Source of the DNA: Bdellovibrionota bacterium | GTDB lineage: Bacteria > Bdellovibrionota > Bdellovibrionia > Bdellovibrionales > JAEYZS01 | Direction: 5' to 3' | Assembly: GCA_040386775.1 (NCBI GenBank) | Contig: JAZKEU010000018.1 | Coordinates: forward strand, 1-64,000 | Length of the DNA stretch: 64,000 nt | Part shown: piece by piece, positions 1 through 64,000 of the stretch | Layout of the letters: every line of letters starts with the position of its first letter | Numbering within the stretch: position 1 is the first letter of the stretch | The notes under the pieces: generated by a model | What the model was told of the DNA's origin: nothing | Database searches by the model: none | The model's input: only the letters and a program-made list of their open reading frames with translations | Program-made: the position numbers and the translations under genes

Positions 1-43
1 TTTTCCAAAGATTTGCGTCATACCGACGCAAATCTTTGGAAAA
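1..43. repeat. Perfect 19-bp inverted repeat (hairpin) at window edge
   Basis: Positions 1-19 are the exact reverse complement of 25-43, with a 5-base loop (atacc). The left arm begins at the window edge, so the repeat may be longer. No T-run follows the stem directly, but a weaker gapped stem (aaaagg/cctttt) and a run of seven T lie at 39-71. It may terminate transcription of a gene to the left, or be a dispersed hairpin. The rest of 44-201 holds only the leader of the next gene. Confidence 0.6.
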
Positions 44-201
44 GGTGCGGCTCACGTTTTGGCCTTTTTTTGTCACTTACCATGTAGTATTAATCACTTA
101 GAAGCCTTCAAACCCCTCTAAAATCGATCTCAAAAGGGCACCTTACTTGCTATAAAAACCATAGGTAGTTTTCCCTGAAATGACGGGGTTTAGAGGTTAG
201 C

Positions 202-1770
202 ATGGTACGCTTAGCACTTTTGATAGTTGGTTTACTAGGGATGTTCCTGCTCAATGCATGCAGCGGGAGCGCTCGCGATACAACTAATTTGGATACAAAA
301 GACGCAGTTTACCTGCAGACAGGTAAGTTCACGGGGACACTTGAGCGTGTTTCAGTTGCTGAATACGATGAGAGTAAACAAGCAGTAGTTAAAAAAGAAC
401 AAACTCCAATCTTCAATGTCGAAGATTCTATAATCGAAGTTGATTGGGATAGCAAAAAAGTAAAAATAGAAACCAAACTTGTTGGCGAAGTTAATGATCT
501 AGATCAAGACAAAAAATCAGAATCCATCCTTCTTGAAGGTCAATTCAACGACGAAGGTATCGCTTATTTATTCCCAACAAATGCTAAGGGTAAAGAAGTC
601 AGAGCTCTCGGTGGTCTTCGTTGCAAAGATAATATGTGCGAAAAATTAACGATTGATTTAGGCGCTGATATAAAAAGAGATGGAAAAGTTGCTTTCGAAC
701 AAGAGCAAATGGACATTAAAAACCCATCACCTCTCAAAATAGAAATTCCAGAGGCTACTGGTGGTAGTGGAACAGAAGAAATTTATGAGCCAGAAAGTTC
801 AGGGGCTAGAAACACAGGAGCACCTACAAAAGGAAAAGACGCTAAGGCCGAACTTGAAGCAAAGAAAAAAGAAGAGGCAAAAAGATTAGAAGCCGAGAAA
901 AAAGCAGCTGAGCTAGAAGCTGCAGCAGACAGTGATGAAACCGAAGAAATTTATGAACCAGGTGTTCCTTCAAATCTTCCTTCGATATTAAGACCAGAAA
1001 TTAGGGACAGACCAGATCAAGCAGAAGTTAGGCTAAACGATTATTCAGAATCAAAACTTTTCCCGTACAACTTGGGAGATAAATATCCTGCCAAAGCGCA
1101 AGGTTTTTACTCTTTCTGCTCTAAAAAAGATTCAAATTGCAAACCTGGAACTTTGGTAAAAGGTTTAGATGTTGCGATTGATGGTGTAGGGAATCTTGTT
1201 AAAAGACTCGGGTTCACATCAGCTGATCGTAGTGACAAACGTTATTATGGAAGCGGATTGCTAGTTAAAAATATCGAAGAAGTTGGAAAAGAGTATGCAA
1301 AGAAATTTCCAAATGAAACATTTATGATAGATGATTTAGCTCAAAAAGCGGGAGGACCTATTTATCAGTACGATAAAAAGGGAAAAATAAAAAAATATAA
1401 AAATGGAAAAAATAAAATGGCCCACGTTTCACACCAAAATGGTTTGGATGTGGATATTAGTCTACCAAGAAAAAATCCAAAGAATACAAAGAATCCATTT
1501 AATTATGAGTACGCGAAAGCTTGGGAAATCATTAAAAGTTTTGTAAAATTTGGTTATGTGGACGTGATTTTCTTAAACGCAAAACGAATAGAAGAGATGT
1601 GCAGTTACTTAAAGAGGTCTGGCGAAAAAGATTATCAAAAAACTTTTGGGCATTTATATAAAGAATCGGGGCACACAACTCATATGCATGTGCGATTGAA
1701 ATGCACCCATCACAATATAGGCTGTAATATAGCGGAATATGACAAACCTAGATACGGTGTCTGCAAATAA
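202..1770 (+). CDS. Lipoprotein with C-terminal MepA-like murein endopeptidase (M74) domain
   Basis: A likely peptidoglycan hydrolase of the penicillin-insensitive murein endopeptidase (MepA, peptidase M74) type, which cuts D-Ala-meso-DAP cross-links in the periplasm. The N terminus is a lipoprotein signal peptide with lipobox LNAC, so Cys20 would be lipidated. Residues about 21-190 are an unassigned domain. Residues 190-255 are a low-complexity linker with an Ala/Glu/Lys-rich coiled coil (about 213-242), flanked by two copies of TEEIYEP (191-197, 247-253). The catalytic domain fills the last 230 residues and carries the zinc motifs HQNGLDVD (His411, Asp418) and HMH (His494, His496). E. coli MepA is about half this length. 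A GAGG ribosome site precedes the ATG. The fold call is firm; the N-terminal part is unknown. Confidence 0.85.
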   Translation: MVRLALLIVGLLGMFLLNACSGSARDTTNLDTKDAVYLQTGKFTGTLERVSVAEYDESKQAVVKKEQTPIFNVEDSIIEVDWDSKKVKIETKLVGEVNDLDQDKKSESILLEGQFNDEGIAYLFPTNAKGKEVRALGGLRCKDNMCEKLTIDLGADIKRDGKVAFEQEQMDIKNPSPLKIEIPEATGGSGTEEIYEPESSGARNTGAPTKGKDAKAELEAKKKEEAKRLEAEKKAAELEAAADSDETEEIYEPGVPSNLPSILRPEIRDRPDQAEVRLNDYSESKLFPYNLGDKYPAKAQGFYSFCSKKDSNCKPGTLVKGLDVAIDGVGNLVKRLGFTSADRSDKRYYGSGLLVKNIEEVGKEYAKKFPNETFMIDDLAQKAGGPIYQYDKKGKIKKYKNGKNKMAHVSHQNGLDVDISLPRKNPKNTKNPFNYEYAKAWEIIKSFVKFGYVDVIFLNAKRIEEMCSYLKRSGEKDYQKTFGHLYKESGHTTHMHVRLKCTHHNIGCNIAEYDKPRYGVCK

Positions 1771-1795
1771 AAAAGGCTCCTCTCGGAGCCTTTCC
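1771..1795 (+). terminator. Intrinsic terminator after the MepA-like gene
   Basis: A 9-bp stem aaaggctcc / ggagccttt (1772-1780, 1785-1793) with a tctc loop begins directly after the stop codon. The T-tract is short (three T). Confidence 0.75.
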
Positions 1796-1814
1796 ATTAA
1801 TAAGAAAGGTACTT

Positions 1815-3674
1815 ATGATTTCGTATAATAAATTTACATTGGTACTTTTATTGTCAATGTATATGAGTATTGTGTTTTCTGAGAGAGCATTTTCAAGCCA
1901 ATGTTCAAGTTTATTTGGAACTACAAAATCATCAACCTCGTTGATTTTGGGCACAGAAAGGAAACTAGCTATTGTTTCACTAGATCAATTGTTGAGTGCT
2001 GATCCAAGGTCACTTTCGAATAGTGAAAAAGCTATTTTTGCCAAAGCCGCTGATTATGTGGGAAATCATGATCCACAAATTGCGATTGAGCTTTTAGCAT
2101 TGGGTGTAGCCAAAGAACAAATTATTAAATTGATGGTGCCCATTGTAACAAAACAACTTAAAAATCTTGAATCCCGAACACCAACGCTAAACCTCACCCA
2201 TCACACACCTTCAACTCAATTATCTATAAGATCTCAAAGTCCAAAAACATTGAAAGATTTTGCAGAAGTTTACGGCTTAGATGGAGAACGAACTATAATT
2301 TCAACACTTGTTGGTTACAGACAATCCCCTTTAAGAGAAGGAATAGATCCAGCACATGTGTTAAAAGCGGCCATGGTGATTGGAGATCGAAACCTAATTG
2401 ACCGTGCATTTCGACAAGCTTTAAAGTTTGGAAATTTCAATGAGCTTACGGCCGTTGCGGCTGAAACAAAAAACAACTCTGCCCTAATTCAGTTGGGTAG
2501 ATTAAGTATAGTAAGATTTCTTTATTTTGAGCGAAATCACAATTGGTTATCAGATGGATTGCGTTCACTTTCTGAGGTAACAGGCGCCGATAGACAATAT
2601 GTAGAGCAAATGCTTTATGATCTTTATGATCTTATGCGTTCGCCAGAAATTTTAGCTGGCGATGCTATGCGTTTTACAGAGAATTCAAACGATGCTGATA
2701 AAATATCAAATTACTACGATGTGGCAGCGGATGTGTTGGTTGCAACTCTTCCCAAATTGCAACGAATGCACGGTGATTCTTCTGCAAGATTTCGCTATCT
2801 CTACATGAGAACAAATGATCATCGTTATGTGGATCGAGTTCATAAATTCTTAAGAGATCTTATAAAAAATCAGGAAAATATCGGTTTGTTGTCTGAGGCA
2901 GTAATTCAAATTGAGAGTTCCGCAACTCTTCTTCATATCGCTCGTACCGCAGAAGCATACTCTCTGAAGGTTGATAAAAAAGGAGATGAAATGGAGAAGC
3001 ATTTTTTTGTTCTCGGAGCAATGAGAGTAGCCCGCAGCGCATTTGTGATGTCTGCTGATCTTAATGAAATAAAAAATTATACTGCTCGTGTTTTGACTGA
3101 TCCACGCTTTAACAAACGATCTCCTATAGGATTTGAAAGTGGAGAGCAATCACTCCTAGCTCCTAAGGAGGTTGTGGAGTTGTTTCGTTCTTATCTCGCG
3201 GATCCTAAACAAATTTCTGAATCTACGAAAGTAAGTGATCTGAATGAGTTAAAATCTTGGCTAAAAACTTATGATTATTATATTAATGATCTTAATTATT
3301 GGAATAAAAATAACAATGAAGTGCGTGCTTCGAGTAAGATTTTCTTTGATGTGGAGTTCCGCCATGAGAAAGAATCTATCCAAATTTTTCTAAAAAATGG
3401 AGAAGGCGCTTCACCAGAAAAAATTCTTGAATTCAAAACCATAGGGCAAGAAAAACTAAAAATCGGTGCGTATTGGGAGGCAATGAGTAATTTCATTGCG
3501 GCTCGAGATCTAAATGGCTTAGAGCAAACGTATATTGCGATGATGACAAAAGGTCGTCCACTTGATGCCGTATATGTTGCATTTGCCATGGAGTGGATCA
3601 GCACAGGGTATTCTCCTTTTAAAAGCATAAAATCTATTTCTAACAATGAGACCCATCTTTTAATTGGCAATTAA
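1815..3674 (+). CDS. Large secreted alpha-helical protein, unknown function (paralogue of 60162-61946)
   Basis: Unknown function. A signal peptide (about residues 1-28) is followed at once by C30-S-S-L-F. The rest looks like a long alpha-helical repeat or solenoid, without any motif I recognise. It aligns by eye along its whole length with the product of 60162-61946. Shared blocks include an IELLALGV/IQQLLKMGL segment near residue 100, GRLSIVRFLYF versus GRISITKFLLF, RSPEIL versus KSPEIF, and near the C terminus GRPLDAVYVAF versus GRGLDAVYAAF. The two genes therefore form a family. The ATG has an AAAGG ribosome site. It is probably transcribed alone, because a terminator lies just upstream. 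Confidence 0.8.
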   Translation: MISYNKFTLVLLLSMYMSIVFSERAFSSQCSSLFGTTKSSTSLILGTERKLAIVSLDQLLSADPRSLSNSEKAIFAKAADYVGNHDPQIAIELLALGVAKEQIIKLMVPIVTKQLKNLESRTPTLNLTHHTPSTQLSIRSQSPKTLKDFAEVYGLDGERTIISTLVGYRQSPLREGIDPAHVLKAAMVIGDRNLIDRAFRQALKFGNFNELTAVAAETKNNSALIQLGRLSIVRFLYFERNHNWLSDGLRSLSEVTGADRQYVEQMLYDLYDLMRSPEILAGDAMRFTENSNDADKISNYYDVAADVLVATLPKLQRMHGDSSARFRYLYMRTNDHRYVDRVHKFLRDLIKNQENIGLLSEAVIQIESSATLLHIARTAEAYSLKVDKKGDEMEKHFFVLGAMRVARSAFVMSADLNEIKNYTARVLTDPRFNKRSPIGFESGEQSLLAPKEVVELFRSYLADPKQISESTKVSDLNELKSWLKTYDYYINDLNYWNKNNNEVRASSKIFFDVEFRHEKESIQIFLKNGEGASPEKILEFKTIGQEKLKIGAYWEAMSNFIAARDLNGLEQTYIAMMTKGRPLDAVYVAFAMEWISTGYSPFKSIKSISNNETHLLIGN

Positions 3675-3732
3675 GAGCTTGTTTTATAACCAAGATGTTT
3701 TCAAATGGATGCTGACTTGATATTTTTTCTAG

Positions 3733-3768
3733 TGAAAAATTGCCCACACCTAACAAAAGATGTGGGCA
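3733..3768 (-). terminator. Intrinsic terminator of the RND operon; copy 1 of a dispersed element
   Basis: An 8-bp stem, tgcccaca / tgtgggca (3741-3748, 3761-3768), has a T-run on the minus strand, just past the end of the RND gene. A very similar sequence lies downstream of another minus-strand gene at 52111-52157. Confidence 0.7.
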
Positions 3769-3792
3769 TTAGTAAGCGATTCAATCTAAATA

Positions 3793-6700
3793 TTAAATCG
3801 TATGATCATGACTCTTATCAGAACCATTAGAAACTTTGGTGTGCTTTAAATCCAATTTTGCATTTGGATCTGCAGGCGCCACAATTTTCTTCACCGTAGC
3901 GAGTGACCAAACTCTAAATCTCTCTAAGTAAGTGTAAGCAGCCGGTACAACCACTAACGTGAGCAATGTCGAGCTGATCAATCCACCGATGGCTGCGATT
4001 CCCATACTTGTTCTTTGTTTAGAAGCTTCGTTCAATCCAATTGCTAGCGGAATCATACCGGCAACGAGGGCAATCGTCGTCATCAAGATCGGTCTTAATC
4101 TTACGCGACCAGCTTCGATCAAGGCTTGTGATCTATCTACACCTTTTTGCACGAGCTGGTTCGTATAATCGACCAGCAAGATGGAGTTCTTGGTCGAGAC
4201 TCCGAGGAGCATGATGATCCCGATCCACGAGAAGATATTTAAGGATTCATTCATGAGTAACAACGCAAAGAATGATCCTGAAATCGCAAGTGGTAAGGCC
4301 AGCATGATCGTAAATGGCGTAATGAACGATTCATATAAACTTGCTAGCACAAAGTAAATGAAGAGCACGCCTAAGCTCAATGCGATCATCATGTTCACGC
4401 CCAGCTCTTGGAAGTTCTCTGCTTGACCAACAAACACGAAGCCCATTCCATCTGGCAACTTTGTATCCTCGTCCACAGTTAACATCTTTGTCACTTCTGC
4501 GATGATATCGCCAAAACCTGCGCCGGGAGCAACGTCACCATTGATTTGCACATAGCGAATTCTATTTTGTCGAGTCACTTTAGAAGGACCAACAGTTTCA
4601 ATGGGCTCTGCTAATCTATTGAGAGGAACTAATTTTCCGTTGATGTTCGGAATGTAGGTTTCATCAAAGAAGGCTTTTAAATCTCTTTGATCATCTTGCA
4701 ATCTGACACGGATATCATATTCACGATCCGTCTCTCTGAATTTTGCCGGAGTTGCTCCATCCACAAGTGTTCTCATTTCACCGCCAGCCATCAGAGTTGA
4801 AATTCCCAGTTGTTGAAGTTTCGCCTGATCAAACTTCACTTGGAATTCTGGTTTGCCTGGTCGGAAGTTAATATCTGGATCTGAAACTTTTCCACTTTTC
4901 TTAACTTTTTCTAAAACCTTTAGAGCAATTTCTTCGAGTTTCTTTTGATCTGTTCCCGTGATGTTCACATTGAAAGGTCGTAGCCCTCCGCCCACAGCAT
5001 CGTAATCTTTCACGGCTGGAGTGGCGTAAGCATACTCTTTCAGTTGTTCTCTAATTCTTGCCTTCACATCACTCGTGCTTGTGCCTCTTCTTTCTTTGTA
5101 TGGAATAAGTCTGACATAAGTTGTGGAGTTCGAAGCTTCACCATCGGCATTACCCACCATAAGGGCAGAGACAGCAATCTCTCTGTTACTTCTAATGACC
5201 TCATCGACCTTTTGACTAACTTCCGTCATCTTTTCGATACTGGTTCCTGGAGGTAAAGACAAGCTCACCATGAATTCACCTGAGTCTTGCGGTGGTAAGA
5301 ATGTTTTGGTTACAAAACTTGCTGCCACAATACTGATTATGAAAATCCCTAAACTCATACTTAAAGTTTTAAGCGGATGGACAATGACCCATTTGATTAC
5401 CTTTTCGTATACGTTCTCGAGCCAAGTTTGGAATCTATCAAAAGGCATTAATAAATTTCTTTTGATAAATCCAGGGTTAGAGTTGTCATGCTCACTTTTA
5501 CTAGCAAGGTATGCAGAAAGCATCGGTGCAATCGTAAGAGCGTCAAACAAAGAAATGATCATCGCAAAACAGACGGTGAGTCCGAATTCTTTAAAGAACT
5601 GACCAACCACGCCTTGTAAAAATCCAACGGGACCAAACACTGCGATCACGGCAAGAGTTGTTGCGATAACCGCAAGTCTCACTTCCCCGGTTCCTTCCAA
5701 GGCTGCTTTGATTGGAGTTTTCCCCATCTCTAAATGTCTAAAAATATTTTCACGCACAACGATGGCATCATCGATCAAAAGACCTACGGCCAACGTTAAA
5801 GCTAAGAGGCTCATAATGTTGATGGAAAATCCTGCAAAATACATCAGAATGAACGCGCCAATCAATGAGTTCGGCAACGCCAGTGAAGTGATCAAAGTCG
5901 ATCTTCCGCTTCCTAAGAAGAAGAACACAACGATTACGGCAAGTAAAATTCCAATCAAAATAGTTTCGGTTACGTCGTAGACGTTATCGCGTACAGGCTT
6001 GGCCCCATCTCTCACTGTCGCTAAGGTCGCCCCGTTAAAGTCTTTTCCAATTTGTAAATTGATGGCATTGATTTTTTTGGTGAGGTTATCAACTACTGCA
6101 ATTGTATTGGAGCCCGATTGTTTAAAAGCTTGAATAAATAATGATTTTTCACCATTGATGTAAGCTCTGGTTGTTTCATCTTCGAGTGTATCTTTGACTA
6201 CTCCAAGATCTTTTACAGTTACAGGTACGTCATTGCCCACAAAATTTAAAACAATATCTTTTAATTCTTCGATTTTTAAGAACTGCCCCATGGCTCTATA
6301 AACCATCTCACTTTGGGAGTCATAAGTTTTTCCCAGAGGGACGTTTTCTCCTGAAGCTTTTATTCTTTCGGAAACTTGCGTCGCCGAAATCTCATACTGC
6401 TGTAATTTTTTACGATCTAACTGAACTTGAATTTCTCTTTCTCTGCCACCAAAGATCTGAATCTGGCCCACTTGGTTCACTTGTTCCAATTGAGGCTTAA
6501 TCACTTGATCGGCAAGATCGAAAAGTTTTTCTTCAGATAAACCTTTAGCCGTGAGAGACACGATCAGAATCGGTTGATCGGCAGGATCCACGCGTCTAAT
6601 GATGGGTTCATCGATATCATCGGGGAGATTTCTTTTTGCTCGAGTCACTGCAGTTCTAATCTGATCTTCCGCGTACTTGATGTCGACGTCCAAATTGAAT

Positions 6701-6981
6701 TCCGTAACAACGGTACCAACACCTTCTTGAGCAATGGCATTCAGACGCTTAATGCCTGAAATTGTACTGATCTCATCTTCTAACGGCTTTGCAATGAGAG
6801 TCTCAATCTCTGCGGGGCCTGCGCCACGATAAGGTACGTTCACCACCACAACAGGGAAGGTCACATCTGGGAATAAATCCACCGGCATGCGTTTTAGAAA
6901 TAAAACTCCGGCAACCAGCATGAGGATTATAACGCTTGTAATAAATACGGGTCTTTTTATAGAAAGGTCTGCGAGATTCAT
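3793..6981 (-). CDS. RND (AcrB/HAE1-type) inner-membrane efflux pump
   Basis: An inner-membrane proton-driven efflux pump of the resistance-nodulation-division superfamily, expelling drugs or other hydrophobic compounds through a TolC-like channel. At 1062 residues it has the usual length. It starts with the typical cytoplasmic MNLADLSIKRPVF segment before TM1. It has the two large periplasmic loops and keeps the proton-relay pair Asp404-Asp405 (LLIDDAIVVREN), which matches AcrB Asp407-Asp408. It is the third gene of a tight tetR-OMF-RND operon; its ATG is 1 base past the OMF stop and its ribosome site (GAGGGG) lies in the end of the OMF gene. No periplasmic adaptor (AcrA/MFP) gene is in the operon or elsewhere in the window, so one must come from elsewhere. 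Confidence 0.95.
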   Translation of the reverse strand: MNLADLSIKRPVFITSVIILMLVAGVLFLKRMPVDLFPDVTFPVVVVNVPYRGAGPAEIETLIAKPLEDEISTISGIKRLNAIAQEGVGTVVTEFNLDVDIKYAEDQIRTAVTRAKRNLPDDIDEPIIRRVDPADQPILIVSLTAKGLSEEKLFDLADQVIKPQLEQVNQVGQIQIFGGREREIQVQLDRKKLQQYEISATQVSERIKASGENVPLGKTYDSQSEMVYRAMGQFLKIEELKDIVLNFVGNDVPVTVKDLGVVKDTLEDETTRAYINGEKSLFIQAFKQSGSNTIAVVDNLTKKINAINLQIGKDFNGATLATVRDGAKPVRDNVYDVTETILIGILLAVIVVFFFLGSGRSTLITSLALPNSLIGAFILMYFAGFSINIMSLLALTLAVGLLIDDAIVVRENIFRHLEMGKTPIKAALEGTGEVRLAVIATTLAVIAVFGPVGFLQGVVGQFFKEFGLTVCFAMIISLFDALTIAPMLSAYLASKSEHDNSNPGFIKRNLLMPFDRFQTWLENVYEKVIKWVIVHPLKTLSMSLGIFIISIVAASFVTKTFLPPQDSGEFMVSLSLPPGTSIEKMTEVSQKVDEVIRSNREIAVSALMVGNADGEASNSTTYVRLIPYKERRGTSTSDVKARIREQLKEYAYATPAVKDYDAVGGGLRPFNVNITGTDQKKLEEIALKVLEKVKKSGKVSDPDINFRPGKPEFQVKFDQAKLQQLGISTLMAGGEMRTLVDGATPAKFRETDREYDIRVRLQDDQRDLKAFFDETYIPNINGKLVPLNRLAEPIETVGPSKVTRQNRIRYVQINGDVAPGAGFGDIIAEVTKMLTVDEDTKLPDGMGFVFVGQAENFQELGVNMMIALSLGVLFIYFVLASLYESFITPFTIMLALPLAISGSFFALLLMNESLNIFSWIGIIMLLGVSTKNSILLVDYTNQLVQKGVDRSQALIEAGRVRLRPILMTTIALVAGMIPLAIGLNEASKQRTSMGIAAIGGLISSTLLTLVVVPAAYTYLERFRVWSLATVKKIVAPADPNAKLDLKHTKVSNGSDKSHDHTI

Positions 6982-6982
6982 A

Positions 6983-8407
6983 TTATTCCCCTCTGTACTG
7001 TTGTAGCTGTGTAAGAAGCGTATTCAATTCGGCTTCTGTTTTAATTTTTGTTAATTGCGCTGTTAAGTAATCTTGTTCAAACTGGAGAACTTGGAAAAAT
7101 GTTGTTCTTCCTCTATCGTGTCTTTTTCTTTCAGTTTGAGATTTTATTCTCTGTGATTCTTCAAGAGTGGAAACCAGTTTCAATCTCAAATTTGCATTTT
7201 CAATCTTTGCTATCAGGTTATTATAATCTCGCTCTTGTTCTTGAGCTTTTCTTCTAAAGGCAAGATCTGCAGCTTGTGCTTCCAATTTGTAACCTTCGAT
7301 GACGTCACTAGATTTTCCAAAAGCCAAAGGCATTACAAATTTTACGCCCACAGAATAAACCGGATGGTTGTCGGCCATAGACTCATCTTTAGCTTCATCT
7401 TTATCTACATCAAGGCCGGTCCAAGCGTATTTACCGTAGAGATCAAGAGTAGGACGATTTCTTTCTTTGCCGAGTAAGCTTGTTGCTTTGGCAGCCTCGG
7501 CTTGTTTGCTTGCCGCTCTCACTTCGTCAGACCACGTTTGTTCGGAGAAATTTTTTTTATTGAATACAGGCAATGTTGGCGCATCCAGCAATTCGGTCAC
7601 GGTTTCTGAATTTTCGCCTTTCAAAGAATTAAAGGCACGAGCTGCTGCTTTTTCTGCATCTAGAGCGTTGAGATATTCTAACTCTCTCAATTCATAAGCC
7701 GCTTTTGTTTGGTAGTAGTCACTTGACTCGCCTAAACCCTGGTCCAATCTTTTTTTAGACCAGCCTCTGAGTTTCTCTGCGACTCCCATACTTTCTTTAA
7801 AGGCGGCCACTGTTTTTTTGGTGAAGTAAAGATTGTGGTAGGTATTTTGGGCTTCAATAATAACACCTAAATTTTTTGCTCTCTCCATATATTGTGCGGC
7901 TTGAGCGGCAGCGTTGATCTGCGTTCTTTGCGCGCGTACCTCGCTCCCAAAAAAATTTTTCCATAGGGATTGAGTCAATTCAATCGAAGGGCCAGTCCTG
8001 TAGAAGCCATCATCATAGGGAGCGGGATAACTGAGGGCTGCATTTTCTATAAGATAATAATTTTGGCTGTAAGAAAGTTTCCCCTTCAAACCAATAGGTG
8101 TATTTTGTAGTAAGCTCACAGAGTAGGCTTCGTTGGTACTTTTGGTTCCGGAAGCACTGGGATTTGTTCCTTCTGTTTGGTCTACCGATTTTTGAGCTAC
8201 CACTTCAAGTTGCGGCAGGATCAGAAGAGTTCCTTCCGTAGCTCTCAATTTTGCGCCTTCACTCGCATCCTGCGTAGCTTTGAAAGCCGGGTTATTTTTC
8301 TTTACCTGCTCTAGGTAAGTGTCTAAATTAATTTTTTGCTGTGCGAAGCTAACTGACGCAAAACCTAACATCATCAGTTGAATTTTTATGAGTTTATTTA
8401 TTCTCAT
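6983..8407 (-). CDS. TolC-family outer-membrane efflux protein
   Basis: An outer-membrane channel of the OMF/TolC family that forms the exit duct of the pump encoded next to it. It has a signal peptide ending near SFAQQ, then about 450 residues of long amphipathic helices rich in Ala, Glu and Lys, with the internal-duplication pattern of OMF proteins. It lacks a lipobox. Its ATG overlaps the TetR stop codon (ATGA), which suggests translational coupling, and the pump gene follows within 2 bases. The substrate cannot be inferred. Confidence 0.9.
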   Translation of the reverse strand: MRINKLIKIQLMMLGFASVSFAQQKINLDTYLEQVKKNNPAFKATQDASEGAKLRATEGTLLILPQLEVVAQKSVDQTEGTNPSASGTKSTNEAYSVSLLQNTPIGLKGKLSYSQNYYLIENAALSYPAPYDDGFYRTGPSIELTQSLWKNFFGSEVRAQRTQINAAAQAAQYMERAKNLGVIIEAQNTYHNLYFTKKTVAAFKESMGVAEKLRGWSKKRLDQGLGESSDYYQTKAAYELRELEYLNALDAEKAAARAFNSLKGENSETVTELLDAPTLPVFNKKNFSEQTWSDEVRAASKQAEAAKATSLLGKERNRPTLDLYGKYAWTGLDVDKDEAKDESMADNHPVYSVGVKFVMPLAFGKSSDVIEGYKLEAQAADLAFRRKAQEQERDYNNLIAKIENANLRLKLVSTLEESQRIKSQTERKRHDRGRTTFFQVLQFEQDYLTAQLTKIKTEAELNTLLTQLQQYRGE

Positions 8408-9066
8408 ATATTGCTCTCTTTCGTTACCGCAGAAGTTTTTTCTGTCGCTCTGTTGTCTAAACCGTTAAAAAATATTTCTATTGCAGTGTGGATGAGGGAT
8501 TGTTTTTCTTTTTCGTCTTTCAGAGAAACGCCGAATAGTTTCTTACGCATATTGTCTGTTCTGATCGCATGTTGGATGCCACCCATAAACAGAACGCAAA
8601 CTTGGTTTGCTGCTAAATCAGATCTTAGGTAGCCGGCTTTTTGTCCTTTGGTGATAAAGACAATTAATCTTTCAAACATAGGCACGATGGTCTTTTTAAA
8701 TACCTCCAATACGTGCGGATCAATAGGGTCCATTTCGATATCGCGACGGATGATGCAGCCAACGTCTCCATGCTCGAGATGTTTTGCAACTACACCTTCA
8801 ACAAACATTTTTAGCTTCAGTTTGTATTCTTCTTTAGAAGAGAAGCTTGCAATGTACTTATCAAAGAAGTCTGTCATGTCGCTGACTTCTGTCTCGAGGC
8901 AGGCTTTGTATAAGCCTTCTTTGCCGCCAAAGTGATAACTTACTAGGCTGACGTTAACCCCAGCATCATCTGCGATTTGCTTTACGCTGGTCCCGGTAAA
9001 TCCTAGTTTGGCGAAGAGAGCTTGGGCTGCTCTGATCAGGCAGCCTTTGGTATTGTCTTGTGCCAT
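8404..9066 (-). CDS. TetR-family repressor of the efflux operon
   Basis: A cytoplasmic TetR/AcrR-type repressor. Residues about 8-55 form the helix-turn-helix (LFAKLGFTGTSVKQIADDAG then VNVSLVSYHFGGKEGLY), and the remaining 165 residues are an all-helical ligand domain. It is the first gene of the efflux operon, so pump expression is probably autoregulated and induced by a ligand of this domain. Five operator-like units lie just upstream (9094-9192). Confidence 0.93.
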   Translation of the reverse strand: MAQDNTKGCLIRAAQALFAKLGFTGTSVKQIADDAGVNVSLVSYHFGGKEGLYKACLETEVSDMTDFFDKYIASFSSKEEYKLKLKMFVEGVVAKHLEHGDVGCIIRRDIEMDPIDPHVLEVFKKTIVPMFERLIVFITKGQKAGYLRSDLAANQVCVLFMGGIQHAIRTDNMRKKLFGVSLKDEKEKQSLIHTAIEIFFNGLDNRATEKTSAVTKESNI

Positions 9067-9093
9067 GTATATTCCTTTAAATGGTTAAACTTT

Positions 9094-9192
9094 GAATGCT
9101 CATTTAATCTTATCGAACGATTATTTAAATATATTAAACGATCGTTTGAACTTATTAAACAATCATTTGAAATATTCAAACATTTGTTTGAA
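9094..9192 (-). promoter_or_regulatory. Array of five operator-like palindromes at exact 21-bp spacing
   Basis: Five imperfectly palindromic 15-bp units begin at 9094, 9115, 9136, 9157 and 9178. The unit at 9136 contains the perfect palindrome AAACGATCGTTT, and the last unit has TTCAAACA-TT-TGTTTGAA at 9175-9192. The six-base spacers are also alike (cttatc, tatatt, cttatt, atattc). The 21-bp period is two helical turns, so all units face the same side of the DNA. The location in the tetR leader points to TetR binding, which is inference. Confidence 0.75.
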
Positions 9193-9265
9193 TGCAAGGC
9201 GAAAATCCTATACTTTCATATAGTTAAATTGATCTCAACCTGGGATGGGTGGCTCAAATGGGGCT

Positions 9266-9319
9266 ACATATTGTTCTATTAAAAGAACAATATGTTTTAA
9301 AATGACATATTGTTCTATT
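9266..9319 (+). promoter_or_regulatory. Inverted repeat plus half-site overlapping a likely DoxX promoter
   Basis: A 12-bp inverted repeat (acatattgttct at 9266-9277, complement at 9284-9295) is followed by a second copy of its left arm at 9305-9319. That copy overlaps a candidate -35 box TTGTTC (9310-9315), which lies 16 bases before GATAAT (9332-9337). Another palindrome, gcattca-tg-tgaatgc, lies at 9348-9363. The arrangement fits a repressor different from the TetR array. Confidence 0.55.
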
Positions 9320-9389
9320 TTTAAAAGTAACGATAATAACGTCATAGGCATTCATGTGAATGCAACAAACCTAATGAAAGGGGTTATAT

Positions 9390-9764
9390 ATGAAAACAAA
9401 AGCAATAATCGGAGCAAGAATAGTACTCGGACTCATATTTTTTGTGTTCGGACTTAACGGGTTCTTCAATTTCTTGCCGGCACCGCCACTCGAAGGCAAA
9501 GGTTTAGAGTTTATTATGGCTTTAGCAAACACGGGCTATATGTTTCCAATAATTAAGGGAACAGAAGTTGTAGCTGGAGCATTGTTGCTTTCAGGAATTG
9601 CGGTTCCCTTTGCATTGGTGATATTGGCTCCGATCGCGTTGAACATATTTTTGTTCCACACAATCTTGGCTCCTGCTCCCGCATTACCATTGATCATCTT
9701 GGCTTTAGGATTATTCCTAGCTTGGAATGAAAAAGAGAAATTTGCACAGCTCTTCAGAAAATAA
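9390..9764 (+). CDS. DoxX-family small membrane protein
   Basis: A 124-residue inner-membrane protein with four predicted transmembrane helices, of the DoxX/DoxD-like superfamily. The N-terminal helix (residues about 7-28) is followed by a GFFNFLP loop and then three hydrophobic segments. Members are often linked to redox or thiol stress, but a precise activity is not established. A ribosome site (GAAAGGGG) precedes the ATG. The pirin gene follows 50 bases downstream on the same strand, so they may share a transcript and respond to the palindromes upstream. Confidence 0.8.
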   Translation: MKTKAIIGARIVLGLIFFVFGLNGFFNFLPAPPLEGKGLEFIMALANTGYMFPIIKGTEVVAGALLLSGIAVPFALVILAPIALNIFLFHTILAPAPALPLIILALGLFLAWNEKEKFAQLFRK

Positions 9765-9814
9765 ATCTTTAGAAAATAAAAAAGTGCAAAATAATGAAAC
9801 CAAACGAGGTGTTT

Positions 9815-10513
9815 ATGTATTACTTAAGAAAAGCAAACGACAGAGGTCACATTGATCATGGATGGTTAGACACTTATCATACGTTCTCATTTGGTGACTA
9901 CTATGATCCTAAGCATATGGGTTTTAGGGCTCTGAGAGTTATCAATGAAGATACGGTGGCAGGTGGAATTGGATTTCCTATGCACGGGCACAAAGATATG
10001 GAAATCGTAACCTATGTCACCGAAGGAGCTCTTCAGCATGAAGATACGTTAGGAACATTTTCCGTGATTGAGCCTGGCGAACTTCAAAGAATGAGCGCAG
10101 GCACTGGTATTAAGCATTCGGAAATGAATGCGGATGAAAAGAAGCCTGTTCATCTTTTGCAAATTTGGTTAATGACCGAGAAGGAAGGAATTCCTCCAAG
10201 TTATGATCAAGTGAGTTTTAAAAAGAAAGCAGAGAAAGAAAAATTCTTTTTGATTGGGTCTAAAGTAGGAGCTGAGGATGCAGTGAGTATCCACCAAGAT
10301 GTAAAGATCTATCGCGGTCAATACAGTCTGGGTGAGGGAATGAGTTTTGATATTCCCAAGAATCGCCATGCCTGGATCCAAGTAGTAAAAGGTGATGTGA
10401 GAGTGAATGATCAAGATCTCTCACGAGGAGATGGTTTGGGAATTAGTGATATGACTAAACTTGAAATAAAATCCTTAAAAGATTCTGAATTCCTACTCTT
10501 TGATTTGCCTTAA
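9815..10513 (+). CDS. Pirin family (YhhW-like) bicupin protein
   Basis: A pirin-like bicupin iron protein; some relatives have quercetinase activity. The N-terminal cupin carries HGWLDTYHTFSFGDYY, FPMHGHKDMEIVTYV and the later GIKHSEMN, which supply the metal-binding His and Glu residues. I chose the ATG at 9815 rather than the in-frame ATG at 9794: it has a good GAGG ribosome site, and family members begin close to MxYLRxAxDRG. The stop overlaps the stop of the convergent LysR gene by 4 bases. Confidence 0.88.
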   Translation: MYYLRKANDRGHIDHGWLDTYHTFSFGDYYDPKHMGFRALRVINEDTVAGGIGFPMHGHKDMEIVTYVTEGALQHEDTLGTFSVIEPGELQRMSAGTGIKHSEMNADEKKPVHLLQIWLMTEKEGIPPSYDQVSFKKKAEKEKFFLIGSKVGAEDAVSIHQDVKIYRGQYSLGEGMSFDIPKNRHAWIQVVKGDVRVNDQDLSRGDGLGISDMTKLEIKSLKDSEFLLFDLP

Positions 10514-11412
10514 TTGAAGTGGTTTTTGTGGGTTTCTATGAAATCCATGAAGGCTTTCATTTTTGGTGTTGTGAATTTTCTTGAAGGATATACTAGAGAA
10601 AGATCTCTTTCGGGTGCATTCCACTCTGGTAGAATGTGAATGATTTCTTCTCGGCCTTTTTCGCTCTGGCATTCTTCAAAAAATACCAGCTCAGGCATAA
10701 AGCCAATTCCCAATCCGTTGATGACGCCTTCTCTAATGGCCGTAAAATTATTAGCTATATATTTTCCATCCACATTCACGTCGGCGATTTGAGATTTGTT
10801 TGTGAGGGACCAAGTGTTCCATAGTTGTCTATGGCTAAAGAGAATGCAGTTGTGTTTTGCAAGGTCTTGCGGAGATTTTGGTGTGCCGTTTATTTCTAGA
10901 TATTCTTTTGAAGCAAAAAGGCCTACACGTACAACTCCGAATCTCTTAGCAATGTAAGTAGAGTCTTCGCTGGATCCAATTCTTAGAGCCAAATCTACAT
11001 TGTCTTTGATGAGATCTACGCGATCATTTGTAAGTATGGTTTCAAGTTTAATTTTAGGGTATTGTTGCAAGAATTTAGGAAGTAAGTATCGCACAAAGAA
11101 ATACCCAATTTCCACAGACATAGTCACACGCAAAAGCCCTTGCGGAATGGCTTGAAGGCTGCTCACAATAGATTCAGCATCGCCAATTTTATCTAAAGCT
11201 TTTTTGCATTCTTCGTAATAGATATGGCCAGCTTCGGTGAGTGAAAGCGTTCTGGTGGTTCTTTGCAGAAGTCGAATAGAAAGTCTTTCTTCTAGTGAAG
11301 CAATCTTTCTAGAGAGATTAGATTTTGGAACGCCGAGGTGTTCAGCTGCTCTAGAGTAGCTTTTGAACTCTACAACTTTGGTAAACGCGAGAACCTCGTT
11401 TAAATCACTCAT
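10510..11412 (-). CDS. LysR-family transcriptional regulator
   Basis: A LysR-type regulator of normal length (300 residues). The N-terminal winged HTH (residues about 4-62) includes SYSRAAEHLGVPKSNLSRKI and the typical RLLQRTTRTLSLTEAG. The C-terminal PBP2-like ligand domain resembles the CrgA/AaeR group. The ATG at 11412 is preferred because it overlaps the preceding stop (ATGA), which implies coupling to the Ppx/GppA-like gene. The target is unknown; the convergent pirin gene and the DoxX gene are candidates by position. Confidence 0.92.
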   Translation of the reverse strand: MSDLNEVLAFTKVVEFKSYSRAAEHLGVPKSNLSRKIASLEERLSIRLLQRTTRTLSLTEAGHIYYEECKKALDKIGDAESIVSSLQAIPQGLLRVTMSVEIGYFFVRYLLPKFLQQYPKIKLETILTNDRVDLIKDNVDLALRIGSSEDSTYIAKRFGVVRVGLFASKEYLEINGTPKSPQDLAKHNCILFSHRQLWNTWSLTNKSQIADVNVDGKYIANNFTAIREGVINGLGIGFMPELVFFEECQSEKGREEIIHILPEWNAPERDLSLVYPSRKFTTPKMKAFMDFIETHKNHFN

Positions 11413-12488
11413 GGTGCCCAATATTTATCGTTAAGTAAAAGGCCATCTGCCATATTTACCTTTGCAGTTTTGATTTCAAAAATATTTAAAGCTTTCATAA
11501 ATCCATAAACCAAAGCTAAATTTGTAACATCTGTTTCTACATATCTAGAATTTCCAAGATCGTTGTCTGTTTTTCCGATCTTGGAGTTTAAAGTCTTTTC
11601 CACATCTCCGATGGTGTAAGTGTCTTTTTCTCCTGTAGGATCAATTTGATTTCTCAGGCTGTAGTAATGAACTCCGCCAATACCTAGAACTTTAGCATCT
11701 TTTGAAATCTGTAAGAAATCTTTGATCTCTCTTTTCACCGTTTTGAGAGCAATGCTCTCCGCATATTCGACAGCAAGTTTAGCTTGATAAGAATTGATGG
11801 GATTGGGAGATCTGCCACCTTGTCTTTTTATTTTCTTTAGAATGTAATCTTTAAAAGATACAGCGCCTAACTTTCCTTCGTAAATGAGAAAGCGTTCTTT
11901 TCCGTTGTACTTGATGATTTGTTGGCTTGATCCGCCGATGTCCCAAATGATGGTGTTCTCAGGTGTGGAGCCCAGGCTTTCTGCGGATCCATAGAATCCG
12001 AGTAATGCTTCTTCTCCTTGAGAAATAATTCGTGGGTTGATCCACAATTCAACATTTACTCTTTCAATAAATTTTTGGCCATTTTTTGCTTCTCTAAAGG
12101 CAGCAGTTGCTACAGCCACGTATTCTTTTGGGGAGAATTTTTGAGCTTCTGTTTTTAGCATTCTTAAGGTTGCGATAGCGTCAGTCATGAACTGCTCTGA
12201 GAAATTGTCGTTCTTGGACTTGATGAGATCTTCTTTAAAATCAATTTTTTCTTCGCGTTCCAATAAAACTTCTAAAATCTTATTTTTGCAGCTATCAACC
12301 TTTGCTACTTTAACTCTTGTGGCTCCTGACCCAATGTCAAAGGCAGCTCTGATTGTATTGCATTCCTTTTTTTCAGCAGTAAAAACGTTTCCAATTTTTT
12401 GAGTAGCAGAACAACCTGTAATTAATGATCCGGACAACAAAGTTATGAACAACAGAACAGTAGATAATCGAGTTGAGAATGAGCGCAT
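11409..12488 (-). CDS. Ppx/GppA-like phosphatase with a lipoprotein signal (exported)
   Basis: A member of the Ppx/GppA family (exopolyphosphatase / pppGpp phosphohydrolase; actin-like ATPase fold). It shows the five usual motifs: DIGSGATR (51-58), TAAFREAKNG, SQGEEALLGFYG with the likely catalytic Glu, DIGGSSQQ (183-190) and NMADGLLL. The usual DIGGGSxE motif is altered to DIGGSSQQ. Unlike the cytoplasmic enzymes it starts with a lipoprotein signal peptide (lipobox ITGC, Cys26), so it should sit in the periplasm, where polyphosphate and pppGpp are not normal substrates. It is the first gene of a two-gene unit with lysR. The family call is strong; the substrate is unknown. Confidence 0.85.
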   Translation of the reverse strand: MRSFSTRLSTVLLFITLLSGSLITGCSATQKIGNVFTAEKKECNTIRAAFDIGSGATRVKVAKVDSCKNKILEVLLEREEKIDFKEDLIKSKNDNFSEQFMTDAIATLRMLKTEAQKFSPKEYVAVATAAFREAKNGQKFIERVNVELWINPRIISQGEEALLGFYGSAESLGSTPENTIIWDIGGSSQQIIKYNGKERFLIYEGKLGAVSFKDYILKKIKRQGGRSPNPINSYQAKLAVEYAESIALKTVKREIKDFLQISKDAKVLGIGGVHYYSLRNQIDPTGEKDTYTIGDVEKTLNSKIGKTDNDLGNSRYVETDVTNLALVYGFMKALNIFEIKTAKVNMADGLLLNDKYWAP

Positions 12489-12560
12489 ATTTTCCTCCGG
12501 TTGGTCTATAATTATGAATATTGTTGATTATAAGGTCAATGAATAGGATAAACATAAGTG

Positions 12561-13154
12561 ATGACGAAAAAATTATTTCCAACTTTAATTTATGAGTCCA
12601 AACTCCCATCGTCGGTGAGCTTGAATAAGCAGCTTTTAAAAGAGATCGAATATTATCAGCAAACGGATGACGCGGGCAGATCTTGGTCTAAGGAAAATTA
12701 CAGAGGTGGCTATACTTCGTACAGCTCCATCACAAATTTGCATCAACTCTCACCAACATTTGAAGAGTTAGAAAAACATTTGAACAGGCATGTGAAAAAA
12801 TTCGTTAAAGAATTGGATTTTGATCTTAACGGCAGAAAGCTTAAGATGACTACGTGTTGGATCAACGTGATGCCACAAAACACCTATCATCCTCTACACA
12901 TTCACCCACTTTGTACATTGAGTGGGACTTATTATGTGAAGGTCCCAAATAAAACGAGCAGTCTAAAAATTGAAGATACGAAGATGGCTTACTTAATGTC
13001 TTCTCCGCCGAGGAAAAAAGATGATTACTATTATCATTTTAAACCTAAGGCGGGAGACCTCATTATGTTTGAGAGTTGGGTGAGGCACGAAGTTCCACCG
13101 AATCCGGCAAAAGAAAATAGAATCAGCATCAGTTTCAATTACGAATGGATATAA
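12561..13154 (+). CDS. Putative 2OG-Fe(II) oxygenase (PF13759-type)
   Basis: A cytoplasmic protein of the putative 2-oxoglutarate/Fe(II) oxygenase family 2OG-FeII_Oxy_5. The double-stranded beta-helix core shows YHPLHIHPLCTLSGTYYV for the first iron and substrate region. Near the C terminus are PGDLIMFESWVRHEV-like residues (here KAGDLIMF then VRHEV) and the RISISFN motif, whose Arg would hold 2-oxoglutarate. Relatives are often near peptide-modifying or phage genes, but the substrate is unknown. A GTG at 12558 is an equally close alternative start. It diverges from the Ppx/GppA-like gene. Confidence 0.75.
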   Translation: MTKKLFPTLIYESKLPSSVSLNKQLLKEIEYYQQTDDAGRSWSKENYRGGYTSYSSITNLHQLSPTFEELEKHLNRHVKKFVKELDFDLNGRKLKMTTCWINVMPQNTYHPLHIHPLCTLSGTYYVKVPNKTSSLKIEDTKMAYLMSSPPRKKDDYYYHFKPKAGDLIMFESWVRHEVPPNPAKENRISISFNYEWI

Positions 13155-13175
13155 CCAACAACTAAAGGATCGCTT

Positions 13176-13796
13176 ATGAAGTTTTTATTGTTAGCAGCAT
13201 CGTTAATCCTCACTTCTTGTATGAGTTTGAGTTTAGATCATTCGACTTTACCGCAGACTGGAGCGGCGGGCAGAATCAACAGAGAGATGATTTCTGGAGA
13301 ACCTAAATCAGGTCTTCGTGAAATCAGTTATAAAAGGCAATTCACCAGAAGTGTGCAAGGAGCGGAAGATACTGTTCGTGTTATGCTTTTTGTTGATCCA
13401 TATTTAAAATTGAATGCCAGAGTTCAAGCGGAAGACGACGGAAAACAAAAAGGCTACACGCAAGGTCAAATTGATGAAGAGTTCCAAAGAATTTATGTGA
13501 ACAATATGAAGTCTTGGGTACAGACAAAAACTTGTTTCGATTTTGAAATCAACTCCAACACCAAAGAATCTCTGAACGGTTGGGATGTGCAATTAAAGTC
13601 TGTAGCTGATGGAGCAACTTATGATGTGGATGTTAAATTCGCAAAAGAACATCTCGCTGGAAAAGGTTTACTCAAGTGGTTCCAATTCACAGGAATCATG
13701 TGCACAAAAGAAAGAGTCGAGCCAGCGTTAGGTTTAGAAATGACCCTCACCCCAAGGTACCGCCAAAACAAAACTATCATTTTAAAATGGGAGTAG
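13176..13796 (+). CDS. Lipoprotein of unknown function
   Basis: Unknown function. A 206-residue protein with a clear lipoprotein signal peptide and lipobox LTSC (Cys15), and an AAAGGA ribosome site. The mature part looks like a mixed beta/alpha domain without a recognised motif, with two cysteines (C113 and C169 regions). The next gene starts one base after its stop, so the two are very likely one operon, which places this lipoprotein with an exported hydrolase. Confidence 0.75.
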   Translation: MKFLLLAASLILTSCMSLSLDHSTLPQTGAAGRINREMISGEPKSGLREISYKRQFTRSVQGAEDTVRVMLFVDPYLKLNARVQAEDDGKQKGYTQGQIDEEFQRIYVNNMKSWVQTKTCFDFEINSNTKESLNGWDVQLKSVADGATYDVDVKFAKEHLAGKGLLKWFQFTGIMCTKERVEPALGLEMTLTPRYRQNKTIILKWE

Positions 13797-13797
13797 T

Positions 13798-14643
13798 ATG
13801 CTGATTTTTCTAATTGCCTTATTATTAAATAATGCCCATGCTGAAAAAATAAATCCTATCGGCACTGACACTCATATGCACGTGCAAGGACCGAAGCCGG
13901 AATTTGGAGATATGGATTATGGCGCGGGAAGAGCGCTGTTTGCGGTTGAGAGTTCAGGCTTAAATAGAGCAATCATTATCTCCAATGGATATTATTCGGC
14001 GATCACCGAAAAAGAAGCTCAAACAGAAAATACTTACATCGCGGTAGAGACGAAGAAGAATCCCAAAAGATTGGTAGGTGCTTGTTCAATTAATCCTAAG
14101 ACTAGCTGGGCTGCGCAAGAATTAAAAAGATGTAAGAATTCTGGTTTGAAAGTTTTAAAACTTCATTTGGTAGCTTCGGGAATTGATTTAAAAAATAAAA
14201 AAGACATAGAATCTTTGCAAAATATTTTAAAATTAGCAGAAGAGGAGAAATTTACGGTATTAGTTCATGGTAACTATCCTTTCGAAACGCGTGATACAGA
14301 AATCGCGATTTTTATCAAAACGATAAATGATTTTTCTAAAGTTAAATTTATTATTGCTCACGCCATGGGAAAAGATTTTGAGCATTTAATAAAAATTAAT
14401 AATCCAAATGTGCTTTTTGAAATTTCTGCTATCGTTGTGCAAAGAATAAAAAGTGACAGGAAGCAAGAGTTTGTAAACACAATTAGGAAAATAGGTATTG
14501 ATAAATTTTTGTTCGGTTCTGACTGGCCTGTCATACATCCTTCTGAAACCATTTATGCTTTAAAGCAATTTCCTTTTTCTGAGGAAGAATTGAAAAAAAT
14601 TACGATCACAAATGCTTCTCAACTAAATTATCTATTTCAATAG
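13798..14643 (+). CDS. Exported amidohydrolase-family (amidohydrolase_2) protein
   Basis: A TIM-barrel metal-dependent hydrolase of the amidohydrolase_2 family (PF04909), which includes decarboxylases and lactonases. The expected metal ligands are visible: DTHMH near residue 23, a His in VLVHGNYP, another in FIIAHAMG, and the Asp in FGSDWP. A short signal peptide (MLIFLIALLLNNAHA) precedes the barrel, so it is predicted to be periplasmic, unlike most relatives. It is the second gene of an operon with the lipoprotein upstream. The substrate is unknown. Confidence 0.85.
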   Translation: MLIFLIALLLNNAHAEKINPIGTDTHMHVQGPKPEFGDMDYGAGRALFAVESSGLNRAIIISNGYYSAITEKEAQTENTYIAVETKKNPKRLVGACSINPKTSWAAQELKRCKNSGLKVLKLHLVASGIDLKNKKDIESLQNILKLAEEEKFTVLVHGNYPFETRDTEIAIFIKTINDFSKVKFIIAHAMGKDFEHLIKINNPNVLFEISAIVVQRIKSDRKQEFVNTIRKIGIDKFLFGSDWPVIHPSETIYALKQFPFSEEELKKITITNASQLNYLFQ

Positions 14644-14676
14644 TATGAATTTCGGACTTTAATCCGGAATTCATAC
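14643..14676 (+). terminator. 14-bp hairpin directly after the amidohydrolase stop
   Basis: Positions 14643-14656 pair with 14663-14676 (one G-U pair) around the loop ctttaa. Only a weak T-rich stretch follows (atttctata), so it may be a terminator or an mRNA 3-prime stabiliser. Confidence 0.6.
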
Positions 14677-14753
14677 ATTTCTATAATTTAAATCAAATGT
14701 ATTCATTTTAAAGCTTGGTATGGCTTTGCATTCTTCTATTTATTCTTAATAAC

Positions 14754-14782
14754 TTGAAATTACAACTTAAATGTTGTAGTAT
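14754..14782 (+). promoter_or_regulatory. hicAB promoter with embedded operator palindrome
   Basis: A TTGAAA box (14754-14759) lies 17 bases before TAGTAT (14777-14782). The inverted repeat TACAAC-TTAAAT-GTTGTA (14761-14778) fills the spacer and touches the -10 box. A repressor bound there would block RNA polymerase. The natural candidate is HicB, whose C terminus is an HTH domain. Confidence 0.65.
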
Positions 14783-14794
14783 GGAGAAATATTT

Positions 14795-14983
14795 GTGCCT
14801 TTATCAGGAAAAGAGCTTGTTTGGTTATTATTAAAAAATGGATGGCAATTTAGCCGAATTAATGGAAGTCATCATATTTTAAAAAAAGATGGAATTGCGA
14901 TATCGATTCCAGTTCATGGAAGTAAGGCATTAGGCAAAGGCATAGAACAAAAAATTTTAAAGCAAGCAGGATTAAAAAAATGA
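14795..14983 (+). CDS. hicA: HicA-type mRNA interferase toxin
   Basis: The toxin of a type II HicAB toxin-antitoxin pair; HicA toxins bind and cut mRNA. It is a 62-residue dsRBD-like protein with the family core LSGKELVWLLLKNGW and GSHHILKK; the His in that motif (His26/27) is the catalytic residue. It starts at a GTG with GGAG upstream. The antitoxin ATG overlaps its stop (ATGA). If the promoter at 14754-14782 is used, the leader would be only a few bases long. Confidence 0.9.
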   Translation: MPLSGKELVWLLLKNGWQFSRINGSHHILKKDGIAISIPVHGSKALGKGIEQKILKQAGLKK

Positions 14984-15405
14984 TGTATTATTATGCGAAG
15001 ATTACAAAGCAGTCTGATAAAAAATATTTGGTGGAGTTTCCAGAGGTAGAAGGTTGTTTTACGGAAGGTGATTCTTTAAAAGAGGCTTTATTTTCGGCTA
15101 AAGAGGCTTTAGACGGAGTGTTGGCTGTTCGTTGCGATTATAATTTGGATATACAGCCTTCAAAGTCGTATAAGAAAAAAAACTACTACCCCATTGAAGT
15201 GGACTTGAAAATTGCCTTCGCAATTTCTTTAAGATCAATGAGAATGAAAAAGGGGTTGAGTCAATCGGCTATTGCTAAAAAATTAGGAATTTCCCAGCAA
15301 GCCTATGCAAAACTTGAGAGCCCCACGAGCAATCCTTCCTTAGAAACTATCAAAAGAATTTCTATAGCCTTTGACGCCAAACTGGATTTAAAACTTGTTT
15401 CCTAA
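14980..15405 (+). CDS. hicB: HicB antitoxin with Xre-type DNA-binding domain
   Basis: The antitoxin that neutralises HicA and probably represses the operon. The N-terminal half is the HicB partial RNase H-like fold (YLVEFPEVEGCFTEGDSLKEA then LFSAKEALDG). The C-terminal half (about residues 80-135) is a helix-turn-helix of the Xre/Cro type (KGLSQSAIAKKLGISQQAYA). This matches the HicB subgroup with an HTH rather than a ribbon-helix-helix tail. The stop overlaps that of the convergent murI by 4 bases. Confidence 0.92.
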   Translation: MMYYYAKITKQSDKKYLVEFPEVEGCFTEGDSLKEALFSAKEALDGVLAVRCDYNLDIQPSKSYKKKNYYPIEVDLKIAFAISLRSMRMKKGLSQSAIAKKLGISQQAYAKLESPTSNPSLETIKRISIAFDAKLDLKLVS

Positions 15406-16193
15406 AGTTGAATGATGATTCCGAGGGAATCTTTGAAATCGTTTAGGGCGACTTCGGTGACGGATTTTGGATCGGTGAAAATCCATTCTATTTCGAATCC
15501 TTGTTTTTCATTTTTGAAAGTGAGATTTTCGTCTTTGATATAATCTGCAATGACTTTTGCGGAATTGACAATTGTCCAACCAGGAAGTGCCTTTTCAAAT
15601 ACACTTTGTGCCCAAGGATAGTGCGTGCATGCTAAGAGAGCGACGCCCGGTACTTTGTCGTCTATATAATTCTTTACGTACTCTTTAAGTGTCTCGAGTA
15701 AGATGGGGTGATTGACCCATCCTTCTTCGATCATGGGTACCGCGAGCGGACATGCTTGCTCAGAGATTTCATTGAACTGAATATGTTTTCTGACTTCTCG
15801 AGAATAAATCTGACTGTTCACCGTAGCCTTAGTTCCTAAAATTAAGATCCTTCTATCTTGAGAATATTCTAGATGATTAAAAGAATAAACTACAGCCTGT
15901 ACACCAGGTTCCACGACTCCAAAAACGGGAATGGTATTGAGTTCGTTCTTGAAAATATTCAAAGCAAGTGACGAAGCCGTGTTGCAGGCAACCACGAGCA
16001 TATCAAGTCCGCGATGCTTGAAATGTCCGGTGACTTCTCGGCAGAGAGATCTGATTTTTTCAGGAGTCTTGGTTCCATAGGGGACATTGGCCGTATCGCC
16101 AACGTAAACATACTGAGCATTGGGGAATGCTTTGATCAGTTCTTTCAAAACTGTCATGCCACCGATTCCAGAATCAAAAATGCCGATCTTCAT
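15402..16193 (-). CDS. murI: Glutamate racemase
   Basis: Converts L- to D-glutamate in the cytoplasm to supply peptidoglycan synthesis. The 263-residue protein has normal length. It shows the N-terminal FDSGIGGMTVL with Asp7-Ser8, the first catalytic cysteine in VVACNTAS (Cys70) and the second in LLACTHYP (Cys189). Its ATG overlaps the stop of the membrane protein gene upstream, so the two are probably cotranscribed. No anomaly was seen. Confidence 0.97.
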   Translation of the reverse strand: MKIGIFDSGIGGMTVLKELIKAFPNAQYVYVGDTANVPYGTKTPEKIRSLCREVTGHFKHRGLDMLVVACNTASSLALNIFKNELNTIPVFGVVEPGVQAVVYSFNHLEYSQDRRILILGTKATVNSQIYSREVRKHIQFNEISEQACPLAVPMIEEGWVNHPILLETLKEYVKNYIDDKVPGVALLACTHYPWAQSVFEKALPGWTIVNSAKVIADYIKDENLTFKNEKQGFEIEWIFTDPKSVTEVALNDFKDSLGIIIQL

Positions 16194-16720
16194 GTTTTAT
16201 CCTGACGCTGAGCCATTAGAGAGTTGGTGTATTCCGAAATGATATTAGCAATTTCTTGTGGAGTTTTGTCGATGGCGTGAATTGGAATTTTAATTGGAGT
16301 TCCTAGTTTTTTGTAATTCGAAAGCATCGGAATTCTTCTATAAAATTTTTGTTTTTTTAAATACGAAGCAGGGTCGGTGATATAAATTAAAATGTACTTT
16401 AGAAAAAATATTTTCATGAACTTTACAGAGACGATTTCATTCCAGGAGAATTTTTGCACGTTCATCTGGCTCATATTTTCTTCAATACCTTGAGAGTTCA
16501 GTTTTAAGCCTGTTTTTTTAAAGAGCATATACGTCTGCCAAATTAATGGAATACTCAGCACAATCGTTAGATACAAGTCCAGTTGATCGTACCAGCCGGG
16601 CATTTTGGGAATCATATCGGACTCTGGGATACAGAGAAGGCCAAAAATTAAAAATAGATTTATTAAGAATCCAAAAATTTTATGCTTGAGGTTTTCCTGT
16701 ATGTACACATCATTAATCAT
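16190..16720 (-). CDS. Predicted two-TM membrane protein (STM3941-like)
   Basis: A 176-residue protein with two transmembrane helices (about 14-31 and 48-66), followed by a cytoplasmic domain with the pattern SWNEIVSVKF, ILIYITDP and IKIPIHAIDKTPQEI. This resembles the PH-like STM3941 group, whose role is unknown. It overlaps murI by 4 bases and would be the first gene of that unit. The family call is tentative. Confidence 0.6.
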   Translation of the reverse strand: MINDVYIQENLKHKIFGFLINLFLIFGLLCIPESDMIPKMPGWYDQLDLYLTIVLSIPLIWQTYMLFKKTGLKLNSQGIEENMSQMNVQKFSWNEIVSVKFMKIFFLKYILIYITDPASYLKKQKFYRRIPMLSNYKKLGTPIKIPIHAIDKTPQEIANIISEYTNSLMAQRQDKT

Positions 16721-16905
16721 GCAGATTGAATCTCTCTGGATTCGAGAAGACGGTCAAGGTTCTTTTCATAAGTACGGCCAACATTAACTATAACCATCTC
16801 TTATAATTACCGCCAAGAAGAGCATCTTTTTTTCAAAAGGTAGGTTTTAGCTGATGGGTGGGATTATGCCATGTATATTCTTATTTTCAAACAGTGTGGG
16901 GCCAA

Positions 16906-17958
16906 ATGAAGACTAAATTTCAATATCAATTAAATCGTATATTTCTTGTCGGCATTTTTTTGATGGGTTTTTTATCAGTGTTAAAGTCACACGCGGATCA
17001 AGGGTTTTATCCAGTTCATAAAATACCTGTTTTACCAGAATGGGTTTTAGAAAAATCTAAGTCTGTATTTAGAATTGTCATGAGAGTTGGACCGGAAATG
17101 GCACCTAAAGTGGATGATGAGATACTAAAAAAATGCGAAAATCCACAAAACACGGAGCAGAAGCTGAATTGTGATCACATCAAAAAGTGTACTTCAGGGC
17201 AACCTTGCCATCTGGTTTACCAAGGCGCAGGCACTGCCTTTCTTACTGGTGATGGCAGTGAAGTGGTAACCGCTTGGCACGTCGTACAACCGAATCATCT
17301 GCCAGCGCTTATACTTCTTAATGGATTTTTAAGTAAAAAGCCTTTAGCCGAAAGGCAAAAAACTCTTCAGAATATGCGTCCAGAGTTTGTATTAATAAAC
17401 TCTAAGGGAAAGGTTGTTTTTGATACTGGTTCTGAAAGAGAGCTGCCCATTTATGCAAATTTTGGAGATCCAAATTCATTCACAAAAATGCATATGGACC
17501 AAAATCCTCGGAATGTGCTTGTTGATTTCGTAAAAATTAAAATCAATAGGTCTATTGGCAAAGGGCTTAAGTTTTTGGATTTAGAATATAAACCTGATTC
17601 CAACGACTACTTTGCAATGGGGTACCCTCAGAAAACTCTCAGAAAAAGTAAAATGAATTCCAATGGTTTTGATTTATTTTTATCTAAAGGTAAGTTGGTT
17701 AGTTCTTCTAATTATTTGGATCAAATAGAATGGAAGAGTATTGAGCAGAGAGATTCTGAGGCGAAATTTTTCAGTAATGAATATTTGAATTTTTTTGATA
17801 TTGATGTCGTTCCTGGCAATAGCGGTGGCCCAATATTCAATTCCGATGGTGATGTTGTGGGTATCGCAATCGCGACAGCTAGCTCCTCTGATCTTTATAA
17901 AAAATCAACGGCAGTAGCTGCGCGCAAGCAATGGATGGATAGTTATAATCTGTATTAA
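16906..17958 (+). CDS. Secreted trypsin-like serine protease
   Basis: An exported serine endopeptidase of the chymotrypsin/HtrA clan. The catalytic His lies in VVTAWHVV, a likely Asp in VLVDFVKIKI, and the nucleophile in GNSGGPIF. No PDZ domain follows, so it is not a DegP-type protein. A signal peptide (FLVGIFLMGFLSVLKSHA) supports export. I use the ATG at 16906, preceded by a GTGGGG site, rather than the GTG at 16858, because it places the signal peptide at the N terminus. An insert between His and Asp (KKCENPQ region is before His) holds four cysteines that may form disulfides. Confidence 0.85.
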   Translation: MKTKFQYQLNRIFLVGIFLMGFLSVLKSHADQGFYPVHKIPVLPEWVLEKSKSVFRIVMRVGPEMAPKVDDEILKKCENPQNTEQKLNCDHIKKCTSGQPCHLVYQGAGTAFLTGDGSEVVTAWHVVQPNHLPALILLNGFLSKKPLAERQKTLQNMRPEFVLINSKGKVVFDTGSERELPIYANFGDPNSFTKMHMDQNPRNVLVDFVKIKINRSIGKGLKFLDLEYKPDSNDYFAMGYPQKTLRKSKMNSNGFDLFLSKGKLVSSSNYLDQIEWKSIEQRDSEAKFFSNEYLNFFDIDVVPGNSGGPIFNSDGDVVGIAIATASSSDLYKKSTAVAARKQWMDSYNLY

Positions 17959-18245
17959 GCAGCTTTTACGAATGTCAAAAGTCCCATGGTTGTGAGCTTT
18001 CTTTTTGCTACACTCCAGAACTTTTCTTTGATCTCATGTTCATTATTATTCATCTTCATATTGGGTACTAATTCATCATTGAATGATTTTAAAAAAGCAT
18101 CGTCTTTTGAATTTTTAGCTAATTTAATAAGAAGACGAATGTGAGTTTCTGTCATTTCCTTATCTTTAAGCATTTTAATGAGGTTGCCTTCTGGTGTGGT
18201 CTTAATAAAGCTTACAATCCCCAGAATATCTTCGTTCGAATACAT
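17955..18245 (-). CDS. Hypothetical small helical protein
   Basis: Unknown function. A 96-residue, charged and mostly helical protein with no signal peptide or membrane segment. A strong AGGAGG ribosome site directly before the ATG supports it as a real gene. The stop overlaps the stop of the convergent protease by 4 bases. Confidence 0.6.
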   Translation of the reverse strand: MYSNEDILGIVSFIKTTPEGNLIKMLKDKEMTETHIRLLIKLAKNSKDDAFLKSFNDELVPNMKMNNNEHEIKEKFWSVAKRKLTTMGLLTFVKAA

Positions 18246-18297
18246 GAGTCCTCCTAATGTTTCTAATTACTATTTCGGCTGAACTCAGGGTTTTCAT

Positions 18298-18328
18298 GAG
18301 AAAAGTGTCTCACAAGGAGACACTTTTT
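18298..18328. terminator. Bidirectional intrinsic terminator
   Basis: An 11-bp stem aaaagtgtctc / gagacactttt (18301-18311, 18317-18327) with loop acaag and T-runs on both strands. It lies directly after the stop of the 1289-residue gene (minus strand). Confidence 0.8.
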
Positions 18329-18331
18329 TGC

Positions 18332-21300
18332 CTAATTGAATAGGCTCGCGCAATTGCCGCCAAGGGCTGGTCCCTTAGAAGGTTTAGCTGAGAGCACAAA
18401 ACGAGGCTTTGGAGGCACGTCCCTCTCGACAGGCTTTTCGATTAGAGTTGGAATTTTAATTTCCGTCTGAGTTGTAGAAATAGATTTATCCTCAGATTTT
18501 CTTTTGAATCTTTCTCTTACTTTCACATATATTTTTTCGTAGTACAGCCATGGAGTTTTGCCCAGAGTTAGCCACGCGCCCAAATAAAGTCCTACAGAAG
18601 CCAACCCGTATTTTGCAATGTTATTCCAGAGGAGAGATTCAGTATCAAAGAGCATAATCGAAAGCGGGATATAAAAAAGCGTCGTACTGAACGCCCCAAT
18701 TCCGGTGAAGAACTCAGATAAGAGTTTATTCGGATGAGTGTACACGGGTGGGTTGGACATCGAAAATTCAATAATGGATTCGGCATTGAGCTTTGCAACT
18801 TCCGCCTTATCATAACCTTGTTTGTCCACTAAGATTTTTCTTAAGAGTTCAACAGTGCTCGCAAGTTCTGTTTTATTTTCTTCAAAGTTGGCTTTAGCCA
18901 GTTTCGCGATAATACCGATATATTCTTTTTCTGCTTCTGATAATCCGGAACCTTTTACTACGGGGTTTTTAAGTTTAAGATCTAAGATGGCCTTCAATTG
19001 TTTTAGTGCTTTCGGATTGTAGCGCTCGTAAAGCTTCTGCATTTCTATATAGCCTTCGTTGACCAAATCTAGATTTGATTCATTAAAACCAACTTTAATT
19101 TTATATTTAGCATTTTCGAATTGCCCATCGTTTTTACTGAGACGTTGTTCGATCATTTGATTTCCACGTTGTATAAAGTCCCACGGCCATCCGTATGCCC
19201 ATTGACCAAAAGCAAACATCAAGGCCCAAGCGGCCATTGCCGTCTCCGCATCTTGTCCCGCGAGATAGCCTCTGAATACTAGCGCTGTGGTGATTCCAGC
19301 TTGAAGAGTTGTCATCCTCTTCCATGCTCTTCGGACCATCAAGCCGCCGATGTTGGCTTCGGTACCTAGGTTATACATGTAGTTCACAGCGGTTCCTGCG
19401 AGACCTGGTGATTTTTCAGCTTTATCTTCTCTTCCGATATCTTTTTCTCTTTCTAAATAACCATAAGAAAGCCAATTGACGGCCCCTCTTGTGAGACTTT
19501 CCGGGCGCGGATCACTTGCTTGTGTGAAGCTTTCTCTTGGAAGATACAAGCTTTCTCTTTCTACTTCGAGTTTTTGGAATACAAGCGCAAGACTTGCTCC
19601 AGATTCAAAGAAGTGATTTTTTGTATTCATAACCATGTCGTAGTTGTGTCCCGTGGAAGTCCACATGAATCTACCTTCTTCAGCTGTTAAATTTTGAGGT
19701 AAATTTAAATCTGCACGCCCTCCGTAGAATGCTGGCAGTCCTGTTACCCAAACATGGTCACTTATAAATTCTTGCTTCACTTGACCAGAGATAAATTTAT
19801 CGGCGGAGAGAGATCGCAAGAAGAGTGCGTCCTTTCTTCCATTTTCTAAAAGCATGTAGTTGGCAGCTCTGATAGGAGAAGTAGTAACATCTTTCCAGCG
19901 TAGAGCAGCTTTTTGTCTGAGTTCATTGCTGGATCTGATTTTTCCGACTGCATCCAAGGCAGCAGCATAATATTCTGCAATTGTATCGGGAGAAAGGCTA
20001 TTCGCTTCTTGCTGCAGAGTAAGGGCGTTCTTTGATCTCAAGTCGGATTCTATTTCTTCCATTAAGATTTTCCACTCACGATGTTTCGCGGGATTATCAA
20101 ATACAGCCTTCAGTTGATCAGGCGTTGCGCGCAATTCGGAAACTTGAAGAATTGTTGCTGGGTCAATTTGATTTTTTTCAGATACAGCAAGTGTCGCAAG
20201 AATCCACGCTAGAGATTCCAAACGTTTGTTTTGTTGATGTAGGGCCGTTTGAATTTTTTGTTTACTCTCAAGAACAGGCGCTCTATTTTTTTCATCAAGA
20301 TAAGGTTCTATTAATCCAACAAATTCATTTTTCTGTAATCCCAGTTCTTGGCCTTCCGGAGAATTTGCTTTGATTCTTCGAAATGGATTTATTCCATTCT
20401 CAGCAGCGCGCAATAATACTCTTTGATCTAAACCTTTCTCAATGATTTCTCTTATATAAGGGTAGATCAAGAAAGACCATGCTCTCAGACCGGCGGTTAC
20501 GATTCTTTGGAATGGTTCTTTGTGTCCACCCCAAGTTTTTTGAAACTCTCTAATGTAAGTGCCAAATGCTGTATTGGTATTTCTATTCATGGCAGCAAGT
20601 ACATCTACAGCTTTACCAAAGGCGACGGATGAAGCAATCGAGATAGGAATGATAGATATCCAAGCAAATACACTCTTTGCGAGAGGCACTCTGTAGACAG
20701 CATCTTTCATTACTGCGGGATAAATATGTTCATAGATCCAGCTGACTACTTTCAGTTGCTGAAGGCTCTCGTAGTGATCGTAAATAAAAGCGCCGGATAA
20801 GTATCCTGCAGTTGCGGTTGTGATAGCACCAATAATCGCCCATTCCACCGCTCTCTCAGATCTTATTTTTTTCGGCGGTTTAGGTTTGGTCCCTGGCTTA
20901 GCCAAAGGGTTTGCTCGTGGATCTTGTTCGGCAAATAACTGCCAACCCTTTGCCATACCTTCTGGAGTCGCTAAGCGTTTCTGTGCCTCAGCATCGATAA
21001 GCCACCTGTTGAAAAGATCTCTATGGATTTTCTTTCTTTCATCTGAGCCCGAAGAGCCTTGTAGGTGTTTAGCATTCTTAGCCAAGAACTCTAACTTTTC
21101 AGCATCCGTTGCAGAGTTTTTAATTTTTTCGTAATCTTTTTCCCATTCTTCAAGAGTGAAAGTATCAGCCATTCTGGGTTTCAATTCAGAAGCAGTTAAG
21201 CCACTGAGTTTTTCGCCAATGCGCTTGAGTTGATCAATTTCAATATGCTCAATAGGACCACCCATTCTTTTTGAGGCGGCAATAATTTGATCAGCTCGAA

Positions 21301-22201
21301 GTTGAATTGCATTTTCTCTCTGATCTTGAGTTCTTTTATAGTATTCCGTGAATTCTTTGTCTCCACGTACCAGTGGTCGAATTGCAAGGATAAAGTCCAG
21401 GCCTTCTCTGATAAACTTCTCTGTAACATCTCTTGAGAAAAGTCCTAATTCTTTTTCTTGGCCATTTTCCATGTAACGAACATACAAATCACCAGCACGA
21501 TAAATAGGTACTCCCTTTTCATTCACGGGAGCTACAGTTTTCGCGGGATCTAATTCTGCATTCGGAGGTTTAACGCCTCTGGTGAGAAATTCAGCCTTTG
21601 TTTCTGAAGAAGTAAGTTTCAAAGTGGAAGGTGAAGACCAAAGATTTTCAAAAACTGGAATACTATTTTTGAATGCTTCATAGATAACAAATTCCATAAT
21701 GATAGCGTGAAGATTTCCTTTGCTATCTACAGTCATTAATAACTCTTTATCGTAATCCATAGCTACGATATCCATATTACGAATATAATGATCTGCTATC
21801 AGTTCGCCGCCTGTTCCGTCTGGCAATGCGCCTCTTCGATATTCAAAAATAAGTGTTTTTGTTTGGGCTTCGTAGCGAGGAATAATGTTTGTTGGCGTGA
21901 TGATGGATTTTTCTAGACGAGGATCATCCAAAGAATACTCTGATTCAACTTTACCATTTTTATAGAACCTTACGCCTTGACCAAGAAGATGGAAAGGATT
22001 GATTTCTAATTTGTCGAAGGATCCATCTTCCATTTGTTGAATACCGTTGAGAATCGTTCGAAGATATTGATCAGTTTTAGCGTAACTAGCAGGCGCAGAT
22101 CTGCTGCCATCACCAGCTGCTGCGAAAGCTGTGCCTATTGAAAGTTGAAAAATAATAATAGAGGAGAGCGCAATTCGCGCCAAGAATCCCAATACATTCA
22201 C
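18332..22201 (-). CDS. 1289-residue multi-domain membrane protein, unknown function
   Basis: Unknown function. A signal peptide (residues about 1-27, ending FAFAA-like TAFAAAG) is followed by a soluble region of about 430 residues. Then come two hydrophobic segments (AIIGAITTATAGYLSGAFIY; ISIIPISIASSVAFG), a long helical middle part, and further membrane segments in the last third (LVFRGYLAG region; FSTTLFYIPLSIMLF; YGLASVGLYLGAWLTLG). A basic tail ends in C-A-S-L-F-N, the same C-x-x-L-F pattern found after the signal peptide of other secreted proteins here. The start is GTG with GGGG upstream. It has its own terminator and seems monocistronic. Confidence 0.75.
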   Translation of the reverse strand: MNVLGFLARIALSSIIIFQLSIGTAFAAAGDGSRSAPASYAKTDQYLRTILNGIQQMEDGSFDKLEINPFHLLGQGVRFYKNGKVESEYSLDDPRLEKSIITPTNIIPRYEAQTKTLIFEYRRGALPDGTGGELIADHYIRNMDIVAMDYDKELLMTVDSKGNLHAIIMEFVIYEAFKNSIPVFENLWSSPSTLKLTSSETKAEFLTRGVKPPNAELDPAKTVAPVNEKGVPIYRAGDLYVRYMENGQEKELGLFSRDVTEKFIREGLDFILAIRPLVRGDKEFTEYYKRTQDQRENAIQLRADQIIAASKRMGGPIEHIEIDQLKRIGEKLSGLTASELKPRMADTFTLEEWEKDYEKIKNSATDAEKLEFLAKNAKHLQGSSGSDERKKIHRDLFNRWLIDAEAQKRLATPEGMAKGWQLFAEQDPRANPLAKPGTKPKPPKKIRSERAVEWAIIGAITTATAGYLSGAFIYDHYESLQQLKVVSWIYEHIYPAVMKDAVYRVPLAKSVFAWISIIPISIASSVAFGKAVDVLAAMNRNTNTAFGTYIREFQKTWGGHKEPFQRIVTAGLRAWSFLIYPYIREIIEKGLDQRVLLRAAENGINPFRRIKANSPEGQELGLQKNEFVGLIEPYLDEKNRAPVLESKQKIQTALHQQNKRLESLAWILATLAVSEKNQIDPATILQVSELRATPDQLKAVFDNPAKHREWKILMEEIESDLRSKNALTLQQEANSLSPDTIAEYYAAALDAVGKIRSSNELRQKAALRWKDVTTSPIRAANYMLLENGRKDALFLRSLSADKFISGQVKQEFISDHVWVTGLPAFYGGRADLNLPQNLTAEEGRFMWTSTGHNYDMVMNTKNHFFESGASLALVFQKLEVERESLYLPRESFTQASDPRPESLTRGAVNWLSYGYLEREKDIGREDKAEKSPGLAGTAVNYMYNLGTEANIGGLMVRRAWKRMTTLQAGITTALVFRGYLAGQDAETAMAAWALMFAFGQWAYGWPWDFIQRGNQMIEQRLSKNDGQFENAKYKIKVGFNESNLDLVNEGYIEMQKLYERYNPKALKQLKAILDLKLKNPVVKGSGLSEAEKEYIGIIAKLAKANFEENKTELASTVELLRKILVDKQGYDKAEVAKLNAESIIEFSMSNPPVYTHPNKLLSEFFTGIGAFSTTLFYIPLSIMLFDTESLLWNNIAKYGLASVGLYLGAWLTLGKTPWLYYEKIYVKVRERFKRKSEDKSISTTQTEIKIPTLIEKPVERDVPPKPRFVLSAKPSKGPALGGNCASLFN

Positions 22202-22444
22202 TATAAATACCCCATACCCATTATGACGAAAAGTCCCTTACCCACTAACGGACTTTAATTTTTTGAAAGATGACTTAAATAGTCTGATTGCATGAAATAT
22301 TCATTGTTTTTCTGAAAACGTAAAAAGATTTCACCCCTAGCAAACTCAGATAAAACCAAAACAAATTTCTTCCATAAGATTTAGCAAAAATTAGGATGAA
22401 AATGAGTGTAAAATTTATGGGTAGACTGAAAATGCTTTAGAAAA

Positions 22445-23224
22445 TTATTTGAGTAAAATATCGAGCAACATCATGATCACAAATCCAATCATAAGACCTG
22501 CGGTGGCTTGTTTTTCAAAACCGTTTTTATGGCTTTCAGGGATCATTTCGTGGCTGATCACATACAACATCATTCCACCGGCAAATGCGAGCGTCCACGG
22601 AAGGAGAGTCTGAATGGTGATGACGGCAAAAAATCCTATGAGAGCGGCGATAGCTTCTACAAGCCCGGTGATGCCGGCCACAAGGAACGAGTCTTTGATC
22701 GAATATCCTAGAGTTCTGAGTGCAATCGCCACAACTAGCCCTTCTGGAATATCTTGAAACCCAATACCTATCATCACAGGAAGGCTTATGCTTAAGTTTC
22801 CACTGCCGATTGCTGTGCCGACGGCAAATCCCTCGGGAATATTGTGAATTGTGATCGCTAGAACAAATAACCAGATCTGTTTTAGTTTTGTGGTGCTGAC
22901 ATGTTTATTTTCAGATCCGCCAAGAAAATGCACATGCGGAATGTTTTCATTGGCCACATGAATAAGTAAGCCACCAAATAAAATCATAAGTCCACTGAAC
23001 ACCGCACTTAAGAAAATAGGATACTGTTCTTTAAATAAATAAACTGAAGGCTCGACCAAAGAAAATGCCGTAGCAGCCAACATCACGCCCGCACTGATAC
23101 CTAAGAAGAGATCTTTGGTTTTTTCAGAAATGGTTTTAATAAAAACAGCAGGAAGCGCTCCAAGAGTAGTGGCAAAGAAAGTTACGGCTGCTCCGACAAA
23201 AGCCATTTGATATGCATTACTCAT
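22445..23224 (-). CDS. ZIP-family metal transporter (ZupT-like)
   Basis: An inner-membrane transporter of the ZIP family, importing zinc or other divalent metals. About eight transmembrane segments, with a short His-containing loop (ENIPHVHFLGG) before TM4. TM4 carries HNIPEGFAVG and TM5 carries QDIPEGLVVA, the metal-site motifs of the family. The order and length (259) fit ZupT/GufA-like proteins. Its ATG overlaps the stop of the DCC-family gene upstream (ATGA), so the two are coupled. Confidence 0.9.
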   Translation of the reverse strand: MSNAYQMAFVGAAVTFFATTLGALPAVFIKTISEKTKDLFLGISAGVMLAATAFSLVEPSVYLFKEQYPIFLSAVFSGLMILFGGLLIHVANENIPHVHFLGGSENKHVSTTKLKQIWLFVLAITIHNIPEGFAVGTAIGSGNLSISLPVMIGIGFQDIPEGLVVAIALRTLGYSIKDSFLVAGITGLVEAIAALIGFFAVITIQTLLPWTLAFAGGMMLYVISHEMIPESHKNGFEKQATAGLMIGFVIMMLLDILLK

Positions 23225-23601
23225 GGTATAAACCTATCTTTTTCTTCTGGTGTGGGGATTCTGCATGTATCCCGTTTTCCAAACCACTTATAACGATTTT
23301 TAGCTACAAATTCATATATAGAATCGCGAAGAAACTTTGGAATGACAAGTAACAAAAGTATTGTAATCCAAAATCCACCTAAAAAAGCCAAGGCTCTAAT
23401 TGCTGCATCAGATTTGAAGTATTCGTAACCATTTATAGATAAAATAACGGTATTGATTTCGGTTTCATTTTTTCTTTTTGCTGTTTGAAGTGGTGCTAAT
23501 TTGAGACTTTTAGATTTGTCATGTTTTAGTAAAAAATCTACGAAGCGATTACATAGTCCGCAAACTCCATCGAAATATACAATGACACAATTAGATTCCA
23601 T
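23221..23601 (-). CDS. DCC family thiol-disulfide oxidoreductase-like protein (DUF393)
   Basis: A small thioredoxin-fold-like protein of the DCC/YuxK family, named for the Asp-Cys-Cys motif seen here as FDGVCGLCNRFV near the N terminus. A hydrophobic segment near residues 85-103 (FWITILLLLVIP) is usual in the family. Activity is poorly known. The first gene of a two-gene unit with the ZIP transporter. I chose the ATG at 23601 over a GTG one codon earlier. Confidence 0.85.
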   Translation of the reverse strand: MESNCVIVYFDGVCGLCNRFVDFLLKHDKSKSLKLAPLQTAKRKNETEINTVILSINGYEYFKSDAAIRALAFLGGFWITILLLLVIPKFLRDSIYEFVAKNRYKWFGKRDTCRIPTPEEKDRFIP

Positions 23602-23618
23602 CACTAGATATTAACCCT

Positions 23619-24926
23619 ATGGAAAACACGTCACAACTAAAAAAATCTATTGGCTTCTGGACAGCAACATCCATCGTGGTGGGTATTGTTATTGGTTCTG
23701 GAGTTTTCGTTAAACCAGGACTGGTCTTGAAACAAGCCGGATCATCGACACAAGCTCTTCTTGCGTGGGTACTTGGTGGTGTTATGACGATAGCGGCGGG
23801 ACTTACCATTGCTGAAGTAGCATCTAGAATTCCAAAGACCGGTGGAATTTACGCTTATATTGAAGAGGTTTATGGCGAACGTTTAGGATTTTTATCGGGT
23901 TGGGTTTTGACTTTTCTCTATGGACCTGGGTTGATGGGAGCGCTGTCACTTTATTTTGCCACACTACTTCAACCTTTCTTTGGTTATGATAGTGCTTTGA
24001 TAAAGACAGTCGCCATATTGACGCTGTCTTTTCTAGCACTCATAAATGTTGCTGGTGTGAAGTACGGTGGATATATTCAAACCTCCACTGCACTCATTAA
24101 GCTCATTCCTATTTTTGCTATTTTATTTTTTGGCTTAGCAACTGGTGAAAAAGATATTTTTTCTGCCATCAATGTAGATCCTGTTGCAATCAGTTTTGGT
24201 TCTGCTGTTCTCTCAACTCTTTGGGCCTATGATGGATGGATTTTAGTAGGAAACGTAGCTGGAGAAATGAAAGACGCAAAAAAAATTCTTCCAAAAGCAA
24301 TCATCATTGGTCTCAGCGTAGTGTTGGTAGCGTATCTTGGAGTGAATACAGCACTTCTCAAGGTCCTATCGGCAGAGAGAATTGCTGAGCTCAACACAAA
24401 CTCAGCCGGAGTTGCAGCCGAAGTTCTATTTGGAGATTGGGGCGGCAAATTACTTAGCATTGGTATTTTGATTTCTATATTTGGCTGCCTGAATGGTGCG
24501 GTACTGTCATCTCCGAGAGTTCCCTATGCCGTATCCACTAAAGGTGATTTAAAATATTGTGGTTGGTTGGGTAAGGTTCATCCGTCATTCCAGACTCCGA
24601 TCAATGCTATTCTTCTTCAGGCACTTGTGGCGATTGCTATGATTATGCTGGCAAGTCCCGATCAGATTACGGACTTTGCTATTTTTAGTGTTTACATTTT
24701 CTATACCTTGGCTTTTTTTGCCATATTTATTTTGAGAAAAAAACAGCCTTCATATGAAGGATACCGAACGCCACTTTATCCGATTGTGCCTTTGATTGCA
24801 GTGGTGAGCTCTCTTTATATTTTAATCAATACGGTGATGATACAGACCAAGATTGCTTTGATTTCTATAGTGATCACTGCATTTGGCTTGCCGATCTATT
24901 TATTATTGAGAAAAGGAAATAAATGA
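23619..24926 (+). CDS. APC-superfamily amino acid permease
   Basis: An inner-membrane amino acid transporter of the APC superfamily, close to the LAT-type exchangers by pattern. It has twelve predicted transmembrane helices in 435 residues. TM1 carries the signature GIVIGSGVFVKPG, and TM6 has the LSTLWAYDGWILVGNVAGE element. The start codon lies only 17 bases from that of the divergent DCC gene. The pldA ATG overlaps the permease stop (ATGA), and rsgA follows, giving a three-gene run. Confidence 0.9.
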   Translation: MENTSQLKKSIGFWTATSIVVGIVIGSGVFVKPGLVLKQAGSSTQALLAWVLGGVMTIAAGLTIAEVASRIPKTGGIYAYIEEVYGERLGFLSGWVLTFLYGPGLMGALSLYFATLLQPFFGYDSALIKTVAILTLSFLALINVAGVKYGGYIQTSTALIKLIPIFAILFFGLATGEKDIFSAINVDPVAISFGSAVLSTLWAYDGWILVGNVAGEMKDAKKILPKAIIIGLSVVLVAYLGVNTALLKVLSAERIAELNTNSAGVAAEVLFGDWGGKLLSIGILISIFGCLNGAVLSSPRVPYAVSTKGDLKYCGWLGKVHPSFQTPINAILLQALVAIAMIMLASPDQITDFAIFSVYIFYTLAFFAIFILRKKQPSYEGYRTPLYPIVPLIAVVSSLYILINTVMIQTKIALISIVITAFGLPIYLLLRKGNK

Positions 24927-25756
24927 AATTATTCTTAATTATTTATTTAGCAAGTATATCTTTGTTCGCTCAAGACACTTCTCAAGTAAATAAAGACGAT
25001 AAGCCACAAGATGAAAAGGAAAATTTTTTTACTCCTCAGGTTTTAAAAAACAAAGAAGCTTTGGAAGAAGAAGACAATCTGAACCTGCTAAGACATCAAC
25101 CGCTTTATTTTGCCTATGGAGACCCTAGCTCCAAAGTCCAGCTGAGCTTTAAATATAGAATTATAAAAGATACGCCAATCTATTTTGCTTATACACAGAT
25201 CATGTTTTGGGACTTAAAAGAAGATTCTAAACCTTTTAAAGATTCCACTTACAATCCGGAATTTATTTATACCTACGACCTCGAAAAGAAAATTTTCTTA
25301 GACGCTATTGATTTTGGTATTTGGGAACACAATTCCAACGGAAAATCAGGAGATGAATCTAGATCTTTTGAAAGAGCATTTGTAAGGTTAAATTTTGCTA
25401 GAGAATTTAAAGATGTGCTTTTTAAGTTTTCAACAAAAATTGGCTATATATATGGTTTAGATAAAACAAATGACGACATTAGAGATTATATCAGCCCGCT
25501 CGAACTCAAATTTTCTTTGATTGGAGTATTTCAGGGATGGACCATGGATCGGAGTAGCTTTGATTTGCGTTATTTCCCAGGCGGAGATTGGGCTCAAGAC
25601 TGGGGCCGCGGCGGCTATGAACTCAGTACGAGTTTTAGATTTGGTGGACTTTCTATCGTTCCGGCATTCTACATGCAATATTTTAGAGGCTACGCTGAAT
25701 CCCTTATCAATTACAATGAACGTGTAAGTGAATTCCGGGCTGGATTTATTTTCTAA
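24923..25756 (+). CDS. pldA: Outer-membrane phospholipase A (OMPLA)
   Basis: A calcium-dependent beta-barrel phospholipase A1/A2 in the outer membrane that removes misplaced phospholipids. A signal peptide (ending SLFAQ) is followed by a short acidic segment and a barrel of about 220 residues. The active-site region is clear: WEHNSNGKSGDESRSFER, with His136 and Ser138 at the E. coli OMPLA spacing. The third triad residue, Asn156 in E. coli, aligns with Glu150 here. The length (277) is near normal. It is translationally coupled to the permease upstream. Confidence 0.9.
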   Translation: MKLFLIIYLASISLFAQDTSQVNKDDKPQDEKENFFTPQVLKNKEALEEEDNLNLLRHQPLYFAYGDPSSKVQLSFKYRIIKDTPIYFAYTQIMFWDLKEDSKPFKDSTYNPEFIYTYDLEKKIFLDAIDFGIWEHNSNGKSGDESRSFERAFVRLNFAREFKDVLFKFSTKIGYIYGLDKTNDDIRDYISPLELKFSLIGVFQGWTMDRSSFDLRYFPGGDWAQDWGRGGYELSTSFRFGGLSIVPAFYMQYFRGYAESLINYNERVSEFRAGFIF

Positions 25757-25774
25757 ACGCTGTTAGCGTAAGCA

Positions 25775-26866
25775 ATGTCTATTTTTAAACACCTCCCAGT
25801 TTTGGGATGGAATGGCTTTTTTGAAAATCAAATCGAAGAAAACACTCCACTGGTTCCAGCCAGAGTCATTGGACAAGAAAAAAGCAGTTACAAAATTCAA
25901 CTGTCTGATCAAATCACAAAGCAAGCCGTGGTTTTGGGAAAATTTCGTCACGAAGTTGCTGAAAAATCTGAGTTTCCTGCGGTAGGGGATTGGGTATTGA
26001 TCGCTCCTAATTTAACTAGTGATACTTCAATCATTCATAAGGTTCTCGACAGAAAATCTTGTTTATCGAGAAAAGTCGCCGGAAATGAAATGGAAGAGCA
26101 GGTAATTGCTTCTAATGTCGATTATGTTTTTATCGCGACTTCGCTTAATTCGGATTTAAACATCAATAGAATCGAGCGTTACTTGAAACTCGTCTGGGAC
26201 AGTAAAGCAATTCCCGTCATTGTTCTCACCAAGAGCGATCTCTGTACGGATCTTGAAGAAAGATTAAGAGAGATCGAAAAAATAAGCATCGGTGTGGATA
26301 AAGTTGTGACTAGCTGTATGAACGATGAAGGTTTAGAAGAAATAAAAAAATATTTCTTACCTCACAACACGAATGTGATCGTGGGTTCGTCAGGAGTCGG
26401 GAAGTCTACGCTGGTGAATTCTCTATTTGGTGAAATCAAAGTGAAAACCCAAGGTATTCGCGATGACGATGATAAAGGAAAGCATACGACAACGTCGAGA
26501 TACTTATTCCTCATGCCTTTTGGTGGAATGATGATCGATACACCAGGAATGAGAGAGCTCCAACTCTGGGGCAATGATGAGGGCTTAGAAAAGCAATTTG
26601 AAGATATCGAAGATCTTAAACTTCAATGTAAGTTCACCAATTGCAATCACAACGCCGAGCCAGGCTGTGCGATTCAAGCGGGATTAACAACTGGGACATT
26701 GGATAGCGATCATTGGAACAGTTATTTGAAGATGAAAAAAGAACTCGAGTTCATTCAAGCCAAATTGGATAAAGGTCTCCAATCGGAGAGAAAGAGTAAG
26801 TGGAAGAAGATCCACAAGACGGCTAAAGAGCATGTGAAAAATAAAAAATCCGGAAAAAATTTTTAA
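25775..26866 (+). CDS. rsgA: Ribosome small-subunit-dependent GTPase A
   Basis: A circularly permuted GTPase that helps late maturation of the 30S subunit. It has an N-terminal OB fold (about 25-105), then the permuted G domain with G4 (VLTKSDL) before G1 (GSSGVGKST) and G3 (DTPGMREL). The C-terminal zinc finger has the Cys-Cys-His-Cys set in CKFTNCNHNAEPGC. A Lys-rich tail follows. It starts 18 bases after pldA and is the last gene of that run. Confidence 0.96.
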   Translation: MSIFKHLPVLGWNGFFENQIEENTPLVPARVIGQEKSSYKIQLSDQITKQAVVLGKFRHEVAEKSEFPAVGDWVLIAPNLTSDTSIIHKVLDRKSCLSRKVAGNEMEEQVIASNVDYVFIATSLNSDLNINRIERYLKLVWDSKAIPVIVLTKSDLCTDLEERLREIEKISIGVDKVVTSCMNDEGLEEIKKYFLPHNTNVIVGSSGVGKSTLVNSLFGEIKVKTQGIRDDDDKGKHTTTSRYLFLMPFGGMMIDTPGMRELQLWGNDEGLEKQFEDIEDLKLQCKFTNCNHNAEPGCAIQAGLTTGTLDSDHWNSYLKMKKELEFIQAKLDKGLQSERKSKWKKIHKTAKEHVKNKKSGKNF

Positions 26867-26921
26867 TCAAAAAAATATGGGAGCTAGCCTTCAGGATAAA
26901 TCCGGCTGTCTAACTCCCATA
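26867..26921 (-). terminator. Intrinsic terminator for the GST gene
   Basis: A 12-bp stem tatgggagctag / ctaactcccata (26876-26887, 26910-26921; one G-U pair). On the minus strand it is followed by a run of seven T. Smaller hairpins lie at 26945-26969 and 26972-26994, the latter overlapping the GST stop codon. Confidence 0.7.
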
Positions 26922-26986
26922 CCACAACATTGGAAACAAAAACATGCATGAGGAGTGTAAACTCATGCACACTGCTTACATAAGAC

Positions 26987-27607
26987 TTAAGCAGATTTTT
27001 GAGACTTAATACCATCATGTTTTAAAGCATTTTGAACTGCTGGGCGATTTTGAATAGTTTCAAAGTAGCCCATGATTTTTGGCCATTTTGTTAAATCCAT
27101 ACCAACGCTTTCTGACCATCTCACAACTGTAAACAGGTAAGCATCAGCAACTGTGAATTGAGCGCCCATTAAGAATGTCTTTCCATTGATTCTTTCAGCA
27201 AGGTAATCAAATCTTGTAGCCAATTCTTTTTTAGCATGAGCTTTTGCATCGTCAGAAAATCCTGGCTTTACAAGAGGTCTAAAGTTTCCATGGATTTCTG
27301 TAGCTACGAAGTTTAACCATTCTTGGCAACGGTATCTTTCGATTGTTCCACTTTTTGGAATTAAATTTTTTGCTGGAACTTGATCAGCAAGATATTGCAT
27401 GATCACAGCGCCTTCAGTTAAAATTTCTTTATTGTCTAATTCCAAAGCTGGAACATAACCTTTTAGGTTAATCGTTTTGAAGTCTTTTCCACCTTCTGTT
27501 TTTCTTGTCTTGAGATCCACCTTTTCAGATTGGTATGTGATCCCGGTTTCTTCGAGAACGATACGTGAAGCTAGAGAACATGCTCCTGAGGTATAGTATA
27601 ATTTCAT
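26987..27607 (-). CDS. Glutathione S-transferase (GstA-like)
   Basis: A cytosolic glutathione transferase that conjugates electrophiles. The N-terminal thioredoxin-like domain has MKLYYTSGACSLASRI (Ser or Cys catalytic region of beta-class bacterial GSTs), then the cis-Pro segment GYVPALELD and LTEGAVIMQYLAD, which holds glutathione. The C-terminal helical domain carries FTVADAYLF. The length (206) is normal. A strong AAAGGAG ribosome site precedes the ATG. Confidence 0.93.
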   Translation of the reverse strand: MKLYYTSGACSLASRIVLEETGITYQSEKVDLKTRKTEGGKDFKTINLKGYVPALELDNKEILTEGAVIMQYLADQVPAKNLIPKSGTIERYRCQEWLNFVATEIHGNFRPLVKPGFSDDAKAHAKKELATRFDYLAERINGKTFLMGAQFTVADAYLFTVVRWSESVGMDLTKWPKIMGYFETIQNRPAVQNALKHDGIKSQKSA

Positions 27608-27726
27608 TAATTGCTCCTTTGGTTTGCACTAAGAATTAAAATCTCTTAGTGTGATTTGCTCTAGAGATACTAAAGCTCAGGGCGTACCACTTCAACGTGA
27701 CCCAGACCATTTTTCGGAGAAAAATT

Positions 27727-28347
27727 GTGAACATTTCCACACATAAAAAAGCAATGCAGCACTTCAAAAAAGTAGATCCCGATTTATACAAACAAATTAG
27801 ACATTTGAAAGTTGACGCGATTGTTCCTAAAAAAAGTTTAACGCCGGACGCCTATTTGGTGCGTTCTATTATATCGCAGCAAATTAGTACTAAAGCCGCG
27901 GCCTCAATATTAAAAAAATTTCTAGATTTATTTCCTAAACAAGAATTGTGTCATGCACATCTCGCCTCACTTACAGATGAGCAGCTTCGTGGAGCGGGAT
28001 TGTCTCGAGGTAAAACTGTATACATAAGAGATCTTTCTACAAGATTTTTAAATGGAGAACTTCCCGATCATAATAAAATTAAAAAAATGTCTGACGAAGA
28101 GATCATCGAATCCTTCGTTAAAGTAAAAGGCATTGGAGTTTGGACGGTACAAATGCTTTTAATTTTCTTTTTGAGAAGAAAAGATGTTTGGCCTGTTGGT
28201 GATCTAGGTGTACAAAAAGGTTTTCAAATTGTTTTTAACAAACGAAAGCTACCGAATAAAAAAGAAATGGAAAAACGAGGAAAGAAATGGGCGCCGTACA
28301 GATCCGTTGCCGCTCTGTACTTGTGGAGAGCTACAGACTCAGAATAG
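27727..28347 (+). CDS. DNA-3-methyladenine glycosylase (AlkA-like HhH-GPD)
   Basis: A base-excision repair glycosylase of the HhH-GPD superfamily that removes alkylated bases. It shows the QQIST segment of AlkA relatives, the helix-hairpin-helix VKGIGVWTVQML and, 20 residues on, the catalytic Asp in WPVGDLGVQKG. There is no iron-sulfur cysteine cluster. I start at the GTG at 27727, with CGGAGA upstream; a GTG at 27697 would add ten residues without a ribosome site. The 3-prime end overlaps the convergent HAD gene by 17 bases. Confidence 0.88.
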   Translation: MNISTHKKAMQHFKKVDPDLYKQIRHLKVDAIVPKKSLTPDAYLVRSIISQQISTKAAASILKKFLDLFPKQELCHAHLASLTDEQLRGAGLSRGKTVYIRDLSTRFLNGELPDHNKIKKMSDEEIIESFVKVKGIGVWTVQMLLIFFLRRKDVWPVGDLGVQKGFQIVFNKRKLPNKKEMEKRGKKWAPYRSVAALYLWRATDSE

Positions 28348-29017
28348 GAAGTCTTCTAGATTCAATCACGTTATGGTGAATTGATTTTAGTTTATCGTAA
28401 TTTTGATGACCATCAGCGATCAATAAAATATCAATACCTAAATTCTTACCGACAGCATGATCGTGATCTGTGTCACCAATCATAATGGTTTTAGAAAGAT
28501 CCTTGCCAGAAACTTCAAGAAGCTGTCTGCCTCTTTCAATTTTACTCGCGGCATAGAAATCACCTAGGCCAAAAATATTATCGAAGAGATGATCAATATT
28601 TAAAAATTTTGTAATGTCATTCAGATGACCTTGTTGTCCAGCGGATAAAATGGATTGCATCTTTTGATTTTTGATTGCAGTGAGAATATCTGGAGTACCT
28701 TCAAAAAGTTGAGCGAGGTGAGCACGTTTGTGATTGTACTCTTGAACAAAGCGATCGCATAGATAATCAAAAGAAACTTTCTCGAGATCAAAACCTACAT
28801 CTTTGTAATACTCCATTACAGGAAAGCGGAATACATTTTTATATTGGTCGTTGGTTACTCTAGGAATATTGTGTTCATCAAGAAGTGCCCCAAGAGCGTC
28901 AACTGCGATATCCAAATCATCAAGAAGGGTGCCGTTCCAGTCCCAAATGACATGTTCATAAGAAGAAACTTTATTTAAAATAATCTCTTTAAATGGTACA
29001 TTTTCCTGTAGATTCAT
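28331..29017 (-). CDS. HAD-family hydrolase (phosphoglycolate-phosphatase-like)
   Basis: A haloacid-dehalogenase-fold phosphatase with a helical C1-type cap. Motif I reads VIWDWNGTLLDD: nucleophile Asp26 is present, but the second Asp (general acid/base) is Asn28. Motif II is the Ser/Thr in SILSAGQQ, and motif IV is TIMIGDTDHDHAVG. The loss of the second Asp may lower phosphatase turnover or mark a subfamily. The substrate is unknown. Confidence 0.85.
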   Translation of the reverse strand: MNLQENVPFKEIILNKVSSYEHVIWDWNGTLLDDLDIAVDALGALLDEHNIPRVTNDQYKNVFRFPVMEYYKDVGFDLEKVSFDYLCDRFVQEYNHKRAHLAQLFEGTPDILTAIKNQKMQSILSAGQQGHLNDITKFLNIDHLFDNIFGLGDFYAASKIERGRQLLEVSGKDLSKTIMIGDTDHDHAVGKNLGIDILLIADGHQNYDKLKSIHHNVIESRRLPILSL

Positions 29018-29064
29018 GGGGCGTTGATAACACTACAGAATATCTTTGTAAATTGAATTCCTAT

Positions 29065-29892
29065 CTACTTTTTATTTCCTAATATAACTCCTGAGATAAC
29101 CAGCAAAAGAGCTAAAATTAGGACAACACTTGGACTTTGCTTTAGGGTGAAAGTGAGTAAAGCCGTTGAAATCACAGGGGTAAAGTAAGATATGGGCGCA
29201 ACCGAGATCGCCCCCATTTTTTTGATAGCAAAATCCCAAAGATAGAATGCCGCACCTAGAGGCCCGATTCCGATTATAAAAATAAAAATCCAATCCTGTT
29301 GAGTGGGGTGAAACCTTTCACCTATGAAGTAAGAAATTAAAAGGCAAATAATTCCAGAAGCAAAACAATAAATCCCAGTTTGCCATACTGAAAACTGAGT
29401 ATTCGAAAGACCCAAAGAGAAAGTCGCCCAAATGATCGCCGAAAATAACGAAAAGAGATAACCAATCTGCAAGACCGATTCTTGTGAGATGCCTTTGGAA
29501 GCAATGGCGATCACGGCGCCTGTAAAGCCAAGAACTGCCCCCATCAATTGAAACTTTGTAAGTGGTTTCTTAATCATAAAAGGAGCAAGTAAAATTATTA
29601 AGAGTGGCCAGAGATAATTTACGAGATTGGTTTCTATTGCAGGTGCATTTCTCAACCCTAAAAAATAAAATATATGAAAGCCTGCAATGCCATAAATGCC
29701 AAATAGAATATTTTTAATGTCCAGTTTCCAGTCGTTGATTTTGTGTACCGATATTAAGGAGCCGATCAGCAAAGAAGCTCCTGTTAAAAAAAATGCAGGG
29801 ACATTTGCAACAAAAGTAGAAAGACTGGCAAGACTGGCCCAAAGAAGTATGGATAAAAATGCTGCTCCAAAAGCTGAGTATCTAGAAATCAT
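29065..29892 (-). CDS. EamA/DMT-superfamily transporter
   Basis: An inner-membrane exporter or permease of the drug/metabolite transporter superfamily, with ten predicted transmembrane helices made of two EamA repeats (about 1-130 and 140-275). Characteristic elements are NYLWPLLIILLAPF in the first repeat and PISYFTPVISTALLTF in the second. The substrate is unknown; relatives export amino acids or nucleobases. Confidence 0.88.
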   Translation of the reverse strand: MISRYSAFGAAFLSILLWASLASLSTFVANVPAFFLTGASLLIGSLISVHKINDWKLDIKNILFGIYGIAGFHIFYFLGLRNAPAIETNLVNYLWPLLIILLAPFMIKKPLTKFQLMGAVLGFTGAVIAIASKGISQESVLQIGYLFSLFSAIIWATFSLGLSNTQFSVWQTGIYCFASGIICLLISYFIGERFHPTQQDWIFIFIIGIGPLGAAFYLWDFAIKKMGAISVAPISYFTPVISTALLTFTLKQSPSVVLILALLLVISGVILGNKK

Positions 29893-29994
29893 ATGAGTAA
29901 AATTACCACTTCCCTGAGGCTTTTGGGTACAGTTGTTTAACGAATCAGATCAATACGGTAATCGCTCAGCGGAATAATAGTGTATATTTGTAAA

Positions 29995-30363
29995 TCAACA
30001 ATAGCTTTGAATATAATCCAACATATGAGTAACGCTGACAGGCTTTCTCAATACGCCAGCAGCGCCTTCTGGAGTTTCGATATTATTAGAAACAGCTGAC
30101 ACCACAAGTACAGGGAGTTCTGCTAATTCTTTTATTTGAGCTTTTTTCCACTCCATAAACTGCCAACCATCCATTATAGGCATCATGAGGTCTAAAATAA
30201 CTATGCATGGGGGATTTGATACAATCATTTCTTGAGCTTCTTGGCCATTTTCGGCAGTGAGGACTTCGTACCCTTCGGTTTCCAGACGCTTCTTTAAAAG
30301 AAGTCTAATATCAATGTTATCGTCTACAACCAGTATACGATTTATACATGCTTTCTTTTCCAT
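29995..30363 (-). CDS. Single-domain response regulator (CheY-like)
   Basis: A stand-alone receiver domain of 122 residues. It has the acidic pair in VVDDNIDIR, phospho-acceptor Asp58 in VILDLMMPIMDGW, the Ser in VVSAVS and the Lys in VLRKPVS. No output domain is present, so it must act by protein contact. No kinase gene is adjacent. A GGTAAAGGG leader supports the ATG. Confidence 0.92.
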   Translation of the reverse strand: MEKKACINRILVVDDNIDIRLLLKKRLETEGYEVLTAENGQEAQEMIVSNPPCIVILDLMMPIMDGWQFMEWKKAQIKELAELPVLVVSAVSNNIETPEGAAGVLRKPVSVTHMLDYIQSYC

Positions 30364-30526
30364 CCCTTTACCTCTCTGTTGTATCTGTTGTAGACACCAG
30401 ATCTAGCTCAGAATAACACAAATGAAAAATAAACAGTGAGTTTTGGGAAGTTGTTATGGGAATTACACATTTAGTCGTTGAGGCAGTGACTTTTTTTAAG
30501 GTATGATCTGAATCATAGAGGTGCCT

Positions 30527-31006
30527 GTGGATAAGAAAAAATTAGTGGAAGCAATTCTTGGTAAGCTAGAATCAGAACGCTTGATATTGATCGAAGCTGC
30601 ACGCGCAACCTATGATGCTGCCACTAATGAAGAAAGTAAGCCTGAGAACGAATATGATACGAGAGGATTAGAGGCTTCCTACCTTGCAGGCGCTCAAGCA
30701 AAGCGCGTGGCCGATATCGAGGAAGTGATCGCTCTTTGCAAAAGTCTAGAAGTAAAATCCTACACTAACAACTCTCCAATTGGAGCCTCGGCACTAGTCC
30801 AGGTAGATTACAATGCAAAGAAAAGCTACGTATTCTTAATGCCAAAAGGTGGGGGAACTCTTGTTACATTTGATAGTAAAACCATTCAAGTGATAGCACC
30901 AAATAGTCCTCTGGGAACTTCATTGCTCGGATTAAAAACTGGAGATGTGGCTATGGTAGAAACTGAAGCGGACGTTAAGGAATACGAAATTCTATCGGTT
31001 GAATAA
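30527..31006 (+). CDS. GreA/GreB-like C-terminal domain protein
   Basis: A 159-residue protein whose second half matches the FKBP-like C-terminal domain of Gre transcript-cleavage factors (pattern SPLGTSLLGLKTGDVAMVET). The N-terminal half is helical with NEYDTRGLEASYLAGAQ, but whether it forms the coiled coil with the acidic tip that reaches the RNA polymerase channel is uncertain. It may bind RNA polymerase without cleavage activity. The GTG at 30527 has a GAGG site 5 bases upstream; the GTG at 30521 is the alternative. The end overlaps the convergent yheU by 15 bases. Confidence 0.7.
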   Translation: MDKKKLVEAILGKLESERLILIEAARATYDAATNEESKPENEYDTRGLEASYLAGAQAKRVADIEEVIALCKSLEVKSYTNNSPIGASALVQVDYNAKKSYVFLMPKGGGTLVTFDSKTIQVIAPNSPLGTSLLGLKTGDVAMVETEADVKEYEILSVE

Positions 31007-31243
31007 CTTCCAATCTCTGTTTGTCATAAGAGTTGCTGAGTCTGTGTTCGGGTCAAAAACAATTTTAACATCACCTTTTTCAAGCTGTTTTCTGATTTGT
31101 TTTACCTTGCTATCGTGTGGAATTTCGTTAACACCGTAATCGGTTCCCTCTCTCATAATGAAAGCATCAATCATTCCATCGAGTGCATCTGGACTTAAAG
31201 CAGTAAGGGGAATTTCGATAGGTGGTTGTTTTTCTTCAGTCAT
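30992..31243 (-). CDS. yheU: YheU-family (UPF0270) protein
   Basis: A small conserved protein of family UPF0270 with no proven function. The core IPLTALSPDALDGMIDAFIM followed by REGTDYG is the family signature. The ATG at 31243 follows the lipoprotein stop by 2 bases, so both are likely in one unit. A TTG four codons earlier is less likely. Confidence 0.85.
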   Translation of the reverse strand: MTEEKQPPIEIPLTALSPDALDGMIDAFIMREGTDYGVNEIPHDSKVKQIRKQLEKGDVKIVFDPNTDSATLMTNRDWKLFNR

Positions 31244-31245
31244 GG

Positions 31246-31884
31246 CTATAACCAATATAAATCTATTGGAGTTTTGTCATTAGAATTGGACTTAAACTTT
31301 ACGGCAAATGGCTTTTTAAAATCGATTTTATTTCCGCAGACTAAGTCCTGACTAAATATACTACTGGTTTCAACACTACGTGGGCTGCCAGGCTTATATG
31401 TTTTTGAGAAAATTTCATTTAAAGTTCTTACAATAGATTCGTATTCTTGCTCGGACTTGATCATAGCCTTATTTTCATTCTCCCCAATATTAGAGATGTG
31501 AACTTCATAATTTTTCAACTCTGATTTATCACTTTTTAAAAAAACATAAAAACAAGAAACTTTATTGAATAGATAAGCTTTATAAGTATCTGCAATTTTT
31601 CTATATTCATAACGGTTATAATCATCTTTCGATGATTTTAGAAATCCAACAGAATCAATGAGAGCGCCAGTGAGAGGAATCACGGAAATATGGGCGGTAT
31701 CTTGGCTAGAATAAAATCTAGATAAATTTTCATCAAGCTCAGAAAATTCAATTTTTTTTGTGATTTCATCTTGAACGTATTTAACATCTGTAATCCTAGA
31801 ACTGCTTTGCGGGGTAGAATAAAAACCGTCTGTCGTTGCGCAAGCAGATAGGATTAGAATAAATATCACCATGATTGTTTTCAT
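31246..31884 (-). CDS. Lipoprotein of unknown function
   Basis: Unknown function. A 212-residue protein with a short lipoprotein signal peptide and lipobox LSAC (Cys15). The mature part is Ser/Lys-rich and mixed alpha/beta, with three later cysteines (VSCFYVF; LVCGNK). It lies 10 bases downstream of the chalcone-isomerase-like gene and 2 bases upstream of yheU, so the three are likely one operon. Confidence 0.75.
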   Translation of the reverse strand: MKTIMVIFILILSACATTDGFYSTPQSSSRITDVKYVQDEITKKIEFSELDENLSRFYSSQDTAHISVIPLTGALIDSVGFLKSSKDDYNRYEYRKIADTYKAYLFNKVSCFYVFLKSDKSELKNYEVHISNIGENENKAMIKSEQEYESIVRTLNEIFSKTYKPGSPRSVETSSIFSQDLVCGNKIDFKKPFAVKFKSNSNDKTPIDLYWL

Positions 31885-31894
31885 AAATTATGAT

Positions 31895-32449
31895 TTAATT
31901 TTTCTTTAAACCAAGCAATCCATTTTTAAGGCCAGTATCTGAAAGATTCATAATGTAAAGCTTAAGCATTGTTTTTGTGAAATCAGCCCCCGCTACCGTT
32001 TGTACAGGCTCTTCGTTAATTTGCACTTCGAGTTTATCAGCCAAAAAAGTCAACTGAATGCGATCCTTACTTTTCATTCCTCTTAGTAAACCGAAGAATT
32101 TATTGAGATCTTCTCTGTATACATAACCTTTATCCGCGTTTTTAAAGAAACCTTCATTCCAAGCTTCTTTTAACTTGTCCATGCCTACCGACATTAAAAA
32201 ACGCATATCGATTCTTTTTGGTGTTGTCGCCTCAACAATCACTTTTGGATCTGTCGATGGTGTAGCAACATACAGTCCACCGACATAAACTGAAAGAATG
32301 CTCATTGCGGTGCGGATGCCGATACCATTCAATTTTAAAGTCGTAGTACCAACCTTGAGTTCTTCTGGAAAGTTTAAACCCTTCACTTCCTTGGCTTGTG
32401 CTCCAATAGCAATTAATGAACAAAAAATAATTGTGAAAAGTTGTTTCAT
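31895..32449 (-). CDS. Exported chalcone-isomerase-like protein
   Basis: A periplasmic protein of the chalcone-isomerase-like family (PF16036). In plants this fold binds fatty acids or isomerises flavonoids; the bacterial role is unknown. A signal peptide ends near GAQAKE. Then follow LNFPEELKVGTTTLKLNGIG and the SVYVGGLYVATP motif. The ATG at 32449 has an ideal AAAGGAG site; an upstream ATG at 32467 would add six residues before the signal peptide. It leads a probable three-gene operon. Confidence 0.82.
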   Translation of the reverse strand: MKQLFTIIFCSLIAIGAQAKEVKGLNFPEELKVGTTTLKLNGIGIRTAMSILSVYVGGLYVATPSTDPKVIVEATTPKRIDMRFLMSVGMDKLKEAWNEGFFKNADKGYVYREDLNKFFGLLRGMKSKDRIQLTFLADKLEVQINEEPVQTVAGADFTKTMLKLYIMNLSDTGLKNGLLGLKKN

Positions 32450-32657
32450 GGAATCTCCTTTGATCATTAAATCATAATATAAAAATGGTTTGAATCAAGA
32501 CTAGATTAACATATTCATATGGCATTGCGGGACATAGTTCCGCTACGTAGGTCATATTTCTTCTTTAAACTTTCTCTACGCAGCGTGAAGTACTGCTAGA
32601 GCTGGCATAGTAGGTGCACTACATATATTTATTACTAACCAACAAAAGGAGAATAAA

Positions 32658-32852
32658 ATGGCACAGCCAAATGAACAAACACCAAAGCGTGAGGATCAAT
32701 CTCAGAGATCAGATCCGAGCAAATTTGGAGAAAAAGACGGAAACAATCAATCTCGTAATGACAAGAATGATGATACTCGTCAAGACTCCAATCGTAAAGA
32801 TGTGAAGCCTACGGATATTGTAAGAGAAGCACCAACAAAGAGTCACAGTTAA
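32658..32852 (+). CDS. Small hydrophilic, probably disordered protein
   Basis: A 64-residue protein made almost only of polar and charged residues (Asp, Asn, Lys, Gln, Arg, Ser), with no hydrophobic core. It is probably intrinsically disordered, as in some stress or desiccation proteins; that role is only a guess. A strong AAAGGAG ribosome site before the ATG and a strong terminator after the stop show that it is a real transcription unit. The 208-base leader region upstream has no other gene. Confidence 0.75.
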   Translation: MAQPNEQTPKREDQSQRSDPSKFGEKDGNNQSRNDKNDDTRQDSNRKDVKPTDIVREAPTKSHS

Positions 32853-32904
32853 TTTTTTGAGTAAATCTTAAATTAGCAGCAATTCTATTGCTGTTACTCT
32901 GGTG

Positions 32905-32939
32905 GAAGGCAGGCTTTAGTTAGCCTGCCTTCTGTTTTT
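32905..32939 (+). terminator. Strong intrinsic terminator
   Basis: An 11-bp perfect stem gaaggcaggct / agcctgccttc (32905-32915, 32922-32932) with loop ttagtt, followed by tgttttt. A smaller 7-bp hairpin (cagcaat/attgctg) lies just before, at 32877-32893. Confidence 0.9.
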
Positions 32940-32991
32940 AGGTTGCTAATTAATCCTCAATAAGTTTGACTTGGAACATTGAGGAGATCAC

Positions 32992-33882
32992 ATGACACAT
33001 TTGTTTTTTACATTAGCATTTTTAATTGTATTTGACGGTGCTAGGGCTCAACCGCGTAAATTAGAGATTCAAGGACACCGTGGTGCTAGAAGCGTAAGGC
33101 CAGAGAACACATTGAGTGCGTTTAAGTACGCTTTAGAAAATAAAATAGAAGTTCTTGAGATGGACTTGCAGTACACCAAGGACCATGTTTTGGTTCTTGG
33201 ACATGATGAAAAATTAAATCCCAATATTTGCTTAGATCCTATGGGGAACAAAATTAAAGCAGATTCAATTTCAGTAAATTCTTTAACTTTAGCAGAGCTT
33301 CAAAAGTATGATTGCGGGAGTCTAATCAATCCAAGATTTCCCAAACAAATACCGTCACCTAAAGAAAAAATGCCTACATTTGCGGAAGTGTTAGCTTTGG
33401 TGAACAATTACGAAAAATCTCAAGGTATGAAGTACAAACTCAATGTTGAAATCAAGGTTCCTAATGAGTATGTGAAGGCGAATACACCGAGAATGGTGAA
33501 AGAGCTCATTGAGGCTGTAAAGAAACATAAAATTTATGATAGAACTGTTCTTCAATCTTTTGATATCGAAGTTTTAGATGTGGCTCGAGCAAAAGATCCA
33601 AAGCTTCAGACTTCATTTTTAATTGAAGAAAAAATGGATGTTATTTTAGCGAAATTGAATTTAAAAACTACAAGTGATCTCATTAGAAAATATAAATTTA
33701 ATATTTTATCTCCAAACTTTAAATTGATGACGAAGGTTCAGGTTAAAGATCTTCAATCACAAGGAATTCAAGTTATTCCTTGGACCGCAAACGATCCACA
33801 AGATTGGAAATCACTTCTTGATATGGAAGTCGACGGAATCATTACCGACGATCCTGTGGCGCTCAAAAGTTTTCTCAATTAA
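32992..33882 (+). CDS. Periplasmic glycerophosphodiester phosphodiesterase
   Basis: Hydrolyses glycerophosphodiesters to glycerol-3-phosphate and an alcohol. A signal peptide (ending GARAQ) sends it to the periplasm. The TIM barrel shows the active-site residues IQGHRGARSVRPENTLSAF, then LEMDLQYTKD with Glu and Asp metal ligands, GHDEKL with the second His, and VEIKVP. The C-terminal GITDDPVAL is typical. The length (296) is slightly shorter than GlpQ. It probably acts on lipid breakdown products, fitting the phospholipase gene elsewhere in the window. Confidence 0.93.
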   Translation: MTHLFFTLAFLIVFDGARAQPRKLEIQGHRGARSVRPENTLSAFKYALENKIEVLEMDLQYTKDHVLVLGHDEKLNPNICLDPMGNKIKADSISVNSLTLAELQKYDCGSLINPRFPKQIPSPKEKMPTFAEVLALVNNYEKSQGMKYKLNVEIKVPNEYVKANTPRMVKELIEAVKKHKIYDRTVLQSFDIEVLDVARAKDPKLQTSFLIEEKMDVILAKLNLKTTSDLIRKYKFNILSPNFKLMTKVQVKDLQSQGIQVIPWTANDPQDWKSLLDMEVDGIITDDPVALKSFLN

Positions 33883-33933
33883 AAGATCTCTTAGCTAAAA
33901 CTAAAAGATGAGTGGGGCAGTAAAATATAACCC

Positions 33934-34152
33934 TTAATGAACGGGAGGATGGGAATAAGTGAAAGTCTTATCCTCGAGTTCAAATTTTTCTTCAGGATTA
34001 TCATCATAATCAAAGTAATCGTCTTCATCAAAGTATTGATCTAAATGATCATTGAAGTAATCATCCTTTGGTTCGGAGTAGCCAAATAATATTTTTCCAG
34101 TTAGATTTTTTGTATCGAGTTCGCAAAACTCGTAGCAATCAAATTTTTTCAT
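33934..34152 (-). CDS. Small Asp/Tyr-rich acidic protein
   Basis: Unknown function. A 72-residue protein with a strongly acidic middle segment rich in Asp and Tyr/Phe (DDYFNDHLDQYFDEDDYFDY). It has two Cys near the N terminus (DCYEFCEL). A perfect AGGAGGG ribosome site before the ATG at 34152 favours this start over one 16 codons upstream. It could bind cations, which is speculative. Confidence 0.6.
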   Translation of the reverse strand: MKKFDCYEFCELDTKNLTGKILFGYSEPKDDYFNDHLDQYFDEDDYFDYDDNPEEKFELEDKTFTYSHPPVH

Positions 34153-34265
34153 AGAACCCTCCTGCTTATTCAGAATACTCTCATGAAAAATAGAATTCAA
34201 ATGTCGTTAACGTCACAATTGTGGTGAATTTTTGGAATAAAAAATTCATTCGATATATTCATGAT

Positions 34266-34724
34266 TTAGCGATCTTTTTTTAATAGTCTTGTAAGTTCTC
34301 TGTCAAAACCACTTGCAAACTTTGCCTTGTCCTTTGGTCCAAGTGGTGGAGGGCCGCCGCGGAGTTCTCCAAAGCTTCGAAGATCTTGCATAAGATTTCT
34401 TGTTGCTAAAACTTCTTTTACATTTTCTTCTGTATAAACATCTCCACGAGGATTGATTGCGACAACGCCTTTATCGACGACAAAGGACGCGAGCGGAATG
34501 TCTGCTGTAATAACAAGATCGCCAATCTTACAATTGTCTACGATGAATTTATCAGCCACATCCAAACCATCTTCAACAACTGTGATGGAAATGAGCGGGC
34601 TCATCGGTATAAACATATTACTATTGGCAACTAGAGTGACGGGAACGGATCTTTTGATGGAGGCATTAAAGATTATTTCTTTGACCATCTTGGGGCACGC
34701 ATCTGCATCTATCCATATCATCAT
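34266..34724 (-). CDS. yaiI: YaiI/YqxD family protein (UPF0178)
   Basis: A conserved 152-residue protein of family UPF0178 (DUF188), which has a PIN-like fold. The signature WIDADACPKMVKEI opens the protein, followed by VEDGLDVADKFIVDNC and DLVITADIPLA. The C-terminal FGELRGGPPPLGPKDKAKFA also matches the family. The conserved Asp residues suggest a nuclease-like site, but activity is unproven. Confidence 0.92.
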   Translation of the reverse strand: MMIWIDADACPKMVKEIIFNASIKRSVPVTLVANSNMFIPMSPLISITVVEDGLDVADKFIVDNCKIGDLVITADIPLASFVVDKGVVAINPRGDVYTEENVKEVLATRNLMQDLRSFGELRGGPPPLGPKDKAKFASGFDRELTRLLKKDR

Positions 34725-34767
34725 AAATTATGCATGCTCCGAGATGGTTTTAACTATCTTGTCTTAA

Positions 34768-35010
34768 CTATTCTTTTACTTTTAGTTTAGAATCATTTTC
34801 TTTGATGAAAGCTTGGATCTCATCAGCGATACCAAGAAGTTTAATCCATTGTTCTTTATAAAGAGTTACTGGAAATCTTCCCATACCATAAACTGATAGA
34901 GCACCTTTTTCGCTCACTTTCATAGAAAGTGTTCCGCGTGCAGCTGGTTTTTTAAGTGCTGCGTTCTCAGCCTTTAGTCTTTCAATTTCTGCTTTTAAAT
35001 CGTCTGCCAT
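34768..35010 (-). CDS. Conserved small protein, unknown function
   Basis: Unknown function. An 80-residue protein: a short N-terminal coiled coil (DDLKAEIERLKAENAALKK), then a beta-rich core KVSEKGALSVYGMGRFPVTL followed by YKEQW. The core looks conserved across unrelated bacteria from memory, but I cannot name a function. The ATG at 35010 has a CGAGGT ribosome site; a start 8 codons upstream lacks one. Confidence 0.65.
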   Translation of the reverse strand: MADDLKAEIERLKAENAALKKPAARGTLSMKVSEKGALSVYGMGRFPVTLYKEQWIKLLGIADEIQAFIKENDSKLKVKE

Positions 35011-35088
35011 ATGTACCTCGTTGTTATCTGACAAGGCTAGATGACTTCATAATAATGTTCAAGTCCATATTCATTCTCAATTCGAGTT

Positions 35089-35622
35089 TTAAACACTTGC
35101 TCCGTGACACTTTTTGAATTTTTTCCCATTACCACAAGGACAAGGGTCGTTTCTTCCTACCTTTGGGCCGTCTCTTACTACGGTTTCTTGTTTTGCATGA
35201 TGATGGTTATGGCCCTGACCTTCTTCGTGAGTGTGGGCGTGACCATCAACAAACATCCAAACCCCTTTGTCATTTTTTTTAAACTCCGAAACTTCATGAT
35301 GATCTAGAGTCTTTCCGCCTTCTTTAAAAGTAGCGGTGAATTCTACGGTGCCTTTAGTGTCTGTTGAAGTTCCTTTCTTAACGGACATGATCTTAAGACC
35401 TTTCCACTCCGCATTAGCAGCCCACTCTTTTGAGGCTTGCTCGTCAAAATCTTTTTTAGATTCTGGAGCTAAAGTCTTTTTGATGTAATTGATGTCGCTC
35501 ATAGTGTAAGCGGTGTACCTTGAGCGCATCAGTTGCTCGGCTGTTTCTGGAAGTTTTTCACCCTTAATATAGGGTCCACAACATTTTGAAAAATCATTAT
35601 TTGATCCACAAGCACAATTCAT
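35089..35622 (-). CDS. ychJ: YchJ-family SEC-C motif protein
   Basis: A YchJ/UPF0225-type protein with a zinc-binding SEC-C motif at each end: [14 protein letters not shown] near residues 3-16 and [18 protein letters not shown] at the C terminus. Between them is the NTF2-like middle domain ([20 protein letters not shown]). A His-rich insert, [15 protein letters not shown], precedes the C-terminal motif and could hold metal. The precise role is unknown. A TAAGGAG ribosome site supports the ATG. Confidence 0.9.
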
Positions 35623-35721
35623 AAAAACTCCTTAAAAAATTTTACCAAAAAAACTAAAATCAAAGTCACCACAAGGGTATAAGTTGAATAAATATCTATT
35701 AAGGATTATTTAATCAAGTTC

Positions 35722-36051
35722 ATGAAAAAGCCAACAGAGTTTTCGTTAAAAGTGATCAAAGCAATCAAAAGTATTCCAAAAGGTAAGGTTGCTACTTATG
35801 GTCAAATCGCCAGAATTGCAGGCAAAGAGCATGCTTCGAGGGGAGTCTCGTGGATTCTTCATTCCTGTTCCAAGAGCCACAGTCTTCCTTGGCAACGAGT
35901 ACTCAATTCCAAAGGACAGATCTCTTTTCCCATTATGACGAGAAATCACACGCGCCAAATGAATCTTTTGAAAAAGGAAGGCATTGAATTCTCTGAAAAC
36001 GGACAAATAGATATGACAAAATTTCAGTGGAGCAAGAGAGGCCGGGTTTAG
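35722..36051 (+). CDS. Alkyltransferase-like protein (Atl)
   Basis: A homologue of the DNA-binding domain of O6-alkylguanine-DNA alkyltransferase. The helix-turn-helix region (KGKVATYGQIARIAG) and the ASRGVSWILHSC stretch are typical. In place of the PCHRV active site it has PWQRV, with Trp for the catalytic Cys, as in Atl1/eAtl proteins. Such proteins flag O6-alkylguanine for nucleotide-excision repair instead of repairing it. The AlkA-like gene in this window acts on other alkyl lesions. Confidence 0.92.
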   Translation: MKKPTEFSLKVIKAIKSIPKGKVATYGQIARIAGKEHASRGVSWILHSCSKSHSLPWQRVLNSKGQISFPIMTRNHTRQMNLLKKEGIEFSENGQIDMTKFQWSKRGRV

Positions 36052-36091
36052 TGTTGTCATTTTTAACACTTTCAAGTACAAAATCTCTTCT

Positions 36092-37687
36092 ATGATCAGC
36101 ACCGCCAATGTCAGCTTAAGATTCGGAGCTAAAAAGCTCTTTGAAGACGTAAATGTTAAATTTACGCCAGGCAATTGCTATGGCTTAATTGGTGCAAATG
36201 GTGCTGGCAAAACAACCTTCTTAAAGATCTTATCGAAAGAAATCGAGCCCAACACCGGGGAAGTGATCATTGATCCCAATCTTCGCATCTCTGTTTTAAA
36301 GCAGGATCATTATGCTTTTGATGAGCATACCGTTCTTCAAACTGTATTGATGGGCAATGAAAAGCTCTACAGTATCATGCAGGAAAAAGACAAGATTTAT
36401 GCGAATCCTAACTTTTCGGAAGCAGATGGAATCAGAGCTTCAGAGCTTGAAATGGAATTCGGAGAATTGAATGGCTGGGAAGCAGAATCGGAAGCGAGCA
36501 CCATGCTTGCGGGACTCGGAATTGATGAATCTCAACATCAAAAATTAATGAGCGAACTTGTCGGAGGAGAAAAAGTTAAAGTTCTTCTTGCTCAAGCATT
36601 GTTCGGTCAGCCCGACATCCTACTTCTGGATGAGCCCACGAACCATTTGGATATTTATGCAATCAAGTGGCTAGAGGAGTTTTTACTAAAATTTGAAAAT
36701 ACAGTTATCGTAATCTCCCATGATAGATATTTTTTAAATCGCGTATGCACACACATGGCAGATATTGATTTTTCAAAAGTGACAACCTTCACAGGAAATT
36801 ATGACTTCTGGAGACAGGCAAGCGAACTCAATCAAAGATTATTATCTGCGCAAAACAAAAAGAGCACGGATAAAGCAGAAGAACTCAAAGCCTTCATTCA
36901 AAGATTCAGTGCGAATGCTTCAAAATCCAAACAGGCTTCGTCTCGTCAAAAACAATTAGAGAAGCTCACATTCAATGACATGCCTATATCTTCACGTAAA
37001 CAGCCTTACGTTGGTTTTGATCTTAAAAGAGAATTGGGCAATGATGTTCTAGCTGTAGAGGGGATTTCGAAAACTTTCGAGGGTTCGCCTTTACTTAAAA
37101 ACATAAGTTTTATGATGAAGAAGGGCGACAAGATCGCTCTTCTTGGCAAAAACGATTTAGCCAAGACTATACTTTTAGATATTCTTGCAGGTGAGGCGAA
37201 AGCAGATTCAGGAACTTTTGCTTGGGGAACAACAACTACAAGAAGTTATTTTCCGACAGAGAATTCAAAATATTTTTCGGGCGATGAAGACTCATTAGTG
37301 GATTGGCTGAGACAATATTCCGAAGACAAAGATGAATCATTCATACGTGGCTTCTTGGGAAAGATGCTATTCAGTGGAGCTGATGCTCTTAAGAAACCAA
37401 GAGTTTTGTCTGGTGGTGAGAAAGTGCGCTGTATGCTATCCAAGATGATGCTTTCTGGAGCTAATGTATTATTATTAGATGGTCCCACTGCGCATTTGGA
37501 TTTAGAAAGCATTACGGCGGTCAATGAGGGCATTTCTAGATACAAAGGCAGTGTTATATTTACCTCTCATGATCATGAATTTATCCAAACCGTGGCTAAT
37601 AGAATAATCGAAATTGATACAGGCATTATCTATGACAATCATATTACATATGAAGAATATGTAGACATGAAAAAAGCTAAATCATAA
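36092..37687 (+). CDS. ABC-F ATPase (YbiT-like) with one degenerate composite ATP site
   Basis: A cytoplasmic ABC-F protein with two nucleotide-binding domains joined by the usual linker (about 240-315). Such factors act on the ribosome. NBD1 has an intact Walker A (GANGAGKTT, 34-42), Walker B DEP (Glu181) and H-loop His210, but its signature is LVGGE (156-160). NBD2 has a normal LSGGE (439-443) and H-loop His493, but Walker A is GKNDLAKT (352-359) and Walker B is DGP, with Gly464 for the catalytic Glu. NBD2 Walker motifs pair with the NBD1 signature, so all changes lie in one composite site. It is the last gene before a 160-base gap. Confidence 0.9.
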   Translation: MISTANVSLRFGAKKLFEDVNVKFTPGNCYGLIGANGAGKTTFLKILSKEIEPNTGEVIIDPNLRISVLKQDHYAFDEHTVLQTVLMGNEKLYSIMQEKDKIYANPNFSEADGIRASELEMEFGELNGWEAESEASTMLAGLGIDESQHQKLMSELVGGEKVKVLLAQALFGQPDILLLDEPTNHLDIYAIKWLEEFLLKFENTVIVISHDRYFLNRVCTHMADIDFSKVTTFTGNYDFWRQASELNQRLLSAQNKKSTDKAEELKAFIQRFSANASKSKQASSRQKQLEKLTFNDMPISSRKQPYVGFDLKRELGNDVLAVEGISKTFEGSPLLKNISFMMKKGDKIALLGKNDLAKTILLDILAGEAKADSGTFAWGTTTTRSYFPTENSKYFSGDEDSLVDWLRQYSEDKDESFIRGFLGKMLFSGADALKKPRVLSGGEKVRCMLSKMMLSGANVLLLDGPTAHLDLESITAVNEGISRYKGSVIFTSHDHEFIQTVANRIIEIDTGIIYDNHITYEEYVDMKKAKS

Positions 37688-37847
37688 AATTGCATTAGTA
37701 TTCGAAGGTTCGAACCTACCGCAAAAGGGGCTTTTTTCCACCCCAATTCTCAAGACAATTGATTCAAAAAAACACAGTCTTAAAATTAAACAAAATAATT
37801 ATTAACAATTATTATTTACGTCCGATGAAATAATATCGAGGTAAATT

Positions 37848-38552
37848 ATGGCACGCATATTGATTGTAGACGATTCTAAAGAAATTTTGGATTTGGCAAA
37901 AATGTTTTTATCAGATTCCGGGCACGAGGTGCTGACAGCAGCCAATGCAATGGATGCCATGGAGCTTTTGAATACTTATAGAATTGATCTTGGAATTTTT
38001 GATATAGAAATGCCCTATACCAATGGATTTCAGCTTTCAGAAACATTAAAGAACAGCATGAGATATAAATTCTTTCCAATTGTGTTTATGACCGGGAGAA
38101 AAGAAAAAAAAGATGTGGAGCGCGCTATGAAGGTTAAGGCTGAAGGCTATATTTTAAAACCTATTGAAAAAGATAAACTCAATGAAGCTATAGATTTTGT
38201 TATTAACAAAATTTCCCCATCGAAATATCCAAATGTCGAAATTTCCAAGACGGTTTTATCAGAAAATGCCCAGGTGATTAAAAAAGAGCCAATAAAAATA
38301 AAATCCATTTCAGATGTTGGGCTTCTTGCTGAAAGCACCAATCGTTTCAAGATTGACGAGGTGCTAGAACTCAATTCAAGTCTTTTTCATGAGGTTGGAA
38401 TCCCGCCGGTTGCATTTCGCGTAGCTAATATTAGAGAAATGGTAACGGGCATCTGGGAAGTTAAACTCGTTTTTATCGGCTTAAACTATGAATCAGTTCA
38501 GAAACTACGATCTTGGATTTTATCTCAAGACATAAAGAATATCGCCTCTTAA
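37848..38552 (+). CDS. Response regulator: receiver plus PilZ-like domain
   Basis: The receiver domain (1-125) has Asp8-Asp9, phospho-acceptor Asp52 (IFDIEMPYTNGF), the Thr in FMTGRK and the Lys in ILKPIEK. The C-terminal part (about 150-234) resembles a PilZ domain: IKSISDVGLLAES and FRVANIREMVTGIWEVKLVF. The Arg motif of PilZ c-di-GMP binders is not evident, so binding may be lost. The HPt gene follows 12 bases downstream, giving a phosphorelay module without its kinase. Confidence 0.8.
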   Translation: MARILIVDDSKEILDLAKMFLSDSGHEVLTAANAMDAMELLNTYRIDLGIFDIEMPYTNGFQLSETLKNSMRYKFFPIVFMTGRKEKKDVERAMKVKAEGYILKPIEKDKLNEAIDFVINKISPSKYPNVEISKTVLSENAQVIKKEPIKIKSISDVGLLAESTNRFKIDEVLELNSSLFHEVGIPPVAFRVANIREMVTGIWEVKLVFIGLNYESVQKLRSWILSQDIKNIAS

Positions 38553-38564
38553 GGAAACAAAAAT

Positions 38565-38879
38565 ATGTCAGCTGCAAAAAAATTATCTCCCGTAATAATC
38601 GTGGATAAGGCTTTAGAAGAGATTATGGTTAACTTTGTTCAGAACCGAATCAATGATCTCACGGCTATAGAGACGGCAGTCTTCAAAGGAGATTGGGAGG
38701 AAGCCAGGCGCTATGCACACATTGTTGCAGGTGTATCTGGTGGTTATGGCTTTACTGAGCTCGGTGAGCAGGCAAGACTTATTGAGAAATATATTGAATC
38801 AAAAGACAGAGATAAAATTATAGCCTCTATCTTTTATCTTAAAGACTATTTAAAAATTGTAACTGTGATCTATAATTAA
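38565..38879 (+). CDS. Histidine phosphotransfer (HPt) protein
   Basis: A 104-residue helical HPt-domain protein. The phospho-accepting His is His52 in YAHIVAGVSGGYGFTELGE, which follows the usual AHxLKGxSxxxGxxxL pattern with Val for Leu and Ala for Lys. It would pass phosphate between a hybrid kinase and a receiver such as its upstream neighbour. An AAGGAAA site supports the ATG. A hairpin terminator follows. Confidence 0.85.
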   Translation: MSAAKKLSPVIIVDKALEEIMVNFVQNRINDLTAIETAVFKGDWEEARRYAHIVAGVSGGYGFTELGEQARLIEKYIESKDRDKIIASIFYLKDYLKIVTVIYN

Positions 38880-38881
38880 CT

Positions 38882-38904
38882 ACAACAGCTCAAAGAGCCG
38901 TTGT
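38882..38904 (+). terminator. Hairpin after the HPt gene
   Basis: A 10-bp stem acaacagctc / gagccgttgt with one mismatch and an aaa loop, 3 bases past the HPt stop. The T-tract is weak. The 250 bases that follow are AT-rich with no gene. Confidence 0.6.
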
Positions 38905-39154
38905 TTCAAGATCTAAAAGCAAGACGTTCTTCTAGCGGTATATTAATACCATTAATTTATATAAATTCCTGTGATCCATATAAGACTCGGGTAAATAATC
39001 CCGATATAGGGATCCAATTCATAAAATTGCTCAGATGTTGTGCATGGGTATACTGTATTCTTTTATCTAAGTAATAAATTTTGTTTACATACATTAAATA
39101 ATTATTAATAAATAAATATTGTTAAATAATAAACATGCAAGAAAGAAAAATGAA

Positions 39155-39412
39155 ATGGAATTCAACACGCTAGCCTCTAATATAGGCAAAAACATAAAGT
39201 ATTATAGAAAACAATTGGGTCTCTCACAGAGTCAGGCTTGTAAGAAAGTCTCTTGTGATAAGAGATTTTATCAGAGGATTGAAGCTGGAAAGGCAGGGCT
39301 CACGCTTCGCACGCTGCTTAAAATTTCTTTAGCTCTTGGCATGCCGATCTGCGAACTCTTTAAGATGGATATCATTGAGAGTGAAAATCAGAGTGAGAAA
39401 AATGATTCTTAA
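39155..39412 (+). CDS. Xre-family HTH regulator
   Basis: A small DNA-binding protein with one Cro/CI-type HTH domain filling most of it: NIGKNIKYYRKQLGLSQSQA, then RFYQRIEAGKAGLTLRTLLKI and LALGMPICELF. I start at the ATG at 39155; a TTG at 39119 would add a basic 12-residue extension. Neither has a strong ribosome site. Its stop overlaps the stop of the convergent nuclease gene. Target unknown. Confidence 0.8.
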   Translation: MEFNTLASNIGKNIKYYRKQLGLSQSQACKKVSCDKRFYQRIEAGKAGLTLRTLLKISLALGMPICELFKMDIIESENQSEKNDS

Positions 39413-40107
39413 TGTTTGTTCTTATTTTGTTTCCAACAATAAGTTTTAAATTCGCAGAGATAAGGGCGTTTGCAGCGCTCACCGGTTCTTTCGATGGGCT
39501 CGGAAGTTGTATTGAGCTTGGCTTGGTAGGTTTTGATATTCTCGGCAATTTGATTGCTATGACTAACGATATCGCTGTCCAGAGCATACATTACGAATTT
39601 TCCAGTGCTGTCTAACTTTCCTTTGGGAGAAAAACCTCTGGTCGGAATCATGATGTAAGATTTTTGAATTTGGATTCCCGATCCGTCAAGCACCCACTTT
39701 TGAATTGCAACATCATCATAATGAGGATTGGGCTTGACGTTACTGGAGGATTTAACTTCGATAAGATTCCAGGTGCCATCATTATTATTTTCTAAGATAT
39801 CAACTCGTACTAAAACATCATTATGTAAAAATGCTCCTTCAAAAATTGCTGGTGGATTTTTGCCCAAAGCCTTTTTAGTTTCGGCTAATGCAAGAGCACC
39901 CTCTTCTCTTGGCACATCAATTAGTACTCCATTGGGAAAGCTTTCCGTTGCGCGTTTCCCAACGCCGTGTCCGTAGTCAAAGAGTCTTTTTCTGTAGCTG
40001 TCGATGGGGTCTTGTGCTTCGGGCTTATGGAAGTGCAGCCAGAGGGCTTTTGCACAATTTTTGCCCTTACAGTATAGAGTTTTTGATAAACGATAGGTTT
40101 GTGACAT
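39409..40107 (-). CDS. PD-(D/E)xK nuclease, Cas4/DUF2779-N-terminal-like, stand-alone
   Basis: A nuclease-fold protein similar to the N-terminal region of DUF2779 proteins and to Cas4/RecB nucleases. It opens LSKTLYCKGKNCAKALWLHF and continues FDYGHGVGKRA. The catalytic set is the Asp in VLVRVDILEN and the Glu-Lys in NLIEVKSSS. A cysteine set (C13 and the C-terminal CKRPYLCEFKTYC) could hold an iron-sulfur cluster as in Cas4. DUF2779 proteins are usually about twice as long; the C-terminal half is absent here. No CRISPR array is near. Confidence 0.75.
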   Translation of the reverse strand: MSQTYRLSKTLYCKGKNCAKALWLHFHKPEAQDPIDSYRKRLFDYGHGVGKRATESFPNGVLIDVPREEGALALAETKKALGKNPPAIFEGAFLHNDVLVRVDILENNNDGTWNLIEVKSSSNVKPNPHYDDVAIQKWVLDGSGIQIQKSYIMIPTRGFSPKGKLDSTGKFVMYALDSDIVSHSNQIAENIKTYQAKLNTTSEPIERTGERCKRPYLCEFKTYCWKQNKNKH

Positions 40108-40147
40108 ATAGTTGTGTTACTATAATCGGACTATAAAAGGCATATCA

Positions 40148-40756
40148 ATGAATACCATTCGAATCATAATTTTTATAAACATCCTGGTGTTCCTCGCTTG
40201 GAATATCCCGCTTCCAGTCATAGATTCTGACTTTATGCCTCTTAACTTTCTAATCAGTTGGGATGCGCTGTCAGAAGGACGATATTGGACACTCGTTACA
40301 TCAGCGTTTTCGCACAATATGTTTTTGCATATTTTCCTTAATATGTACGTACTTTATAGCTTTGGTAATGTGATTTTAATGACCATTGGTCTTAAGAGAT
40401 TCTTGTGGTTTTATTTTGTTGCTGGAATTTTTAGTTCTTTTGCTCACGCTGCTGTTTCGGCGTTTATCTTGGGACAACCCGAGCTTCCGGCACTTGGCGC
40501 TTCCGGTGCAATTGCGGGAATTATACTTTTATTCTCCTTACTGTATCCAAAAGAGAAAATTTTAATCATGGGGATTATCCCGCTTCCAGCGATCTGGGGA
40601 GCTGTAGCATTCATTGGTCTTGATATCTGGGGCCTGGTTGCGCAAGCGGGCGGCCACGGCCTTCCTATCGGTCACGGAGCCCATCTCGGCGGGGCCCTCA
40701 TCGGAATTTTATACTATCTGTATTTAAGAAAATTTTTAAGGAGCAGAATAGTATAA
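40148..40756 (+). CDS. Rhomboid intramembrane serine protease
   Basis: A six-helix inner-membrane protease that cuts substrate helices in the membrane. The catalytic Ser119 is in GASGAIAG and the His179 in GAHLGGALIG. The HNMFLHIFLNMYVLYSFG helix, with conserved His and Asn, and the L1 loop (EGRYWTLVTSAF) are typical. I start at the ATG at 40148, with AAAGG upstream, so the protein is 202 residues. It diverges from the nuclease gene. Confidence 0.93.
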   Translation: MNTIRIIIFINILVFLAWNIPLPVIDSDFMPLNFLISWDALSEGRYWTLVTSAFSHNMFLHIFLNMYVLYSFGNVILMTIGLKRFLWFYFVAGIFSSFAHAAVSAFILGQPELPALGASGAIAGIILLFSLLYPKEKILIMGIIPLPAIWGAVAFIGLDIWGLVAQAGGHGLPIGHGAHLGGALIGILYYLYLRKFLRSRIV

Positions 40757-40808
40757 CAAGTCAGCGTCCATTTGAAAATATCTTGATCATAAAAATGTGG
40801 TTTTAGAA

Positions 40809-41807
40809 TCAATGTTCATCCATTTTATTTAAAGTATCATTAAATTCTGAAATAATCATATGAACACTTAGATCCTGGTTTGGAAATTGTTTTAGAATAC
40901 TTTGTAATCTCCATCTAAACACCATATTAACATCTTTGCCCCAATTCCATGTTTCAGGCATTGGACGCACAGGTATTTTTTGTTCTTGGAAATAGAAGGG
41001 TTGTTTTAAATCTCCTAAAAAATCAGACGTATATATTCCTGATGAAAATTTTTCTTGTTTATTTAAAAGAATATGTGAGAAATCAACAGTTAAGCTATCA
41101 AACAGTGCAACCTGATTATCAATGATCTTGGCAACACGCTTTTTAAATACTGTTGAACGGGATAGTATCGGATCATTTAAAAGCATTAGTAAGAAGCTAA
41201 ATCTCATCTGCATTTTAATGAGAATGTTTTTAGGTAAAAATAGAGCACCAAATAAATGAACCGATGTATCATGAATAAATATTTTTGAATCTAATCCAAT
41301 TGGAAATAATCCGTCGACAATGTATTTAGCATAAATGATATCTGGTATGATCTTACCTGGAACTAAAACAACACGTAATCCTGAGATTCTATTTTGGTTT
41401 GGAAATGAATCAATCAAATTGTTGAGGGTGCTTTCATCGGGAATAAGGTATGTATCGCGATCTAATAATTTAAATCCAAGTACTGAGGCATAGTCAGGAT
41501 ATTTTCTTATTAGATCTCTTATGCTTCCTCTATAAAAACCGGATGCTTTAGAGTTTAAATCCACCGTCACAGCTATTTTATTAGGATATCTACGAATAGA
41601 TCCCAGTTGATACGGTTTTTCATTAATCCTTTCAAACCATATATTTTCTGTAACAAATTCAGAATTTGATCCATTTGATCCAAACAACTTAACACATAAA
41701 CCTACAGACAAATTTGGTTCAGCAGATGTTGTATTCGTTGACACTACTGTCATAACAACAAGAATTAAAACCATCTGTAGCAATGATCGTTGATAAAAAA
41801 GTTTCAT
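40809..41807 (-). CDS. Secreted protein of unknown function with C-x-x-L-F motif
   Basis: Unknown function. A 332-residue protein with a signal peptide ending near TTSAEP. The mature start carries C38-V-K-L-F, the pattern seen in other secreted proteins of this window. A DLNSKASGFYRGSIRDLI region, HDTSVHLFGALFLP and the C-terminal WNWGKDVNMVFRWRLQ are distinctive but match no family I know. It is transcribed alone. Confidence 0.7.
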   Translation of the reverse strand: MKLFYQRSLLQMVLILVVMTVVSTNTTSAEPNLSVGLCVKLFGSNGSNSEFVTENIWFERINEKPYQLGSIRRYPNKIAVTVDLNSKASGFYRGSIRDLIRKYPDYASVLGFKLLDRDTYLIPDESTLNNLIDSFPNQNRISGLRVVLVPGKIIPDIIYAKYIVDGLFPIGLDSKIFIHDTSVHLFGALFLPKNILIKMQMRFSFLLMLLNDPILSRSTVFKKRVAKIIDNQVALFDSLTVDFSHILLNKQEKFSSGIYTSDFLGDLKQPFYFQEQKIPVRPMPETWNWGKDVNMVFRWRLQSILKQFPNQDLSVHMIISEFNDTLNKMDEH

Positions 41808-41903
41808 ATATTGTTATAAATGAAATTAATATGCCAAAATTCAATGCAGCTTTATTGCAACAGTTTTTACTATATCGATTTCTAATGATTACTAGCTTAA
41901 AAC

Positions 41904-42899
41904 TTACAGACTACTTGGTTGCATCCTAAATATACGATCTGTAACAAGCTTATGATGTTGGAAGCACAGAAGTCTCAAATTCTGAACTGTGGTTTCGCCA
42001 TTAAATGCCACCGGTCTTATGTGATCGTACTGTATTAAATGTTTGGAATTGCATCTTCGCTTAGTTTCCCGATAAGTGAAAGTGCAACATCCTTTATCTC
42101 TCATATATACTTCTTGCTTGATAGTTCCTGGAATATAGCGGTTGGTAGGTTTACACATTTTTCGATTCGTAGAATTTGAGATTTCTTTTGATAAAGTTCC
42201 AACAACATTTTTATTTATCTCTGGTCTTTCTTTTGCTTCTTCTTTTAATTCCACTTGTTGCGAGGTAGAAGCTCTGCGTTGTGATGGGTCTTTCTTTTTT
42301 ATGACCATATCACACATAAGCTCTAAGAGTTTGTTCAAGTCTCCCTCAGGATTTTGATGAGAGAGTAAGTTTTTAACTTGGTCTATTTTATCTTTAAGAT
42401 CCTTTTTTATAGTGAGTTTAAGCTCCGTATATTCTTCGCTGATTATTCTCTCCTTTGATCTTGCAATTATAGGTTCAGGAGAGAACTTGATCAGTTCGAG
42501 CTCACATTCTCTTGTGGATTTATTCTCTATCTTTTGAACGAGTTCTTTCTTTTCTAAAAGATTTAAGGGTTTTTCATCTTTATAAGCCTGTCTAATAAAG
42601 CTTTGAATTTTTGCCGCATTAGAAAGACTCAAAGAACCTTCTTTGATTTTAGCTTCAACTTCAGGAAGGTCACGAATTAATCTCATGGCAGATATTCTTC
42701 TTTGGGCTTGGGACTCAGAGTACTTTAGTTCTCTTAAACAATATTCAAAAAGACTTGAAAACCCCATTTCCAAATGAAGTTTTCTGATTTCGATCTCCCT
42801 TAAATGATGAAGGATCTCTGTAGTTGTTTTTCTTTCTTCCGTAGAAAGTCTTTTAGCGTTTTCTAGTAGGCCTTGATTTGAAAAATGTTTTAAGTTCAT
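41904..42899 (-). CDS. HNH endonuclease-domain protein
   Basis: A 331-residue protein with a C-terminal HNH nuclease domain: zinc cysteines in CCTFTYRETKRRC, then YDHIRPVAFNG and LRLLCFQHHKLVTD, which give the Asp-His and final His. The N-terminal 150 residues are helical and resemble the DUF222-type part of actinobacterial and myxobacterial HNH proteins (GFSSLFEYCLRELKYSESQA). Such proteins are often multicopy and their biological role is unclear. A strong AAAGGAG site precedes the ATG. Confidence 0.85.
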   Translation of the reverse strand: MNLKHFSNQGLLENAKRLSTEERKTTTEILHHLREIEIRKLHLEMGFSSLFEYCLRELKYSESQAQRRISAMRLIRDLPEVEAKIKEGSLSLSNAAKIQSFIRQAYKDEKPLNLLEKKELVQKIENKSTRECELELIKFSPEPIIARSKERIISEEYTELKLTIKKDLKDKIDQVKNLLSHQNPEGDLNKLLELMCDMVIKKKDPSQRRASTSQQVELKEEAKERPEINKNVVGTLSKEISNSTNRKMCKPTNRYIPGTIKQEVYMRDKGCCTFTYRETKRRCNSKHLIQYDHIRPVAFNGETTVQNLRLLCFQHHKLVTDRIFRMQPSSL

Positions 42900-43265
42900 G
42901 GGGATCTCCTTTGAGTAAGAGAGAACATAACATGGATTTTAAAACTTAAAGATTTGAGAGATTTAAAAATTGAAATACATATTGATAAAATAATATTAGA
43001 CGCACATAAAGGCTTTCTATTAACCACAGCGAAGATAAAATTAAAAACAAAAGGAAATATAAAAATAACTAAATGTAGTTCATTTAATCCATCAAAAAGC
43101 TCGTCAACTTTATTTTGAAATATTAAAAAAATATTTTTTAAATAACGCAATTGAGACACGTAAAGGTGCAGGGCACTTTTTGCTCCCTTTTGGTTTCAAA
43201 ATAAAAAGCCGACTCCTTTCAAGTCGGCTTTTTATTTTCTAACAGCAAAGTCCAAGAGAATATTA
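42900..43265. other. Intergenic region with no gene supported
   Basis: AT-rich sequence upstream of the HNH gene. It holds that gene's leader and the terminator at 43203-43233. An open frame on the minus strand (42896-43159) has no ribosome site, has a hydrophobic biased composition and is not called. Confidence 0.6.
43203..43233. terminator. Bidirectional intrinsic terminator
   Basis: A perfect 12-bp stem aaaaagccgact / agtcggcttttt with loop cctttca. T-runs occur on both strands. It probably ends the minus-strand gene at 43266-43523. Confidence 0.88.
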
Positions 43266-43523
43266 TTATCGTCTTGCTGTTACTTGGTCGAAACTGATCG
43301 AGTTGATCTCGGTAGCACGCTGATCAATAGCTCTTACGCGATTCACAAATCTATCACCCAAGATTTTTTTAGGGCTGATATTGAGTGGATGAATTGGAAT
43401 CGATTGCATTATTTGTTCCAGATGATATTCGGGCTCAACGGGAACAAGTATTTGCTCGCGATCCAAGTGTAGAGCTGGAGGAGATGCTACCATAGCGACG
43501 ATGATTGCGCTTGTCGTTGTCAT
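43266..43523 (-). CDS. Hypothetical small protein
   Basis: Unknown function. An 85-residue protein starting at the ATG at 43523, directly preceded by AAAGGAGGAA, an excellent ribosome site. It begins with a moderately hydrophobic Thr/Ala stretch, then a polar region with conserved-looking QILVPVEPEYHLEQIMQSIP. No domain recognised. The strong terminator after it supports a real gene. Confidence 0.65.
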   Translation of the reverse strand: MTTTSAIIVAMVASPPALHLDREQILVPVEPEYHLEQIMQSIPIHPLNISPKKILGDRFVNRVRAIDQRATEINSISFDQVTARR

Positions 43524-43688
43524 GGGTTCCTCCTTTGTTGGTCGTTTCACCTTTGATTCTATCAACGATAAAGCAAATAGAATTTTTCGATAACGCCACA
43601 ACTCTCAAAAGCTTTGTATGAGAGCAAAGTGTCTCTTAATAAGATAATGTTAAGATATCGATATAATAACGTGCTGGATTGATATGGG

Positions 43689-44099
43689 TTAATTTCTTAA
43701 AAATGGTTGAGGGTGTTTATACAAATAATAAAGAGTGAATGCGCCATAGAGGAAAAAGAAGATAGAAAAATTAAAAAAGCACCCTATAAGATAAAATGCT
43801 GCAATCGACATGATGTATTTTCGTGCCCAATTTTTGTAGTCTGATAAATAGTAATAAGCCAAAAAATCAAAAATTAAAAAGGCAAGCAACAAAAGTGTAC
43901 CAGTTCTTTGTAATGTGGAAACCATGGATGCGATATCTAAATCTTGTGTCGCTAAACCATTTTTCTCGATCATGGTGTTGATGGATTTATTATCGTTTAA
44001 TTCTTTCCAAAATCCATAAACGCTATAGCTATCTAGAATAACTCCAGCAAAGATTATAAATTGAAGAATCGACGCCGAATTTGTTGGCTTTTGGCTCAT
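43689..44099 (-). CDS. Predicted four-TM membrane protein
   Basis: Unknown function. A 136-residue inner-membrane protein with four predicted transmembrane segments (about 12-30, 66-86, 95-110 and 112-127). It is rich in Phe and Tyr near the C terminus. No family recognised. Confidence 0.65.
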   Translation of the reverse strand: MSQKPTNSASILQFIIFAGVILDSYSVYGFWKELNDNKSINTMIEKNGLATQDLDIASMVSTLQRTGTLLLLAFLIFDFLAYYYLSDYKNWARKYIMSIAAFYLIGCFFNFSIFFFLYGAFTLYYLYKHPQPFLRN

Positions 44100-44183
44100 G
44101 CATAAATATTACGCCTTATCACGCCACATGACAACGCGAGATTTAGTTCGATTATAGAAACAAGTAGTGGCAATATAAAATTC

Positions 44184-45119
44184 ATGAATACAACATCTGA
44201 TATTGTCTCCGTCGCTCAGCTCAATAAAACTTACGCACCAGATTTCAAAGCTCTAAAGAATATCAATTTAAATATTCGAAAGGGTGAGATCTTTGCCCTT
44301 CTTGGTCCCAATGGCGCGGGGAAAACCACGCTCATCAATGTGATCTGCGGAATCGTAAATCCTACAAGTGGGAAAATCACTGTTGATGGTAGCGATATCA
44401 TTCATGATTACAGAAAGTCTCGTTCGAAAGTGGGGTTGGTACCTCAAGAGTTAACTATCGATATGTTTGAAACGGTGTGGGATACTGTGAACTTCAGCCG
44501 CGGACTTTTTGGTAAGCCCAAAAATCATGCCTATGTCGAAAAAATCTTAAAAGACCTATCTCTTTGGGACAAAAAGAACAACAAGGCCATGTCACTCTCT
44601 GGCGGAATGAAGAGAAGAGTGATGATTGCAAAAGCATTATCTCATGAACCAGAAATTCTATTCTTAGATGAACCCAGTGCGGGCGTGGATGTCGAACTTC
44701 GTCGGGACATGTGGGAAATGGTAAGAAAGCTTCGCCAAAGTGGAGTCACAATCATTTTAACTACACATTATATCGAAGAAGCTGAAGAAATGGCGGATCG
44801 TATTGGTGTTATCAGTAAGGGTGAAATTATCTTAGTGGAAGATAAGAAAGCTTTAATGAAAAAATTGGGTAAAAAACAGTTAATGCTAAATTTACAAAAT
44901 CCACTGAGTCAATTGCCATCACAGTTACAAAGTCACAGTCTTGAGCTTTCCGAAGACAAATTGCAATTGATCTACACCTTTGATTCTCAAGCAGAAGAAA
45001 CGGGAATCGCGCAACTTTTAAGAAAGCTTGCCGAAGCGGGAATTGATTTCAAAGATCTCAAAACAACAGAGAGTTCTCTCGAAGAAATTTTCGTTAAACT
45101 TGTCGGAGGTCGCAAATGA
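44184..45119 (+). CDS. ABC-2 type exporter ATPase (YadG-like)
   Basis: The ATPase of a two-gene ABC-2 exporter. It has Walker [11 protein letters not shown]-loop in LVPQELT, signature LSGGMKRR, Walker [12 protein letters not shown] and H-loop [15 protein letters not shown]. The C-terminal 75 residues are the usual accessory part of YadG/NodI/DrrA-like ATPases. The permease gene overlaps its stop (ATGA), so the two proteins are made in step. The substrate is unknown. Confidence 0.93.
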
Positions 45120-45877
45120 ATTTCCACGCCGTAAAATCCATTTATTGGTTTGAGTTAGCGAGATTTTTTAGAACGCTTTTCCAGAGCATTGCTTCTCCGG
45201 TTTTATCGACCTCACTTTACTTTATTGTATTTGGTTCAGCAATTGGCTCTCGGATGACAGAAATTGATGGTATCAGTTATGGAGCATTCATTGTTCCTGG
45301 ATTGATTATGCTTTCGGTTTTAACCGAAAGTATTTCCAATGCCTCCTTTGGAATTTATATGCCAAAATATGCAGGAACCATTTATGAAGTGTTATCGGCA
45401 CCAATTTCTGCTTTTGAAATTGTCATGGGTTACGTGGGCGCGGCGGCGACGAAGTCTATTCTTCTAGGGGTGATAATTCTAGTGACGGCGAGGCTATTTG
45501 TGGATTTCACCGTAGTTCATCCTATTTGGATGTTGACGTTTTTGGTTTTAACATCTGTATCCTTTAGTTTGTTTGGATTCATTATTGGTCTGTGGGCGGA
45601 CGGCTTCGAAAAACTTCAAGTTGTTCCCTTGATGATAATTACACCACTCACTTTCTTAGGCGGAAGTTTTTATTCGATAAAAATGCTTCCTGAATTTTGG
45701 CAAAAAGTAACACTATTTAATCCGGTTGTTTATTTGATCAATGGATTCAGATGGAGCTTTTACGGAGTTTCAGATTTTAATGTGAACACAAGTATCCTTA
45801 TGATCAGTATTTTCTTGGGATTGTGCCTGGTGGCTGTATGGGGTATTTTTAGAACTGGTTACAAGATTAAGAATTAA
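45116..45877 (+). CDS. ABC-2 type exporter permease (YadH-like)
   Basis: The membrane subunit of the exporter, with six predicted helices in 253 residues. The ABC-2 signature is present: [25 protein letters not shown], cited here in part, followed by [18 protein letters not shown] and, near the end, [10 protein letters not shown] with [23 protein letters not shown]-type residues. Two such permeases and two ATPases would form the transporter. The end overlaps the convergent DUF3817 gene by 11 bases. Confidence 0.9.
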
Positions 45878-46166
45878 CTAAATACTTTCGATCAAACCAG
45901 AATGATCCAAATGGAATCGAAGACATAATCACGGCCAAAAGAGTTTTCTTAGCGGGCCACTTGTGATTGATCACGATGGTTAAAAGCGTATACATGTACA
46001 TTAAAAATAAAATTCCATGAATGCTTCCTACTATTTTCACCGCTTCCGGATATCCAAAAATTCTTTTTAAAGGCATTGCGATAAACATTAAAACAAGAAG
46101 TGATGATCCTTCAGCTAGAGCCAGAATTCGAAAATATTTAAGATCTAAATTATTTAAAGGAACCAT
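45867..46166 (-). CDS. DUF3817-family membrane protein
   Basis: A small three-TM inner-membrane protein of family DUF3817. It shows [20 protein letters not shown] and [13 protein letters not shown], which carry the conserved Glu-Gly and His. The ATG at 46166 lies inside the end of the upstream gene; a longer reading from 46202 is less likely. Function unknown. It forms a unit with the membrane protein upstream. Confidence 0.8.
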
Positions 46167-46618
46167 TTGAATAAATCCCTTCCATAAATAAGTCCAGGCC
46201 AAGGAATGGCCGAGCTCACAATCACAAAAACAAGTCCGAATACTATAGAGTAAATTTTAAATCTTTTTTCTTCCGGAGATTTTCTTGCGCGGGCCTTGCC
46301 TATATGAAATAAACCCAAGGCAAAAATCATGGTGAGACCATGGCGGATAGTGAAGAATGAAATCACATTATTTTGAAGAGCGGCTCCAGGATCCGCGAAT
46401 ACGGCTTTGGTGAGTGGGCTTCCGGCAAGCCATAAAATAAATCCAAATAGAATTTGATAATTAAAAATCTGATCAAAGGCCCAAATGAAATTAGTATCGG
46501 AATGCTTCCATGGCTTTTTCTTTAGCCAACCGTAAGTGGATCTAAAGAAAAAATAAATAATACTTAAATAAACAATCCAGCGAAACCAAGAATGAACAAA
46601 TAATATGGGCTCGTACAC
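46154..46618 (-). CDS. Predicted four- to five-TM membrane protein
   Basis: Unknown function. A 154-residue inner-membrane protein with several helices and conserved-looking His residues in VHSWFRWIV and FTIRHGLTMIFALGLFHIG. The pattern recalls small heme- or cytochrome-b-like membrane proteins, but that is a guess. It starts at GTG with a GAGG site. It overlaps the DUF3817 gene by 13 bases. Confidence 0.65.
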   Translation of the reverse strand: MYEPILFVHSWFRWIVYLSIIYFFFRSTYGWLKKKPWKHSDTNFIWAFDQIFNYQILFGFILWLAGSPLTKAVFADPGAALQNNVISFFTIRHGLTMIFALGLFHIGKARARKSPEEKRFKIYSIVFGLVFVIVSSAIPWPGLIYGRDLFKWFL

Positions 46619-46728
46619 GTTGAGTACCTCGAGTAAGTGTAGGAGGGAGTAAACATCATTCAGTTGTTTGACGCAACAGTTAGTATGTTATAAATTAACT
46701 ATAACAGTACACATGAAATGGGAAGTCC

Positions 46729-48111
46729 GTGGAAAAAATAAAGAAAGTATACGCAATTGTTAAACAATCACTCAATGGAGAGCAGCAAGATTATACAAAA
46801 GGCAGCATTTCGATGGCCGTGGTATTACTAGCTATTCCAATGATCTTGGAATTGAGTTTAGAGAGTGTATTTGCAATTGTGGATATGTTTTTTGTCAGCA
46901 AATTAGGCGCAAGCGCCATTGCTACGGTTGGTCTCACAGAATCTGTAATTACGATTGTCTATTCTATTGGTATGGGGCTTAGCATGGGGGCAACCGCGAT
47001 TGTTGCAAGGCGTGTAGGAGAAAAAAATCTAGAAGGAGCTGCCCACGCGGGGGCTCAAGCCATTCTGATATCAATTGCGATTTCTGCAATTCTTGGAATT
47101 GTAGGGGTTATCTATGCTTCAGAAATTCTAAGATTTATGGGTGCAGGAGAAGACGTTATTCGCGACGGAACTATATTTGCCCAAATCATGTTTGGCGGAA
47201 GTTATGCAATCATTCTTTTATTCTTAATTAACGGTGTGTTTCGGGGCGCCGGTGACGCCGCAATGGCAATGAAAAGTTTGTGGATAGCAAGTATTCTGAA
47301 CATCATATTGTGTCCAATTTTTATTCATTTTTTTGGTTTGAAAGGTGCGGCGATTGCTACTCTCGTTGGCAGAAGTAGTGGTGTGCTCTATCAAACTTTT
47401 CATCTTTTTAGCGGAAAAAGACTTTCACTTAAATTTGAACTTCGTCATTTTGGATTGGATTTTCCAATCGTTAGATCAATGATCAATATTTCTTGGCCTG
47501 CAAGTTTACAGATGATTATAGCCAGTGGAAGTTGGATTGTGCTGACCAAATTAGTAGCTGAAACCGGAGGAACAGACGCAACCGCGGGATATCAAATAGC
47601 TTTAAGAAATTTTGTATTCTTTATTTTGCCCGCTTGGGGCTTAAGTAATGCAGCAGCGACTCTGGTTGGACAAAATCTCGGTGCAAAGCAATTTGAAAGA
47701 GCCGAGCAAAGCGTAATGCTCACGGCAAAATACAATGCGATCTTTATGTTCTTTGTAACGCTGCTATTTTTATTCTTTGCTGAACCTATCGTTTCGTTCT
47801 TTACAAACGATGAAGCTGTTCTTGCCTATGGAACTCGTGCATTACAGATTATTGGCTCGGGGTATGTTTTCTACGGAATAGGGATGGTAATGGTGCAGGC
47901 CTTAAATGGTGCTGGCGATACTAAGACTCCCACTTTGATTAATTTCTTCTGCTTTTGGCTGTTACAAATTCCGTTAGCGTATTTTTTAGCAAAAGGTTTA
48001 GATCTTAAAGCCTCTGGAGTGATGATCGCGGTCCCTGTTTCAGAAGTTTTTATTGCCATCATTGCATGGTATTATTTTAAAAAAGGTAAATGGAAAGAAG
48101 TTAAAGTTTAA
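46729..48111 (+). CDS. MATE-family efflux transporter
   Basis: A multidrug and toxin extrusion transporter with twelve predicted helices in two six-helix halves, using a Na+ or H+ gradient. Features include LAIPMILELSLESVFAIVDM in TM1 and the GxGxxMGAxAIVARRVGEK-like segment after TM2, with a second-half counterpart at AAATLVGQNLGAKQFERAE. It starts at GTG with GGGAAG upstream. The substrate is unknown. Its neighbours are membrane proteins on the same strand. Confidence 0.93.
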   Translation: MEKIKKVYAIVKQSLNGEQQDYTKGSISMAVVLLAIPMILELSLESVFAIVDMFFVSKLGASAIATVGLTESVITIVYSIGMGLSMGATAIVARRVGEKNLEGAAHAGAQAILISIAISAILGIVGVIYASEILRFMGAGEDVIRDGTIFAQIMFGGSYAIILLFLINGVFRGAGDAAMAMKSLWIASILNIILCPIFIHFFGLKGAAIATLVGRSSGVLYQTFHLFSGKRLSLKFELRHFGLDFPIVRSMINISWPASLQMIIASGSWIVLTKLVAETGGTDATAGYQIALRNFVFFILPAWGLSNAAATLVGQNLGAKQFERAEQSVMLTAKYNAIFMFFVTLLFLFFAEPIVSFFTNDEAVLAYGTRALQIIGSGYVFYGIGMVMVQALNGAGDTKTPTLINFFCFWLLQIPLAYFLAKGLDLKASGVMIAVPVSEVFIAIIAWYYFKKGKWKEVKV

Positions 48112-48153
48112 TTTTTATGACGAATCATCGTGTGCGAGAAATTCGAAGGAGAT

Positions 48154-48588
48154 ATGGCAACTATGAGTGACAATGCAAATCAAATTGATCCCAGTCCTTT
48201 TAAAAGTTTAGGTGCCATCGTGGCGGGTTTTATTGCAACGGTAGTGATCACTACGCTAGTGGATATGATTATGCATCAGACGGGAGTGTTTCCATCTTTT
48301 GATGTTGTGATGTCTGATGAGCTTTTTATGTTGGCATTGTTTTATAGAATTATTTTAAATTCTTTTGGTTGTTTTATTGCAGCAAAGCTTGCTCCGTACT
48401 TTCCGATGAAACACGCTTTTGCCCTCGGAATATTTGGTATGATCATGGCAGGCGTAGGCGCGTACATGATGTGGGATAAGGGGCCGGCGTGGTATTCGAT
48501 CGCCAATATCGTGATTGCACTTCCCTGTGCGTGGATCGGTGGAAAACTGTACGAAAAACAAAGCAAGAAATCATCTGGTGACAGATAA
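48154..48588 (+). CDS. Predicted four-TM membrane protein
   Basis: Unknown function. A 144-residue inner-membrane protein with four predicted transmembrane segments after a polar N terminus (MSDNANQIDPS). Conserved-looking features are FGCFIAAKLAP and the final LPCAWIGGKLYE. The ATG at 48154 lies just after AAGGAG; ATG 48163 is a close alternative. It may be cotranscribed with the DoxX gene 57 bases downstream. Confidence 0.65.
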   Translation: MATMSDNANQIDPSPFKSLGAIVAGFIATVVITTLVDMIMHQTGVFPSFDVVMSDELFMLALFYRIILNSFGCFIAAKLAPYFPMKHAFALGIFGMIMAGVGAYMMWDKGPAWYSIANIVIALPCAWIGGKLYEKQSKKSSGDR

Positions 48589-48644
48589 AATATTTTTTGA
48601 TTTAGTAGCCACGTTCATATGAAAAATACATCCAAGGAGATACA

Positions 48645-49049
48645 ATGGAAAAATTAAAACAATTTACACGCAATTCAGATTTGGGATTATTGATTTTTAG
48701 ATTATTTGTGGGTCTGGCAATGGCATTGACTCATGGTTTGGGAAAGCTTCCACCACCTGAAAGATTGGTTGAGGGATTAACATCTATGGGGCTTCCAATG
48801 CCAGGAATTATGTCATGGGTAGTGGCGCTTGCAGAATTCGGCGGCGGACTCTTAATCGCAGTTGGATTGTGTACAAGATTTGCGGCAGCAATTTTGGGTT
48901 TTACAATGTTGGTGGCGGGATTTGTAGTTCATGCAGCTGATCCGTTTGGTGTAAAAGAATTAGCGTTCTTTTATTTAGCAGCTTGTGTACTTTTGATCTT
49001 CACGGGCGCCGGCAAATATTCTTTGGACAGCAAAGTTTGCAAGAAGTAA
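48645..49049 (+). CDS. DoxX-family membrane protein
   Basis: A 134-residue, four-TM inner-membrane protein of the DoxX family. It shows the usual LLIFRLFVGLAMALTHGLGK, a central AEFGGGLLIAVGLCTRFAA and C-terminal FYLAACVLLIFTGAGKYSLD. DoxX proteins are linked to redox homeostasis, without a firm reaction here. A strong AAGGAGA ribosome site precedes the ATG. Confidence 0.9.
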   Translation: MEKLKQFTRNSDLGLLIFRLFVGLAMALTHGLGKLPPPERLVEGLTSMGLPMPGIMSWVVALAEFGGGLLIAVGLCTRFAAAILGFTMLVAGFVVHAADPFGVKELAFFYLAACVLLIFTGAGKYSLDSKVCKK

Positions 49050-49066
49050 TTTTTTAAAATCCTTCG

Positions 49067-49100
49067 GCAGAAACTATTTTCTTACGAAATTAGTTTCTGC
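49067..49100 (-). terminator. Hairpin at the end of the old-yellow-enzyme gene
   Basis: A 9-bp perfect stem gcagaaact / agtttctgc (49067-49075, 49092-49100). On the minus strand it overlaps the last codons of the gene and is followed 5 bases later by a T/A-rich stretch. It could serve both convergent genes. Confidence 0.5.
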
Positions 49101-50159
49101 TAAGTATGGATAGTCTGTATAACCCTTACTTCCCTCAGAATAAAATGTTTCAGGAATTGGTGTGTTGAGTGGAGCTCTCTCGGCGATGCGTTCAACCAAG
49201 TCAGGATTTGCGATATATAGTTTTCCAAAGGCTACGGCATCTGCTTCACTTTTTCTTAAAGTCGCGTGCGCAGATTGAAGTGTAAAACTATCATTTGCAA
49301 TATAAGGTCCTTTAAAAATCTTTTTCAACTGTGGCCCAATGCTATCAGGTCCTTCAGATTCACGAACAAATAAAAATGCGATTCTTCTTTTGCGAAGTTC
49401 TTCTGCAAGATATCCAAAGGTGGCAATGGGATTGGAATCTTTAATCGTGGCAGAATCTCTAGGTGCAATATGCACTCCTACTTTATCTGCGCCCCACACT
49501 GAAATCGCGGCATCTGTAATCTCCAACATAAATCTTGCGCGATTTTCTATAGAACCACCGTATTCATCCGTACGTTTGTTTGACCCATCTCTTAGAAATT
49601 GATCTGGAAGATATCCATTGGCTCCATGAATTTCTACACCGTCAAAGCCTGCTAGTTTTGCATTCTCGGCACCTTTTCTGAATTCTTCTACGATGTGTGG
49701 AATTTCTGAAAGCTCAAGTGTTCTTGGTGTAGGGTAGGGAGTCTTTGGTCGAATGAGACTTACGTGGCCTTCGGCAGCAATTGCACTTGGTGCCACCGGC
49801 GATTCTCCATTCAAGAACATTGGATGAGAAATTCTCCCGACATGCCAGAGTTGTAAAACTATTTTCCCGCCAGCTTTATGAACACCTTCTGTGATGTACT
49901 TCCAACGTCTCACATGTTCTTCGGACCAAATTCCAGGAGTATTGGCATAACCCACGCCCATGGGTGTTACGGCGGTGGCCTCGCTGATGATGAGTCCTGC
50001 GGAAGCTCTTTGCACGTAATATTCAACCATCAATTCGTTGGGAGTTCTTCCGTCTTCACCCGAAGCTCGGCAGCGGGTGAGTGGGGCCATGATGATGCGA
50101 TTATCTAATTCGATGGAACCAAGTTTGATAGGCTGTAACAGTTGTGACATAGAAGGCAT
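49074..50159 (-). CDS. nemA: Old yellow enzyme, N-ethylmaleimide reductase type
   Basis: An FMN-dependent, NADPH-using ene-reductase that reduces maleimides, nitro compounds and other electrophilic alkenes. The TIM barrel has MAPLTRCRAS near the FMN site, LQLWHVGRISHP, the substrate-binding pair in VEIHGANGYLPDQFL (His and Asn), and RTDEYGGSIENR. The length (361) is normal. It sits in a window with two GSTs and other electrophile-defence genes. No regulator of the NemR type is adjacent. Confidence 0.92.
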   Translation of the reverse strand: MPSMSQLLQPIKLGSIELDNRIIMAPLTRCRASGEDGRTPNELMVEYYVQRASAGLIISEATAVTPMGVGYANTPGIWSEEHVRRWKYITEGVHKAGGKIVLQLWHVGRISHPMFLNGESPVAPSAIAAEGHVSLIRPKTPYPTPRTLELSEIPHIVEEFRKGAENAKLAGFDGVEIHGANGYLPDQFLRDGSNKRTDEYGGSIENRARFMLEITDAAISVWGADKVGVHIAPRDSATIKDSNPIATFGYLAEELRKRRIAFLFVRESEGPDSIGPQLKKIFKGPYIANDSFTLQSAHATLRKSEADAVAFGKLYIANPDLVERIAERAPLNTPIPETFYSEGSKGYTDYPYLAETNFVRK

Positions 50160-50205
50160 TCTATGACAGAAATCCTTCTACTGTCATCAAATTGAAAAAA
50201 ATCCT

Positions 50206-50703
50206 TTAAGCGTTTTTATTTTTAGCAACTTCCACTAATTGATCTAGTGCTTTTCCCCAACCATCAGTAAAGCCCATGTCTTCGTGAATTTTACGATCTT
50301 TGGCATTCGCATGCATTACGATAGCCGTGTATTTTGTGCTACTGCCTTTGGCTTCAAGGTAAATGATCGCAGTAAAAAGTAAATCGGCGCCGTTTTCAGG
50401 TTTTGCAATAGGGCGAAAACCTGGCAGAAGTGCTGAAGTCCATATTAATTTTTGATTTTCAATAATTTCTAAATAACAGCCGACATTATTAAATCTTTTT
50501 CCTTCAGGAGATTCCATTGTAGTCCTAAAAGCTCCGCCGGGTTTTAAATCCATATGACATTCGATAGTTTTCCAAGGGCGCGGAGTGAACCATTGTTTCA
50601 ATTGTTCAGGATCAGTCCAAGCCTTCCAGATGAGTTCAGGAGAAACATCCACAACTCTTTCCAACACAAGATCAGTTTCAAAATTAACTTTAGGTGGTTT
50701 CAT
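50206..50703 (-). CDS. SRPBCC / AHSA1-family protein
   Basis: A 165-residue START-like (SRPBCC) protein of the AHSA1 group, which bind hydrophobic ligands in a large cavity; the ligand is unknown. The signature is [20 protein letters not shown] followed by WFTP, then [12 protein letters not shown] and NVGCYLEI. The final helix ([12 protein letters not shown]) is typical. A GAAGGAGAA ribosome site precedes the ATG. Confidence 0.9.
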
Positions 50704-50871
50704 TTTACTTCTCCTTCTTTAATTTTATTCAGCGTCGGTAAGTTGATCAAGGTATAACCTTACAATACCGCAGTGCTATCTGGCTTAAGCATTGATAAGC
50801 AAGGGTGACTAAGATAAATTTTAAGGATAAATTTTAAGCATGAACAAATAGACTATAACCGAGGAGAAATC

Positions 50872-51228
50872 ATGGCTACCGAACCCAAATGTCCTAAATG
50901 TGATGGCGAGGCGACGTATGCGGATGGAAATCTGTGGGTTTGTCCGTTGTGTTCAAATGAATGGAGTCAATCAGCGAAAGCGGAAGTTGCGGAAGCTGAG
51001 CCTGAGGGTTTTGTCGTAAAAGATTCCAACGGAAATATCTTGATCGAGGGCGATACCGTTGTAGTCATCAAAGATCTTCCGGTGAAAGGCGCACCAAAGC
51101 CCATTAAAACCGGCGCTAAAATGAAAAACATAAAACTTCGAGATCACGGCGATGGTCATAACATCTCAGGGAGACTCGAAGGTTTTGGTGATATGAATTT
51201 AAAATCAGAGTTTGTAAAAAAAGCTTAA
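50872..51228 (+). CDS. yjdM: YjdM (PhnA) family zinc-ribbon protein
   Basis: A small protein of the PhnA/YjdM family. An N-terminal zinc ribbon (CPKC at residues 7-10 and CPLC at 26-29) is followed by the beta-rich C-terminal domain with VKDSNGNILIEGDTVVVIKD and LPVKGA. Despite the old name, a role in phosphonate use is not supported in E. coli. A GAGGAGA site supports the ATG. Confidence 0.93.
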   Translation: MATEPKCPKCDGEATYADGNLWVCPLCSNEWSQSAKAEVAEAEPEGFVVKDSNGNILIEGDTVVVIKDLPVKGAPKPIKTGAKMKNIKLRDHGDGHNISGRLEGFGDMNLKSEFVKKA

Positions 51229-51298
51229 GTGAGCTTTACCCCATATTTCTTTAGCGTGGCATTGGGTTTGCTCTACTTAGAATCCTAAGGATAAACCC

Positions 51299-52060
51299 AT
51301 GTTTAATTCGATTTCGCTTATTTTAATTGTCTATACTTTGTTCAGCGGAGCTCATTTGTGGGCCAATGCTTGTTCAGAGCTATTTGACGAAGTAAAAATT
51401 CGACCAATTTCAAGGTGGCCAGAAGATGGTCCCAACGCCTCTTACGAGTTCCATTTTCAGGATGTTTTAAAAAAGCATGGTGTGAGCGAGTATAAAGGTT
51501 ATTTTGAAAGATTTTTAAGTGATCGTAAATCCCAAGGATTGACTACGAACGCATTGGATTTGATGGGCTCAGGTTACTATTTAAAAGATTTTACGACTAT
51601 AGATTCTATGACGGGTTTAAGATATGAAAATTTAAGTATCTCAAAAGAAGAAATCGAGAGATACGGACAACCCACTGAAGTAACTGGTAATATTTTTTCT
51701 ACTACAACTTGGCAAAAACTTGCACAGTCCAATGCCGAGAGAAATATTAAAGGTGTAGACTTGATCGCTATGCGACCTTCTGGCGGCTGGACTAATTATC
51801 CATTTAAATCTACCGATCATCAGGCCGAGAGTATTGTCTTTGTTCTTACTAATTCAGTTTCAATTTTAAACCCTAAAGGAGAAATATATTTCAAATTAGG
51901 AACGCACAATTTTAATGGAGATCTAATTGCACATCCAGCAATCGTTGCATTTAAGGAAAAACTAGAACGAGAAACAGATTTTAGACTTACTCTTGTAACT
52001 ATATATTGGAAAAACGAAAATAGAACTGTTCAAGGCCAAGGCGTAATCAAATCAAAATAA
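51299..52060 (+). CDS. Secreted methyltransferase-fold-like protein with C-x-x-L-F motif
   Basis: A 253-residue exported protein. The signal peptide runs to about residue 23 (HLWANA), then C25-S-E-L-F. The segment TTNALDLMGSGYYLKDFTTI, followed by DSMTGLRYE, resembles motif I and the acidic loop of a class I methyltransferase, and SILNPKGEIYFKLG resembles a later strand. It may have a Rossmann-like fold. S-adenosylmethionine is not present in the periplasm, so it may act elsewhere or have lost the activity. An AAGGA site precedes the ATG. Confidence 0.65.
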   Translation: MFNSISLILIVYTLFSGAHLWANACSELFDEVKIRPISRWPEDGPNASYEFHFQDVLKKHGVSEYKGYFERFLSDRKSQGLTTNALDLMGSGYYLKDFTTIDSMTGLRYENLSISKEEIERYGQPTEVTGNIFSTTTWQKLAQSNAERNIKGVDLIAMRPSGGWTNYPFKSTDHQAESIVFVLTNSVSILNPKGEIYFKLGTHNFNGDLIAHPAIVAFKEKLERETDFRLTLVTIYWKNENRTVQGQGVIKSK

Positions 52061-52063
52061 AAA

Positions 52064-52083
52064 AGGCCAGCTTTCGCCGGCCT
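52064..52083 (+). terminator. Intrinsic terminator
   Basis: Stem aggccagc / gccggcct (one mismatch) with loop tttc, 3 bases past the stop of the secreted-protein gene. A weak T-rich tail follows. Confidence 0.65.
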
Positions 52084-52110
52084 CTCTTCATTCAATCTCA
52101 ATAACTATTT

Positions 52111-52157
52111 ATCAAAAAAATTACACATATCTAATAAAAGATGTGGGTAATAGAAAG
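52111..52157 (-). terminator. Terminator of the alcohol dehydrogenase gene; copy 2 of a dispersed element
   Basis: A 10-bp hairpin (52121-52130 with 52141-52150, one mismatch and one wobble) and a T-run on the minus strand. It aligns with 3733-3775 over about 45 bases; both share CTAAyAAAAGATGTGGG. The paired arms differ yet still pair. Confidence 0.6.
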
Positions 52158-52187
52158 ATGATTGCTTGGCCTATACCAAGCAATCAT
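52158..52187. repeat. Perfect 12-bp inverted repeat
   Basis: Positions 52158-52169 pair perfectly with 52176-52187 around the loop cctata. It has no T-tract. It lies 13 bases past the stop of the minus-strand dehydrogenase gene, just before the dispersed terminator element. Confidence 0.6.
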
Positions 52188-52199
52188 GCTTGATCGAAG

Positions 52200-53273
52200 T
52201 TATAAAGTTTTATTGTCGATCACGAATCTATATTTTACTTGTCCAGCTACTGTCTTATCGTAGGCTTCATTGATTTGCGAAGCCGAAATCAATTCAATAT
52301 CCGATAACACTTTTTTCTTGGCACAGAAATCAAGCATCTCTTGAGTTTCTTTGATTCCGCCAATGAGTGAACCAGCCAAATTTTTTCTTCCGTAGATCAA
52401 AGATGTTGCAGCGATTTGATTTGGCTCCGGTGCTACGCCCACAAGAACTTGTGTTCCTCCGATTTTAAGAGAGTTCATATAAGGACCAAAATCAATATTT
52501 GCAGAAACAGTATTGATAATTAAATCTAATTTCCCTACACACTTTTCAAAATTCGCAGGGTCTTTTGTCATTACAAAATTTTTAGCTCCAAGTTTTTTTG
52601 CATCTTTTTCTTTTCCTGGTGAAGTGCTGAACACGGTAACCTCGGCTCCCATTGCTTTGGCGATTTTCACAGCCATATGTCCGAGTCCACCCAAGCCAAC
52701 AACTCCAACTTTTTTACCCTTTTTAGTTCCGTATCTTTTAAGCGGGGAGTAAGTCGTGATGCCTGCGCATAGCAGTGGCGCAACTCTTTCGAGCTTTTGG
52801 CCCTTTTTTATTTTCAAAACATATTTTTCTTTCACCACGATATGAGAAGAATATCCACCAAGGGTTGGAGTTTTATTATCAAGCTCTGTGCTGTTGTATG
52901 TGAACACTGTGTGATCTACGCAGAATTGCTCTTCGTTATTTTTACAGTTTGCGCATTTCCCGCATGAATCTACAAAGCACCCAACGCCAGCGACGTCTCC
53001 AACTTTAAAGCGTTTTACCTTTTTCCCGACAGCAATAACTTTGCCTACGATTTCGTGACCGGGAACACATGGGTAAGTTGATTTTCCCCATTCTCCTCTC
53101 GCAGTGTGAATATCCGAGTGGCAGATTCCGCAGTAATCAATCTCAATAACCACGTCGTTCGCGTTGGGCGCTCGGCGCTCAATGTTGAGAGATGTGAGTT
53201 TTGTAGTTTCAGATTGAGCAGCTTCAGATGGTACGCCGTAAGCTTTAGCTTGAATGGATTTTGAAATTTTCAT
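52200..53273 (-). CDS. Zinc-dependent alcohol dehydrogenase (YahK-like)
   Basis: A cytosolic NAD(P)-dependent medium-chain alcohol/aldehyde dehydrogenase. The catalytic zinc site is CGICHSDIH, GHEIVGKV and a Cys in LLCAGITTYSP. The structural zinc has four Cys in CGKCANCKNNEEQFC. The nucleotide-binding motif is GLGGLGHMAVK. This is the YahK/cinnamyl-alcohol-like group with broad aldehyde use. I start at the ATG at 53273 (AGGAG upstream), 30 codons downstream of the longest reading. Confidence 0.92.
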   Translation of the reverse strand: MKISKSIQAKAYGVPSEAAQSETTKLTSLNIERRAPNANDVVIEIDYCGICHSDIHTARGEWGKSTYPCVPGHEIVGKVIAVGKKVKRFKVGDVAGVGCFVDSCGKCANCKNNEEQFCVDHTVFTYNSTELDNKTPTLGGYSSHIVVKEKYVLKIKKGQKLERVAPLLCAGITTYSPLKRYGTKKGKKVGVVGLGGLGHMAVKIAKAMGAEVTVFSTSPGKEKDAKKLGAKNFVMTKDPANFEKCVGKLDLIINTVSANIDFGPYMNSLKIGGTQVLVGVAPEPNQIAATSLIYGRKNLAGSLIGGIKETQEMLDFCAKKKVLSDIELISASQINEAYDKTVAGQVKYRFVIDNKTL

Positions 53274-53361
53274 GATGATACTCCTAGGGATTGAATGTGC
53301 GAAAAAATATATCATCGCATCAATGATTGCGCCATCTAATAAATGGTGAAACTCTTGATGC

Positions 53362-53667
53362 ATGCGTATACGACAAATGGGATTTTCATCAAGATTAAAA
53401 GCTCACAAAAATATTTTAACTTTAGAAACTCTAAAATTCATTGTGGAATTTCTTAAAGACGGAAATGTTACGCAAAGTGCACTCAGATCAGGAATTCCCC
53501 AAACCTATGCTTCAAGGCAAGGCCAATGGTTAAAGAAACATCCGATGGTGAAGATCGCCCTCGAAAGCGACCTAGATGAAGACGATATCAAAAGACTTCA
53601 AAAATCCATTGCCATCATCAATGCACAGATGGAAATTTCAAAAGAGATTCTCGGATTAAAAGAGTAG
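53362..53667 (+). CDS. Terminase-small-subunit-like HTH protein
   Basis: A 101-residue protein with the helix-turn-helix pattern of phage terminase small subunits (lead domain): LKFIVEFLKDGNVTQSALRS, then GIPQTYASRQGQWLKKHP and MVKIALE. The C-terminal part is a short helix pair. No large terminase or other phage gene is near, so it is either a phage remnant or a domesticated DNA-binding protein. The ATG at 53362 lacks a clear ribosome site, and ATG 53377 is an alternative. Confidence 0.6.
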   Translation: MRIRQMGFSSRLKAHKNILTLETLKFIVEFLKDGNVTQSALRSGIPQTYASRQGQWLKKHPMVKIALESDLDEDDIKRLQKSIAIINAQMEISKEILGLKE

Positions 53668-53705
53668 ATTAAAGTGTGTTCAAGTCAGTCCTGGCGAAAA
53701 TGATA

Positions 53706-53948
53706 TTATCGCGACAGCATACTTCTTTTGTGCGGATGATTAAGAAAATCGAGGTACATATCTTCAACTTTTTTGCGAGCCCAGGGAGTTCTTCTTAGGA
53801 ATTTGAGACTAGAGCTTATGCTGGGTTCGAAATTGAAACAATTGATATCAATACGATTGCCCATCTCTTCAAAGCCATAGTGTTCTACAAGCTCTGTCAG
53901 AATTTTTTCAAGAGTTACGCCTTCAAGCGGATCTTTGGATTTAGTCAT
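53706..53948 (-). CDS. VF530-family (DUF2132) DNA-binding-like protein
   Basis: A small protein of the VF530 family. The signature DPLEGVTLEKILTELVEHYG is followed by RIDINCFNFEPSISSSLKFL and RRTPWARKKVE. A structure is known for a relative, and DNA binding was proposed, but the role is unknown. It starts 3 bases after the stop of a micro-ORF (53952-54026), which may couple its translation. Confidence 0.88.
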   Translation of the reverse strand: MTKSKDPLEGVTLEKILTELVEHYGFEEMGNRIDINCFNFEPSISSSLKFLRRTPWARKKVEDMYLDFLNHPHKRSMLSR

Positions 53949-53951
53949 AAT

Positions 53952-54026
53952 CTAAAAGTACTGTGACTGCACCCAGAGTGCGGCGATCAATAAGATGGTT
54001 TTAATAAGAGCTCGTTCAAATCTCAT
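53952..54026 (-). CDS. Micro-ORF (24 residues, single TM-like) upstream of the VF530 gene
   Basis: A 24-codon reading frame, MRFERALIKTILLIAALWVQ followed by SQYF. It has a basic N terminus and one hydrophobic helix. It starts at or next to the predicted transcript start and ends 3 bases before the VF530 start codon. A related but start-less sequence (NKALIKTLLLIAAVYVLATH) lies at 59848-59913, upstream of mscS. The similarity at protein level with changes mostly at silent positions favours a translated peptide. It is too short for confidence from one genome. Confidence 0.45.
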   Translation of the reverse strand: MRFERALIKTILLIAALWVQSQYF

Positions 54027-54061
54027 ACTGTGAGTATAACACAAGCCAGCTACTCTCACAA
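54026..54061 (-). promoter_or_regulatory. Sigma-70-like promoter placing transcription start at or next to an ATG
   Basis: TTGTGA (54061-54056, minus strand) is separated by exactly 17 bases from TATACT (54038-54033). Transcription should start close to 54026, which is the A of the micro-ORF ATG, implying a leaderless or nearly leaderless mRNA. Confidence 0.65.
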
Positions 54062-54066
54062 GATGC

Positions 54067-54405
54067 CTATTTTCTGAATCTATCTATAAGTTTATTCAAG
54101 AAGGACTTCTCTGGAGGAAGCATCTTTTCTAATATTTTGATGATTTCAGTTCTTTTATACATTTTTGCAGCCTGCATGGGAGTCATCATATCAAAGTCTG
54201 AGACCAGCGTAATGTCTGCGCCGTTTTCTATCAAGAACATGGCAATGTCGATATTCCCTTCGATAATCGCAGCAACAAGAGGAGTGGATAAAATTTCAGG
54301 ATGTTGGTAGTTGGGATCAATACCGTTTAGAATATGATATTTTACCAACTCAAGATCACCTCTTTGAGCTCCTACATACATTTCTTTCCAATCACCACCA
54401 GACAT
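54067..54405 (-). CDS. Ankyrin-repeat protein
   Basis: A 112-residue cytoplasmic protein with about three ankyrin repeats: AQRGDLELVKYHILNGIDPN, TPLVAAIIEGNIDIAMFLIE with NGAD, and TPMQAAKMYKRTEIIKILEK. It has no signal peptide. It follows the DUF2235 gene by 44 bases on the same strand. Small ankyrin proteins can act as immunity or chaperone partners of toxic enzymes, which is inference here. Confidence 0.85.
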   Translation of the reverse strand: MSGGDWKEMYVGAQRGDLELVKYHILNGIDPNYQHPEILSTPLVAAIIEGNIDIAMFLIENGADITLVSDFDMMTPMQAAKMYKRTEIIKILEKMLPPEKSFLNKLIDRFRK

Positions 54406-54449
54406 TTTGACTCCTTTTATTAGTGAGATCTGACTTCAATACCAAAATT

Positions 54450-55601
54450 TTATTCAGCCCATTGGATTTTGTTTTCTTTAATTAAATGGGTGAGATTTTT
54501 AGGATTATAATTATCATTATTTATTTTTTCTTGAACGCTCTTGTGGATTTTGGCTCCAGAGGGGATATTGCGAATTTTCTTTGTAAAGTAAATAGCACAA
54601 AATGCAATTACAAGACTGCCGATCCAATTTTCTTTTAGAAGATCTGTGGTAAAACTAAAAGGACGCCATGGTATATTCCAATATAGATCGAGGTGGGAGA
54701 GTGATACATCTATAAGCAACAGGCCTGCCATCAATAAAACGACATATATATGCCAAGGAGTAAACCAGAAGAGGCATTTCCATGAATTATGAATTTTTCC
54801 CTTAGGATTTGCCTGAATATCTGACAAATAATCTGGACCCACTTCGAGTCCCACATTTCTTGCTTTCTCAAGCATCCATTTCAGAGAAATATCAGAAAGT
54901 CTTGCATCTTTATAATACCCACCAACATCGCTGTGAACTCCAGCAAACCATACTTCTTCTAGGGTTTGATTTGTGCCGATATCATTTTGATCAAAGAGAT
55001 TTGGTGGAAACTGAAGCCTTTTTTCATCTATAGCAACTGCGTGATAAATATGTGTAATTTCTTTGCTCGATTTTCCATCAAGCTTTGATCGGGGAATGAG
55101 TTTTGTTAGAGCAGATACGGTGTCCCAGACTCCCATAAAATGCACTGGACATTTTTTTGTGTAGGTATGACGAAATTTTTTAATAATTTCTAGATCTTCA
55201 TCTTTGTTGTACATTCGAATTACGTAGGGAATCATATTGTCACTGCCTTTATACAAGATGCCTAATTTTTCTAAGACGCAGGCCAATCTTCTTACGGTGT
55301 GAGCTCCTCGACTAAATCCGAACAGAAAAATTTTATCTCCCTCTTCATAGTTATCCATTAAATATTGATATGCTTCTTCAACATTTTTGTTTAGATCTAG
55401 CCCCAATCCTTGGCTGAGCATATTACTTAACCATCTGAACGGCACAAACAGTGACCGAGATGAGGTTCCAACGCCGGGATCATAAAAATTCAATTGTTTT
55501 TCGTTCAGTACAATTCTTTCGTAAAGCTTAACTACATTTGTATTGTTGTGACTGTATTCATTTGAAGTTCCGTCACAACAGATAATAATATTTTTCGCCA
55601 T
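54450..55601 (-). CDS. DUF2235 alpha/beta-hydrolase (Tle1-type lipase fold) with C-terminal TM region
   Basis: A DUF2235 alpha/beta-hydrolase, the fold of the Tle1 phospholipase effectors of type VI secretion. The catalytic set is visible: nucleophile Ser in LFGFSRGAHTVRR, Asp in VWDTVSAL and His in FAGVHSDVGGYY. It begins with the family motif IIICCDGTSNEY. A membrane-like region with two helices (WHIYVVLLMAGLLLIDVSL; WIGSLVIAFCAIYF) follows, about 280-355. No type VI genes are in the window. AAAGGA precedes the ATG. Confidence 0.85.
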   Translation of the reverse strand: MAKNIIICCDGTSNEYSHNNTNVVKLYERIVLNEKQLNFYDPGVGTSSRSLFVPFRWLSNMLSQGLGLDLNKNVEEAYQYLMDNYEEGDKIFLFGFSRGAHTVRRLACVLEKLGILYKGSDNMIPYVIRMYNKDEDLEIIKKFRHTYTKKCPVHFMGVWDTVSALTKLIPRSKLDGKSSKEITHIYHAVAIDEKRLQFPPNLFDQNDIGTNQTLEEVWFAGVHSDVGGYYKDARLSDISLKWMLEKARNVGLEVGPDYLSDIQANPKGKIHNSWKCLFWFTPWHIYVVLLMAGLLLIDVSLSHLDLYWNIPWRPFSFTTDLLKENWIGSLVIAFCAIYFTKKIRNIPSGAKIHKSVQEKINNDNYNPKNLTHLIKENKIQWAE

Positions 55602-55625
55602 TTTGTCCTTTGGATTTGAGAAAAG

Positions 55626-56261
55626 TTATTTATGGAGAGGAGCTTCGATGGTTTCTTTTAACCCTGCTTCTATCCACTCTTGGTGTGCCGGTAGATCTCT
55701 GATTAGTTTCATGTATTTTTGAAGTTCCGGCTCATTTACAGAAACGGCATAAGAAATAAATCTATTCACCACGGGTGCATACATCGCATCGGCAATGCTA
55801 AAGTCTCCAAATAAAAATGGCCCGCCAGATTTTTTGAGGCAATCAATCCAGATTTGTTTTACTCTTTGGATATCTTTCTCTGCTTTATGAGATACAAATG
55901 TTTTTTGATTGGTCTGGAGGTTATGGGACATCACTTCGCGCATCACTTGGAAACCAGAATGCATCTCGCTTGAAACAGATCTGGCTAGTGCACGAGTCAA
56001 TATATCTTTGGGCCACATTTGCTTTCCCGGGAATTTATCATTGAGGTATTCACAGATTGCAAGCGAATCCCAGATCACTTCATCATTTACAATGAGCGCA
56101 GGAACTTTTGCGGTGGGCGAATACTTTAAAATTTCAGAAGTTGTATCGGGTTGATCGAGGTAGATAAGAATTTCTTCAAAAGGTATTTTAAAATACTTGG
56201 CCACTAACCACGGTCTCAATGACCAACTTGAAAATCTTTTGTTTCCTATAACTAATTTCAT
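55626..56261 (-). CDS. Glutathione S-transferase family protein
   Basis: A second cytosolic GST-fold protein (211 residues). The N-terminal domain opens KLVIGNKRFSSWSLRPWLVA, with Ser residues in the catalytic position, then PTAKVPALIVND with the cis-Pro and DSLAICEYLND, which holds glutathione. The C-terminal helical domain has FSIADAMYAPVVNRF. It resembles GSTs related to maleylacetoacetate isomerase or YfcF. Substrate unknown. Confidence 0.9.
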   Translation of the reverse strand: MKLVIGNKRFSSWSLRPWLVAKYFKIPFEEILIYLDQPDTTSEILKYSPTAKVPALIVNDEVIWDSLAICEYLNDKFPGKQMWPKDILTRALARSVSSEMHSGFQVMREVMSHNLQTNQKTFVSHKAEKDIQRVKQIWIDCLKKSGGPFLFGDFSIADAMYAPVVNRFISYAVSVNEPELQKYMKLIRDLPAHQEWIEAGLKETIEAPLHK

Positions 56262-56271
56262 AAAATATTTC

Positions 56272-56315
56272 TAACGCAGGTCTTCTTGTTAAGCTAGCCA
56301 AGAAGACCTGCGTTA
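56272..56315. repeat. Perfect 17-bp inverted repeat without a T-tract
   Basis: Positions 56272-56288 are the exact reverse complement of 56299-56315, with a 10-base loop (ttaagctagc). No T-run follows on either strand, so it is not a classical intrinsic terminator. It lies between two minus-strand genes and, like 1-43, is a long GC-richer stem in an AT-rich gap. Confidence 0.7.
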
Positions 56316-56323
56316 TGCGACTG

Positions 56324-56677
56324 CTACGATACTACTGGTTTAAATCCACCATAGATCATGCGCTTTCCATCGAAAGGCATATTTTCCATACCCATTTGCA
56401 TTCTTGGATCTTTCATTACTTTTTTAAGGACCGAATCTCTGTGAGATCTTGATTTATAAACGATATAAGAGAAAAACACAGTTTCGCTAGGTTTAAGTTT
56501 TACGCTTCTAGGAAACGAAGTCCATTTCCCTTTTTTAACATCGTCGGCTTTGCATTCATAATATTCGAGGGCGCCATATTCTTTCCAAACTTTGGACGCA
56601 AGCTTTGCTAGCTTCAAATAAGCCTTTATATTCTTTTTAGGAACTGGGATTACAAATCCATCTACATACGCTGCCAT
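56324..56677 (-). CDS. DUF1428-family protein
   Basis: A 117-residue ferredoxin-like-fold protein of family DUF1428 (YbaA-like). The signature is YVDGFVIPVPKKNIKAYLKL, KEYGALEYYECKADDVKKGK and GKRMIYGGFKPVV at the end. Function unknown. A AAAAGGAGAG ribosome site precedes the ATG. Confidence 0.92.
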   Translation of the reverse strand: MAAYVDGFVIPVPKKNIKAYLKLAKLASKVWKEYGALEYYECKADDVKKGKWTSFPRSVKLKPSETVFFSYIVYKSRSHRDSVLKKVMKDPRMQMGMENMPFDGKRMIYGGFKPVVS

Positions 56678-56875
56678 AATGCTCTCCTTTTGGTAATAAA
56701 TTTAAGAAATCATACTGCTTTGGGGATAAAAGTAAAGCCCAGGAAGGAAATATTTAGTTTATTACTATTTTGAATAGTTAAATATATTAACTATGTTGGT
56801 TAATATTAGTCACTTTGCTTTACTCAAACTCTTTGATACTAGTTCGTAGGTTCAAGATCAAGGAAGGTGTGGTGC

Positions 56876-58012
56876 ATGGGAAATACATTTGATATTCAGC
56901 AATTTAGATTTGATGGAGAGTTGTTCTTAACTCAATTGATGGCCGAGCTACAAGCGTTGGGCGTTTCAGTATCGACTCTAAGGGCGGATCACCTTTGTTT
57001 CAGAGTCGAATCGCATCAGGAGTATGAGGATCACAAAGTTTTTTTGGCAGGTGCAGGAATTCTTTTAACAGAGGCGAATGTCAATGGCCGTGCAATCTCA
57101 ACCTACCGCATGACTGAGCCTTTTCGTGCAGGCAATCAGGTGGTTGAATTGATCGAGCTACCTGCTCCAAAAGCTGGTACTGAATACACCAAAGGTTTTG
57201 AGCATGCTGAGTTTGTGATAAAAGAAAGTTTTGATTTGTTTACCGCAAAATTTCCTCATTTGCATTTCACGAGATCGGGAAATAAAAATATTAACCCTGA
57301 GCTTTGTTTAAAAACTAGGGTGGGGCAGGCCAAGTTCCATTACCTCTCTCTGGATAGAGTTATCGAAATCGAGAAAGCAAAGATCAAGGACATAATTTTT
57401 GATTTTGATGGAACACTCATTCAATCAAGAGAAAATATTTATGAAATTAACCGAATAGTTTTCTCTGAAATATTGGAGCGAGAAATTTCTTTAACGGAAG
57501 CTAAAGAAAAATTTTATCCGGAGTTTACAAAATTATTTAATGCTTTTGGTGTAGAGTGTCCACTTAAGAAAAAAAGAGCTATTTCTACTTGGGGCAAGGT
57601 ATCTGAGCGGTATTCATATCATCTTTTTGATGGAGTATATGAGTTTTTAAGAAGACTCAGTCAAAGCAATTGCCGAATACATCTTTGGACGGCTAGAGAC
57701 GAAAAATCAGCGCGAACTATTCTCACTGCTCATAAAATCGATACATTCTTTACAACCATGAGCTTTGCAACGGATGCTGAGTCTAAGCCTCATGAAAATA
57801 GTTTAAAATTTGACTGGCGGTCTTTGGATAAAAACACAATAGTGGTCATTGGTGATAGTCCTTCTGATATTATGGGATCAAAAAATATTGGCGCGATGGC
57901 TGCGGCAGTTTTGTGGGATCCGCATGTCAATGAGCAGGCGCTTATTTCATCAGGGGCTGAACTATTTTTTTATGATGTTCCCGAGCTTGAGACTTGGTTG
58001 CGCGAAAGGTAA
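56876..58012 (+). CDS. YecM-like (VOC) and HAD hydrolase fusion protein
   Basis: A two-domain protein. Residues 1-165 match the YecM family (VOC-like fold): RADHLCFRVESHQEYEDHKV, VNGRAISTYRM, ELIELPAPKAG and GFEHAEFVI. Residues about 170-378 are a HAD phosphatase: motif I DFDGTLIQS (Asp176, Asp178), motif II WTARD, and motif IV VVIGDSPSDIMGSK. I know of no biochemical role for this pairing. The ATG at 56876 has GGAAGG 8 bases upstream; a GTG at 56867 is possible. The PLP synthase gene starts 11 bases after its stop, so the two form an operon. Confidence 0.85.
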   Translation: MGNTFDIQQFRFDGELFLTQLMAELQALGVSVSTLRADHLCFRVESHQEYEDHKVFLAGAGILLTEANVNGRAISTYRMTEPFRAGNQVVELIELPAPKAGTEYTKGFEHAEFVIKESFDLFTAKFPHLHFTRSGNKNINPELCLKTRVGQAKFHYLSLDRVIEIEKAKIKDIIFDFDGTLIQSRENIYEINRIVFSEILEREISLTEAKEKFYPEFTKLFNAFGVECPLKKKRAISTWGKVSERYSYHLFDGVYEFLRRLSQSNCRIHLWTARDEKSARTILTAHKIDTFFTTMSFATDAESKPHENSLKFDWRSLDKNTIVVIGDSPSDIMGSKNIGAMAAAVLWDPHVNEQALISSGAELFFYDVPELETWLRER

Positions 58013-58022
58013 AAGGTACATA

Positions 58023-58949
58023 TTGATTAACCGAAATGCATTAAGCCTTATTGGCAATACACCACTATTAACTTTGCAGCGTATATATCGCGGCCCAGGC
58101 ACGTTGATGGCAAAAGCCGAGTTCGTACAACCAGGCGGTAGCGTGAAGGATCGTGCGGCGAAAAAAATTATTGATTACGCTTATGATCTAGGCGCGTTGT
58201 ATCTTGGAAAACCGGTTGTTGAAATGACGAGTGGAAATATGGGAGCTGGCCTCGCTGTTGTCTGTGCAGTCAAAGGAAATCCTTTTGTTGCAGTCATGTC
58301 TTCTGGCAATAGCTCGGAGCGAGTAAAGATGTTGAGAGGACTTGGTGCAGAGGTTATTCTAGTGCCTCAAGTTACAGGTTCTCCTGGACAGGTGACCGGT
58401 GATGACATTGCTGTTGCGGCGGAAGAGGCAAAGCGCATAGCTATTGATCGAAACGCCTATTACGTCGATCAATTCAATAATCCTGGCAGTCTGCGGGCTC
58501 ACATAGAATCAACGGGCCCAGAGATCTGGAGCGATACCGAAGGCAAGATCACTGCGTTTGTAGCTGCTGTCGGCAGTAGTGGTACCTTCACGGGCACTTC
58601 GAAATATCTTAAATCGCAAAATTCAAAAGTTCAGTGTTTCGCTGTTGAACCTCAAGGCGCAGCTGTTCTTGCTGGGCATGCGATGTCTAAGCCCAAACAT
58701 TTGCTTCAAGGAATTGGTTACGGATCCGTTCCTCCGCATTGGGATGCAAGTCTTGCCGATGGCATCATTGAAGTTTCTGATGAAGAAGCAACTTTGTACC
58801 GAAAATTATTAGCCGAAAAAGAAGGACTATTTGTTGGTTACTCGGCAGCTGCCAATGTTGCGGCAACAGTGAAAATCCTGGAGTCAAACTCATTGGGAGA
58901 TTCACCAATTATCGTGACGGTTCTTTGTGATACGGGTTTGAAATATTAA
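58023..58949 (+). CDS. Cysteine synthase-like PLP enzyme (CysK/CysM family)
   Basis: A PLP-dependent beta-replacement enzyme of the cysteine synthase / cystathionine beta-synthase family (308 residues). It opens NALSLIGNTPLLTL, has PLP Lys42 in PGGSVKDRAAK, the substrate loop MTSGNMGAGLA and the phosphate clamp GSSGTFTG. The start is a TTG at 58023 with AAAAGG 6 bases upstream; the frame runs open far into the fusion gene, but that part is a shadow. Substrate (O-acetylserine, O-phosphoserine or other) is not clear; the linked phosphatase domain hints at a phosphorylated substrate or product. Confidence 0.88.
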   Translation: MINRNALSLIGNTPLLTLQRIYRGPGTLMAKAEFVQPGGSVKDRAAKKIIDYAYDLGALYLGKPVVEMTSGNMGAGLAVVCAVKGNPFVAVMSSGNSSERVKMLRGLGAEVILVPQVTGSPGQVTGDDIAVAAEEAKRIAIDRNAYYVDQFNNPGSLRAHIESTGPEIWSDTEGKITAFVAAVGSSGTFTGTSKYLKSQNSKVQCFAVEPQGAAVLAGHAMSKPKHLLQGIGYGSVPPHWDASLADGIIEVSDEEATLYRKLLAEKEGLFVGYSAAANVAATVKILESNSLGDSPIIVTVLCDTGLKY

Positions 58950-58965
58950 AAGAAAACGGTGATCG

Positions 58966-59823
58966 CTATAGGTCTTTTTTTATGTTTAGATCCATCTGAG
59001 GGAATGGAATTTGGATGTTTTCCTTTTTTAGAGCTTCCCAGATTGCCATATTGATATTGTGTTTCATTATACCGGGTCTTTGAGAAAAGTCTTGAGTCCA
59101 AACACGAACATAAAATTTAATTGAACTGTCTTCGAAACCATCGAGGATGACATCTGATTTTCTATCCTTCAACACTCCCTCAACATCTTTTATTGCGGCC
59201 TCAAGGATCTCGACTACTTTTTTGGGATCGGATTCGTAGGATACGCCAATTGGCATTCTAAGCCTTACGATATCATCGGTATGATTCCAGTTAATGACAT
59301 TGTCTGAAATAAAGTCTGCATTGGGTATAATGATTGAGATATTGTCATTGGTAAGAACGGTGGTCGAGCGAAGTCCGATTCTCATGACTTGACCCATGAT
59401 CTCACCAATTTCAATCCGATCACCAACTTTAATGGGACGTTCAAATAAAATAATCAAACCGCTAATAAAATTATTAGCGACATTTTGAAATCCAAAACCC
59501 AGCCCAATACCAATTGCTCCCGCAAGTACGGTGAGGGTGCTAAGATCTAATCCTGCAGATTGCAGTATGATCAGAGTACCAATAGTCAAAATAAAATAAT
59601 GGAGTAAGAGTAAAATGGTTTCAATTTTAGAGCTATAAAATCCAGAAAGGCGTTTTAAAAGAATTCTTCTAAGAAGACTTGAGATAACAAAAAGTATTAC
59701 TAGATAAAACAATACGCTAATAATAGAAAACACCGTGACCTGAAAATCGCCAAGTTTAAACAAGCTGCGGTTTAAAATATCAGTAATAGCCTTAAATCCA
59801 GATTGTATGCTTTCGATTTCCAT
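58966..59823 (-). CDS. mscS: Small-conductance mechanosensitive channel (MscS)
   Basis: An inner-membrane channel that opens under osmotic downshock. Three N-terminal TM helices, with the pore-lining TM3 pattern AGAIGIGLGFGFQNVANNFI. Then the beta domain (GDRIEIGEIMGQVMRIGLRS) and the C-terminal alpha/beta domain ending PFPQMDLNI. The length (about 285) matches E. coli MscS. The ATG at 59823 has AGGA upstream; a TTG two codons earlier is less likely. It converges with the PLP enzyme gene. Confidence 0.95.
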   Translation of the reverse strand: MEIESIQSGFKAITDILNRSLFKLGDFQVTVFSIISVLFYLVILFVISSLLRRILLKRLSGFYSSKIETILLLLHYFILTIGTLIILQSAGLDLSTLTVLAGAIGIGLGFGFQNVANNFISGLIILFERPIKVGDRIEIGEIMGQVMRIGLRSTTVLTNDNISIIIPNADFISDNVINWNHTDDIVRLRMPIGVSYESDPKKVVEILEAAIKDVEGVLKDRKSDVILDGFEDSSIKFYVRVWTQDFSQRPGIMKHNINMAIWEALKKENIQIPFPQMDLNIKKDL

Positions 59824-59829
59824 ATGCAA

Positions 59830-60161
59830 ATCATCCTATAGAATGTGTTAATGGGTAGCAAGAACATAAACAGCTGCGATAAGAAGTAAGGTTTTGATTA
59901 AAGCCTTATTAAATTAGTAAATTTTGAAGAACTGTCGGCAAAAAAATTGTTGCTAAAATGTTGCATACTTTTTGAGAAGAACTTTTTAGGGCATAGATTT
60001 TGATGCTCTAGACACCTTTTTGTCTTTAAATCCAAATAAATAAACTTTTAGCCGGGCACACTACCTGCTAAGTAATGTCCCGTAAGAAGTTCGAAGCTTG
60101 ATATATTGGAAATTAATCCAACAAACTTTCGAAGGGTATCAATTTAGGACGGTATATTTAA
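59830..60161. other. Intergenic region with a decayed micro-ORF copy
   Basis: On the minus strand, 59848-59913 reads FNKALIKTLLLIAAVYVLAT then H and a stop, closely like the micro-ORF at 53952-54026, but without an in-frame start codon. It lies just upstream of mscS, as the other copy lies just upstream of the VF530 gene. The remainder is the AT-rich leader of the 60162 gene and shows no gene. Confidence 0.5.
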
Positions 60162-61946
60162 ATGAATAAAGCAATAATTTTATTAGCCCTAGTCTTAACA
60201 AGTCCTTACGCTAAAGCTTCGAAGGAATGCTCAAGTCTCTTCCTAGAAAAGTCTATTTCCCTAATTGCACAACCTAAATCTGAATCGCATCCGGCAATTG
60301 TTTCTGAAACTACATATGAAATGATTATTAATGCGATGAGGAGAGATATTGAACAGGGCTTCCAATCACCTAGATATTTTAGAGTAGAACCTATTCAGCA
60401 ATTGTTAAAAATGGGTCTTTCTAGAGAAGAAATCGCTGCTGAAATCAGACAAGATATGGAGAATGAACTGCGTGAAATGGCAAAAGTAAGTCGAATACAC
60501 TTTGAACTCCCGGCCAAGCCGGCACCTCAAGTTTCTATGGTAGAAAATGTTCTTAATCCAAAAGTTTCTATTGTGGAATTTATTGAATATTACAACTTAC
60601 GTGCCGAACAAACCGTTGTCACAAATATTTTAAACTACAGAGATACATTTGCAAACGATAGAGCGAATCCAATTGAAATCTTAAAAACTGCTATATTGAC
60701 AGGCCAAAAAGACTTAGCAAGAGAAGCCTTTATTCAAAGCTTTAGATTCAATAAGCTTAATGATTTAGTAGAACTAGGAATCGAAACGGGCGATAATGAT
60801 ATTCTCATGAATATCGGTCGTATTTCGATAACAAAATTTTTATTGTTTGATAGAAATCAAAATTACTTACAGGACGGTTTAAATGCTCTGCTGGAAGTTA
60901 AAGGAACACATAGAAAACAAGCTGAATCCCTTTTGATAGACTTTGTTGATATTTTGAAAAGTCCTGAAATTTTTAAAAATGAAGACTCCGTCGGAAATTA
61001 CGGTGAAAAAGGAAATAAAGCTTTTTACCTTGAGTTAGCTTTAAAAGCCTTAAAGTCTGCATCGACGTTAACAGGAAGAATACCTAGAGACAGCATTTCT
61101 TATCATAGATTTGTAGAAACAAGAGATCAAAGAATTCTAAGCAGAATGCGTGAAATTATTAAAATGGGACAAAATATGAATTCATCTCTAGGATTGGATG
61201 GTACATATGCAGTACTGGCAATTTTAAAGGACTCAAAACTCACAGAATCTTTTGCCAATAACCATCTGAAAATTCGTTTTATGCCACAAGAATCAGCGTC
61301 AGACCTCATCAAAGAAAGATTGCCAAAGCTTCATGCAAATCGGGCTATCAAATATGCGCTACTCACAGCTGATGTCCAATTCGTAAGAAATGTTATTAAA
61401 GAAATTATGACTAATGATCCTATGGATAAAGCGCCCAGCCTAAGGGATGGAATTCAATTATTTGACGAAGGTGCAATAATTTTAAAGAGTGTAACATCGC
61501 CAAGTAAATACGTGGCACTACTGGGAGAACTTGCAAAAGATAAATCTCTAACTCTAGGTCAGCTAGAATTTTTAAAGAACACTAGAAAAAATTTAATCCA
61601 AGATCTCAGAGGAGTGAATAAGGAAAAACCAAATTTAAATACAGATCTATTTGTAACACACGAATATGATATGTTCAGTCATCATAAACAAGTCATTGAA
61701 TCTTTCATTAAAAATGAGGATCCTGCTTTTAAGTATCAAGGCTTATGGGCTGAGTTTAACGAAGCATCTCGTCAGCGTGATATTCAAAAACTTAAAATCG
61801 TTTATCAAAAAATGATGTCTCAAGGACGGGGTCTAGATGCTGTATATGCAGCATTCACCATTGCAGTTCTTGAAAACGGCGGCAATATAAATACGCTCCA
61901 AGCTTTAGAAAAAGCCAGATCCAATCGCCAAATTGAGAAACAGTAA
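60162..61946 (+). CDS. Large secreted alpha-helical protein, unknown function (paralogue of 1815-3674)
   Basis: Unknown function; second member of the family at 1815-3674. A signal peptide ending near YAKAS is followed by C23-S-S-L-F. The 594 residues are mostly helical. Blocks shared with its paralogue include GRISITKFLLFDRNQNYLQD, ILKSPEIF and the C-terminal QGRGLDAVYAAF. The two lie 56 kb apart at the ends of the window with no shared neighbour, so the duplication is not recent or was moved. No clear ribosome site precedes the ATG. Confidence 0.8.
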   Translation: MNKAIILLALVLTSPYAKASKECSSLFLEKSISLIAQPKSESHPAIVSETTYEMIINAMRRDIEQGFQSPRYFRVEPIQQLLKMGLSREEIAAEIRQDMENELREMAKVSRIHFELPAKPAPQVSMVENVLNPKVSIVEFIEYYNLRAEQTVVTNILNYRDTFANDRANPIEILKTAILTGQKDLAREAFIQSFRFNKLNDLVELGIETGDNDILMNIGRISITKFLLFDRNQNYLQDGLNALLEVKGTHRKQAESLLIDFVDILKSPEIFKNEDSVGNYGEKGNKAFYLELALKALKSASTLTGRIPRDSISYHRFVETRDQRILSRMREIIKMGQNMNSSLGLDGTYAVLAILKDSKLTESFANNHLKIRFMPQESASDLIKERLPKLHANRAIKYALLTADVQFVRNVIKEIMTNDPMDKAPSLRDGIQLFDEGAIILKSVTSPSKYVALLGELAKDKSLTLGQLEFLKNTRKNLIQDLRGVNKEKPNLNTDLFVTHEYDMFSHHKQVIESFIKNEDPAFKYQGLWAEFNEASRQRDIQKLKIVYQKMMSQGRGLDAVYAAFTIAVLENGGNINTLQALEKARSNRQIEKQ

Positions 61947-61961
61947 TAACTTAAGAGTAGC

Positions 61962-62315
61962 CTATAAATGAATTCTCAAAGAAAGTAGTATTGTCGTTAA
62001 AATTAGCCCCAGGTAAAATACTGCAGGAATTATTTTGCTTATTGGGTCTTTGATTTTAATTCTTACAAGAATTGCCACAAACATCATAACCAGCAAGCCT
62101 AATAATGAGATTGCGATTAAGAATTTAATTTCTAAAGCTAAGCCTATTGCTAACATAAGCGCTAAGATAATTTGACTAGCTCCTGTGAGAACTCTCAGCT
62201 TTGGGAGTTTGTATCGCTCAAACTCTGCTCGCATGAATTCAGTTGAGAAACAGCTTGTGCCGTAAATTATAAATGATAAGATTAAAAAAATGATGGAGAG
62301 CTGATGTAGAGTCAC
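61962..62315 (-). CDS. DoxX-like membrane protein
   Basis: A 117-residue inner-membrane protein with four helices, of the DoxX-like type (PF13564). It contains MRAEFERYKLPKLRVLTGAS and the VRIKIKDPISKIIPAVFYLG block. The same block is seen in its divergent neighbour as MHIKVKDPAKKSLPAVLMLI, so the pair arose by duplication and inversion or recombination. It starts at GTG. Function unknown. Confidence 0.75.
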   Translation of the reverse strand: MTLHQLSIIFLILSFIIYGTSCFSTEFMRAEFERYKLPKLRVLTGASQIILALMLAIGLALEIKFLIAISLLGLLVMMFVAILVRIKIKDPISKIIPAVFYLGLILTTILLSLRIHL

Positions 62316-62384
62316 GGGTTATTTAAACCATGCAATAACTATAGAAGCTATAAATTTAAAAAATTAAACTAAAGTGAGGGCGCT

Positions 62385-62747
62385 TTGAATTTAGTACTTA
62401 TATTACAACTGATTGTAGCTATCGGACTTTTAAATGTATGGCTTTTGAGATCAAAAAAAAGCACGGACTATAGAGGTAAATCTGCAAGCAACCTAAAAGA
62501 AGAATTTTTGGCCTACGGCCTTCCTGTTTGGTTCTTTTATCTAATAGGCACTCTCAAAATTGGCGCAGCCCTGGCTCTTGTTGCAGGAATTTGGATGCCA
62601 GAGCTACTTCCATTTGCGAGCGGTTTGGTAATGGCTCTAATGGTTGGTGCTTTGTTGATGCATATTAAAGTTAAGGACCCCGCTAAAAAATCTCTTCCGG
62701 CTGTGTTAATGTTAATTATGAGCGGCGGAATATTTTTTTTAGTATAA
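62385..62747 (+). CDS. DoxX-like membrane protein, divergent paralogue
   Basis: A 120-residue four-helix membrane protein of the same DoxX-like type as its divergent neighbour. It has SNLKEEFLAYGLPVWFFYLI after the first helix, matching the neighbour's MRAEFERYKLPKLRVLTGA. It starts at TTG with GAGGG upstream. The two genes share a 69-base promoter region. Function unknown. Confidence 0.75.
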   Translation: MNLVLILQLIVAIGLLNVWLLRSKKSTDYRGKSASNLKEEFLAYGLPVWFFYLIGTLKIGAALALVAGIWMPELLPFASGLVMALMVGALLMHIKVKDPAKKSLPAVLMLIMSGGIFFLV

Positions 62748-62764
62748 ATAATCGAAAAGAGTAT

Positions 62765-63262
62765 CTACTCCATAGATAATTTAAAAACATCTTTTTGAGT
62801 TACAAATAATCCTAGCATTAAATTGGCAGCTGATATCATTTCTTCTAGTGATTTAAGTCTTTCAAGATTTACATCTGTTTTTTTACTTTGAGCAGATTTT
62901 AAAGTAGAAAAATTTTTTGTGATTTTTTGAAGAATTTTAGCCTCACGGTTTTTTAAAACATGCTTAATGACCTCGCTGATATTTTCTGTCGCAACATAAA
63001 GTTTTGTTTTTTTGTTTGGAGAGGGTGCTTCGTGGATGAGTCTATATTGGCAGAGCTCCTCAAGGGCTGGACTGACTAGAGCTTTGGATAGTCCAAGGCT
63101 TACCGTGAGGTCTTTGCAGCTCAAAGGCGCCTTTGATACATAGATTTGAGTCCATATCGCGCCATGGATGCGACGAAATCCCCAATAACGTATAAAGTCA
63201 CCGATGGACAGTGATAATTTTTGCAAGTGAAAGTCTTTTCCTTTATCTTTCATATAGTTCAT
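62765..63262 (-). CDS. GbsR/MarR-type transcriptional regulator
   Basis: A 165-residue winged-helix regulator of the GbsR group. The signature LSIGDFIRYWGFRRIHGAIW leads into the HTH SLGLSKALVSPALEELCQYR. A C-terminal helical arm follows for dimerisation. GbsR proteins control osmoprotectant, peptidoglycan or lipid genes. Its first codons (MNYMKDKG) lie within a 56-bp palindrome that also mirrors toward osmC. No ribosome site is visible before the ATG, so the true start or a leaderless message is uncertain. Confidence 0.85.
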   Translation of the reverse strand: MNYMKDKGKDFHLQKLSLSIGDFIRYWGFRRIHGAIWTQIYVSKAPLSCKDLTVSLGLSKALVSPALEELCQYRLIHEAPSPNKKTKLYVATENISEVIKHVLKNREAKILQKITKNFSTLKSAQSKKTDVNLERLKSLEEMISAANLMLGLFVTQKDVFKLSME

Positions 63263-63293
63263 ACTAATATGAACTATATGAAAGATAAAGGAA
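63238..63293. repeat. 56-bp palindrome with 26-bp perfect arms between gbsR-like and osmC
   Basis: Positions 63238-63263 are the exact reverse complement of 63268-63293, with only ctaa between. The left arm is the start of the gbsR-like gene. The right arm therefore encodes MNYMKDKG on the plus strand as well, as the start of an 11-codon frame (63269-63304) that ends just before the osmC ATG and contains its ribosome site (AAAGGA). It may be an operator for the regulator or an inverted duplication. Confidence 0.85.
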
Positions 63294-63306
63294 GTTTTAA
63301 ATAATT

Positions 63307-63741
63307 ATGCAACTACCTATTGAGTTCAAATCTAAAGCCACTGCCTCAGGAGAATTTGTTCAGCCTTGGCTTATTGAGTGTGGAGAGTATTCTGCAAAAT
63401 GCGCGGTTCCTTCTGAATTTGGAGGCGTGGGAGACGGTTTTTCACCAGAGGATTTGTTTTTACAGGCGCTGATGAATTGTTTTATTGGTACTTTCAAAGT
63501 TTATGCAAAAAGCTCTAAGATTCATTTTTCAAAGTTAGAACTAAATGGAAATCTAGTGGTTGATCAAAACTCTTCACGGGAGGTGCGTATGCACAAGTGT
63601 GATCTTACAGTTCAGATTTGGGGAGCAGAAAGACCTGACCGTGCTAAAACTCTTGCAGATAAGGTTTTTCGAGATGGATTTATTCTTAACTCCGTTAAAA
63701 CCGAGATTAGTTATAAATTAATTATCGAAGGAATTTTGTGA
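63307..63741 (+). CDS. OsmC-family protein lacking the second catalytic cysteine
   Basis: An OsmC/Ohr-superfamily protein (144 residues), usually a thiol peroxidase acting on organic hydroperoxides. The first cysteine is in LFLQALMNCFIGTF. Where OsmC and Ohr have a second Cys (in a CPVS-like helix start), this protein has FRDGFILNSV, so a classical dithiol cycle is not possible. It resembles the YhfA-like single-Cys subgroup. It diverges from the GbsR-type regulator across the palindrome. The lipocalin gene overlaps its stop (GTGA). Confidence 0.85.
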   Translation: MQLPIEFKSKATASGEFVQPWLIECGEYSAKCAVPSEFGGVGDGFSPEDLFLQALMNCFIGTFKVYAKSSKIHFSKLELNGNLVVDQNSSREVRMHKCDLTVQIWGAERPDRAKTLADKVFRDGFILNSVKTEISYKLIIEGIL

Positions 63742-64000
63742 AAAAAAGAATTAAAATTCAACAAAAGTTGCAATCCATTTTTAGCCAAATTTTTATGATA
63801 GCATCTATTCCAGCCTTTTCGGCTTGTTCAACGGTATCATTTCCTACAGTGGAAAAAGTTGATATCGAAAGATTTATGGGAACTTGGTACGTGAGTGCTG
63901 GACGGTTTACAATCTTAGAAAAAGACGTTCATAATGCTGTAGAGATTTATACTTACGATAAAACTAAGGATACGATAGATATCGATTACACATATAGAAA
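63738..64000 (+). CDS. blc: Lipocalin lipoprotein (Blc-like), cut by the window end
   Basis: The first 87 codons of a lipocalin. A basic N terminus and hydrophobic segment end at a lipobox FSAC, as in the outer-membrane lipoprotein Blc, which binds fatty acids or lysophospholipids. The first lipocalin motif is clear: VDIERFMGTWYVSAGRFTIL. The GTG start overlaps the osmC stop, so the two are translated together. The rest lies beyond the window. Confidence 0.85.
   Translation, partial: MKKRIKIQQKLQSIFSQIFMIASIPAFSACSTVSFPTVEKVDIERFMGTWYVSAGRFTILEKDVHNAVEIYTYDKTKDTIDIDYTYR

Follow-up and report, generated by a model that had tools for sequence, protein, structure and literature searches.

PsrA of Pseudomonas is a TetR-family regulator of fatty-acid genes, whose box TTCAAACN4GTTTGAA was footprinted in P. 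putida (PMC13104628). As far as the available parts of these sources describe it, PsrA recognizes C/GAAACN2-4GTTTG/C in its own promoter and represses its own gene, and the orthologue Smlt2053 has two such repeats (PMC13104628, PMC10304680). EthR of Mycobacterium tuberculosis is reported to bind cooperatively as a homo-octamer to a 55-bp operator that contains both direct and inverted repeats (PMC9210681, PMC5403819). QacR, CgmR and RolR are described as binding in the form of a pair of dimers (PMC9210681), and pairs of dimers are also reported for RefZ (PMC6657595). RefZ and SlmA are TetR proteins that spread on DNA. A literature search, which included few subscription papers, found no tandem array of TetR sites with 21-bp or two-turn spacing and no characterised operator for the regulator family described below in Bdellovibrionota.

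The locus studied here is located in a window of 64,000 nucleotides (the whole stretch of DNA that was analysed) from the genome of a Bdellovibrionota bacterium. It encodes a TetR-family regulator of 220 aa on the minus strand (8404..9066), which is the predicted binder of an operator array in its own leader. The TetR_N helix-turn-helix domain (PF00440) was detected at 2.5e-12 with 46.8 bits (cut-off 24), which places the protein in the TetR family. The AlphaFold2 model of the protein (pLDDT 89.2) shows the all-helical TetR fold, and its best PDB match is 3dew (E 8.9e-9, TM-score 0.73 by query length). The gene for a TolC-type outer membrane efflux protein (OEP; 6983..8407, minus strand) overlaps the end of tetR and is followed by that of an RND (AcrB/AcrD/AcrF) permease (3793..6981, minus strand), the last gene of the presumed operon. 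As in AcrR-like gene orders, the repressor gene adjoins OEP and RND genes, and Pfam searches revealed the order tetR-OEP-RND in all four relatives checked, out of seven regions fetched. The protein itself reaches none of the three equivalog cut-offs examined: AcrR scored 29.1 bits (cut-off 271), RefZ, the best NCBIfam match by E-value, 73.4 bits (cut-off 180), and the Vibrio PsrA model 50.8 bits (cut-off 300) with a match to the N-terminal part only. The tetR-OEP-RND operon (3793-9066) lacks a gene for a membrane-fusion (adaptor) protein. A profile search of the genome detected four full-length RND permeases, but no RND_mfp above the cut-off and no HlyD_D23; directly before another RND gene (G000:C5) there is a weak match that resembles an adaptor. 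The divergent neighbours of tetR are a pirin gene and a DoxX-like gene whose score did not reach the Pfam cut-off.

Reading of the tetR leader revealed five 16-bp palindromes, each step between them being exactly 21 bp. The preliminary description had listed 15-bp units starting at 9094, 9115, 9136, 9157 and 9178, and these positions are exact; the natural unit is the 16-bp palindrome, which begins two bases earlier in each case (9092, 9113, 9134, 9155 and 9176). All five units match TYAAWYNNNNRWTTRA at 11/12 or better, three of them at 12/12, and none is assigned to a strand. Unit 1 (TCAAACATTTGTTTGA, 9176..9191, 12/12) forms the upstream end for tetR and is followed by unit 2 (TTAAACAATCATTTGA, 9155..9170, 12/12) and by unit 3 (TTAAACGATCGTTTGA, 9134..9149, 12/12) in the centre of the array. 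Unit 4 (TCGAACGATTATTTAA, 9113..9128) and unit 5 (TTGAATGCTCATTTAA, 9092..9107) match at 11/12 each, and unit 5 is nearest to the tetR start codon. The half-sites occur approximately every 10.5 bp, in alternating steps of 10 and 11 bp and with alternating orientation, and a dyad is also found across each spacer (TTTGA-N5-TCAAA). Identity of the arms between units is 0.77, against 0.33 expected from composition. The spacers had been described as similar too, which was not borne out by their pairwise identity of 0.43 against 0.42 expected from the A+T-rich composition. The palindromes are held, and the spacers are held in length only. Curvature from phased A-tracts was set aside on the sequence alone, where TpA steps would interrupt the tracts. 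Nearer to the DoxX start, at 9266-9326, there is a second group of repeats, in which ACATATTGTTCTATT occurs at 9266 and 9305 and, inverted, at 9281-9295; this group is perhaps a hairpin or an operator for a different regulator.

The array motif is a TetR box of the PsrA type, to judge from the published parts cited above. Unit 1 with its flanks is identical to the footprinted palindrome of P. putida, and it also agrees exactly with the palindrome reported from the promoter of PsrA, whereas the other four units deviate from the latter at one or more positions. PsrA controls fatty-acid genes, whereas the array described here, with its five boxes at a constant 21-bp period, precedes an efflux operon. 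The presence of multiple repeats in a single tetR leader, five in the array described here, is a feature in common with EthR, but the EthR motif is a different one and its operator is compact, whereas full palindromes with two-turn spacing extend here over 100 bp. For QacR, CgmR and RolR a single compact operator is reported (32 bp for CgmR and 29 bp for RolR) rather than a ladder of sites. RefZ also has five sites, which are scattered over the chromosome instead of being clustered in one leader. Five clean units at a fixed phase are unusual among the systems compared, while the parts are ordinary.

The longest 21-bp chain of units with at least 10/12 matches that arose in 2000 dinucleotide shuffles of the 200-bp leader was 3, which occurred once, compared with 5 in the real sequence. 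Even if any period from 16 to 39 was allowed, the best chain in 500 shuffles was 3 and was seen twice. The five-unit 21-bp array is beyond chance. The two-unit pattern with zero mismatches is unique to the tetR leader within the genome, and no second array or regulon was found there. Single sites number 21 in the genome compared with 16 in the control, and three of the 21 are located within the array. A search against plasmids gave only matches below 60% identity.

For comparison with related tetR leaders, two sets were assembled. The first set comprises 39 other leaders, namely 29 of 30 loci from the search for relatives and 10 homologues from the order. The search for related loci gave no relatives with the single protein as query and 80 loci from named genomes with an alignment query. 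After removal of 14 duplicates and 22 Bacillota, 44 new loci remained as a held-out set for the frozen motif, of which 43 were tested and one had a leader that was too short. At least two units of at least 10/12 at 21 bp were found in 18 of the 39 leaders of the first set (mean 0.22 and maximum 2 in 200 shuffles) and in 23 of the 43 held-out leaders (mean 0.225, maximum 3), with start codons assigned automatically, in some genes perhaps wrongly. The control periods of 20 and 22 bp occurred in one and no leader of the first set and in two and one of the held-out set. Periods of 25 and 29 bp were found at this threshold in five leaders each of the first set and in six and five of the held-out set, and they are nearly gone at 11/12 or better. 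A lower threshold of at least 9/12 was dropped in favour of at least 10 and at least 11, as it gave extra peaks at 12, 13, 17, 25 and 29 bp, which were ascribed to the palindrome and the tandem array overlapping with themselves. Since related leaders share ancestry, the leader counts do not represent independent events; the 82 relatives form 57 clusters at 60% protein identity, and 29 of these include a leader with the 21-bp pair.

At 10/12 or better, the 82 leaders consist of 41 with a 21-bp pair, 17 with other spacings only (including 42 bp in six cases), 20 with a single site and four with none. The longest chain in the relatives is 3 at this threshold and 4 at 9/12 or better (L007), so that the own leader with 5 is the longest found. 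The nearest TetR protein found is 48% identical, and the nearest named relatives are two Bdellovibrionota metagenome-assembled genomes (L055 and L056), whose leader DNA is shared with L002 and L003. It had been proposed that a comparison of relatives would reveal whether the 21-bp phase is kept while the spacers vary. At this evolutionary distance, the phase is retained in many leaders, about half of them, and the spacers drift; the number of units is not constant, ranging from 1 to 5, and some leaders have spacings of 25, 28 or 29 bp. Among the Bacillota relatives, none of 22 leaders contains any site of at least 11/12.

The two-unit 21-bp pattern with up to one mismatch was then searched in 140 genomes of the order. 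It was found at 10 distinct places in seven genomes, while the reversed control gave none. Eight of the places are leaders of the tetR homologues identified in the order, including three within the own array, and the remaining two are located before a further tetR gene (G125, L160) and elsewhere (G006:C74). The latter is a pair with one mismatch at 1546-1582 of L159 (G006:C74:2545-2581), and no tetR gene lies behind it. In 133,741 bp of the loci L001-L040 with masked leaders, 32 sites of at least 11/12 were detected, and no pair of them within 63 bp. The four tetR leaders L161-L164, which belong to another family of the order, each have two perfect boxes, spaced at 28, 28, 25 and 29 bp, and a TolC-like frame comes directly after each of the tetR genes (the frames of L160-L164 were judged by eye). 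Two boxes at 18 bp precede a gene without adjacent tetR (L165). Because L161-L165 use other spacings, the plan with two boxes extends beyond leaders with the 21-bp phase. The 21-bp spacing is no universal rule, as single-box leaders and the tetR-tolC relatives at 25, 28 and 29 bp demonstrate.

The recognition helix of the relatives was compared with their half-sites. Of 12 leaders whose TetR protein has the helix NSS, 11 carry the half-site AATC..GATT; where the helix reads N[VI][SA], 48 of the 57 leaders with a site have A..T at the corresponding two positions. The association points to the own TetR protein as the binder, although it is confounded by phylogeny. Together with the PsrA-type box and its conservation before related tetR genes, this covariation argues for the earlier proposal that the units are TetR operators. 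The NSS group (L011, L015, L032, L033, L035, L036, L037 and L038) has the same 21-bp plan with the half-site AATC..GATT, and the downstream gene is a different one where it was read.

Leaders of two families, aligned on their best unit, share a TTGAnn in the right half of one unit; 17 bp further on they have a hexamer resembling TATAAT, which overlaps the next unit. Among 44 offsets, the TATAAT match peaks at the same one (35) in the sets of both families, with 3.5/6 in 10 leaders and 4.0/6 in 12 leaders compared with means of 1.9 and 2.1. At the conserved position, the own leader contains the -35-like hexamer TTAATA (9132..9137, minus strand) in the right half of unit 3, and the -10-like hexamer GATAAG (9109..9114, minus strand) is located 17 bp downstream and overlaps unit 4. 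Both hexamers match the consensus at four of six positions. As a consensus promoter scan reported neither of them, the position of the putative promoter rests on the alignment with relatives. Unit 5 would cover the predicted transcription start, which is expected near 9102 on the minus strand.

Taken together, the array is probably an autoregulatory, helically phased tandem operator over the tetR-tolC-RND promoter, predicted from the sequence comparisons to bind its own TetR protein. Each 16-bp palindrome would take one TetR dimer, as the protein family and the PsrA-type box suggest. Because the period of 21 bp corresponds to two turns of B-DNA, all dimers would be located on the same face of the DNA. 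The preliminary description had proposed that units in phase would allow cooperative, filament-like binding or looping, which for this array is a hypothesis. Since unit 3 overlaps the -35-like and unit 4 the -10-like element, occupancy by TetR would exclude RNA polymerase, and the tetR-tolC-RND operon would be shut down. Units 1, 2 and 5 would extend the bound stretch, and contacts between neighbours would raise both occupancy and steepness, while a pump substrate or a lipid-like ligand would release the dimers. Binding, repression, cooperativity and ligand are what we infer for this switch. More tentatively, the TetR proteins of the whole clade may act on a modular ladder, with a dimer at every second turn on one face of the DNA, each in contact with the next. 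The number of rungs, from 1 to 5, would then set the steepness, and evolution would add or remove rungs with the phase kept. On such a ladder the own array would be the longest case, a short nucleoprotein filament that swallows the promoter.

The five palindromes could also be independent sites, at which dimers bind separately and extra sites raise only the local occupancy, with the 21 bp being a relic of copying and of the -35/-10 geometry. We regard this as possible, though not as the favoured reading. The drift of the unit number from 1 to 5 and the existence of single-box leaders are consistent with it, and the distance of 23 bp between the -35- and -10-like elements could by itself hold two adjacent units in place. 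However, 21 bp are also kept by units beyond the promoter pair in several relatives (L003, L004, L005, L007, L014 and L018) and in three-unit leaders of the held-out set (e.g., L084, L088, L095 and L098), and the spacers of the own array differ as far as composition allows at fixed length. A doubtful alternative assumes pairs of dimers like those reported for QacR, CgmR, RolR and RefZ, which would use the dyads across the spacers as well and form an unbroken coat in which each unit holds more than one dimer. The alternating half-sites every 10-11 bp would fit such a coat, but a dyad across each spacer arises automatically because the palindromes sit on a fixed period, and it is absent from single-box leaders.

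It is unlikely that the array acts on the divergent DoxX-pirin genes, be it in place of tetR or in addition to it. The array does lie within the shared intergenic region of 323 bp, but the promoter-like elements, whose offset is conserved, point towards tetR, approximately 200 bp separate the end of the array from the start codon of DoxX, and the palindromes recur before the tetR genes of relatives despite differing upstream frames. The preliminary description had also considered a decaying tandem repeat, and a functionless product of slippage would explain the perfect period and the listing of the array by Tandem Repeats Finder. With arms conserved and spacers at the level of composition, and with motif and period found before related tetR genes in divergent genomes and hardly anywhere else, this explanation appears very improbable and is disfavoured against the helically phased operator.

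Drug pumps are commonly switched by TetR repressors, and the examples found in the literature search act on a single compact operator or on a few sites. A set of natural leaders with one to five near-identical sites at fixed phase would allow a direct test of how the number and phase of sites determine the steepness of the switch, and the ladder could find use as a component of synthetic circuits. For a phylum of predatory bacteria, the array gives a predicted operator for this regulator family.

Follow-up and report, generated by a model that had tools for sequence, protein, structure and literature searches.

Within the window, i.e., the whole 64,000-nucleotide stretch of Bdellovibrionota DNA analyzed here, we found a 56-bp palindrome that is very probably the autoregulatory operator of the adjacent GbsR/MarR-type regulator, superimposed on a symmetric bidirectional promoter whose starts are predicted to be leaderless. 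A repeat search placed it at 63238–63293, with two arms (63238–63263 and 63268–63293) of 26 nt each that are 100% complementary around a 4-nt CTAA spacer, which bears out the pairing described in the original prediction. By composition, the chance expectation of such a repeat is ~1e-9 in 64 kb, and the second-longest perfect arms within the window are 17 bp. Two further sites, at 56272–56315 and 43198–43238, also pair perfectly as inverted repeats, over 17-bp arms with a short loop, and are possibly terminators. On the minus strand, the left arm forms the opening of a 165-aa regulator ORF (62765–63262, MNYMKDKGKDF...), and the right arm opens an 11-codon frame, MNYMKDKGSFK-stop, whose stop codon at 63304 is 2 nt ahead of the osmC ATG (63307). 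This frame had been described correctly; position 63304, given earlier as the far end of the element, is the stop codon of the mini-ORF, and the palindrome itself ends at 63293. The AAAGGAA motif put forward as the ribosome site of osmC stops 13 nt short of the ATG, which is a long distance, and it is a weak site at best.

Comparison with relatives divides the palindrome into an operator core and a genome-specific dyad extension: a 30-bp segment is conserved, and the perfect pairing of the outer 13 bp per arm is not common to close relatives. In orthologous GbsR/MarR-type regulator genes from all over Bdellovibrionales (30+ loci), the core CATATnGTTCATAnTAnTATGAACnATATG occupies the same position at the gene start. 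In the window, the predicted 30-bp operator CATATAGTTCATACTAATATGAACTATATG (63251–63280) is kept in orthologues with covarying arms, and within it lies an 18-bp core, GTTCATACTAATATGAAC (63257–63274). The window site is the sole exact core match in the 2.86-Mb genome and also the sole one with fewer than two mismatches. A second genomic site with two mismatches (C16:118984), being inside a coding gene, was taken as a chance match.

The arms of the operator also change together. The base 10 positions from the dyad centre varies on both sides at once, as AGTTC/GAACT, TGTTC/GAACA, or GGTTC/GAACC. For 48 dereplicated sites, each arm was compared with its own partner and with re-paired arms (2000 re-pairings, shared ancestry ignored), after the weak core matches L045, L054, L057, L067, L071, L108, and L097 had been removed by hand as probable chance hits or for want of related neighbours. 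Arm matches at positions 10–15 numbered 219 versus 173 ± 5.8 for re-paired arms (0/2000), those at positions 16–22 numbered 157 versus 136.5 ± 8.0 (15/2000), and pairing past position 22 was not above the re-paired level overall. At locus L109 (genome G025), two operator-like dyads ~68 bp apart (sites in L025 at 1995 and 2063) occupy the interval between the regulator and DCC genes, one probably serving each gene.

Occurrence of the operator follows one clade of regulators. A search of 141 genomes of the order turned up the exact core (GTTCATRNTANYATGAAC) in 26; the regulator (E ≤ 1e-30) was detected in 25 of these 26 and in 6 of the other 115 (Fisher p = 5e-21, uncorrected for ancestry). The tree built from 55 regulators splits at one branch, with support of 96/94, into the 35 that have an operator (at most two mismatches) and the 20 that have none. 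Widening the search to the class brought in almost no genomes from outside the order. The operator is absent from both genomes of the same family (G001 and G002), and the window regulator clusters in the tree with the regulator of another family; therefore, the gene may have moved between lineages. Conservation, covariation, this co-occurrence, and sites at distant genes strongly support the suggestion, made in the original prediction, of an operator for a dimeric regulator.

Sequence comparison places the regulator among the winged-helix proteins of the MarR superfamily, as one of the GbsR/MJ223 type. The profile of its family matches MJ223 (1KU9) with E = 2.7e-15, and a MarR_2 match was obtained for 15 of 15 aligned family members. 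A Foldseek comparison of the predicted fold (mean pLDDT 83) ranked 1ku9 first (E = 2e-5), with a TM score of only 0.45, so the domain arrangement differs. A Pfam search of the window regulator returned no family at E ≤ 0.001, and its sole NCBIfam match was CudC at 21.3 bits. Since this score is far below the cut-off of 218 of the curated GbsR-type model, the protein is named GbsR-like. Beside the regulator gene are two divergent DoxX_2 genes (61962–62315 and 62385–62747).

The dyad centre holds a −10 element (TAnTAT) on both strands. When all spacers were tested across all sites, matches to TTGACA peaked at a spacer of exactly 17 bp from TAnTAT, with 3.1 of 6 bases against a background of ~1.6, and smaller peaks at 10 and 12 bp arise from the core itself. 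In the window, the predicted plus-strand osmC promoter consists of a −35 TTTATC (63242–63247), located 17 bp from its −10 and within the first codons of the regulator, and a −10 TAATAT (63265–63270). The predicted minus-strand regulator promoter consists of a −35 TTTATC (63284–63289) within the mini-ORF and a −10 TAGTAT (63261–63266), which shares 2 bp with the osmC −10. Both −35 elements match the consensus at only 3 of 6 bases, and a generic consensus promoter scan of the window reported neither promoter. The 17-bp geometry on both strands means that the site is laid out like the bidirectional promoters of E. coli and Salmonella (PMC12825309, PMC10268837). Its sequence geometry would fit that class, which has overlapping opposed −10 elements and starts 7–25 bp apart. 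It likewise resembles MarR-type autoregulatory operators, which are palindromes of ~16–20 bp over promoter elements, as the 18-bp core covers both predicted −10 elements.

The 17-bp geometry around the −10 elements of the dyad places the predicted transcription start of each arm on its second ATG, i.e., at ~63277–63278 for osmC and ~63254–63253 for the regulator, 23–25 bp apart. An in-frame TAA splits the two ATGs in the orthologues L006, L007, L049, and L083 (ATGAACTAAATG), and therefore the second ATG is the likely translation start. The left arm does contain the beginning of the long frame, as the original prediction held, and the first ATG of either arm is probably not the start. The regulator gene probably extends over 62765–63253 on the minus strand, with a protein that begins MKDKG (MKDKGKDF...) rather than MNYMKDKG and an mRNA predicted to be leaderless. 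The divergent mRNA would be leaderless too in many relatives. Some osmC and DCC genes carry their own ribosome site, and a second-ATG or leaderless start is not universal among the targets.

Combining these observations, we propose that two opposed sigma-70-type promoters share the dyad, with their −10 elements overlapping centrally and each −35 lying in the opposite arm, so that the strand opposite the first codons of the regulator would supply the −35 of the promoter facing it. Bound at the core, a dimer of the regulator would mask both −10 elements and silence its own gene together with osmC and the lipocalin gene, repression being assumed from family precedent, and a signal, plausibly one of stress, would release it.

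The predicted regulon members in the window are an OsmC/Ohr-type gene (63307–63741, plus strand), which adjoins the palindrome, and a Blc-like lipocalin (Lipocalin_2) gene on the same strand, which runs from 63738 past the window end at 64000 (full gene L134:8739–9296). The lipocalin gene overlaps the end of osmC by 4 nt, so these two predicted targets form one operon. Elsewhere, a lipocalin homologue from a different genome (L102) is preceded by an operator copy of its own. Which gene faces the regulator differs by genome: it is most commonly a DCC thiol-disulfide oxidoreductase gene, it is osmC here and in several others, and DUF1731 and DUF2805 genes also occur. Further sites precede unlinked osmC genes (L104 and L106) and photolyase-related genes (L060 and L066), or lie between DCC and ABC1-kinase genes. 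The window also contains a DCC1-like gene (23275–23580) ~40 kb away, a DCC gene being the usual regulator partner in relatives, and no operator match was found ahead of it. Because this gene set resembles those of light and photo-oxidative stress regulons (PMC9758184, PMC5241685, PMC5401885), it suggests peroxide or photo-oxidative stress as a plausible releasing signal. Literature searches covering MarR operators, leaderless mRNA, and photolyase or light in Bdellovibrio gave nothing on this system.

Past the conserved 30 bp, 13 more bases per arm are perfectly paired (63238–63250, mirrored at 63281–63293) in this genome only. The outer sequence on the regulator side matches relatives (AAAGGAAAA in the regulator of L005), so the copying probably ran from the regulator side into the osmC leader and would have created the mirrored mini-ORF; for the inner bases, the direction is unsure. 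Of the 48 sites, 5, whose sequences differ, have at least 24 pairs (28 in the window, 27 in L078, 25 in L123, 24 in L061, and 24 in L047), whereas 0.26 are expected from re-paired arms. Imperfect inverted repeats are known hotspots of template switching (PMC7202029, PMC8604942), and this process probably made the outer arms identical. In L047 (G064:C16:6244), the 24-pair dyad has a quite different outer sequence (GACCTCCGCATTA...TAATGCGGAGGTC), with a GGAGGT ribosome site in the outer arm that can be read on either strand. The suggestion of a mirror-duplicated start therefore fits in part: divergent genes in many relatives begin alike, with one start per arm, and the mirroring was probably extended here by template switching.

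Could symmetry of purely mutational origin, through quasi-palindrome correction without regulatory function, explain the whole element? Template switching probably accounts for the outer extension, but mutation alone leaves unexplained a core fixed in divergent genomes, the sites at unlinked genes, and the co-occurrence with one regulator clade, which makes this explanation very improbable. A fold-back join or another assembly artefact is less probable still. The outer perfect arms are not common to close relatives and the species is represented by one assembly among those examined, yet dozens of separate assemblies share the conserved core, which refutes an artefact for the core. For the extension it is unlikely: a fold-back join normally mirrors much further, while here the sequence turns to osmC at once with both flanking frames intact, and arms of similar length with other sequences exist in other genomes (L078/L124, L123, L061, and L047).

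Slightly more credible than either of these, and still very unlikely, is the idea that the palindrome works as RNA, with the osmC or regulator mRNA folding into a long hairpin that hides the start codon and ribosome site. The RNA fold of the region is strong (−37 kcal/mol, z −8.7). However, the genes are divergent and the predicted transcription starts lie inside the arms, so each transcript would carry one arm only and a hairpin could form only in read-through transcripts; the hairpin that the original prediction had imagined over both starts is thus unlikely. The 17-bp promoter geometry and the recurrence of this site before unlinked genes of various kinds also favour a role as DNA. An addition to the bidirectional operator–promoter is that the full 56 bp is functional, either because the outer arms bind further dimers or because the mini-ORF couples osmC translation to leaderless initiation. 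We consider this unlikely, though well ahead of the alternatives above. The second-ATG mini-ORF, MKDKGSFK-stop (63278–63304, plus strand), is predicted to open the osmC transcript and ends 2 nt ahead of osmC; such mini-ORFs stop within a few nt of the osmC start here, in L058, and in L104, and in L123 the mirrored codons form a mini-ORF (MESKA-stop) ahead of a DUF1731 gene with its own start. In contrast, the mini-ORF is absent at other osmC loci (L006, L007, and L106), and the outer pairing beyond position 22 is not above the re-paired level overall.

Taken as a bidirectional promoter under its own repressor, the site can be compared with known systems. PacrA/acrR with the autorepressor AcrR is a bacterial example (Warman et al. 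2021; PMC10268837, PMC12825309), and bidirectional promoters of this kind share with the predicted layout of the present site pseudo-symmetric DNA, overlapping −10 elements, and two opposite transcripts, one of which encodes a repressor of both genes. Unlike in those, the symmetry here reaches from one predicted −35 to the other and coincides with the operator, coding starts inside the arms, and the predicted starts are 23–25 bp rather than commonly 18 bp apart. The MarR-type repressors of the GbsR family (B. subtilis GbsR, OpcR, and OpuAR; PMC6207618) share the fold template MJ223 (1KU9) and are often divergent from their targets. In contrast to them, no osmoprotectant genes were seen at the sites here, the targets being of redox and light-damage type, and the regulator resembles curated GbsR-type models only weakly in its overall sequence. 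Ohr/OsmC genes are paired with MarR-type OhrR repressors, and here too an OsmC-type gene adjoins a MarR-type regulator, but this regulator is GbsR/MJ223-like and osmC is one of several targets. CrtR of Corynebacterium (PMC5401885, PMC6739363), compared for likeness and not orthology, is also MarR-type and divergent from its targets, with a leaderless regulator transcript, as predicted here, and a light-inducible regulon, and lipocalin and photolyase genes, like the predicted targets here, are annotated in its gene neighbourhoods. CrtR differs in controlling carotenoid synthesis, in having no long dyad, and in belonging to other organisms.

With somewhat less than even confidence, we suggest that these loci form a previously undescribed stress regulon of Bdellovibrionota under a GbsR/MJ223-like repressor, in which one dyad would serve as operator, −35-to-−35 symmetric bidirectional promoter, and two leaderless starts, with the first codons of each side constrained as the −35 of the other and the mirror arms rebuilt by repeated template switching. 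The hosts are predatory bacteria and their kin, for which the literature searched gave no such regulator. An odd palindrome thereby becomes a testable regulon, with one regulator clade, a sharply defined operator, and OsmC, lipocalin, DCC thiol-disulfide oxidoreductase, photolyase-related, DUF2805, DUF1731, and ABC1 targets. It would offer a compact natural case in which protein-coding starts, promoter elements, and an operator occupy the same bases and the arms of a palindrome evolve together.
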